In this document: positions 1-34,751 of the stretch, piece by piece
Layout of the letters: each line of letters opens with the position of its first letter
Position numbering within the stretch: position 1 is the first letter of the stretch
DNA from: Bdellovibrionales bacterium
GTDB lineage: Bacteria > Bdellovibrionota > Bdellovibrionia > Bdellovibrionales > UBA1609
Reading direction: 5' to 3'
Length of the DNA stretch: 34,751 bases
Assembly: GCA_020850475.1 (NCBI GenBank)
Contig: JADZEO010000003.1
Span: 1-34,751, forward strand
Made by a program: the position numbers and the translations under genes
Notes under the pieces: generated by a model
What the model saw: only the letters and a program-made list of their open reading frames with translations
Databases searched by the model: none
What the model was told of the DNA's origin: nothing

Positions 1-969
1 ATTGCTGAGGAGTTTCAGACTGAACTTGGCGAAGTCACCCCCCTCATTCGGGCCCGACTGGTTAAGGTGAACACTCAAGACTTTGAAAAGGATATCGGCG
101 GAAAAACCTTTAGCCGAGAAGACGAAAGAGAAGCGAGCTTTCGAAATCGCGGTTTTAATCTCACTTACCGCGAACGCCTCTCGGATTCGGAATCGATCGT
201 CGATGGGCGCGACTTTACCGGGCCCTTTGACGAATCCCAGGGAAAGGTCCCAGAAGTTTCTGTTGAAAAACGCTTTGCGGAACGACTGGGAATTAAACTC
301 GGAGACCTCCTGACGTTTGATATTCAGAGCGTGGCCGTCTCAGGACGAGTGGTAAGTCTCCGGTCAGTCAAATGGACGAGCTTTCAACCAAACTTTTTTG
401 TGCAATTTCAGCCAGGAGTATTGGATTTAGCACCGAAGACCTTTTTGGCGACCCTTCCCCGACTCGATCTCGGCAAACGCGCCCAGCTCCAAAACACCAT
501 TGTATCTAAGCTTCCCAACGTTTCGCTGATCGACATTTCTCGCTTGGTTGCCCAAATTCTGGAGATTACCACCCAGATGAGTTGGGCCTTACAGTTTATG
601 GCACTGCTTTGTTTGGTTTCTGGATTTTTTGTGCTGTTCTCGATTTCAAGTCATCAAGCCCAAAAGAGAAGTTGGGAGATGAACCTACTCAAAGTTCTTG
701 GGGGCGATAGCCGGTTTGTTCGATGGTTCTTTGTTGTGCAATACGCGATGGTTGCTTTGGCGTCGGGCTTGCTTGGCGTTGCGATGAGTCTTGCTGTTAG
801 CCTAGTGCTCTCCCGCGTCCTCTTCGACTCGCTTTGGGTTTGGCAATGGCAAATCCCCACCTTGAGTCTAGCAGGAATGGTTACCATGACTTGCGTCTTA
901 ACTTCACTTGCCGCTCGGCGCGTTTTGCACCAAAAACCTGCGCTCTTATTGCGGAGTGGTGCTGAATAG
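1..969 (+). CDS. FtsX-like ABC transporter permease, YbbP type (5'-truncated)
   Basis: This is the C-terminal part of an inner-membrane permease of the YbbP/FtsX family. These proteins pair with an ATPase (YbbA/LolD type) in ABC systems acting on envelope substrates. The reading frame is open from base 1, so the true start lies outside the window; the GTG at 67 is an internal codon. Visible are a periplasmic MacB-like region with the stretch VSVEKRFAERLGIKLGD, then a region before the membrane containing SFQPNFFVQF, both typical of YbbP proteins. Three hydrophobic segments follow at about codons 198-215, 245-272 and 282-300. The last is followed by a short basic tail, as in FtsX folds. The partner ATPase should lie upstream. 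The substrate cannot be told from this piece. Confidence 0.85.
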   Translation: MAEEFQTELGEVTPLIRARLVKVNTQDFEKDIGGKTFSREDEREASFRNRGFNLTYRERLSDSESIVDGRDFTGPFDESQGKVPEVSVEKRFAERLGIKLGDLLTFDIQSVAVSGRVVSLRSVKWTSFQPNFFVQFQPGVLDLAPKTFLATLPRLDLGKRAQLQNTIVSKLPNVSLIDISRLVAQILEITTQMSWALQFMALLCLVSGFFVLFSISSHQAQKRSWEMNLLKVLGGDSRFVRWFFVVQYAMVALASGLLGVAMSLAVSLVLSRVLFDSLWVWQWQIPTLSLAGMVTMTCVLTSLAARRVLHQKPALLLRSGAE

Positions 970-1078
970 CGATACCCCAGGCCTTGGTCTGGCACGCCAA
1001 ATGACAATTGGCCCTGTAATCCACTGCCTTTCTACCGATAAAGTTATTGCCGCCCAAACAACAATCTAGGAGTTGGTC

Positions 1079-2188
1079 TTGAGGCAGTGGATCCGAAAGC
1101 TAATTGATCAATTTGATTTTGAATGGGGCGAACAGCACGGCACCCAACCGTCTGGAAACGGGCCCACGATTGGCGATGACCGAGCAACCTTGCTTTTCGT
1201 TATCGACGTGTTTAATAAGCATTTAATCGAAATTGACTCCAAGCCCGTCAGAAAGGTTCGGCAAATTCTTGATGAGTTTGCCCGCGAGCTCATTGATCCC
1301 ACGCGAACTGATGGCGAACGAGTGCTCTTTCGTTTTCGCCAGTTCTTTTCAAGTTACCGAATTGATGAGTACACCTATTTTTTGAAAACCTTTGACGAGT
1401 TTCGGGCGATTATTTGGGATTTTGTTGATCAATTGAGCGAAGACCTTACAGAAGAACAGCAATCCGACAAAGACATCCAACAAAGTCTGCACTCGCTACG
1501 AGAGGCCGTTGAAGCCAACTCCATTGACGACCTCAAACGGCAGTCGCGAGCCTTTATCGATAACTACATCGAATACCAAACTCGACGTGACTCACGGCGA
1601 TCTCGTCGAATGGATTCTTTGCAGAAAAATCTTGATCTAGTAAAAAAGAAACTGGTTCAGGCCAATCAAAACATGGCGCTCGATCACCTGACCGGTGCCT
1701 ACAATCGGCGTAGCTTCGACGAGAAGTTGAACGAACATTGGAAGCTGGCTGCCGTCTCAAACAAGGCTGTGAGTTTGATGGTTTTGGACATTGACCACTT
1801 CAAGAAAATCAATGACTCCTTTGGCCACGCCATTGGCGATTGCGTGCTGCAGGAATTTGTCAAAATCCTCCACGAGCAATTTACTCGTCCCGCCGACTTT
1901 GTGGCTCGCATTGGGGGCGAAGAATTTGCCATCATTTTACCGGACTACCAACTTGAACATGCTATTAAAAAGGCCGATGCCGTGCTCTCCCGCATCCGCA
2001 AGGATGTACTAATTCAAGACGGGCACCAAATTAAGTTCACGTCCTCTCTTGGGATCGCCCAGCTGGAACGAGGTGAGTCGGCGGAGGATTGGCTTAAACG
2101 CGCAGACAAGGCCCTTTACCACGCCAAAAACACCGGCCGAGATCGCTTTTCGGTCGCCAATGGACAAGGATCTATTCACGCTGCTTGA
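1079..2188 (+). CDS. Soluble diguanylate cyclase (GGDEF domain)
   Basis: The product should make cyclic di-GMP from two GTP. The C-terminal half is a full GGDEF domain. It begins at DHLTGAYNRRSF and carries the active-site GGEEF at about residues 279-283. An RxxD inhibitory site (RPAD) sits five residues before it, so product inhibition is likely. The N-terminal 160 residues are acidic and helical without membrane segments, and I do not recognise a sensor family. A charged helix that could form a coiled coil links the two parts. I chose TTG at 1079 because TAGGAG at 1067-1072 lies 6 bases upstream; a TTG at 1073 would leave no spacing. It follows the permease gene by about 110 bases and could be cotranscribed with it. 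No EAL or HD-GYP domain is present. Confidence 0.9.
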   Translation: MRQWIRKLIDQFDFEWGEQHGTQPSGNGPTIGDDRATLLFVIDVFNKHLIEIDSKPVRKVRQILDEFARELIDPTRTDGERVLFRFRQFFSSYRIDEYTYFLKTFDEFRAIIWDFVDQLSEDLTEEQQSDKDIQQSLHSLREAVEANSIDDLKRQSRAFIDNYIEYQTRRDSRRSRRMDSLQKNLDLVKKKLVQANQNMALDHLTGAYNRRSFDEKLNEHWKLAAVSNKAVSLMVLDIDHFKKINDSFGHAIGDCVLQEFVKILHEQFTRPADFVARIGGEEFAIILPDYQLEHAIKKADAVLSRIRKDVLIQDGHQIKFTSSLGIAQLERGESAEDWLKRADKALYHAKNTGRDRFSVANGQGSIHAA

Positions 2189-2193
2189 TTCTA

Positions 2194-2222
2194 GGCAGGT
2201 GTCAGTTCCCTTGACGCCTGCC
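2194..2222 (+). terminator. Hairpin after the diguanylate cyclase gene
   Basis: GGCAGGTGTCA and TGACGCCTGCC form an 11-bp stem with one G-U pair and a 7-base loop, starting 5 bases after the stop codon. The downstream tail is only weakly U-rich (CAAGTTGTCT), so termination may be inefficient or need Rho. The rest of the interval up to 2386 holds the leader of the protease gene and no other gene that I can see. Confidence 0.55.
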
Positions 2223-2386
2223 CAAGTTGTCTAACTGTCGGTTATTCCATTACAGTTCAGATTTTTCTTTTCACCTGGACCGACTGTTGTGAGGGAGCCC
2301 CAGTAAAACGGCCACGCCGACCGGTCTCCGAGTTGCAAGCTCGTTGGGCAATCACTTTTCCTTGAAAGGAGGAAATCACAATACCA

Positions 2387-3625
2387 ATGAAAAGAAACCA
2401 CTCCCCAAGGGCGATGTCCCTTCTCATTTTAGTGGAAATTCTTTTGCAACTTGAATCTCTCGCGTCCCCCACCAACACTTCCCACGATCAACAAATTCAG
2501 CCTGCAATCGCCGAAGAGCACGCGGAATACCAGGGCACTCGCAAACTGCCCCTGATGAATCCGCGCTTGAGCTCTCTGCCGATCTCAGTTTTGACTCAAT
2601 GGTCAACCACGCCCTCTCGGCTGCCCCAGCAGCGCTGCTTGTCGCCAAGCGACCGAAGGCTCGTCAGTTTGATCGCCATCATTGACACCGGAGTTGATCT
2701 CAACCACCGCGCCCTCAAGCGCCACCTTTGGGAAAATCCGGGTGAAAGCGGCATCGATGCTCTGGGCAATGATCGCTCCAGCAACGGCCTTGATGACGAC
2801 GGCAATGGATATATTGATGATGTCCATGGGTGGAATTTTGTCTCCAACAGTAATGATCTCAGAGACCGCCATGGACACGGCACCCATATCGCGGGGATCA
2901 TTGCCGCGCCCGCAGCGACGGGACGTCTGAACGATAATACCTGTCCCTCGCCGGTGCGCTTGATGATCTTAAAGTACTTTGACCCATTTGACACCAATGG
3001 TTTCAATTTGCGCAATACGATTCAGGCCATCCGTTATGCCACTCGCATGGGCGCTCAAATCATCAACTACTCGGCCGGTGGATTTGCGCCCAATCGACTC
3101 GAAGAGTCCGCCATTCGCGAAGCTGGAAAGCGCGGTGTTCTATTGATCGCTGCCGCCGGCAATGATGGCCTTAATGTGGACTCACGCGGATTTTTTCCCG
3201 CCAGTTACGATTTGCCAAACGTTCTGTCCGTCACCGCCATGGGTGCCGACAACGAGCTCCTCGGCGGCAGCAATTTTGGCGAGCGCAATGTTGATATTGC
3301 AGCCCCCGGACAAGATATTTGGTCGAGTTTGCCGGGTAATCGGTTCGGCCTGATGTCTGGTACATCGCAAGCAACAGCGGTGGTCACCAGGTTGGCCGCC
3401 CATACCATAACGATGAATAAGGAGAGACCGGATCCCGCCCGACTGCGGGACGAACTCCTTCGCCGAGGGATCAAAGATCGGCGGCTGGCGGGCAAAACCC
3501 GCTACCAAGTCCGGCTCCGTGAGACACCAGTCCGCACGGGAAGCAAGGCCAAGGATGACTCCTTGGCCTTTTCTGTTTCTGAACCCACCGGAGGCCCCAA
3601 CCAACTCACCCCACCCCCTCTTTAG
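2387..3625 (+). CDS. Exported subtilisin-like serine protease (peptidase S8)
   Basis: An S8-family endopeptidase, probably secreted or periplasmic. The catalytic triad is complete: Asp100 in IIDTGV, His164 in HGHGTHIAG, and Ser327 in MSGTSQA. Asn259 in AAAGND is the oxyanion-hole residue. The Asp-rich stretch GLDDDGNGYIDDVHGWNF after the first motif is usual in bacterial S8 proteases of this subgroup. The first 27 residues contain a hydrophobic segment (MSLLILVEILL) consistent with a signal sequence. Residues 28-90 may be a short propeptide. AAGGAGG at 2366-2372 lies 14 bases from the ATG, which is long; an in-frame ATG at 2414 is the alternative. The last ~36 codons overlap a terminator-like hairpin, so the true C-terminus is in doubt. 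The substrate is unknown. Confidence 0.9.
   Translation: MKRNHSPRAMSLLILVEILLQLESLASPTNTSHDQQIQPAIAEEHAEYQGTRKLPLMNPRLSSLPISVLTQWSTTPSRLPQQRCLSPSDRRLVSLIAIIDTGVDLNHRALKRHLWENPGESGIDALGNDRSSNGLDDDGNGYIDDVHGWNFVSNSNDLRDRHGHGTHIAGIIAAPAATGRLNDNTCPSPVRLMILKYFDPFDTNGFNLRNTIQAIRYATRMGAQIINYSAGGFAPNRLEESAIREAGKRGVLLIAAAGNDGLNVDSRGFFPASYDLPNVLSVTAMGADNELLGGSNFGERNVDIAAPGQDIWSSLPGNRFGLMSGTSQATAVVTRLAAHTITMNKERPDPARLRDELLRRGIKDRRLAGKTRYQVRLRETPVRTGSKAKDDSLAFSVSEPTGGPNQLTPPPL
3545..3580 (+). terminator. Terminator-like hairpin inside the protease reading frame
   Basis: AAGGCCAAGG and CCTTGGCCTT form a perfect 10-bp stem with a 6-base loop (ATGACT), followed by the U-rich tail TTCTGTTTCT. This is a classic intrinsic terminator shape in the plus direction, yet it lies about 45 bases before the stop codon of the protease frame. 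Confidence 0.55.
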
Positions 3626-3657
3626 CCTCCATCAAACCCACCTCCACACCTACCTTT

Positions 3658-3684
3658 CGGGTTGCCTCCGGGCAACCCGCCTTT
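3658..3684 (+). terminator. Rho-independent terminator after the protease gene
   Basis: CGGGTTGCC and GGCAACCCG make a 9-bp GC-rich stem around the tetraloop TCCG, followed by CCTTTT. It lies 32 bases past the protease stop codon and is well placed to end that transcript. It could also act in the other direction for the small minus-strand ORF ending at 3697, although the U-tract favours plus. Confidence 0.65.
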
Positions 3685-3696
3685 TGGCGGCGCATC

Positions 3697-3843
3697 TCAC
3701 TCGTGAAGTTTCAAAATTGAGCGCGCCTCATTGATCGCGTTTTCGATCGCCAGTTCAAACAAGGAGTCAACTCGCTCGATGCGAACTAATGGCCGGACGT
3801 TACTGTGGTTCATTGAATTTTGAAGTGGACCAAATTGCATCAT
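3697..3843 (-). CDS. Small hypothetical protein (48 aa), coupled to an upstream ORF
   Basis: I do not recognise this protein. The frame starts at ATG ATG (3843-3838) and encodes 48 residues. The second half, VDSLFELAIENAINEARSIL, is a plausible amphipathic helix with coding-like composition. Its first ATG overlaps the TGA of the preceding minus-strand frame (ATGA), the arrangement of translationally coupled genes. No clear Shine-Dalgarno is visible, which also fits coupling. It may be a real small gene or the tail of a decayed locus; see the neighbouring entry. Confidence 0.4.
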   Translation of the reverse strand: MMQFGPLQNSMNHSNVRPLVRIERVDSLFELAIENAINEARSILKLHE

Positions 3844-4040
3844 CGCCGCTCATGCAAGCAATTTTTTAAAACTTCCAGGAATTGCTCAGTCTGGGAAATT
3901 CCCAAAACCTGTTCGTTGAGCTGTTTAATATTTCTGAGTTCAATACCAATGACGCGATCACCTGGCTCATGACTCTGCCAAAATCGACGGGCAGTAGCGC
4001 GCGACCAGGACCGACACAAGCTCGTCGATAGATAGCAATG
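3840..4040 (-). pseudogene. Degenerate small ORF, faintly DUF2283-like
   Basis: The minus-strand frame is open from 4040 to the TGA at 3842-3840 but lacks ATG or GTG; a TTG at 4019 would give 59 residues. The end reads as protein: GDRVIGIELRNIKQL followed by a helical tail. That stretch resembles the C-terminal motif of DUF2283 proteins (hydrophobic-VGIEI-LxAS pattern). The strand and Asp-rich start expected of that family are not in frame. Fragments such as SIAIYRR occur in another frame just upstream (about 4020-4045), so a frameshifted remnant is likely. The remaining bases to 4138 hold nothing else I can identify. The family link is tentative. Confidence 0.35.
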
Positions 4041-4138
4041 CTAACGCCGATACACCGCTCACGGTGAGAGTGCAGTCAATCTTGACAGTGTAAAACTTCG
4101 ACTGCGGTGACAAATTTGGGCGGCAGTTGGAATGAGCT

Positions 4139-6478
4139 CTAGGCCCTGTCGGAGAGGCCACCGGACAAGCACTCAAGTACTGCCTCGGGAGTTGCCGGCG
4201 ATGCCAATTGCACCGGACCATTCTTTAATTTCTGGTTGAGGGCGTCTTTAATAGCCGTCCATACCGATATGCCCAACAACAACGGCGGCTCACCGACGGC
4301 CTTTGAACGAGCTATGTTCTGCGTATTGCTGTCGTTTGCAATGAGCTCCACATTAAACTCTCGCGGAACATCTTGCACATTGGGAATTTTGTAAGTCACT
4401 GGCGAATGGGTGAGAAGGCGACCTTGTGAGTCCGTTTTCACCGCCTCAGTTGTGACCCAGCCCATTCCTTGAATAAAGGCTCCTGTCACTTGCCCCATAT
4501 CAATCCCCGGATTAATCGAACGTCCGAGGTCCATCAAAATGTCGGCGCGAACCACCTTCACTTGACCGGTCCACTCGTCCACCTCAACTTCCGTCGCCGC
4601 AACTCCGGTGGTGTAATAAGCAAAGGCCTTTCCCTTGGACTTGGTCTTGTCAAAGGAAAGTCCCTCGGTTTTAAAATGTGCATAATCACTCAGGCCGATT
4701 CTCTGGCGATAAGCGAGACGAACAAGCTCACCCCAATTCATTGCCTTTTGCGACGGAAGATGCACAATGTGGTTTCCCTGAAAATCAAAGTCCGCCCGTC
4801 GCAACGCCTTATCGTCAAACGAAGGACACTCATGATTATCATTAATCGGCACACCAGCGAGCAAGTTCTGGTACAACCAACAAAGTCTCTGCCGGATTTT
4901 CTCGCAGGCATTGAGAGCCGCCGCACCGTTAATGTCCGAGCCACTGGATGCAGCCGTCGGTGAGACGTTGGCATTCTTTTCAGTTGAAGTTGCCATCACC
5001 TTCACTTGTTCCGGCGAAAGCCCAAAGGCGTGAGCCACGATTTGCTGGATTTTGGTATTTACACCCTGGCCCATCTCGGTGGCGCCCGTTGACACCTGTA
5101 CTGTTCCATCCAGCTGAATGTTCACTAGGGCATTTCCCTGGTTGAGAAATCGCGAGGTAAAAGCAATCCCGAACTTAGTTGCAGTCACTGAAAGTCCCCG
5201 CAACTTACCCGCCGACTCACTAAGACCGTCCGCAATTTTCTTACGACGCTGCCGATAAGCGGCTTTCTCTTCGATCAGTCGAAAAAGTTGCGGCAAACTA
5301 TTGTTCGTCACGATTTGGCCGTAGTGGGTGCGGTTGCGCTCTTCGATTCCGTAACAATTGAGTTGGCGCACATCCAAGGGATCTTTGCCTAAATATGCCG
5401 CGATGTCCTCGATGATGCTTTCAATAGTCATCGTCCCCTGTGGACCACCGAATCCGCGAAAGGCGGTATTTGACGGATTGTTGGTCCGACAGACAAAACC
5501 TTCCAAGTGCACATTCTCAAGAAAGTAAGCTCCGTCGAGGTGAAACAAGGCGCGATCTAAAATCGAGGGAGAGAGATCAAGGTACGCTCCACCATCGGCA
5601 AACAATTGAGCTTTTAAACCCAAGATTCGTCCGTCCTCATCAAACCCAACTTCGTAGTCATTTTGAAATGGATGCCGCTTTCCGGTCATTTTCATATCAT
5701 CGTCTTTGGTCAAGATAAGACGTGCCGGTCGGCCAAATTTGCGGGCCACGATTGCCGCCATTGCCGCAAATGGTGCCGCCTGCGATTCCTTGCCACCAAA
5801 AGCTCCGCCCATTCGCTTGACGACACACACAACCTGGTGATGGCTCAAACCCAGTGCTTCGGCTACGACTCGTTGGGTTTCCGCAGGATGTTGGCTACTG
5901 GTGTGGATTTCCATACACCCGCCCTCAAGCGGGTAAGCCACCGTCGCCTGAGACTCCAAGTAAAAGTGATCTTGAGCTCCGCAGCCGAATTGTCCGGCCA
6001 GGCGGTGGGGAGCCTGGGCTAAAGACTTTGCGACATCACCACAAATAAAAGGATTGGCGGTATATAAAAAATCCTGCTTTTGGCGCGCCTGAGCGATGGT
6101 GAGAACAGGTGAGCCCGGTTCGATTTTAAATTTGACCAATGCTGCGGCTCGAGCGAGCGCCTCGGGATCGCTTCCGATCAACAATACAGCGGGCTCTTGG
6201 TGATAGCCAATCCGGTCCTCAACCAATATCGGTTGGTCTTCGACAATGCTGCCCCAACGATTGTGCTTTAAATCCTGAGCGGTACAAAATCCCAACACGC
6301 CCGCACAACTCAGCGCAGGTTCCGCATCTACGGCAATGAGCCTACCCGCAGAGGATGGAACTCCCACCGGCAAAACATATAATTCACCTTCAAGGCGGGC
6401 GCGATCGTCAACAAATACACTTTCTCCAGTGACATGGCCGCGGGCAGAGTCGTGGGGTGTGCTGTTGCCGATGCTCAT
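4139..6478 (-). CDS. xdhB: Xanthine dehydrogenase, molybdopterin-binding large subunit
   Basis: Large subunit of bacterial xanthine dehydrogenase, which oxidises hypoxanthine to xanthine and urate in purine catabolism. At 779 residues it matches the usual XdhB length. Molybdenum-cofactor contacts are visible: GGAFGGKES at 224-232, RGFGGPQG at 341-348 and TGATEMGQG at 464-472. The conserved active-site glutamate is Glu730 in AVGEPPLLLG. The start overlaps the xdhA stop by 4 bases (ATGA), so the subunits are translationally coupled. It has no signal peptide, so the enzyme should be cytoplasmic. No xdhC chaperone gene follows; the next 500 bases on this strand hold only ORF fragments. Confidence 0.95.
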   Translation of the reverse strand: MSIGNSTPHDSARGHVTGESVFVDDRARLEGELYVLPVGVPSSAGRLIAVDAEPALSCAGVLGFCTAQDLKHNRWGSIVEDQPILVEDRIGYHQEPAVLLIGSDPEALARAAALVKFKIEPGSPVLTIAQARQKQDFLYTANPFICGDVAKSLAQAPHRLAGQFGCGAQDHFYLESQATVAYPLEGGCMEIHTSSQHPAETQRVVAEALGLSHHQVVCVVKRMGGAFGGKESQAAPFAAMAAIVARKFGRPARLILTKDDDMKMTGKRHPFQNDYEVGFDEDGRILGLKAQLFADGGAYLDLSPSILDRALFHLDGAYFLENVHLEGFVCRTNNPSNTAFRGFGGPQGTMTIESIIEDIAAYLGKDPLDVRQLNCYGIEERNRTHYGQIVTNNSLPQLFRLIEEKAAYRQRRKKIADGLSESAGKLRGLSVTATKFGIAFTSRFLNQGNALVNIQLDGTVQVSTGATEMGQGVNTKIQQIVAHAFGLSPEQVKVMATSTEKNANVSPTAASSGSDINGAAALNACEKIRQRLCWLYQNLLAGVPINDNHECPSFDDKALRRADFDFQGNHIVHLPSQKAMNWGELVRLAYRQRIGLSDYAHFKTEGLSFDKTKSKGKAFAYYTTGVAATEVEVDEWTGQVKVVRADILMDLGRSINPGIDMGQVTGAFIQGMGWVTTEAVKTDSQGRLLTHSPVTYKIPNVQDVPREFNVELIANDSNTQNIARSKAVGEPPLLLGISVWTAIKDALNQKLKNGPVQLASPATPEAVLECLSGGLSDRA

Positions 6479-7932
6479 TGATTTAACTCCACCGCGGTTT
6501 CAACAAAATATTTCTTAAAGAAATTCTTGGCTACCAGACGGCGATAATTCGCCGAGGCGCGCACATCGTCGATGGGGTGCACAGACTGAATGGCTAAGTC
6601 TCCGGCGCGCACCAATGAATTCTCACTAAACTCTTTGCCCGTTAGTTCCTTCTCCACGTTTGGCAAGCGCCTAACGATGGGGCCGACGCCGCCGAGTGCA
6701 ATCTTAGCTGAAACGATCCGGCCCCCCTTTACCTGCAACACGCCCGCAAAGGTCACCGAAGAGATGTCGAGATCCTTACGCATCGAGGCTTTGTAAAAGC
6801 GCGCAACAGCGCCCTCAGGAAGATTGGGGATGAACACTTCTGTCACCACTTCGCCCGGGCGCAAATCAAATTTTTTGTAGTCCTGATAAAAGTGCTTCAA
6901 CTCAACCCATCGGCTACCGGCGGCCGACTTGATTCCGAGACGAGCTTCCATCACCAGGAGTGCCGGAATTGTATCGGCAATGGGCGAAGCATTAACGAGA
7001 TTACCAACCAAAGTTCCCTGATGCTTGATCTGCGGAGAAGCAAAAACTCTTAACAGCCGAGCAAGTTCGAAATGGCTGGACTCAACTACGTCTTCCACCT
7101 CGCTCAGGCTTGCCGTAGCTCCAATTATGACGCCGTCGTCAACGCGACGAACTTCACTCAACTCCGAAATACGATTGAGCACCAATACCTCATCTAAATA
7201 CTGGCGGCCCTTGTTGTGCAAAACCCCTAGATCGGTGGCACCCGCAACCAATCGAATGTGCGGTGAAGCACTTTTGATTGCAAGTGCCTGTCCAACTTGG
7301 GTAGGCAACCAGGCTCGGCGATTGCCGGCCGTAACTAACACGGTTTGCGACGCCAAATATTGACAGTAGTCCGTCCTCTCGTCGGTTAAGTACCGAAGCC
7401 CCAGTGGACGCCACTGCATCAGGTCGATGTTCTCGGCCGCCTTTAAGATCGGATCATATCCAGTGCAACGGCACAAATTTCCAGTGAGATAATTCTGGGC
7501 GCGCTTGCGATCAATCCTTATGCCCTTGGCCTGACTTGTCTCCGCCAAGTGGGCAAGCGAACAAACAATCCCGGGGGTACAATACCCACATTGAGCGCCA
7601 TGATGGTCTAACATTTTGTCCTGAATTTCACTCAAATGGGATTGTTCAGATAGACCTTCCACTGTCACGACCATACAGGAATCAAAAAGATATAAGGGTG
7701 AGATGCAGGAATTCACCGTGGTTAACGGCGTCCACTTGCCAGACACGAGCCGACTGACCAACACGGTGCACGCGCCACAATCCCCTTCTGCACACACAAT
7801 CTTGGTTCCCGGCAAGGACGCTTGTTCCCTCAGGTAGCGAGCGAGGCTCAGGAAGGCGCCGCGCCCGCCAACTTCATGGCGAACTCCATTGACAAAAAAA
7901 ACAAGGACGTTCCGGTCACATCCAATCGGCAT
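6475..7932 (-). CDS. xdhA: Xanthine dehydrogenase, Fe-S/FAD small subunit
   Basis: Small subunit that carries electrons from the molybdenum site through two 2Fe-2S clusters and FAD to NAD. The plant-ferredoxin-type cluster is bound by Cys47, Cys52, Cys55 and Cys76. The second cluster uses Cys115, Cys118, Cys154 and Cys156, in CGYCTPG and GNLCRCTGYDP. The FAD domain shows VAGATDLGVL and LVGNLVNASPIADTIPAL. At 485 residues it matches the XdhA type of two-subunit enzymes, where the Fe-S and FAD domains are fused. I chose ATG at 7932; a TTG at 7938 is also in frame, and neither has a strong ribosome site. The start faces the YdcZ-like gene across a few tens of bases. Confidence 0.95.
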   Translation of the reverse strand: MPIGCDRNVLVFFVNGVRHEVGGRGAFLSLARYLREQASLPGTKIVCAEGDCGACTVLVSRLVSGKWTPLTTVNSCISPLYLFDSCMVVTVEGLSEQSHLSEIQDKMLDHHGAQCGYCTPGIVCSLAHLAETSQAKGIRIDRKRAQNYLTGNLCRCTGYDPILKAAENIDLMQWRPLGLRYLTDERTDYCQYLASQTVLVTAGNRRAWLPTQVGQALAIKSASPHIRLVAGATDLGVLHNKGRQYLDEVLVLNRISELSEVRRVDDGVIIGATASLSEVEDVVESSHFELARLLRVFASPQIKHQGTLVGNLVNASPIADTIPALLVMEARLGIKSAAGSRWVELKHFYQDYKKFDLRPGEVVTEVFIPNLPEGAVARFYKASMRKDLDISSVTFAGVLQVKGGRIVSAKIALGGVGPIVRRLPNVEKELTGKEFSENSLVRAGDLAIQSVHPIDDVRASANYRRLVAKNFFKKYFVETAVELNQ

Positions 7933-7950
7933 AGTCAATTGCTCGCATAT

Positions 7951-8451
7951 ATGGGCTTTGAATACAACATGATTTGGGCTATGGTATTTACCATGGGATT
8001 GTATCTAGTTATTCCGATTGTAGCTGGCATTTGTATTGTTCTTCAGGGGGGACTGAACCGCCTTTCTGCTGGGCAATTTGGTTTGCTTTCAGCTGTCCTC
8101 GTGAATGCCTTAGTGTTTGTGGTCTTTAGTTTGGGCTTATGGATTGGGGCTCGAAATGGGTGGCTTCCCGTCCCCGAGTCACTAGGTGCCAATTCCATTC
8201 GCGATCTCCGATGGTGGCAGTATCTTCCGGGCCTGTTCGGCTTTTTGATTGTTTTGTTGATTCCCCTCTCAATTGGTCACTTAGGGGCCGGTCTAACTTT
8301 TTCGTTGGTGATCGCCACTCAACTCGTAGCAAGCTTTGCCTGGGACAGCTATCGGCATCAACTTTGGCCCCCGTTGGCGGCCTGGGTGGGATTGGGCCTG
8401 ATCTTGGCGGGTTCGATTATTCTTATTCGAGTTTCACAGTCAGCAAATTAG
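7951..8451 (+). CDS. DMT-superfamily membrane protein, YdcZ (DUF606) type
   Basis: A small integral membrane protein with five likely helices. The pattern IPIVAGICIVLQGGLNRLSAG in helix 1 and LVIATQLVASFAWD in helix 4 are the two half-repeats typical of the YdcZ family within the drug/metabolite transporter superfamily. Family members are about 145-150 residues and their substrates are mostly unknown. The start is uncertain: ATGs at 7951, 7969 and 7981 are all in frame (166, 160 and 156 residues) and none has a clear Shine-Dalgarno. A TTG at 7822 would overlap xdhA far too much. It is divergent from xdhA and might carry a purine or related metabolite, but that is only a guess from position. 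Confidence 0.75.
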   Translation: MGFEYNMIWAMVFTMGLYLVIPIVAGICIVLQGGLNRLSAGQFGLLSAVLVNALVFVVFSLGLWIGARNGWLPVPESLGANSIRDLRWWQYLPGLFGFLIVLLIPLSIGHLGAGLTFSLVIATQLVASFAWDSYRHQLWPPLAAWVGLGLILAGSIILIRVSQSAN

Positions 8452-8486
8452 GCTTTCGAAAAAAGCCGAAGTCCTCAGATGGAATG

Positions 8487-9014
8487 TCACAGTGATGTCG
8501 ACCGGCTTGGCAACTCAACTTGGGCGTAACAATTTCGCCCCAGTCCCTCTGAATTGGGAAACCAGTCCGAAACCTGTCGAAATCCAGCTCGTTGGTAAGT
8601 CGCAAAGGCCGAGTCTCGCGGAAAAAACCAAACCAGTCGAAATCCGAGGTCCTCCGCCTTTGTGAGAACCGCTTTGAGCAGCAAAACTCCAAGTCCCCGA
8701 CCGCGGAATTCAGGAAGCACGCACAGACCGCGTGAACGAAAGCGTTCGCTCGAGGTGGCAAATCCACTGACTACGCCGACGAGTTCAGAGTTCGCGGATC
8801 GAACACCGAAAAAAAATGGTTGGGCAATCTGGTAAATTGCCATGTCATACCCACCACCAAGGACCATTGAACTCACGGCTGTAACCGACTTGACCGTGCC
8901 CTGCCATAGATGGCGACACCAAAAATCGAGCGCTTCCTCTTGGGAAATCAACTTCACCCCATCCAACTCAAACTTCTGGGTACTGATCTGCGAATCGCCT
9001 GCCAAATTATCCAT
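8487..9014 (-). CDS. GNAT-family N-acetyltransferase
   Basis: An acetyl-CoA-dependent acetyltransferase of 175 residues. The core GNAT motif A is clear at about residues 94-115: LCVLPEFRGRGLGVLLLKAV, where RGRGLG is the pyrophosphate-binding loop. It is followed by the motif B region with YQRAGF near residue 140, the common C-terminal GNAT signature. The acceptor cannot be inferred. The N-terminal 60 residues are less typical and may shape the acceptor site. It converges on the YdcZ-like gene with a 35-base gap containing a 6-bp inverted repeat. The upstream region is shared with the sigma-54-type signals of the next gene. Confidence 0.85.
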   Translation of the reverse strand: MDNLAGDSQISTQKFELDGVKLISQEEALDFWCRHLWQGTVKSVTAVSSMVLGGGYDMAIYQIAQPFFFGVRSANSELVGVVSGFATSSERFRSRGLCVLPEFRGRGLGVLLLKAVLTKAEDLGFRLVWFFPRDSAFATYQRAGFRQVSDWFPNSEGLGRNCYAQVELPSRSTSL

Positions 9015-9070
9015 CGGCCATCATCTTCAGATTTTTTGCCCCTCCTGGCTAGGTTTTTTAGGTGGATTTG

Positions 9071-9087
9071 TGTCTCAAATTGAGACA
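9071..9087. promoter_or_regulatory. Perfect palindrome, likely activator (enhancer) site
   Basis: TGTCTCAAATTGAGACA is an 8-bp perfect inverted repeat around one central base. It is centred about 143 bases upstream of the start point predicted from the sigma-54-like promoter at 9196-9211, within the usual range for binding of an enhancer-binding protein. It is 57 bases upstream of the divergent acetyltransferase start and could affect that gene too. Confidence 0.55.
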
Positions 9088-9195
9088 TTTGCCCAATCCC
9101 TGGACGCCCTAACCACCCAACTTCCAACGAGTGACTGCCAATTCTCGGCAAATGGGGTTTGGCTGTTCCTCAAATGCAAATGACCGACGATTGAG

Positions 9196-9211
9196 TGGCC
9201 TTCGGCTTGCT
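9196..9211 (+). promoter_or_regulatory. Sigma-54 (RpoN) type -24/-12 promoter
   Basis: TGGCCTTCGGCTTGCT fits the RpoN consensus TGGC-N7-TTGCW, with exactly 10 bases between the invariant GG and GC. The predicted start point is near 9222, giving a leader of about 29 bases with AGGAGG at 9236-9241 before the ATG at 9251. Genes read from such promoters need an ATP-dependent activator. Confidence 0.65.
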
Positions 9212-9250
9212 GTTCATTATGGTTAGGGTTGTCACAGGAGGTTTGACGAC

Positions 9251-9787
9251 ATGGCGCAGGCTGAGCCCACCCTCAAGTTAGCAATTGCCGCAACTAGCAT
9301 TATACTTTCGCTATTGAGCTCCCCATCCGCGTTCCCTGAAGGACGGCGATTAAATCGCCAACCGGGCAGTCAACATCCGAGCCGATTTGATCCCAAGAAC
9401 TACTCATCCAAGATTGAGGCCTCATTGGCCTTGAAGGTTTACAAATCAAACGGGCAAATTCCGCGCGCCCTTCGCGTCCTGTCGGTTAATCAAAAGACGA
9501 TAGATTATTTTTTTGTTTATGACGGAATTGACTACCTTTGCACTAACTCACATGAGTCGTTGACGGACCTCTCCGAACGCCCCATCTGCACCAACCTCAG
9601 TGCGCTCTCTGGCCCGGAAGATCTCCGGCGGGGTAAAATTCGTCGCTTTCGCCGCAACAGCAATGGCAGCTATAACATCGTGGTGGGCGAATTTGCCTTT
9701 GAGCAATTTCAATGCAAAGTCTTTCCGGGAAATCAATTCGTCCAGTCCTGCGTACCCTGGAAACAAATCCAAATCGTCGGTCACTAA
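9251..9787 (+). CDS. Small secreted protein of unknown function, four cysteines
   Basis: I do not recognise the family. The 178-residue product begins with a short lead and a hydrophobic segment (LAIAATSIILSLLSSPSAF) that should act as a signal peptide, with cleavage near residue 28. The mature part is basic and has four cysteines (in YLCTNS, PICTNL, FQCKVF, QSCVPW), enough for two disulfides in the periplasm or outside the cell. The start is well supported by AGGAGG 9 bases upstream. A sigma-54 promoter and distal palindrome precede it, so expression is probably conditional. It is monocistronic, ending a few bases before a convergent gene. Confidence 0.8.
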   Translation: MAQAEPTLKLAIAATSIILSLLSSPSAFPEGRRLNRQPGSQHPSRFDPKNYSSKIEASLALKVYKSNGQIPRALRVLSVNQKTIDYFFVYDGIDYLCTNSHESLTDLSERPICTNLSALSGPEDLRRGKIRRFRRNSNGSYNIVVGEFAFEQFQCKVFPGNQFVQSCVPWKQIQIVGH

Positions 9788-9792
9788 AGTAG

Positions 9793-10194
9793 TTACTTCA
9801 GCAGACGTCTGATTTCTTTTTTTATGCAAAGATCGGCAACAACCTGGATGCCGGCCTTGCGGGCCTTGGCCTCTGCCTCAGGGTGTGACACTCCTTCTTG
9901 CAGCCATATCACCTTTGGCTTTAAAGGAATCAACTCTTCAACTAAGTCCGGAACATGTTCTGGAGCTCGGAACACATCAACAATCTCCAGCGGATGTGGC
10001 ACATCCTTAAGCTGAACATAGATCGGACGACCATGAACTTCTGAGTCTTTGGGATTAACCCCGTCGATCTCGTAACCATGATCCATTAAGAACCGACTGA
10101 CGTCAAAGCTGGGGCGTGAAGCATTGGAGCTAATTCCGACGACAGTTACTTTTTTGAAGGTCTGAAGGATTTTTTTAATTTCTGAATCAGTCAT
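9793..10194 (-). CDS. CoA-binding domain protein, YccU family
   Basis: A 133-residue cytoplasmic protein with a Rossmann-type CoA-binding fold. The early VTVVGISSNASRPS is the nucleotide-binding loop. The C-terminal signature VIWLQEGVSHPEAEAKAR followed by VVADLCIKKE is characteristic of the YccU/CoA_binding_2 family. Its length is normal for the family. Biological roles of YccU proteins are poorly known; they resemble the CoA-binding domain of succinyl-CoA synthetase. The start is ATG at 10194 with a weak AAGAG just upstream. The gene converges on the secreted-protein gene with a gap of 5 bases. Confidence 0.9.
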   Translation of the reverse strand: MTDSEIKKILQTFKKVTVVGISSNASRPSFDVSRFLMDHGYEIDGVNPKDSEVHGRPIYVQLKDVPHPLEIVDVFRAPEHVPDLVEELIPLKPKVIWLQEGVSHPEAEAKARKAGIQVVADLCIKKEIRRLLK

Positions 10195-10247
10195 GACTCT
10201 TTTTAACTTGGCCGCACTTGTTTTGGCAAGTGAACGCAGTGATTCAG

Positions 10248-10279
10248 AAGAAATATGGGCCCTCTGGATGAGAGGGCCC
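10248..10279 (-). terminator. Terminator of the lipoprotein gene
   Basis: Read on the minus strand, GGGCCCTCT and AGAGGGCCC make a 9-bp perfect stem with a 5-base loop, followed by ATATTTCTTCT. It lies 25 bases past the stop codon of the gene at 10305-11489 and separates it from the CoA-binding protein gene. Confidence 0.7.
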
Positions 10280-10304
10280 GCGGAGCGAATGAGTCAAAGG
10301 CTTG

Positions 10305-11489
10305 TTAGTTTACAGCATCGGGGAGCGAGATCGATAATTGCGAGAACACACTTGGCGCCATCCATGAAGAGCCGTTCTGCAGGGGCGCATCAGCAACTTC
10401 AGGAGCAACGGCCGAGCAAGTGTTGTTCCACTGAATGTCACGAGAACCACGCTGAGCGCAATATGAGTTTACAAATTGGCTAAAGTGGTTGGCGACGGTT
10501 TGTCCAGCGGTGTCTGCCGGCAAGCCCAACGAAACACCCAAACTTTGGCACAAATCAGGATACTTGCCGCAGAGTCCGTTCAAACCAAAGCTGGCGACAT
10601 TGGCCATGCTCGTTTCGTTTCGACGCATAAAGTAGAGGGCGGCTTTAGCGGCAACTTTATTGGCTACAAAGTCAGTGTAAATCGTCATGCTATTTTGATC
10701 ACTGGCCGGAGAGTCGCAAGTTAAGGGCTGGTCGAAGCGGGCGCTCGCACCATGATAAAAAGTCGTCAGACCCTTCCACAATCCACCAATGCGACTTACG
10801 TTAAGGTAAGCAGCTTCGGGATCGTCCGGATTCTCTGGGTCACAAAGTGTATCTGTAACAGTGATCTCAGTATTCCAATTTCCTTGATCCAAATATTCTA
10901 CGTCAATTGCAATTTTGCCGCCCTTGGAATCAGGATTGCCGGCCTCGAGAGTTGCAATGTCGAATCGCAGCTCATAGTGGCCAGGCTCAACTTTAATAAA
11001 TCCAACTGAACGGTTGGCTTTTTTGAGCAGAAGTTCAAAATCCAGGAATGAGGTCTTCCGGTAATTGACTGTTACGTCTTCGGCAGCAATATGGATAGAA
11101 CCGGTCGATCCGTCCGGGATTCCACCCATTCCTCGCGCAACATCGAGCACAATCAGGCGACTAAAACCGAAGGTCAGGCGCGCAGTACGAATATAAAATC
11201 GCAACAGGCGCGGCTGACACTCGATAAAGTCAAGGGTTCCACAAATGTCATCGCTCTCTGCCTTGCTGCGAATCGAGCCACTCGCCTTACTCAAGACTTG
11301 AGTCGACTCGTCGCTCACCGAGGGGGGTACAAATTCATCATCGATTGCTTTTAAGTTTCCCGCTAAGGCGGTTAGAGCCGCATCTTGCTTGGCTAACTCA
11401 TCATCTTGTTTGGGTTGCTCACTGCAGCTCGACGAGACTAAGAGCAAGCCGGTTAAGTAGGCAGTAAGCCATTTCATATTTGTTTTCAT
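10305..11489 (-). CDS. Putative lipoprotein of unknown function
   Basis: A 394-residue exported protein. The start (ATG at 11489) has GGAGG 7 bases upstream. The N-terminus MKTNMKWLTAYLTGLLLVSSSC is a signal sequence ending at Cys22; the lipobox is imperfect because position -3 is Ser, so acylation is likely but not certain. The middle (about residues 100-190) alternates strands with a stretch like SIHIAAEDVTVNYRK and EPGHYELRFDIATLE. This faintly resembles DUF4382-type beta-sandwich lipoproteins. The C-terminal third has paired cysteines (CGKYPDLC, and others). It is transcribed divergently from the ECF sigma operon and could be a target of it, though no evidence beyond position supports this. 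Confidence 0.75.
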   Translation of the reverse strand: MKTNMKWLTAYLTGLLLVSSSCSEQPKQDDELAKQDAALTALAGNLKAIDDEFVPPSVSDESTQVLSKASGSIRSKAESDDICGTLDFIECQPRLLRFYIRTARLTFGFSRLIVLDVARGMGGIPDGSTGSIHIAAEDVTVNYRKTSFLDFELLLKKANRSVGFIKVEPGHYELRFDIATLEAGNPDSKGGKIAIDVEYLDQGNWNTEITVTDTLCDPENPDDPEAAYLNVSRIGGLWKGLTTFYHGASARFDQPLTCDSPASDQNSMTIYTDFVANKVAAKAALYFMRRNETSMANVASFGLNGLCGKYPDLCQSLGVSLGLPADTAGQTVANHFSQFVNSYCAQRGSRDIQWNNTCSAVAPEVADAPLQNGSSWMAPSVFSQLSISLPDAVN

Positions 11490-11788
11490 TGCTAGGCCTC
11501 CGTTTTGTTTTTCCTCACATCCAATATTTCACTGTCCGCCAACGTACCGCCTGATTCATGAACTAAACGGACTCGACCCTTAAATTGTGCCAAAAAACTT
11601 TGATAGCCTAAACACTCGAATTTACGTTGTTATTTTGGTCGAGCATAAGTTGCTCAAAACCCTGGCACAACCCCGCCGACTGATCCGTTTATCCCACAAG
11701 AAGCGGACTCGCAAAGCTCACGTTAATTCAAAAATTGCACTAAATGCCGATGAGTTGCGCAGAGGTGAACAGCGGAGCAAGTCCCTTA
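11490..11788. other. Divergent intergenic region between lipoprotein and sigma-factor operons
   Basis: About 300 bases with the ribosome site of the lipoprotein gene at the left (GGAGG on the minus strand near 11497-11501) and the leader of the sigma gene at the right. A plus frame from 11587 has basic, low-complexity composition and no ribosome site, and I do not regard it as a gene. Promoters of both operons must lie here. I cannot point to convincing -35/-10 pairs. Confidence 0.5.
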
Positions 11789-12310
11789 ATGAAGAATGAT
11801 GAATCGATTGATTGTAGTAACGAAGGAACTGTTGCCATGCTCTATCAAAGACTGGGTCGACCGGCATTGAGCAAGACCTTATATCTAGTCGGCCAAGCCA
11901 ATGTCGCTGAAGAAATTGTCCAAGAGAGCTTTGTTCGCCTTTGGCAAAAGAAACCCGTGTTTCCAACACTGAGACAAGCTTACGCCTGGATCTACCGCAG
12001 CTGCACGAACGCTGCGATTGATTACTTGCGAAACAAATCCAACCAGTCAGTCGAGTTTGAAATTGATTCCTTAGCCAGCACGGTAGGTTTGGATCTTGAA
12101 CAGCGAACCGCCTTAAAGCAAACCTGGCAAGCAGTTTTGCGCTCGCTCGACGAGGACGAGGCGGAACTCTTTATCTATCGTGCTGTTGAGGGTCTCAACC
12201 AAGATGAAGTGGCCGAAGTCATGGCCATCTCTCGACGAACGGTCAACCGCATGCAAGACAAGGTTGCCAAAAAGATCGGCAAAATAAAGGAGCGCGGACA
12301 TGGCGGATAA
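11789..12310 (+). CDS. ECF-type RNA polymerase sigma factor
   Basis: A group IV (extracytoplasmic function) sigma factor of 173 residues. Region 2 runs from about residue 18 to 85 and includes AEEIVQESFVRLWQ, the region 2.1-2.2 core-binding helix, then AYAWIYRSCTNAAIDYLR for -10 recognition. Region 4 (about 112-165) has the helix-turn-helix GLNQDEVAEVMAISRRTVNRMQDK. I prefer ATG at 11789, with AGCGGAG upstream at 11771-11777; ATG at 11744 is in frame but has no ribosome site. It is the first gene of a five-gene operon, and its end overlaps the next gene by 11 bases. Such factors often activate their own operon. The regulon is not visible here. Confidence 0.92.
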   Translation: MKNDESIDCSNEGTVAMLYQRLGRPALSKTLYLVGQANVAEEIVQESFVRLWQKKPVFPTLRQAYAWIYRSCTNAAIDYLRNKSNQSVEFEIDSLASTVGLDLEQRTALKQTWQAVLRSLDEDEAELFIYRAVEGLNQDEVAEVMAISRRTVNRMQDKVAKKIGKIKERGHGG

Positions 12311-13025
12311 AGTCGTATCCCGACGCACTTCACTCTATGGCGACCACTTGCGGATTCTAGACTTGGCTGCCAGCGATGCGCCTCTGACCGAAAGTCAAAG
12401 AGCTGAAAGCCAGCGCCTGGACAATTTAGATTTACCCCGCTTGGTATTGCCACCGCGGAAAAAGAATTTACCGCAATGGCTTGATGGCATCATGGCTCCT
12501 CGCGGAATGGTCGCCACCGTCGCCGTTGTATGTTCGTTGTTGATTTTGGTGATTCGCCTGCAAACGCCTCAAGATCAGCTGACTCCCAAAGGGAGCGTGC
12601 GTGTTGCAGTTTTTTGGGATCGCGGTGGGAAGGTCTCTCCGTTTACAGCCGAGAGCCAACTACAGGATGGCGATCGCATCGGCGCCTCAGTGACGGCAGC
12701 CGAGGAGTCGGTCGCGTACTGGGTTGTGTCCGATGCTCAATTTAATATTATTAGCGACCCCAACGACATTCATGCTAGCCGCCTCAATTTGGCTCCCGGA
12801 GTTCCGCAAGAGTTTGCCGCCAGCTTTACTCTGGTAGCACCCAATCAAGGCGAACATCTGATTGTCATTGTCTGTCCAAAGGGAGACAATAAGACATTGG
12901 AATCGGGAGATCGGGTCGGAACCGTCTTTGACCAGTCTTTTGTGTCTAAGTTGATCGCCAAAGGTCAGCTGGAAGCAAGTAACTGTATGTATGCCGGTTA
13001 CAACTTGCGGGGGATGCCAAAATGA
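12300..13025 (+). CDS. Membrane anti-sigma-like protein with DUF4384-like periplasmic domain
   Basis: A single-pass membrane protein of 241 residues. The cytoplasmic part (1-65) is polar and lies next to a sigma gene, so it is the likely sigma-binding region; it lacks the HxxxCxxC zinc motif of ZAS anti-sigma factors. The membrane segment is at about 70-88 (MVATVAVVCSLLILVIRLQ). The periplasmic part (about 98-215) has the look of DUF4384: RVAVFWDRGG, then LQDGDRIGASV and YWVVSDAQFN. DUF4384 domains are often found with caspase-fold proteases in bacteria. AAAGGAG at 12286-12292 sets the ATG at 12300, inside the sigma gene's end. The anti-sigma role is inferred from topology and position. Confidence 0.7.
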   Translation: MADKVVSRRTSLYGDHLRILDLAASDAPLTESQRAESQRLDNLDLPRLVLPPRKKNLPQWLDGIMAPRGMVATVAVVCSLLILVIRLQTPQDQLTPKGSVRVAVFWDRGGKVSPFTAESQLQDGDRIGASVTAAEESVAYWVVSDAQFNIISDPNDIHASRLNLAPGVPQEFAASFTLVAPNQGEHLIVIVCPKGDNKTLESGDRVGTVFDQSFVSKLIAKGQLEASNCMYAGYNLRGMPK

Positions 13026-14557
13026 AATCGCTCAAAAACGTCTTCATGATGGTTGGCCTATTAACACTTGCCGGTCTGCAACCGCTTGCCTCTGGAGCCG
13101 ACGACAAAACATTTACAGCTCTCATCGTCAGTGCTGAAACCTCATACCTTAAGGCCGAAGCGCCCCTCGACTATGCCGATCTCGATGCCGACCGTGTGGC
13201 GCGGGCCATGCGCAAAGCGGGACGCACTCCTCCGGGCGCCATACATCGCCTGAAAAATCCAACCATCGCGGAGCTGACCCAAAACATCAACTCGATGGCC
13301 AAAGACAAGAGCCGAAAATTTTTGTTCTATTTTTCGGGGCACTCCGATGAAAACGGCTTGCATCTTCGAGATGGGCTCATAGATCGATCTCGCTTTCACA
13401 GCCTCATGCAAAAAATTTCGGCCAATGCTAAAGTTGTCATTTTGGACAGTTGCTTTTCGGGATCCCTAAAGACCAAAGGTGTGGCCAAATCACAGCCAAT
13501 CGATGCTGTACAATACAACGTTGATGAACCCACTGGATCGGTCGTGCTGACTTCCAGCTCTGGCAAAGAGTTCTCTTACGAAAGCGAAAATCTCAAGGGC
13601 AGTATCTTTACCTACCACCTTGTCTCTGGGATCTACGGTCAGGCCGATGGCAACAACGATGGCGTCGTGACGATCGACGAACTTTACCAATACGTCTACT
13701 CACAAACTAAGTATCAAAACATGGTTTCGGGGGGACCTGTACAGCACCCCGAGTTCGACTCAAAGCTCACGGGCCAGGGTGCGCTGGTTGTGTCCTTCCC
13801 GGCGAAAATCAACGGACGCCTCCAATTGCCTCAGACCCTTCACGGTGAACTCACTCTTGCCGCCGCGAATGGCGTAACCTTTTTTAAGTTCTTTAAGGCC
13901 AAAGGTGAGGACAGGACCATCAGTCTCCCCTATGGTACCTATGACGTAACCGTGAAACAGCCCGAGCGAGTCGGAGCTGGCCGCATGGAACTTTTGTCCG
14001 ACGAAGAAATACCTCTGCGCGAAGCGGATCTTATTTGGAGTAAACCGACAACCGACCAAGTCAAAGAAAAGGGATTGGTTAGACACGCTGAAAAATTGGA
14101 TGAGTTTTTGTTTGGCTTTGCCATCGGCAGTCACCCTGGATTTGCGAAGGGACTTGAGGACGGAGGTACTGCGGAACTTTCTGTGCTTTCTCCGGCTGCG
14201 TCCTTTTGGGGCGGCGGTTGGCGCGTCGGATTGTTTGGCGGCAGTCAATCGCACAATATAGGAACGACCTCGACTAAAGTCGAATACGCCCGCACTCTGC
14301 TTGGAGTTGAGGCGGAGTATCCCGGAGTGGCCGCCTGGAACAACGACTGGCTCATTGGATTGAGACTCGGAAGTGCAGCGGCCAAAGCCAAAGGCCAAGA
14401 AAATGCCTCACTCGGCCAACTCATGTTAGGAACAAGATTTTATCCAACACGCTTTCCCCTCAAACTGGGAATTCACCTAGGCCTAGAAACAGGGACGTTC
14501 CAAGACAGCAAGAAGTCCGAGGATGTAACAACTCTGGGCTTTTCCCTTTCCTATTAA
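13022..14557 (+). CDS. Exported caspase-like cysteine protease with barrel-like C-terminal domain
   Basis: A peptidase C14 (caspase/metacaspase clan CD) protein of 511 residues. A signal peptide covers about 1-26. The catalytic dyad is present: His107 in FYFSGHSDENG and Cys144 in VVILDSCFSGS, each after a hydrophobic strand. A p10-like region follows (VVLTSSSGKEFSYES). A perfect 12-residue EF-hand loop, DGNNDGVVTIDE, lies at 209-220, so calcium may control it. Residues 265-330 look like a beta-sandwich. From about 370 the sequence alternates Gly and aromatic residues and ends in GFSLSY, as outer-membrane strands do. It overlaps the anti-sigma-like gene by 4 bases. A periplasmic or outer-membrane caspase-type protease is the best reading; the substrate is unknown. 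Confidence 0.85.
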   Translation: MKSLKNVFMMVGLLTLAGLQPLASGADDKTFTALIVSAETSYLKAEAPLDYADLDADRVARAMRKAGRTPPGAIHRLKNPTIAELTQNINSMAKDKSRKFLFYFSGHSDENGLHLRDGLIDRSRFHSLMQKISANAKVVILDSCFSGSLKTKGVAKSQPIDAVQYNVDEPTGSVVLTSSSGKEFSYESENLKGSIFTYHLVSGIYGQADGNNDGVVTIDELYQYVYSQTKYQNMVSGGPVQHPEFDSKLTGQGALVVSFPAKINGRLQLPQTLHGELTLAAANGVTFFKFFKAKGEDRTISLPYGTYDVTVKQPERVGAGRMELLSDEEIPLREADLIWSKPTTDQVKEKGLVRHAEKLDEFLFGFAIGSHPGFAKGLEDGGTAELSVLSPAASFWGGGWRVGLFGGSQSHNIGTTSTKVEYARTLLGVEAEYPGVAAWNNDWLIGLRLGSAAAKAKGQENASLGQLMLGTRFYPTRFPLKLGIHLGLETGTFQDSKKSEDVTTLGFSLSY

Positions 14558-14575
14558 AGTTTTATAACTTTATGA

Positions 14576-15508
14576 ATGATTCAAGCCGGCTCGTACCTTT
14601 GCCTCCTCTTAGGGCTTTTGACATTTACTTTAGGGCTGCAAGCTGACGTCAGCCACAAGAGTGAGGGCCAAGTCGGCTTCACCTCAAACGCGAATTTCGA
14701 AAGTGCCAACGAAGACAGTGATTGGTACCTTGCGGCCACTCAATTTGCTAATTGGTCGGCCGGTTCCGGTCGTGTGAGTCTTAAGGGAAAGTTGTCAAAG
14801 TTTGTCAGCGAGGACCACAATGACTCGTTTCTTTGGCGCACCAATTATTCGGTGCCCGTAAATTCGGCGAGCCACAGCGACCTGTCCCTTTGGGGTAGTG
14901 TCTTTGGCTTGCACTTTCTCAACGGTGCTCCGGCGACTACCGAAGCCAACTTTGATTATCTCGGTGGCGACCTGGGAGCCGAGTTTGTCAAAGACCTCGC
15001 CTCGGCTGAACTTGCCTTCGGGGGTTATTACCAACTGAAGTCCTTTCACAGTTTTGACGGACGACTTGACCATTTGATGGCTGGCTTCGGTGAACTCCTA
15101 TACTCAGTTTCCTCTTGGAAATTAATTCCCTCCACCGAGCTTGGATATGCCAACTCCTCCTTGGGTGACTATTCGCGCTTTTACCTTTCCTTGGGTTTGC
15201 ACGCTGAGTTTTCTCCTCGCGGGCTTTGGAGCTATTCGGGGGACTATCTTTACTTGATGACTCAGTTCACCTCTCGCACAATCACTCAAACGACCGCCAT
15301 CTCTCGTGGTCGCGGACAGACCATCATGGGCTCGGTGCAAACTCACGAGGCACACTCCTTTTCCCAACTCGAGCTTGCTGCAATTCGGAAACTTTCTGAG
15401 ATGTGGAAATTTTCCGGAGGTTTTAAGATCTTAAGCCAGAACTCAAAAAGTGGAATCGAAGATTATTCTGTTTTTGAGATCTTTGCGCTCGTTTCTTCGT
15501 CTTATTGA
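14576..15508 (+). CDS. Putative outer-membrane beta-barrel protein
   Basis: A 310-residue protein with an N-terminal signal peptide (LCLLLGLLTFTLGLQA, cleavage near residue 24). The mature sequence is a run of alternating hydrophobic and polar strands rich in Ser, Gly, Tyr and Phe, such as RVSLKGKLSKFV, AELAFGGYYQLKSF and RFYLSLGLHAEFS. It ends with a strand closing in SSSY. I do not recognise a named family; the nearest look is of porin-like surface barrels. It begins 18 bases after the caspase gene, with an AT-rich inverted repeat (AAAGTT/AACTTT) between them and no strong ribosome site. It may be an exit channel, surface anchor or target for the caspase-like protein, which has a similar C-terminus. 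Confidence 0.7.
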   Translation: MIQAGSYLCLLLGLLTFTLGLQADVSHKSEGQVGFTSNANFESANEDSDWYLAATQFANWSAGSGRVSLKGKLSKFVSEDHNDSFLWRTNYSVPVNSASHSDLSLWGSVFGLHFLNGAPATTEANFDYLGGDLGAEFVKDLASAELAFGGYYQLKSFHSFDGRLDHLMAGFGELLYSVSSWKLIPSTELGYANSSLGDYSRFYLSLGLHAEFSPRGLWSYSGDYLYLMTQFTSRTITQTTAISRGRGQTIMGSVQTHEAHSFSQLELAAIRKLSEMWKFSGGFKILSQNSKSGIEDYSVFEIFALVSSSY

Positions 15509-15529
15509 TAAAACCAAGAGGGGGTCTCT

Positions 15530-16054
15530 ATGTCTTTGTTTTCTCGCCAACAGATAGTGATCGTTTGGGTCGTGGCCTTTGTCTCATTGTCTCTTTTTGG
15601 GTCACTCGCCGCCGGTGATGAGAATGCAGACTTGGATGCCGTTGAAGCTGCCAATGAGGAGCCCGCCAAGGACACCAAGTGGCAATCGGCCGTTACCAGT
15701 AAATTTGAGATGACCGACGAGCAATACAAATCACTTCAAGATCAAGGCCTCAAAGGAAATCAGATCGCAATGGTCGCAGGTCTGGCTAAGGAATCTGGAA
15801 AGACCTTGGATGAAATCGCCAAGATGAGGCTTGAGCAAAACATGGGCTGGGGCAAAATCGCCAAGGAGCTGGGAGTTCATCCTGGTACCATTGGGCAATC
15901 GGTGGCTTCGGTTCGTCATGAAATCAAAGGCGAGCATCACGCGATGAAGCAGGAGCAACGGGCGGAAAGAAAAGAATCTCGAGAGCAACGTCGCCAAGAG
16001 CGGCGCGCGGAACGCGCCGAGCGCAAAGGCAAAGGCAAGGGCGCCAACAAATAG
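15530..16054 (+). CDS. Small exported protein with HTH-like motif and very basic tail
   Basis: A 174-residue protein that closes the operon. AGAGGGGG at 15517-15524 sets the ATG. The N-terminus has a hydrophobic signal-like segment (IVIVWVVAFVSLSLFGSLAAG). The middle (about 60-125) is helical with two helix-turn-helix-like units, including NMGWGKIAKELGVHPGTIG, a pattern found in exported proteins of unknown function in deltaproteobacteria. The last 40 residues are an Arg/Lys/Glu-rich helix ending in a Lys/Gly run. If exported, the tail could bind peptidoglycan, LPS or nucleic acid. If the hydrophobic segment is only an anchor, the middle could bind DNA. I cannot decide between these. It ends next to a convergent gene with no spacer. 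Confidence 0.75.
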   Translation: MSLFSRQQIVIVWVVAFVSLSLFGSLAAGDENADLDAVEAANEEPAKDTKWQSAVTSKFEMTDEQYKSLQDQGLKGNQIAMVAGLAKESGKTLDEIAKMRLEQNMGWGKIAKELGVHPGTIGQSVASVRHEIKGEHHAMKQEQRAERKESREQRRQERRAERAERKGKGKGANK

Positions 16055-16621
16055 TCAAAACTTGGCTTCAGCTAACAGCTGCCACTCCTCGACGGTATTC
16101 ACTTCAAATACCTTCGAGGAGTAGTTGTTTTTTATCAGCAATTCTTTGATCACCGGCAAAATGTGCTGGTTCATACGCGAAATGGCCCTGAGCATTTTGA
16201 ATATATGAACCAAACTCTTTTCTGAACAACCAGGCGGCAACTCGGAGCGATGATGAAAAAATGCGCCGGCCTGCCGCTTCGCCGTCCACCAATAATGCCT
16301 CCAGATCGGAAAGTTAATGAGGATGATGACTTGGGCTCGGGCGAGGCGTTTCTCTAGAACATCGAAAGGCCCGTAGCCATCGATGATCCACTTTTCCTCA
16401 TTGGCGATCTTGTTGAGCAATTGTCGTGTCTCATCTTCCGCCCGCGGCACAAAGTCGGCTAAGTATTGAATCGAGTCGACATGGGTGATCGGCAAGCGAC
16501 GCTTGAGGGCAATCTTTCGGGCCAGCGTGGTCTTGCCGCCGCCTTCGTTACCGATAATTGCAATTCGAGTCGCTCCGTCCGAAATATCGGAAGCCACCCT
16601 TGGCTCTGGCGCATCCTTCAT
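16055..16621 (-). CDS. P-loop NTPase, FlaR/adenylate-kinase-like
   Basis: A small P-loop protein of 188 residues from ATG at 16621. The Walker A motif GNEGGGKTT is near residue 23. It is followed by LARKIALKRRLPITHVDSIQY and WIIDGYGPFDVLEKRLARAQVIILINFP, which match the pattern of 'topology modulation' (FlaR) proteins, a kinase-like group related to adenylate and shikimate kinases. The phosphoryl acceptor is unknown. A GTG at 16693 would add 24 residues rich in Cys, which looks non-coding. Neither start has a good ribosome site. It ends one base after the caspase operon, convergent with it. Confidence 0.8.
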   Translation of the reverse strand: MKDAPEPRVASDISDGATRIAIIGNEGGGKTTLARKIALKRRLPITHVDSIQYLADFVPRAEDETRQLLNKIANEEKWIIDGYGPFDVLEKRLARAQVIILINFPIWRHYWWTAKRQAGAFFHHRSELPPGCSEKSLVHIFKMLRAISRMNQHILPVIKELLIKNNYSSKVFEVNTVEEWQLLAEAKF

Positions 16622-16723
16622 ATCAGCAATTTTAGTACATCTCCGCCAAATTGGTAGAATGTGACACTGACAAAATTCAGATGACCGCAGCACTAGACCC
16701 TAGCCCAGCAGTCCAAAAAAGAC

Positions 16724-16729
16724 TATATT
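16724..16729 (+). promoter_or_regulatory. Possible -10 element of the rhomboid operon
   Basis: TATATT ends 7 bases before the ATG at 16737, and no ribosome site is present. This would put the start point at or next to the start codon, giving a leaderless mRNA. No good -35 is visible, so the call is weak. Confidence 0.3.
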
Positions 16730-16736
16730 AGTCACA

Positions 16737-17405
16737 ATGAGCTTTCCCTTTTCGTCGCGCCACCGCCGCGCTCTTTTTGTCCCCTTGTTTATTATCATCA
16801 ACCTCGTGGTTTACTTCCAATGGCAACGACATCCGGCGGAATCTTTAGATACACCGATGGCGCAAAATTTCCTTGTCAGCTGGGAGGCCTTGCAGCAAGG
16901 GCGCTGGTGGGTGTTGGTGACCTCCGTCTTCTCTCATCTCCACTTTCTCCACCTGTTTGTGAACATGTACGTCCTGCTCGGCTTTGGAGCCTTTCTCGAA
17001 AAGACGATCGGCCGTCGGCGATTTTTGCTCTTTTATTTGCTAGCTGGAATTGGCGGCTCGGTCGCTCACGCTGCAGTTTCGAACTTTTACTTACACGATC
17101 CGTCTTTGCCGGCGCTGGGGGCCAGCGGCGCTCTCGCCGGAGTCATTTTGGTCTTTTCGCTTTTGTTTCCGCGCGAGAAAATTCTCATTATGGGTTTAAT
17201 TCCTGTCCCGGCGCTCTTTGGAGCTATTGCCTTTATCGGACTGGACCTTTGGGGTCTTGTCGTCCAAGGGCAGGGCGGGGGATTGCCTATCGGCCATGGC
17301 GCTCACCTGGGTGGATCACTGACCGGCATTCTTTACTACTTTCTGCGCTTACGTCCTGCCATCCGGCGGGCTCGACGATATCAAATTGACGTCGAGTACC
17401 GCTAG
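16737..17405 (+). CDS. Rhomboid family intramembrane serine protease
   Basis: An inner-membrane protease of 222 residues with about six transmembrane helices, which cuts substrates within the bilayer. The catalytic serine is Ser130 in LGASGALAG and the catalytic histidine is His190 in GHGAHLGG. Asn76 in LHLFVNMYVL belongs to the conserved HxxxN oxyanion motif in helix 2, and Gly-rich GIGGSVAHA follows. Its size is that of the basic six-helix bacterial form with no extra domain. It is the first of three closely spaced genes, followed 18 bases later by a cyclic-nucleotide-binding protein. The native substrate is unknown. Confidence 0.93.
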   Translation: MSFPFSSRHRRALFVPLFIIINLVVYFQWQRHPAESLDTPMAQNFLVSWEALQQGRWWVLVTSVFSHLHFLHLFVNMYVLLGFGAFLEKTIGRRRFLLFYLLAGIGGSVAHAAVSNFYLHDPSLPALGASGALAGVILVFSLLFPREKILIMGLIPVPALFGAIAFIGLDLWGLVVQGQGGGLPIGHGAHLGGSLTGILYYFLRLRPAIRRARRYQIDVEYR

Positions 17406-17423
17406 GAGAGAAAATTTTGGCAA

Positions 17424-17866
17424 ATGGAAGTAAATCTCAACTCCCGCTTTAAACATCACGTCATCGAAAACTACAAGGACGGTGAATGCATCTTCGCCGA
17501 GGGCGATGATGGGCGCAACCTTTACATCGTTCAAACCGGGCAAGTTCGCATTGTCAAAAAGATGGGCGATAAAGATGTTGAGCTCGCCGTGTTTGATCGG
17601 GGCGACTTTTTCGGCGACATGGGATTGCTGCAAAACATTCCCCGCTATGCTGGCGCCTTTGCCCGAGGCGAAGTCCGCGTGCTGGTTCTCGGCCGAGCCG
17701 GCTTCCTCTTGAAAATGCGGCGAGATCCGACTTTTGCCTTTGAAATGCTCCAGCAACTGAGCCACCGAATTAAAGTGTCGAATGATCGACTCCTGCTGCT
17801 CGTGCAAAAGTCCAATTTGCCGACACATGAAATTCAAAAAATTCTACACGACCTCGACGGCAAGGC

Positions 17867-17870
<4 letters not shown>
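17424..17870 (+). CDS. Stand-alone cyclic nucleotide-binding domain protein
   Basis: A 148-residue cNMP-binding protein of the CRP/PKA fold without a DNA-binding domain. The beta-roll starts at GECIFAEGDDGRNLYIVQTGQVRI. The phosphate-binding cassette reads FGDMGLLQNIPRYAGAFA (63-80): the conserved glutamate is replaced by Asp65, while the key arginine is kept as Arg74, so nucleotide binding remains possible. The C-terminal 45 residues are helical and may bind a partner. AGGAGAG at 17403-17409 lies 14 bases upstream. Its stop overlaps the next gene by 4 bases. It probably regulates the rhomboid or the phosphoesterase encoded beside it, an inference from the operon. Confidence 0.9.
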
Positions 17871-20860
<2,990 letters not shown>

Positions 20861-20900
20861 GAATAGCAAGAATTCGATTTTAAAGCCACAGATTGTCGGG

Positions 20901-21173
20901 TTAGGAGCGCGCAGCCAAAATCCAAATGCCGACGGCAATGAAAAGTGAACCGCTGACCCACTTGACATATCTCGGGTCCACAAGTGCTCCCAAGTACCGG
21001 CCCGCCACCACGCCCAAAAATCCAGCTAATGAGAGTGCGAGCACGACAGCCAACAAAACCGACAGCGTTGATCGAGAGCCTGCCGATGCCGCCAGTGCGG
21101 CAAACTGGGTTTTGTCACCCATTTCAGCAATGAAAATCGTCACAAACGTAGTCGCAAAAACCTTCCAATCCAT
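20901..21173 (-). CDS. GDT1/TMEM165 (UPF0016) family transporter, one-repeat form
   Basis: A 90-residue membrane protein with three helices. The family signature EMGDKTQ is present in helix 1 (FIAEMGDKTQFAALA). UPF0016 proteins move Mn or Ca cations. Full-length members have two such repeats (about 190-200 residues). This one has a single repeat, so it should work as a dimer. I chose ATG at 21173 because DWKVFATTFVTIF begins the family domain; a TTG at 21212 would add 13 residues without a ribosome site. I looked for a yybP-ykoY manganese riboswitch upstream and saw none. It reads toward icd, with the palindromic hairpin between them. Confidence 0.85.
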   Translation of the reverse strand: MDWKVFATTFVTIFIAEMGDKTQFAALAASAGSRSTLSVLLAVVLALSLAGFLGVVAGRYLGALVDPRYVKWVSGSLFIAVGIWILAARS

Positions 21174-21353
21174 GGCCGCTAGTGTAATAAAAGATAGGTG
21201 TTGGGCAAACAATATGTTGGAGATTAATGAGAATTGTTAAGACTCAACTCTTTAACGCCCTCGGGTGGAACTATTTTCGGCCTCAGTTTTCTCTACATCA
21301 ACACGCGACCCAATCACTGAAGGCTTTTTTGAAATCGGCGACAGCTGAGGCGA

Positions 21354-22049
21354 TCATTTCAATTTGAGTAACGTTTGCCTTTTGCCCTCGGGAAACCGCT
21401 CAATCGCATAGCGAAGCATAGTTCGCGGCATCGTCTTGCCGTGCCGCCGCAGAAATTTCTCTAAGCGTTGCATATCCTTTTTACCCGCCTCACGAAGCAC
21501 CCACCCAACTGCTTTGTGGATGAGATCGTGGCTATCACGGAGCAGCAGCTCGGAGATGCGGTAAGAATCCTCCAGGTCATGGGACCTAATGAACCACAAG
21601 GTCGACACGATTGAAATCCGCCGAGTCCAAAGCCGAGGTGACTTTGCCCATCGGTAGAGCTGCTTGCGCTCCTTATCCAAAAGATGCCTGCCCACCACGT
21701 GGGGCGCCGATACATCAACAAGATCCCAGTTGTTGATAAACTCAAACTCCCGAACATAGGCTTGATAGATAATGCGGCGCTCTTGGTCCGAAGACGCTCG
21801 CTGGTATTTGTTGGCAAGAATAATTAGGCCGGTCAGACGCTCCTCGTGAAACTTGCTCCTAATCAACTTACGCGTTTGCTCTAGACTAAGATCGGTGAAC
21901 TCTTGCGCCAACTTGCGCAATACGGGCACCCGAATACCTAGAAATCGATCACCATAACCATACTCACCCTTACCTGTTTTGAAGAATCTCAAGCTGTGCT
22001 CTGCAATTTTTGGATCAGCCAGTTCTTTGATTCGACGTTGAACTTCGAT
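21354..22049 (-). CDS. DNA alkylation repair glycosylase, AlkD-like, with unusual start
   Basis: A HEAT-repeat-like DNA glycosylase that removes alkylated bases. RFFKTGKGEYGYGDRFLGIR and the NNWDLVD motif followed by HVVG are AlkD signatures. WTRRISIVSTLWFI and IHKAVGWVLREAGKKD mark later repeats. The family N-terminus (RRIKELADPKIAEHSLRFF) continues upstream of the first canonical codon (TTG at 21992) to an in-frame stop at 22079-22077, with no ATG, GTG or TTG in between. An ATC at 22049 has GAGGGGG 5 bases before it and gives 231 residues, near the usual family length. Alternatives are a real frameshift near the start or use of TTG 21992 with a clipped N-terminus. Confidence 0.8.
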   Translation of the reverse strand: MEVQRRIKELADPKIAEHSLRFFKTGKGEYGYGDRFLGIRVPVLRKLAQEFTDLSLEQTRKLIRSKFHEERLTGLIILANKYQRASSDQERRIIYQAYVREFEFINNWDLVDVSAPHVVGRHLLDKERKQLYRWAKSPRLWTRRISIVSTLWFIRSHDLEDSYRISELLLRDSHDLIHKAVGWVLREAGKKDMQRLEKFLRRHGKTMPRTMLRYAIERFPEGKRQTLLKLK

Positions 22050-22126
22050 GGCGTCCCCCTCATGAAAGTGATAATCTTAAAAGTGTAATCGTCAGTATCA
22101 CATCAAGGCCTAGAAATCACCATCCC

Positions 22127-23434
22127 ATGATAGAGCCAAGAATCACTAAGTGGAGTCGGATCGAGGTCGTCTTTTGGAGCCTCATGATCGGCTTGGGTGA
22201 AGCCTACATTAGTGCTTACGCCCTCGCCTGCGGACTCTCCGAACGTTATTCTGGCCTCATCTCGACCATCCCGCTGGGAGCCGCCTCAATCATTCAATTG
22301 GCCTCGCCACAATTACTGAGAGTCTTCCAATCAAGACGACGCTTTGTAATCTTCTGTGCCGGCGCCCAAGCTGTCACCCTCGCGTTGTTGACTGGCCACG
22401 CCTTTTTTGATCGCGGCAGTCCGACCTTGTTGATCTTACTCCTTACGCTCTATTGGTTCTTTGGGCTCTCGGCCGGTCCCTGTTGGAATGCCTGGATTGT
22501 CGCGATCATTCCCAAGGAGATGCGCTCCAAGTTTTTTTCCCAGCGCGGCCCGTTTCATGAAATCAGCGTTCTCCTCGGACTGGTGGTTGGTGGATTGGCT
22601 TTACAGAACTTTCACGACCGCGTCTTAACTTTTGCCTTTCTATTTACTTTCGCAGCCAGTTTTCGACTGGTCTCCACCTTTTCACTCTACAAGTTGCCTG
22701 ACGAACCTCTCGAGGGACCGGTTTACGTCGCAACTCCGATCGACCTCAAAGCCTTTGCGCGGTGGCTTGGCAAACCCTCGGTGCTGTGGATGCTGGTGTT
22801 GATCGGGCTCCTCAATTTCGGCGTCTCCATCGGCTCGCCCTACTTTACGCCCTTCATGCTTAAGCAGATGCACCTTGATTATGTCACTTACATGATGCTC
22901 ATTGCGACACCATTTATTAGTCGTGCGTTGGCCTATAAATATTTTGAACGCCTGGTTCGCCGAGTGGGCGTAAAGGCCATCTTGCTCCCCTCGATGTTGT
23001 ACATTTCGATAACGCCGTCACTGTGGGCGTTCTTTCCAACGGTTGGTATGATTGCGCTCTTTCAACTCCTCTCGGGAATTGCTTGGACCGGATTTGAGTA
23101 CGGCATCCTGATTAAACAATTGGCCGACTTCTCCCAAGCGGAGCGCTCGCGAGTCCTCACCTGGACCAACTTAATCGTCGGGATCTTCAACATTATTGGT
23201 GTCTCCATTGGCTCGCAAATGTTGGGAAAAAATCCCACGGCACTCGACTACAATCACCTGTTCGAGCTTTCAAGTTTGATGCGTTTTATTCCTATTTTGG
23301 TGGTTTTTGCGATCGACTGGAAAGTGTCGGCTCGTTACATCAAGAAATTCTACTTTCGCTTTCTCGGTGCCCGCGTGAATCGCGGGGGAGTCACTCGCCC
23401 CATTTTGTACGTTGACGAAAACGGAGAGAAGTAA
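22127..23434 (+). CDS. Major facilitator superfamily transporter
   Basis: A polytopic inner-membrane protein of 435 residues with about 12 hydrophobic segments. The first half contains GLGEAYISAYALACGLSE and, after helix 4, FFGLSAGPCWNAWIVAIIP followed by RSKFFSQRG, the loop pattern of a large MFS branch. A cytoplasmic loop near residue 190-210 divides the halves. The substrate cannot be assigned. No ribosome site precedes the ATG at 22127, so the mRNA may be leaderless or use a weak site. It diverges from the AlkD gene across a 77-base gap and converges on the RimK gene with 29 bases between, where a run of seven T on the minus strand is the only terminator-like feature. Confidence 0.85.
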   Translation: MIEPRITKWSRIEVVFWSLMIGLGEAYISAYALACGLSERYSGLISTIPLGAASIIQLASPQLLRVFQSRRRFVIFCAGAQAVTLALLTGHAFFDRGSPTLLILLLTLYWFFGLSAGPCWNAWIVAIIPKEMRSKFFSQRGPFHEISVLLGLVVGGLALQNFHDRVLTFAFLFTFAASFRLVSTFSLYKLPDEPLEGPVYVATPIDLKAFARWLGKPSVLWMLVLIGLLNFGVSIGSPYFTPFMLKQMHLDYVTYMMLIATPFISRALAYKYFERLVRRVGVKAILLPSMLYISITPSLWAFFPTVGMIALFQLLSGIAWTGFEYGILIKQLADFSQAERSRVLTWTNLIVGIFNIIGVSIGSQMLGKNPTALDYNHLFELSSLMRFIPILVVFAIDWKVSARYIKKFYFRFLGARVNRGGVTRPILYVDENGEK

Positions 23435-23463
23435 CTCAAAAAAATCGTCGCCTGAATTGCGCG

Positions 23464-24684
23464 CTACTTCTTGTCGGAAGCCGCCGAAGACGCCAAGTCC
23501 ATTGTGGCTTGCGACAGTTTTTTCAACTTGGGTTTGCGGCGCTTGCGGGTTCGTTCGGGAATGAGGCCCTTCATTGACTCGAGCTTGCCAAAGCAAAGCA
23601 TTCGGTCGGACGCCTCAATGACCCGCTCCGACCGCGGGTTGGGAATGACCTTACCGGCGCGGTGGAGAGTTAAAACATTGATGTCCTTCTCTCTGAGGCC
23701 CGAACCCATGATTGTTTGACCCACGTATTGGGAGCCCTGGGGAATGGAAATCTCCGCCACTCCGTAACCACGGCTCACGGTGAGCTGCTGGCGAATATCA
23801 ATTTCCGGGAAGTCTACTTGTGCGGCAATATGTTCGATGATGGCCCCGGCAACATCCAACTTAGTGCAAGACTCAATGCCCTCGAGTCCTGGCGATGAAT
23901 TAACCTCCATGATCTGTGGGCCCTCGTTGCTTTCCAGCATATCCACACCGGCAATACCTAATCCCATGATTTGGGTGGCCCGAATCGCGGCCTCTTGAAA
24001 CTGTTCGCTCAGTTGAACGGACTCGGTCTTGCCGCCACGATGGACGTTACTGCGAAACTCTTGGCCTTGAGCAATCCGCCGCATAGCTGCCACCACTCGA
24101 TCGCCCACGACAATCGCCCGAACATCCCGGCCCTTGCTTTCAGAAACAAACTTTTGAATGAGCACATTCTGTCTTTGGCTTTGCATGAGCTCGATGATCG
24201 AAAGGGCAACCTCATTGGTGTGGGCCAGCAACACGCCGATGCCCTGTGTTCCTTCGATGAGTTTAATAATGATGGGCACTCCCCCGACCCGCTCGATCGC
24301 TCGCATCACATCAGCTTTCGCTCGCACAAAGGTGGTCTTGGGAATTCCAATTTTGTGTTTACTTAGGATCTGGAGACTGCGAAGTTTGTCTCGCGAGTTC
24401 AAAATGCCATCGGCCGAGTTAGCGCAAAAGACTCCCATCTGCTGAAACTGACGGGTAACGGCCGTTCCGAAATAAGTGACCGATGCCCCTACCCGCGGCA
24501 ACACCGCATCGTAGTGACTCAAAGGTTTACCGTTGTAATAGAGATCGGGGTGTTCCTGTTCCAGGTCTATAGCGAACTTCAAGGTGTTGAGAATCCGCAC
24601 CGTGTGCCCGCGGCTTTCGCAAGCTTCGCGAAGACGACGGGTGCTATAAGTGTTGGGCTCCCGAGACAAGATGGCCAGCTTCAT
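23464..24684 (-). CDS. rimK: RimK-type glutamate ligase fused to a TrkA_C domain
   Basis: An ATP-grasp ligase of the RimK family, whose members add glutamate to ribosomal protein S6 or to small molecules. Residues 1-290 are the ligase: start MKLAILSREPNTYSTRRL, then NSRDKLRSLQILSKHKIGIP (95-115), ATP-grasp strand KLIEGTQGIGV and metal-binding IMEVNSSPGLEGIE. Residues about 305-372 form an extra domain, AEISIPQGSQYVGQTI to EASDRMLCFGKLE, matching the TrkA_C (RCK_C) ligand-binding fold of potassium channel regulators. A basic Lys/Arg tail follows. E. coli RimK is about 300 residues and lacks this. GAGGG on the minus strand 5 bases before ATG 24684 supports the start. Confidence 0.9.
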   Translation of the reverse strand: MKLAILSREPNTYSTRRLREACESRGHTVRILNTLKFAIDLEQEHPDLYYNGKPLSHYDAVLPRVGASVTYFGTAVTRQFQQMGVFCANSADGILNSRDKLRSLQILSKHKIGIPKTTFVRAKADVMRAIERVGGVPIIIKLIEGTQGIGVLLAHTNEVALSIIELMQSQRQNVLIQKFVSESKGRDVRAIVVGDRVVAAMRRIAQGQEFRSNVHRGGKTESVQLSEQFQEAAIRATQIMGLGIAGVDMLESNEGPQIMEVNSSPGLEGIESCTKLDVAGAIIEHIAAQVDFPEIDIRQQLTVSRGYGVAEISIPQGSQYVGQTIMGSGLREKDINVLTLHRAGKVIPNPRSERVIEASDRMLCFGKLESMKGLIPERTRKRRKPKLKKLSQATMDLASSAASDKK

Positions 24685-24760
24685 CAATTCCCTCGCAAGC
24701 TAACAATTGATATTCCTATATCGCCGCCCCATAATCAACGACGACCACAAGGGGGTTCTG

Positions 24761-25183
24761 GTGGATACAACGGCAACAGCATTTAAATATTCCCTGACCA
24801 TTCGCGAGGGCCACCTCGATACCTTTGGACACGTCAACAACGCCACTTATCTGGCTCTTTTTGAAGAGGCCCGGTGGCAAATGGTCACGGATCGAGGTTA
24901 TGGTCTAGAAAAAGTTCGGCAGACCCAACAAGGCCCAATTATTCTTGAGGTCCAGGTCCAGTTTCGGCGAGAACTCAATCTGCGGACCGACGTCTACATC
25001 ACCACGCGAACAATCAAATATGTGGGAAAAATCGGTCAGGTGTACCAAGAGATCGTCAATCAACAAGACCCCACCTTAGTCTATGCCACAGCGACTTTTA
25101 CGATTGGATTTTTTGATCTTGAACGAAGGAAGCTCATCCCCCCATCACCCGAGTGGATGCGGGCCATCGGCGGTTCACCGTGA
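24761..25183 (+). CDS. Hotdog-fold acyl-CoA thioesterase (4HBT/YbgC type)
   Basis: A 140-residue thioesterase. The active-site block GHLDTFGHVNNATYLALFEEAR is clear, with the catalytic Asp in LDTFGHVNN. The second half VQFRRELNLRTDVYITTRT fits the hotdog sheet. It likely hydrolyses an acyl-CoA or acyl-ACP in the cytoplasm; the chain cannot be told. I chose GTG at 24761 because AAGGGGG at 24749-24755 is 5 bases upstream. The upstream frame (from TTG 24707) reads unlike the family. It diverges from the RimK gene and its end overlaps the DCC-family gene by 9 bases. Confidence 0.9.
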   Translation: MDTTATAFKYSLTIREGHLDTFGHVNNATYLALFEEARWQMVTDRGYGLEKVRQTQQGPIILEVQVQFRRELNLRTDVYITTRTIKYVGKIGQVYQEIVNQQDPTLVYATATFTIGFFDLERRKLIPPSPEWMRAIGGSP

Positions 25184-25537
25184 CGGCCGGTGACGTTTGG
25201 GTAACCAAGGCCGGACTGAAGCAAAAAGGCGATAGCCTATTCGTGCCAGCGGATTTACGACCGGCAAGCCAATGACTTTGGCAGCCCACCGGTACTGATC
25301 AAGCTGGCTCCAGATTTGCTGAAAGGCCGCAACGCCAACTTGAACTTCGCCCTGAGGGCTCATCACATGCATACTGTGGTTAACGGCGTCCTTAGTTAAT
25401 CCAAACTGAGCAGCATTAAATGCTGGATCCGAAATGTCGACTATCTCGAATAGCTCAGGAGCCATTCGTCGATAGTGAGAGATTTCAAAATCACAAACAT
25501 AACAACTGCCATCTACAAAGATTTTTGTTTTGCTCAT
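25175..25537 (-). CDS. DCC-family thiol-disulfide oxidoreductase (DUF393)
   Basis: A 120-residue protein with the DCC signature at its N-terminus: FVDGSCYVCDFEISHYRR, with Cys12 and Cys15 as the CxxC pair. It then has a HSMHV stretch and a C-terminal region (VVNPLARIGYRLFASVRPWLP) usual for the family. The family is thought to be thioredoxin-like; functions are largely unproven. I chose ATG at 25537; GTG or upstream residues (MGQFEQ) lack a better ribosome site. Its 3' end overlaps that of the thioesterase. Confidence 0.88.
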   Translation of the reverse strand: MSKTKIFVDGSCYVCDFEISHYRRMAPELFEIVDISDPAFNAAQFGLTKDAVNHSMHVMSPQGEVQVGVAAFQQIWSQLDQYRWAAKVIGLPVVNPLARIGYRLFASVRPWLPKRHRPSR

Positions 25538-25655
25538 TTGCTCAAATTGACCCAATCCCCCGATCGAGGCAATTCAATTTGACTCTACTCATCGCGCATC
25601 TGCGGAAATACTGTTCCATTCGACAATGAGCTCTTAATTCGGTACTTTCCTAAGC

Positions 25656-26942
25656 ATGGAGTCAAAGAGAGTGGTCATTATCGGGGCTGGTTTTGCGGGC
25701 GTCGCTGTTGCCCAGGGGCTAAGAGCTCAAAACAATTTACAAATAACTCTCGTCGACCGCCGTAATTATCACTTGTTTCAACCATTACTTTACCAAGTTG
25801 CCATGGCCGGATTGAATCCCGGCGACATCTCGACCCCGCTGCGGCGACTCTTTTCAGGGCAAAGGAATCTTGCGATTCTAATGGCTGAGGTGGACCGTCT
25901 CGATTTGCCAGGACGTCGCATCCACTATGACAACCAATGGTTGAGTTACGACTTCCTCGTCGTTTGTTGCGGATCAAAGCATCATTACTTTGGCAATGAG
26001 GAATGGGAAGAGTTCTCGCCTGGCCTCAAAACCATTGAGCAAGCCACGGAAATTCGTCGGCGCGTTCTCCTTGCCCTGGAACTCGCAGAAAAGGAATCTG
26101 ATCTTCAGCGACGCCAAGAGCTGCTTACTTTTGTAGTCGTTGGCGGTGGCCCGACCGGTGTTGAAGTGGCAGGAGCCATTGCTGAGATGGTTCGTCACAC
26201 TCTCGTTGGCGACTACAAACTCGCCGACCTCAGGTCGACCCGGGTTGTTCTTGTTGAGGGCGGAGATCGTGTTCTCGCAGCGTTTCCAACCTCACTCTCC
26301 GCAAAGGCCGAGCAATTCTTGCGCGATCTTGGCGTCGAAGTGAAGGTTAACTCTCGTGCCGCCAACCCAAACTCATTCAGCATTACGATTAATGACGAGC
26401 CGTTGAGAACCAAGACCATCATTTGGGCCGCCGGCGTCCGTCCGTCTCGACTGACCGATGAATTTTCTTGTCCCAAGGATCGCTCGGGAAGAATTATCGT
26501 CAATAGCGATTTCAGTGTTCCTGGTTTTGAAAGTGTCTTTGTGATAGGCGACCAAGCAGCTTTTCCCACCAATGACGGGCAATTCCTACCAGCTTTGGCA
26601 CCTGTCGCAATTCAACAGGGACGCCACTTAGCACGAAATATATCCATGGAATTGAAAGGTCTGCCGCGCAAACCGTTTAACTACTTCGACAAGGGCATAA
26701 TGGCCACGGTTGGTAGGACACGCGCAGTGGTTAGCGTGGGGCCCGTGCAACTCAGTGGATGGATCGCGTGGCTGATTTGGGTCTTCGTCCACATCATGTA
26801 TTTGGTGCAGGTCAAGAACCGTGTCTTTGTTTTCTTACAGTGGGCCTGGGCCTACTTTTCGTTTGGTCAAGGCGCCCGCTTGATTGTCCACAAAACTTGG
26901 AAGTTTTACAGTGGAGAGAAGATTCCGATCCAAGGGAAATAG
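25656..26942 (+). CDS. ndh: Type II NADH dehydrogenase (NDH-2)
   Basis: A single-subunit NADH:quinone oxidoreductase that feeds electrons to the quinone pool without pumping protons. The FAD-binding Rossmann motif is VVIIGAGFAGVAVAQGL (residues 6-22). The NADH-binding motif is VVVGGGPTGVEVAGAIAE at about 167. HLFQPLLYQVAMAGL, IIWAAGVRPS and VFVIGDQAAF are family blocks. The C-terminal third has the membrane-contacting hydrophobic helix (GWIAWLIWVFVHIMYLVQ) of NDH-2 enzymes. At 428 residues it has the normal length. No ribosome site precedes the ATG; a TCGACA/TACTTT pair with a 17-base spacer ends 7 bases before it, so leaderless translation is possible. Confidence 0.94.
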   Translation: MESKRVVIIGAGFAGVAVAQGLRAQNNLQITLVDRRNYHLFQPLLYQVAMAGLNPGDISTPLRRLFSGQRNLAILMAEVDRLDLPGRRIHYDNQWLSYDFLVVCCGSKHHYFGNEEWEEFSPGLKTIEQATEIRRRVLLALELAEKESDLQRRQELLTFVVVGGGPTGVEVAGAIAEMVRHTLVGDYKLADLRSTRVVLVEGGDRVLAAFPTSLSAKAEQFLRDLGVEVKVNSRAANPNSFSITINDEPLRTKTIIWAAGVRPSRLTDEFSCPKDRSGRIIVNSDFSVPGFESVFVIGDQAAFPTNDGQFLPALAPVAIQQGRHLARNISMELKGLPRKPFNYFDKGIMATVGRTRAVVSVGPVQLSGWIAWLIWVFVHIMYLVQVKNRVFVFLQWAWAYFSFGQGARLIVHKTWKFYSGEKIPIQGK

Positions 26943-27548
26943 TCACTCGACGATCTTGTACTGCGAGCGAATTTCCTTCCGCGCCAGAGCATCAAAGTGC
27001 CACCACTCATAGGCGATAGGCAAAAAACCCGCCCGCACCATGGTTTGCCGTAGAATCTGTCGACGGACGATATGGTCACTCGACAACTTGCCCTCTCGCA
27101 AAAACTGTTCCTCGAGTGCTGGTTGGGCGAGTGGAGTGAAGTCATCAAAGGCTGTTCCCATATCAAGTTCCCCGCCCCGTTGTTCTGCGAGTGTGACATC
27201 GAGAGCTAGACCAAAATTGTGCACCGAACCCGTCGTCGGATTGGCCACATAGGGCTCGCCACTCGTGCCCTTCACTTTGTCCCACAAAATCTTTTGCGCC
27301 CATCTGGGCCTTAGGGCATCGAGAATCACGAGACACAGGGTGGGGTGCTCCTGACGAAGGATGTTCAAAACCGTCTGCAACTTGGTGGCCGCGACTGGAT
27401 GCAAAAACGCCCGATTAAAATGGCCATACACATTGCGCCCAACAAAATTGTTGGTTGTTCCATAGCGCAGATCAATTCGCACGAGCTCACTCGCTGAGAT
27501 CTCGACAAAACCGTTCTGCTCCAGATACTTGATCAATTCATTCGCCAT
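26943..27548 (-). CDS. ddpX: D-alanyl-D-alanine dipeptidase (VanX/DdpX type)
   Basis: A zinc peptidase of 201 residues that splits D-Ala-D-Ala. The metal motif SxHxxGxAxD is present in SVHNFGLALDVTL and the catalytic Glu and third ligand in YEWWHFD. The Arg of DALRPRW stabilises the intermediate in VanX. Length and order match VanX/DdpX. It lacks a signal peptide and should act in the cytoplasm, where DdpX enzymes recycle D-Ala. In vancomycin clusters VanX comes with vanH and vanA, and neither is present, so a recycling or catabolic role is more likely. Its start lies inside the end of the SRPBCC gene (11-base overlap). It abuts ndh, convergent with no gap. Confidence 0.92.
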   Translation of the reverse strand: MANELIKYLEQNGFVEISASELVRIDLRYGTTNNFVGRNVYGHFNRAFLHPVAATKLQTVLNILRQEHPTLCLVILDALRPRWAQKILWDKVKGTSGEPYVANPTTGSVHNFGLALDVTLAEQRGGELDMGTAFDDFTPLAQPALEEQFLREGKLSSDHIVRRQILRQTMVRAGFLPIAYEWWHFDALARKEIRSQYKIVE

Positions 27549-27972
27549 CGGAATTCTCAAGCTTGCGGAGCCGCTTCCAGCCCAGACTCCAGATGCGCTC
27601 AAACTCCTGCTGCATAAAACGCTCCGACACCCAATTCTCCGCCAACCACAATCCGTGGGGAACGATATACTCAAAGCCTTCAACCGACAACTGCCGAGAA
27701 CCGCCGGTGGAGTCGGCTTTAAATTCAATTTCCGCAACTCCTCGCCAGAAGCCCCCGAAGATCCACCTCACCTTTTCATTTTCCTTGAGGTAAACGTTCT
27801 TCGCCACCAGCGGTAGGGGAAACTTCTTAATCGCGATGCGCGCCCAACCCTCACTATCCACTTTGACTGGGGCCAATTCTCCATACAGCTTCACCCAAGA
27901 GGACGGGTCTCGAAAATAGGGAAACACTTTTTCGACGGGCAAACTAAACTTTTCTTGAAATTGAATCAACAC
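27538..27972 (-). CDS. SRPBCC-fold (START-like) protein
   Basis: A 144-residue protein of the SRPBCC hydrophobic-ligand-binding superfamily. The opening IQFQEKFSLPVEKVFPYFRDPSSWVK is the typical first strand and helices. Strands such as VRWIFGGFWRGVAEIEF and a long C-terminal helix (RFMQQEFERIWSLGWKRLRK) complete the fold. The ligand is unknown. I chose GTG at 27972 with GGGGAGG about 8 bases upstream. The dipeptidase gene overlaps its 3' end, so the two are cotranscribed. Its start is 19 bases from the divergent radical SAM start, leaving little room for separate promoters. Confidence 0.8.
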   Translation of the reverse strand: MLIQFQEKFSLPVEKVFPYFRDPSSWVKLYGELAPVKVDSEGWARIAIKKFPLPLVAKNVYLKENEKVRWIFGGFWRGVAEIEFKADSTGGSRQLSVEGFEYIVPHGLWLAENWVSERFMQQEFERIWSLGWKRLRKLENSDGE

Positions 27973-27991
27973 TGTTCCATCCTCCCCGGCT

Positions 27992-29659
27992 ATGAGACTG
28001 GTCTTAATCCAATCCCCTGTCCAGGACTTTTACGAAACCAAGGTCCGCTTACAGCCCTTGGGGCTGGCCTATCTTAAGGCCGCGGTGGAAAAGTATCATC
28101 CCGATGTTGAAGTTGTGATCCGCGACTACCATAGCGGAGCAGGCCGTAAGACGATTCGCTGGCCCAAGGAATTTGATTACTTGAGGTCCTACTACGCCGA
28201 ACAAGATCGCGGCCCGTTTTCCACTTTCTTCAATTACTTCCATTTCGGTTGGAGTTTTGCAGAAATCGAAGCTGATTTACGTCAACTCAATCCCACCTGG
28301 ATCGGGATCTCGTCGCTTTTTACGCCGTATTATCGCGAAGCCTTGGCGATTGCAAAGTGTGCCCGACGCGCCACCGTAGCCCCGACCATTTTCGGCGGGT
28401 CTCACGTCTCGGCTGCCCCTCACCAGATACTTGGTCAACCCGAGGTCGATTATGTGATCCAAGGCGAGGGCGAGCGGCCCTTGGTCGAACTCATTTCCTA
28501 TTTCAAGGGACTTACTCCGCTCGAGACCGTCAGCAACTTAGGCTACAAACTCAACGGCGAGTCGCACTGGAATTGCCTCAGAGATAACTATTCGTTGGAT
28601 GAAATTCCCCTCCCCTCGATGGATGAATTTCCCTTAAATCGATACACTTATGAAGGCAAACCCATCGCGTTCTTGATTACTTCACGAAGTTGTCCACACA
28701 AGTGTTCCTTTTGTTCGGTTCACTTAACATTTGGCAACCGATATCGGCGCCGTTCGGTGACCGACGTCGTCCACGAAATCAAAACTCGCTATGATCAAGG
28801 CTATCGAGTGATCGACTTTGAAGACGACAATTTGACATTTTACAAAGATGAAATGAAAGAACTTTGTCGCTCCATCATAGCTATTTTCCCCCATCGCCAA
28901 ATGCAATTGGTGGCTATGAATGGCATCAGCTATCTGAGTCTTGATGACGAACTGCTGGAGCTGATGTGGGCTGCGGGTTTTACCCATCTGAATCTTGCCC
29001 TGGTCACCTCGGATCAGTCGGTTCGGGAAACCACCAAACGACCCCACACCATAGAAGCTTACCTCCGCGTGGTTGAAAAGGCTCACTCTCTCGGATTTCA
29101 AATTGTTTCGTATCAAATTCTGGGCCTGCCTAACGAGTCGCTCGACAGTATGATTCAAACCTTGGGGTTCAATGCTCGCCAACCGGTTCTTTTGGGCGCC
29201 TCCATCTTCTATCGCACTCCTGGTTCCCCGATTGCGCAGGGGCTGGAATTGACTGAGGATGATTTTTTTAAGGCGCGCACCACCGCTATGGCGATCGAGA
29301 CCGCCGAGGTTTCCCGGGCCCACCTTTACACGATGTTGATTGCGACTCGGATTCTTGATTATTTGAAAGGTCTGCCCTTGCCAGGCGAATCTCGGCTATC
29401 GGACTTGTTACAGCAGGACCCACCTGAAATCGGAGTTAAAATTCTACGCGACCTTTTTACGACAGGTCGGTTGCGGTTTTTGACTTCCCAAGGGTCTCGC
29501 GATAACTTGAATTTTTGTACCAAAACCTTTACCCGGATTCTTGTGGCCGCCCAATCTGTAACCACTTTGCGTGGGTCACAAATTGTCCTTGATGTCTTGC
29601 CACGCCACCAGGAGAAGAGAGATGTCCACAACTCCCCAATGCCCGCAGTGCCAGTCTGA
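27992..29659 (+). CDS. B12-binding domain radical SAM protein
   Basis: A 555-residue radical SAM enzyme. Residues 1-160 form a cobalamin-binding-like Rossmann domain ([39 protein letters not shown]). The 4Fe-4S cluster motif CxxxCxxC is [10 protein letters not shown] with Cys234, Cys238 and Cys241. The SAM barrel follows, with [12 protein letters not shown] and [16 protein letters not shown]. Such proteins do methylations or rearrangements on lipids, hopanoids or natural products; the substrate cannot be read here. The C-terminal 130 residues are helical and unassigned. There is no ribosome site on the plus strand. The last 38 bases overlap the phnA start. Confidence 0.9.
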
Positions 29660-29978
29660 AAATGTTTACGCCGATGGCACTCTTTGGATTTGCCCGGAGT
29701 GCGCCCACGAATGGAGTCAGTTTGCCTCGGCCAAAGAGGAGGCGATCAGCCAAGATGACGGCGCCATCCGTGACGCCTTTGGCAACCTACTGAGCGACGG
29801 GGACTCGGTCACCGTGATCAAAGAATTGCGGATCAAAGGCTCCTCCTCAGTCGTGAAGGTCGGGACCAAGGTCAAAAACATTCGGCTTACTGACGGCCAC
29901 GACGGACACAATATCTCTTGCAAAATTGATGGCATTGGCGCCATGAATCTAAAATCAGAGTTCGTAAAAAAGTCCTGA
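29622..29978 (+). CDS. phnA: PhnA/YjdM zinc-ribbon protein
   Basis: A 118-residue protein matching E. coli YjdM (PhnA). The N-terminal zinc ribbon has Cys7, Cys10, Cys24 and Cys27 (CPQC and CPEC). The C-terminal part contains [23 protein letters not shown] and [18 protein letters not shown], both family signatures. Despite its name, this protein is not a phosphonoacetate hydrolase and its role is unsettled. AGGAGAAGAG at 29610-29619 supports the ATG at 29622. The gene starts inside the end of the radical SAM gene, in another frame. Confidence 0.93.
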
Positions 29979-29981
29979 CGG

Positions 29982-30362
29982 TCAACTCAAGATCTCGAGT
30001 CGAATCGTCAACTGATGCTGATGACCCAAATCCCGCGACGAGACCTTCACTATCTGGCCATCAACAAAAAGCGCCAATAGGTCTGCATGGTTCAGTTCAA
30101 TGGTGTGCGGATGACCGCTTTGGCCGCTAATATCCGCCATCACTGGCTGGCCTTGCTTGGTTTCACGCAACATCACCAAGGCTGACACCGGACTCAGACT
30201 GAGTTGGTGACCGTGATTGGCGGATATTTCCGTAACAATCTGCGCTTCACCCGTGCCCGGTTGGTCCCCTGAGCCGATCATGGTTTGGGAAAGTGCCAGT
30301 CTTGGCAGTAACATGGCCGCACCGGCCAAGGAAGTCAGCTGGAGAACTCTTCGACGTGTCAT
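29982..30362 (-). CDS. Tat-exported histidine-rich protein of unknown function
   Basis: A 126-residue protein with a twin-arginine signal peptide: TRRRVLQLTSLAGAAMLLPRL, cleavage near LALS. The mature part has three HxH sites (NHGHQ, GHPHT, GHQHQ) spread between strands, with ELNHADLLALF in between. This matches an unnamed family of small Tat-exported proteins I have seen described only as hypothetical; the His pattern suggests metal binding in the periplasm, which is inference. Tat export would fit a protein folded with its metal before export. A G-rich ribosome site lies 7 bases before the ATG at 30362. It is divergent from a LysR regulator that likely controls it, and convergent with phnA across 3 bases. 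Confidence 0.8.
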   Translation of the reverse strand: MTRRRVLQLTSLAGAAMLLPRLALSQTMIGSGDQPGTGEAQIVTEISANHGHQLSLSPVSALVMLRETKQGQPVMADISGQSGHPHTIELNHADLLALFVDGQIVKVSSRDLGHQHQLTIRLEILS

Positions 30363-30430
30363 TGGTAAACCCCCACTTAGCGGCCATGCGCCATTGCCGG
30401 CCGACGTTCACCACCTTATTTCAAAAGGCC

Positions 30431-30470
30431 TTTCGCGCGAAAGATGCCACTTAGTGAAACAGGTGTTTCA
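30431..30470. promoter_or_regulatory. Two palindromes between the His-rich protein and LysR genes
   Basis: TTTCGCGCGAAA (30431-30442) is a perfect 12-bp palindrome. TGAAACAGGTGTTTCA (30455-30470) is a perfect 7-bp inverted repeat around GG. A weaker TGAT/ATCA dyad follows at 30470-30484. They sit in the 137-base divergent region, where LysR-type regulators usually bind, and the second is 30 bases before the lysR-type start. Confidence 0.5.
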
Positions 30471-30499
30471 TGATAGGAAACATCAGAATGGAGGTACTC

Positions 30500-31411
30500 A
30501 TGGACGTCGAAGGCCTAAAACTGCGAGATATCAATCTCTTTCTCGACTTGGTTAAAACCAAGTCGATTCGGGAACTCGCCCGGCAAAGGGGTGACCTTCC
30601 AGGCCAGATCTCGAAGACCATCCGCGGTTTGGAAATGAAACTCGGGAACGCCCTGGTTCATCGCTCGTCCCATGGGGTTTCGCTGACTGCTTACGGCACC
30701 GAAATCTTGCCCTTTTTGGAGGGCATTCGTCGCTACCAACAACGCCTCGGGGGTCACCTCGACAGCTCCGATTCCCAAGTGGTGCTGTCGATTGCGACAA
30801 CATCATTTTTTTCATCGCACTTTGTACCGACCTTGCTCGGCAATCTTGAGAAGTTTTCGCCCGACGTACACTGCCGTCTCATCGATTTGCCGCCCAACCA
30901 ATTCATCCCGGTCGCTCTGAGAAATGGCTTCGAGGTTTGCATTCATTTGAATGATTTGGACTGGCCGAAGACTTGGAGCTCAGTGGAAGTGGGGCAAATT
31001 CACTGGCATCTTTGCTGTCGCAAGCAACATCCCTTGCCCCGCAAAGCTCCACTGCGGACCATTCTCAGTCACTCCTTTGTCTATCCGATTTATTGGACCA
31101 GCGAGGGCATTCGCCATGGCGACGATTACTTTCCCGTTTCGATTAAAAAGCGCAAGCGGGGGTTTGAAACGACCACCGCGACGAGCGCGGCCCACATCGT
31201 GGCTCAAACCGACCACATTGGCTTTTTGCCGGATCTCATTTCGGCGCCATTGATCAATCAAGGATTGCTTCGGGTCATCGAAGCTCCGGCGATAAAACCC
31301 GTTTCACAGAAGGTGTTCTTGACCGTCAAAAGTGATGTGATCAAGCAGCAACGCCTCGAATGGATGCGTCGGCAATGCCAAGAGCTCCTTCTCAATGCGA
31401 CGGTTAGTTAA
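30500..31411 (+). CDS. LysR-family transcriptional regulator
   Basis: A 303-residue LTTR. The N-terminal winged helix-turn-helix reads LRDINLFLDLVKTKSIRELARQRG, then QISKTIRGLEMKLGNALVHRS with LTAYG, the standard LTTR end of the DNA-binding domain. Residues about 92-290 form the two-lobed effector domain (VVLSIATTSFFSSHFVPTLL). GGAGG at 30490-30494 is 5 bases before ATG 30500, preferred over an ATG at 30470. LTTRs usually control the divergent gene and themselves, here the His-rich Tat protein. The effector is unknown. Confidence 0.93.
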   Translation: MDVEGLKLRDINLFLDLVKTKSIRELARQRGDLPGQISKTIRGLEMKLGNALVHRSSHGVSLTAYGTEILPFLEGIRRYQQRLGGHLDSSDSQVVLSIATTSFFSSHFVPTLLGNLEKFSPDVHCRLIDLPPNQFIPVALRNGFEVCIHLNDLDWPKTWSSVEVGQIHWHLCCRKQHPLPRKAPLRTILSHSFVYPIYWTSEGIRHGDDYFPVSIKKRKRGFETTTATSAAHIVAQTDHIGFLPDLISAPLINQGLLRVIEAPAIKPVSQKVFLTVKSDVIKQQRLEWMRRQCQELLLNATVS

Positions 31412-31454
31412 CTTGGCCCGGGGCCAGCTGTTAGCGATCATCTTTCGGGCGAGG

Positions 31455-32087
31455 TCAAATTTCTGCGCGCAGTGCTTCGAGGTAGCGCCTCATTGATTCC
31501 ACTCGTCGAATTCCCTCGTCGCGACCCGCCCGCGTTTTGAGGGTCTCAGCGGTTTTGAAGAGTTTCTTGTAAAAGTGGTCGATCGTGTACTTGAGATCGT
31601 CAGGTTCTCGATGATCGCAAAACGGGTCCTCGGCATGGTAGAGTGAGCGCTTCAGTAGGCCTGAGGTCGCAAAACAGCGGGCTATTCCCACCGCTCCCAA
31701 ACCATCCAGCCGATCAGCGTCCTGTACCACTTTGGCCTCTATTGATTTGACGTCAATATTGGCACTAAAGCTGTGGCCTTCGATCGCATGAAAGATCTCG
31801 TCATAGAACACGGCGGGGTAGCCGGCCGCCGCCAAAAACTCAATCGCTCTTTCTGCCGACAATTTGGACGCCTGGGAACGCAGCGGACTGTTCTTCGGCA
31901 CAATGACGAGATCATGCAACCAAGCCGCTGGAACAATGACCTCAAGCTTGCCGCCTTCGGTTCGCCCCAGCTCTTTGGCCATCTTCACTACCCGGCGAAA
32001 ATGCAGAATGTCGTGGGCGGGATCGTCAGCGGTCGCCACTTCAATTATCTTGGTCTCAAAGATCAGTTCCCACTTTGTGAGCGGCAC
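31455..32087 (-). CDS. HD-domain phosphohydrolase, YedJ type
   Basis: A 210-residue HD superfamily hydrolase. Metal ligands are in DPAHDILHFRRVV (first His), AAWLHD (the HD pair) and DADRLDGLGA (the last Asp). The SPLRSQASKLSAERA and AIEGHSFSA stretches match YedJ proteins of E. coli, which are uncharacterised nucleotide or phosphate-ester hydrolases. I chose GTG at 32087, with GGAGGAG 6 bases upstream on the minus strand. It is convergent with the LysR gene across 43 bases. Confidence 0.9.
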   Translation of the reverse strand: MPLTKWELIFETKIIEVATADDPAHDILHFRRVVKMAKELGRTEGGKLEVIVPAAWLHDLVIVPKNSPLRSQASKLSAERAIEFLAAAGYPAVFYDEIFHAIEGHSFSANIDVKSIEAKVVQDADRLDGLGAVGIARCFATSGLLKRSLYHAEDPFCDHREPDDLKYTIDHFYKKLFKTAETLKTRAGRDEGIRRVESMRRYLEALRAEI

Positions 32088-32192
32088 CCTTGGCTCCTCC
32101 AGTTAAAATATAGGCTTACTTGACCCTCACCTTTTTTCTTTCACCGCGAAAATTGTACGGATCGACCCAAGTCAGGTGATAAATAGTCTCGT

Positions 32193-33224
32193 ATGCACAC
32201 ATCCCCAGGGCAATCGAAAATTCGCCAGTTTTTTGCGGCCGCCGCAATACCCTTGTTTTGCACTCAACCCTACAAGTCCATCTGCAATGTGGATGTCCGC
32301 AAAGCCTCCACCACCAGAGAAGAGCGCATTGAGAAAATCGGGGATCGCTTGCGTGACCGAGCCCTCGTGACCTTGGCTGGCGAGTTGGGTCGCAAGAAAA
32401 TGGTAGAAGAGGACCTGGACCGACTTAAACCTGCCGCCCTCAAGAGGCGGGCCTTTAAGCGCTACTATGCCCGCATTTTTGAACTTCTAAATGAGTACTT
32501 GGCCCAAAATGACTTTTCCCTCGATGTAGAAACCTTGCGACAAGACATGGTTGTGGCCGTCACCTCGAGGGCCCATGCCTCACTCGCCGACGAACTTGCG
32601 ATTATTAGCCAGGTGCAAATGCTGCTTCCCAATGACATTTTCTTCGAGGGACAACAATCGGCTGACTTTCGCAAACTGCAAAAAGAATGCGGCAAAGACG
32701 GGATGGATGACAATGCGTTTGCGGACACCCTCAATCCTGAAAAGCCCAACGAACAAAAAGTTGTGATGATTTGTCCCGGCGCAGTGGTCGCTGCAGTTGA
32801 GTTTGTCAAAGAACAACGTCTCGACAGTCGTGAAGTGGTTACGGCTTTAGCCATGACGGTGGGGCACGAGTTTGGCCACCACATTGATAGCGAAATCTTT
32901 CCGGAGGCTTTTTCTGACATGAAGGCCTGTTTTGATCTTAGGTTCCGGGGCCTATTTGAGAAAGAAATCGAAAAGTACATGGCCGAAATCACCGCTGACA
33001 CCTTTGGACTACAGGTCCTCGCTCAACGCCTTGCCTATGTTGATCTTGAATCGCGGGAAACCTTGCTCGAGGGAGCTCTCGAAGACATGTGCGGAAATCC
33101 TGACGACCACGTTCATCCGACCGGCTACTACCGAATAGCAATTACGGCTTTTTCAAGTAAGGCCCTCCGCTCGGTTCTTCAGTGTGGGGAGCCCAGCTAT
33201 CCCCTCGCCTGCCCGATGCCCTAG
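32193..33224 (+). CDS. HEXXH zinc metalloprotease, distantly M13-like
   Basis: A 343-residue putative zinc protease. The HExxH motif is His225-Glu226-Phe-Gly-His229 (VGHEFGHHID). A downstream EITAD stretch with Glu265 and Asp269 gives the third ligand of gluzincins. The C-terminal HPTGYYRIAITAFSSKALRSVLQCG resembles the end of M13 (neprilysin-like) peptidases, though most of that large family's domain is absent, so this is a minimal or divergent member. The N-terminus has a weak hydrophobic segment (FFAAAAIPLFC), perhaps a signal. No close ribosome site; AGGTGA is 14 bases from the ATG, and a TGATAA box lies just 10 bases before it. The substrate is unknown. Confidence 0.75.
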   Translation: MHTSPGQSKIRQFFAAAAIPLFCTQPYKSICNVDVRKASTTREERIEKIGDRLRDRALVTLAGELGRKKMVEEDLDRLKPAALKRRAFKRYYARIFELLNEYLAQNDFSLDVETLRQDMVVAVTSRAHASLADELAIISQVQMLLPNDIFFEGQQSADFRKLQKECGKDGMDDNAFADTLNPEKPNEQKVVMICPGAVVAAVEFVKEQRLDSREVVTALAMTVGHEFGHHIDSEIFPEAFSDMKACFDLRFRGLFEKEIEKYMAEITADTFGLQVLAQRLAYVDLESRETLLEGALEDMCGNPDDHVHPTGYYRIAITAFSSKALRSVLQCGEPSYPLACPMP

Positions 33225-33306
33225 GCGCGCAGCAAGAGTGCTTCTTCCGCCCTGTACATAACCCTTAAAGTGTTGTTTAATTTTTGATACTAACCAAGGA
33301 CACACT

Positions 33307-33678
33307 GTGGGTCTCAAAAAACATCATGACTTCATGTGGAGCTTTACCAAGAGCTTTCTATTTTCCCTAAAACGGCCGGTGTTTGCTTACCTGCTGACTT
33401 TAAGTACCTCGATCATTTTGCTCTGTTCCGGTCTCATTTACTACTTTGAGGCGGGGCAAAACCCAAGGCTTGAAACTCCGTTTGACGGCCTTTATTACTC
33501 GGTCACGGTCATGACGGGAGTCGGATTTGGTGACATTGCGCCCATTACGACGGCCGGGCGGATTCTGACGATCGGAATGATGCTGTTGGGAACGGCAATT
33601 TTTGTTTGTTATACCGCTGTTCTTTCGGTTTCTATCTTAGAAATCGAAATGTCTCACTTCAAAGACCGCAACAGTTGA
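33307..33678 (+). CDS. Two-TM potassium channel (Ion_trans_2)
   Basis: A 123-residue channel subunit of the KcsA/MthK pore type: one helix at about 26-47, a pore loop, and a second helix at 84-110. The selectivity filter region is MTGVGFGDIAP (69-79), a GFGD variant of the usual TVGYGD. Ions other than K may pass, but GFG filters occur in true K channels. It lacks an RCK domain, so a separate protein would supply gating. GTG at 33307 has AAGGA 6 bases upstream. Its 3' end overlaps that of the convergent YdjM-like gene by 25 bases. Confidence 0.9.
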   Translation: MGLKKHHDFMWSFTKSFLFSLKRPVFAYLLTLSTSIILLCSGLIYYFEAGQNPRLETPFDGLYYSVTVMTGVGFGDIAPITTAGRILTIGMMLLGTAIFVCYTAVLSVSILEIEMSHFKDRNS

Positions 33679-34199
33679 AGTAGCTTCTGACCCAGCCAAA
33701 CGGTAAGCCCAAGAATCACGCTGGGGAGCCAAATGTAAAGCAACTCAGATTTTATCACGCTCCACCCGCGGGCAGTGAAAAAGCGGCCAATGCTGATCGG
33801 AGACACTTCGATCACTTGCCATGGCAAAAAGTATCTCTCGTTGTTGAAGGGCCAAAAGAAAGCAACTCCCAGTCCACCGTCAGTAAGGGCATCGAGTAAT
33901 CCATGAGAACTCATCGAGAGAAACGAAAACAAGAAGACCACCAAGGGGCCAGCTCTCAATTGGCCGGCGCCCCAAGCGCAAACGGCTGATACTCCGAAAG
34001 CAAAGGCCAGGGAGTGCGTGAACCCCCGATGGCCCCAGGGAGATTCATATGGAATTCCAAATTTAAAAGCGAGCGCATCTAGGTCAGGCGCAACCGACAG
34101 AAACATGCCCAGCGCCAAAAGCCTCCAGGGAATAGCCTTTCGCAGCGAGGCTGAACTTAAGGCTAGGGGAATCGCAATGTGTGAAAAGGCTGAGGCCAT
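33654..34199 (-). CDS. YdjM/YbcI-type inner-membrane metal-dependent hydrolase (DUF457)
   Basis: A 181-residue membrane protein with about four helices. The family motifs are SHIAIPLAL near the start, SVAPDLDA, WGHRGFTHSLAF and SHGLLDALTDGGLGVAFFWPF, which place His and Asp residues for a metal site. E. coli YdjM is LexA-regulated; here I see no SOS box upstream. The activity is not established for the family. I chose ATG at 34199; a TTG at 34208 adds three residues. It is convergent with, and overlaps, the channel gene. Confidence 0.88.
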   Translation of the reverse strand: MASAFSHIAIPLALSSASLRKAIPWRLLALGMFLSVAPDLDALAFKFGIPYESPWGHRGFTHSLAFAFGVSAVCAWGAGQLRAGPLVVFLFSFLSMSSHGLLDALTDGGLGVAFFWPFNNERYFLPWQVIEVSPISIGRFFTARGWSVIKSELLYIWLPSVILGLTVWLGQKLLQLLRSLK

Positions 34200-34244
34200 A
34201 TCTACCAAGAATTAGATCGTTAGAAGGGAGCTCGGTCAAAGGTC

Positions 34245-34263
34245 AATGTGACGTTGTCATATT
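34245..34263. promoter_or_regulatory. Imperfect palindrome upstream of the last lipoprotein gene
   Basis: AATGTGACGTTGTCATATT is an inverted repeat with one mismatched pair around GTT, preceded by the direct repeat GGTCAAA/GGTCAAT (34234-34247). It lies about 50 bases before the ATG at 34309 and may be an operator. The rest of the 34200-34308 gap holds no gene. Confidence 0.3.
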
Positions 34264-34308
34264 ATTGATAAACGTGGGACGATAGAGGAGTTAAATCACG
34301 GAGGATGT

Positions 34309-34751
34309 ATGCTTCAATTTCGGGCTTCTCGGGTGGGTCTTTGGGTTTGTTCCTTTAGTTGCCTCACGCTGTTCGTCGCTCTGCTCACTGGCTGTAATGC
34401 TAAAAGCAAAGACAGCTCCGATACTAGCTCTTCAGACACTAACACCATCGGCATGGTTGTGGGCGCCGCCAACAACGCTGCGAATGACACCGAGAACACC
34501 TCACCGGGCCTACTTGGGATTGAAGGCGAACTCAGCCCGTTTGCCGCGTGTGACTACAAGGTTCGCTCAAGCTGCACCTCCAACGTCTCAACCGTGAGCT
34601 TTAGCGGTTGTACGATCACCGGCCAAGGCGGTGGAACCGCAACCCTCGACGGTGGTTGGACCAACACCTATAACTCCGCCCCCGCCTGTGTTCGAGGGCT
34701 CACGGGCGCACTTATCGATGGCGACACCGTCACCAGAACAACGGACTCAAC
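34309..34751 (+). CDS. Lipoprotein of unknown function (3'-truncated)
   Basis: The first 147 codons of a lipoprotein gene that runs off the window. GGAGG at 34300-34304 is 4 bases from ATG 34309; the ATG at 34305 reads into a stop after 17 codons. The signal peptide ends in a perfect lipobox LLTGC with the acylated Cys at residue 29. The mature start is a Ser/Asp/Thr-rich linker, then a cysteine-containing region (FAACDYKVRSSC, GCTITGQGGGTATLDGGW) that looks beta-rich. I do not recognise a family. The protein should be anchored in the outer membrane. Confidence 0.85.
   Translation, partial: MLQFRASRVGLWVCSFSCLTLFVALLTGCNAKSKDSSDTSSSDTNTIGMVVGAANNAANDTENTSPGLLGIEGELSPFAACDYKVRSSCTSNVSTVSFSGCTITGQGGGTATLDGGWTNTYNSAPACVRGLTGALIDGDTVTRTTDS

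Follow-up and report, generated by a model that had tools for sequence, protein, structure and literature searches.

The envelope stress response of E. coli (DegS-RseA-RpoE) relies on an ECF sigma factor held by an anti-sigma factor with one transmembrane (TM) helix and on site-1 proteolysis in the periplasm. Cell-surface signalling systems consist of an outer-membrane partner, a one-TM anti-sigma factor and an ECF sigma factor, as in FecA-FecR-FecI, while the CalpL-CalpT-CalpS system of type III CRISPR is a dedicated triad of protease, anti-sigma factor and ECF sigma factor, in which a cytoplasmic SAVED-Lon protease is switched by cyclic oligoadenylate. Bacterial caspases are usually classed under cell death, and to our knowledge most of them have no known job. 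In the Craspase locus of type III-E CRISPR (Csx29-Csx30-CASP-sigma), a caspase-clan protease is encoded with a cleavable inhibitor and an ECF sigma factor, and cleavage relieves the inhibition of the sigma factor (PMC10028731). Operons combining a sigma-70 factor with a metacaspase were noted in 2012 in Myxococcus, Anaeromyxobacter, Haliangium and Sorangium (PMC3501461); that work noted only the shared sigma factor, with no anti-sigma factor, mechanism, cut site, barrel, promoter, or spirochaete or Bdellovibrio members.

The locus described here lies at positions 11789–16054 of the window, a 34,751-nucleotide stretch of a Bdellovibrionales genome, and contains a conserved unit of three genes encoding an ECF sigma factor, a one-TM anti-sigma-like protein whose ectodomain is of the DUF4384 type, and an exported caspase. 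It resembles DegS-RseA-RpoE in its ECF sigma factor and one-TM anti-sigma-like protein and in the periplasmic site-1 proteolysis expected, but the operon lacks a PDZ trypsin-like protease and encodes instead a C14 caspase that carries a predicted outer-membrane barrel of its own. The combination of caspase-clan protease, putative inhibitor and ECF sigma factor in one locus recalls Craspase, whose TPR-CHAT protease is cytoplasmic and RNA-triggered, whereas the triad protease is exported and its proposed inhibitor is a membrane protein. None of the five genes of the locus is a cas gene, and the locus does not qualify as Craspase or type III-E: no cas or CHAT assignment was obtained for the five genes (Pfam, NCBIfam) or the three core genes (PADLOC), and PADLOC returned only weak matches and no defence system for the latter. 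With CalpL-CalpT-CalpS the locus shares the trio of functions but neither the cytoplasmic SAVED-Lon protease nor its nucleotide switch. The FecA-FecR-FecI layout is also similar, but in the triads a protease with a small predicted barrel would take the place of the outer-membrane receptor; no TonB-dependent receptor with a signalling domain was found in genes 3 and 4 (Pfam, NCBIfam), and the locus is not classed as FecIRA. The operons reported in 2012 are very probably the same loci viewed from the caspase side. The statement in the initial annotation that no system of this composition was known thus needs one qualification, the pairing of sigma-70 and metacaspase, although PMC3501461 covers neither an anti-sigma factor nor a mechanism; no description of the anti-sigma factor, barrel, putative cut site, promoter or three-phylum spread was found in the literature searched.

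Table 1 Features of the five-gene locus, in window coordinates.
Feature	Position	Strand	Basis
Gene 1, ECF sigma factor, 173 aa	11789..12310	+	Pfam Sigma70_r2 and r4; start from homologue L012; first in 65/65 triads
Gene 2, one-TM anti-sigma-like protein, DUF4384-type ectodomain, 241 aa	12300..13025	+	Hydropathy, AF2, family matches
K97-G98 of gene 2, candidate cleavage site in linker from TM helix to first ectodomain strand	12588..12593	+	Family conservation
Gene 3, exported protease of caspase fold, also with a beta-sandwich and, at the C-terminus, an outer-membrane-type barrel, 511 aa	13022..14557	+	Peptidase_C14; fold; AF2
Catalytic His107 of gene 3	13340..13342	+	H in 71/71 homologues
Catalytic Cys144 of gene 3	13451..13453	+	C in 71/71 homologues
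EF-hand-type calcium loop D209-E220, inside gene 3 caspase domain	13646..13681	+	Conservation; weak Pfam EF-hand matches
Predicted 8-stranded outer-membrane beta-barrel of gene 3, ends Tyr511	14108..14554	+	AF2 strands; C-terminal aromatic
Gene 4, exported barrel-like protein, 310 aa	14576..15508	+	Without homologues in 46 other genomes of the family
Gene 5, exported basic protein, 174 aa	15530..16054	+	Without homologues in 46 other genomes of the family

ORF calling confirmed five same-strand genes, with overlaps of 11 bases (genes 1 and 2) and 4 bases (genes 2 and 3) followed by gaps of 18 and 21 bases (Table 1). All five had been read as one system in the initial annotation, and genes 1–3 stand as a module while genes 4 and 5, which none of the other triads examined contains, are lineage-specific and lie outside the conserved core; gene 5 has a weak resemblance to HTH_38 (Pfam). 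Triads occur in at least three phyla (Bdellovibrionota, Spirochaetota and Myxococcota), with identical order and strand in 65/65 loci containing all three genes and with junctions that are mostly overlaps or gaps of a few bases. For the 30 best matches to gene 2 from Myxococcota, and likewise for the 30 best from Spirochaetota, the sigma gene lies upstream and the caspase gene downstream wherever contig ends permit; all three genes are also present at 16 of 20 weaker Myxococcota matches. Recurrence of this gene order across three phyla argues that the arrangement is not due to chance. Triads share common ancestry, and the conservation counts are thus non-independent events. Distances among the sigma, anti-sigma and caspase proteins are correlated (r 0.84–0.85; 0/500 permutations). 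The proposed module of ECF sigma factor, anti-sigma-like protein and protease is supported by this recurrence, its neighbourhood being conserved far beyond one species. The caspase was a better bait than gene 2 for the family search, as gene 2 evolves fast and, used alone as a query within the family, recovered only a homologue fragment.

Gene 1 was confirmed as an ECF sigma factor, being shorter than 200 aa and containing Sigma70 region 2 (PF04542, 1.5e-9) and region 4 (PF08281, 2.5e-8), with a TIGR02937 score of 68 bits against a cut-off of 42.9 (NCBIfam). Its start was placed at 11789, rather than at the earlier alternative ATG (11744) favoured by ORF calling, because the L012 homologue begins at the residue matching 11789. 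Judged by motif, an ECF-type promoter is conserved upstream of the sigma gene in most triads: [AG]GT[AG]ACA..GTGT[TC] was present in 53/82, against about 2.5 expected from shuffles, with an identical spacer in 52 of the 53. This shared promoter was not found in the window locus, across which scans for generic sigma-70 promoters and terminators stayed at shuffle level. Some genomes have further candidate sites before genes for exported proteins, including an LPP20-type lipoprotein; these are few per genome and serve as leads only.

Gene 2, which adjoins the sigma gene in all 65 triads, comprises an N-terminal part and one predicted TM helix (residues 69–87 by hydropathy; 72–86 in the AF2 model, in which the first ectodomain strand spans 99–108). 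The AF2 models of genes 2 and 3 were based on 7–8 sequences and had mean pLDDT values of 60–62. A TM helix with a cytoplasmic part was predicted in 68/71 triad homologues, and 21/51 matched the NCBIfam anti-sigma model NF052375 (best 8.4e-9), the L101 protein scoring 27.8 bits (cut-off 100) over residues 22–124. The window protein itself matched no NCBIfam anti-sigma model and had no Pfam hit at E<=1, DUF4384 included. The DUF4384-like ectodomain reported earlier is therefore undetectable in this protein but has family support, as PF14326 (Pfam DUF4384) matched 15/51 triad homologues and hhalign linked the window-type group to others including PF14326-matching members (P 8e-5, probability 61%). 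DUF4384 is a poor handle in the window's phylum, where a PF14326 search found only two genomes, and Foldseek gave only weak beta-sandwich matches for gene 2 (best E 3.5e-3).

Gene 3 matches Peptidase_C14 (PF00656, 1.4e-14), and its residues 27–261 adopt a caspase fold in the model (Z 19.7; rmsd 2.8 over 197 residues to caspase-6). The catalytic dyad named in the initial annotation is intact and invariant, and the suggestion of calcium gating is borne out as far as the loop, with D209 (70/70), D213 (70/70) and E220 (69/69) invariant where aligned. TbMCA2 has S1 residues Asp95, Ser156 and Asp211, and metacaspases accept Arg/Lys at P1 (PMC4357240). The putative S1 positions of gene 3, D55 (71/71), S105 (70/71) and D142 (71/71), correspond to these by motif position rather than by superposed structures, since sequence searches of the PDB gave no useful relative; on this mapping, gene 3 retains the acidic S1 residues of Arg/Lys-specific metacaspases. 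The link to the outer membrane drawn earlier gains a probable physical basis in gene 3 itself, which ends in eight predicted strands (residues 363–510, moderate pLDDT), and F, W or Y is the C-terminal residue in 15/26 complete homologues against a 7.6% background. The caspase is probably anchored in the outer membrane by this barrel, a part barely probed by the fold search, in which the caspase domain filled the result list.

A family motif, R-x-K-G, lies beside the TM helix of gene 2 (R 62/71, K 70/71, G 71/71), with T-P-K-G in the window protein, i.e. T rather than R at position 95. K97 and G98 are two of only six invariant columns among 51 aligned homologues. In the model they belong to the linker that joins the TM helix to the first ectodomain strand, and a low-confidence stretch adjoins them. 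In two divergent triads the pair reads R-G. The full motif, and likewise K-G at the fixed distance, occurred in 1/30 DUF4384 proteins outside triads. K-G anywhere in the 40 residues before the domain occurred in 9/30, which rules out K-G as exclusive to triads and leaves only R-x-K-G as rare; several sigma-less, caspase-linked DUF4384 proteins have E-K-G just before the first strand. Conservation of K-G could be structural rather than that of a cut site.

We give about an even chance to a reading in which genes 1–3 form a self-contained envelope-signalling module, with the caspase dedicated to site-1 cleavage of the anti-sigma factor near K-G and thereby to release of the sigma factor. Gene 2, in the inner membrane, would hold the ECF sigma factor through its cytoplasmic N-terminus, while the exported caspase, with its calcium-type loop and Arg/Lys-type specificity, would be tethered to the outer membrane by its barrel. 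An envelope signal would cause the caspase to cut gene 2 after the basic residue of K-G, just outside the membrane, housekeeping intramembrane and cytoplasmic proteases would complete the breakdown, and the freed sigma factor would drive expression of envelope genes and of its own operon. In this scheme the hold of gene 2 on the sigma factor, insertion of the barrel into the outer membrane, the cut itself, the triggering signal and everything after it are inferred from sequence and models. Counted against site-1 cleavage are the window's T at position 95, its lack of the shared promoter and of a model match for gene 2, and the occurrence of K-G outside triads. A caspase anchored in the outer membrane may also be out of reach of a site adjacent to the inner membrane. 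A possible but unlikely answer is that the caspase senses its own outer-membrane assembly: an inserted barrel would park the protease at the outer membrane, with K-G beyond reach, whereas failed assembly would leave it in the periplasm near the inner membrane, where it would cut the anti-sigma factor and turn on the envelope response. If true, this would account for an outer-membrane anchor on a protease acting at the inner membrane.

The strongest rival to site-1 cleavage by the caspase, a reading clearly less likely than that one, makes the caspase an output: another protease or signal would free the sigma factor, which would induce the operon, the caspase would act in envelope quality control or cell death, and the ectodomain would be the sensor. 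The caspase indeed lies downstream of an apparently autoregulated promoter, discussions of bacterial caspases often cast them as death or stress proteases (PMC3501461) and the window transcription unit also contains exported products, but this does not account for a basic-Gly site that is almost invariant next to the membrane helix, and in intact triads the caspase is never swapped for another output. Rather improbable is non-proteolytic coupling, in which the barrel-anchored caspase would contact the gene-2 ectodomain across the periplasm in the manner of FecA and FecR and a change in this binding would free the sigma factor, the protease activity serving another purpose; the co-varying distances of the triad proteins and the cell-surface-signalling layout (PMC9249621) fit such contact, but a dyad invariant in 71/71 homologues is needless for scaffolding alone and gene 3 lacks features of a TonB-dependent receptor. 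It is very doubtful that gene 2 regulates the caspase or serves as its substrate, in the DUF4384 manner, rather than acting as an anti-sigma factor, with the sigma factor driving transcription only. In favour of this, DUF4384 proteins adjoin caspases in other delta-type bacteria with no sigma factor present, some with K-G before the domain; these sigma-less proteins have a signal peptide, however, whereas a TM helix and a cytoplasmic part are predicted for most triad proteins (68/71), of which 21/51 match anti-sigma models.

These results tie a large caspase group from three phyla to a sigma factor and an anti-sigma-like protein within a single fixed module, and name a residue pair as candidate substrate. 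If site-1 cleavage by the caspase is true, these caspases would have a defined role in signal transduction, and an outer-membrane-tethered protease would join the known routes of ECF sigma release.

The five same-strand open reading frames that the initial annotation read as one system were borne out by an ORF check, overlaps and gaps included, with the sigma start best placed where it is because the homologue in L012, a related Bdellovibrionales contig, begins at the matching residue. Profile matches of the window proteins identify gene 1 as an ECF sigma factor and gene 3 as a C14 caspase; domain-model searches gave no match for the window gene 2 on its own sequence. The conserved unit is genes 1–3 (the triad) rather than all five, genes 4 and 5 being extras, neither of which has a homologue in 46 other genomes of the same family. 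Genes 3' of the caspase vary between lineages, and genes 4 and 5 are possible local targets of the sigma factor. Although exported, gene 5 has a strongly basic tail and a segment resembling HTH_38 (GWGKIAKELGVHPGTIGQ), an odd combination for a secreted protein.

Features of the operon and its 3' neighbourhood in the window
Feature	Coordinates	Strand	Product
Gene 1	11789–12310	+	ECF sigma factor
Gene 2	12300–13025	+	One-TM anti-sigma-like protein
Gene 3	13022–14557	+	Exported caspase
Gene 4	14576–15508	+	
Gene 5	15530–16054	+	
Rhomboid gene	16737–17405	+	Intramembrane protease

With the caspase as bait, full-length relatives including the C-terminal part were found in three other Bdellovibrionales genomes (48–50% identity), of which L012 holds the complete triad and the other two have contigs that stop before the sigma gene or within gene 2. 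This gene set, in unchanged order, also occurs in more distant contigs of the window's phylum (L101–L104) and in Treponema (L013–L016). The gene 2 profile alone matched in 72 of 284 genomes of the Myxococcota (represented by the Polyangia contig L018) and 49 of 296 of the Spirochaetota (represented by the Treponema contig L015), and the loci fetched have the sigma gene upstream and the caspase downstream of gene 2 wherever contig ends allow. One strand and one order hold in all 65 assembled loci with all three genes. Among 20 weaker Myxococcota matches checked, 16 are full triads, two (L177, L191) lie close to contig ends, and in the remaining two (L174, L178) a gene-2-like protein stands with neither sigma nor caspase and lacks K-G in its usual position. 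The three triad proteins have correlated pairwise distances (0.84–0.85), in part through species relatedness.

Family matches, none of them direct, place the window gene 2: the NCBIfam anti-sigma model matches 21 of 51 family members (residues 22–124 in L101) and DUF4384 15 of 51, and the ectodomain alignment of the window-type group versus the other members gave P 8e-5. On one side of the single TM helix of gene 2 (residues 69–87 by hydropathy; above threshold in 68/71 homologues) lies a short N-terminal stretch, on the other an ectodomain rich in beta structure (AF2 model, mean pLDDT 60). Between this helix and the first strand, close to residues modelled with pLDDT < 50 (83–95), lies K97-G98, with K in 70/71 homologues, G in 71/71 and R two residues ahead of K97 in 62/71. 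Both are among six invariant columns of a 51-sequence alignment, which hold despite identities to the window protein mostly near 15%; the divergent triads L187 and L193 have R-G here. Conservation makes K-G a reasonable, unproven candidate cut site, kept at that strength because K-G or R-G also occurs in some non-triad proteins. As a control, 30 DUF4384 proteins were taken from the phylum that holds L061; no triad-type sigma adjoins any of them, and 10 have a caspase in the locus. R-x-K-G occurs in one, K-G or R-G at matching distance in one, and either pair anywhere within 40 residues ahead of the domain in nine. Those nine leave the control less than fully clean, as does the E-K-G of several caspase-linked DUF4384 proteins, which gapped alignment can bring onto the triad K-G. 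E-K-G lies just ahead of the first strand in caspase-linked L239, L245, L246, L055, L056, L059 and L061. Caspase and DUF4384 pairs without a triad-type sigma were seen in L055, L056, L059–L061, L068, L238, L239, L245 and L246, several with E-K-G conserved directly ahead of the DUF4384 strand; there, either E-K-G is the cut site of their own caspase or K-G is structural.

Gene 3 matches the folds of caspase-6 (Z 19.7 over residues 27–261) and Arabidopsis metacaspase 4 (Z 18.8). The His107/Cys144 dyad noted initially agrees with the family: His107, Cys144, Asp55 and Asp142 are present in 71/71 homologues (Ser105 in 70/71). Every aligned homologue also keeps D209, D213 and E220 of an EF-hand-type calcium loop. 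Motif positions match Asp55, Ser105 and Asp142 to the S1-site residues Asp95, Ser156 and Asp211 of TbMCA2, and metacaspases favour Arg/Lys (PMC4357240). C-terminal to the caspase domain, AF2 models a beta-sandwich followed by eight strands (363–510), predicted to form an outer-membrane barrel. Such barrels typically end in F, W or Y, as do 15 of 26 complete homologues versus a 7.6% background. LA_2272 surface repeats (GAQ.G..N) separate the caspase from the last strands in distant triads (L101, L103, L114, L015) and were not found in the window-type caspase, which suggests an exchangeable segment.

Counting spaced word pairs upstream of sigma genes brought out TAACA + GTGTT. Sixteen exact sites served as seed for a weight matrix, which placed [AG]GT[AG]ACA[C] + GTGT[TC]..A, at fixed spacing, upstream of 53/82 sigma genes versus ~2.5 expected, a count unaltered when each site was left out in turn. 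This sharing looks like autoregulation by one ECF specificity. The matrix found no site upstream of sigma in the window, L012 or L104; the window and L012 sigmas are also the most divergent. In some spirochaete genomes, additional sites lie ahead of genes for exported proteins, one of them LPP20-like; these are a lead rather than a regulon. At L203/L207 in a spirochaete (one site, both strands), the triad promoter motif is near-palindromic: it can be read in either direction in the gap separating sigma from a divergently oriented membrane protein gene, and a single site may thus serve the two genes.

According to a 2012 survey, a sigma-70 gene shares an operon with four of the five metacaspases of Myxococcus xanthus, and this arrangement recurs in Anaeromyxobacter, Haliangium, Sorangium, Ralstonia and Fibrobacter (PMC3501461). 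Association of ECF54 with proteases, CHAT among them, has been described without an anti-sigma (PMC8999054). The nearest published case found, with subscription journals mostly outside the search, is the CRISPR system Craspase, where an ECF sigma occurs together with an inhibitor and a protease of the caspase clan (PMC10028731).

A rhomboid protease gene (PF01694, 1e-28) lies shortly 3' of the operon, outside it and beyond one opposite-strand gene; it could supply a later cut of the anti-sigma in this genome. In the simplest account, the caspase would be a dedicated site-1 protease cutting gene 2 at K-G and so releasing the sigma factor. The weak point is whether an outer-membrane caspase would reach the inner membrane. 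Possibly only unassembled caspase gets there, in which case the caspase would sense barrel assembly, a role we consider unlikely.
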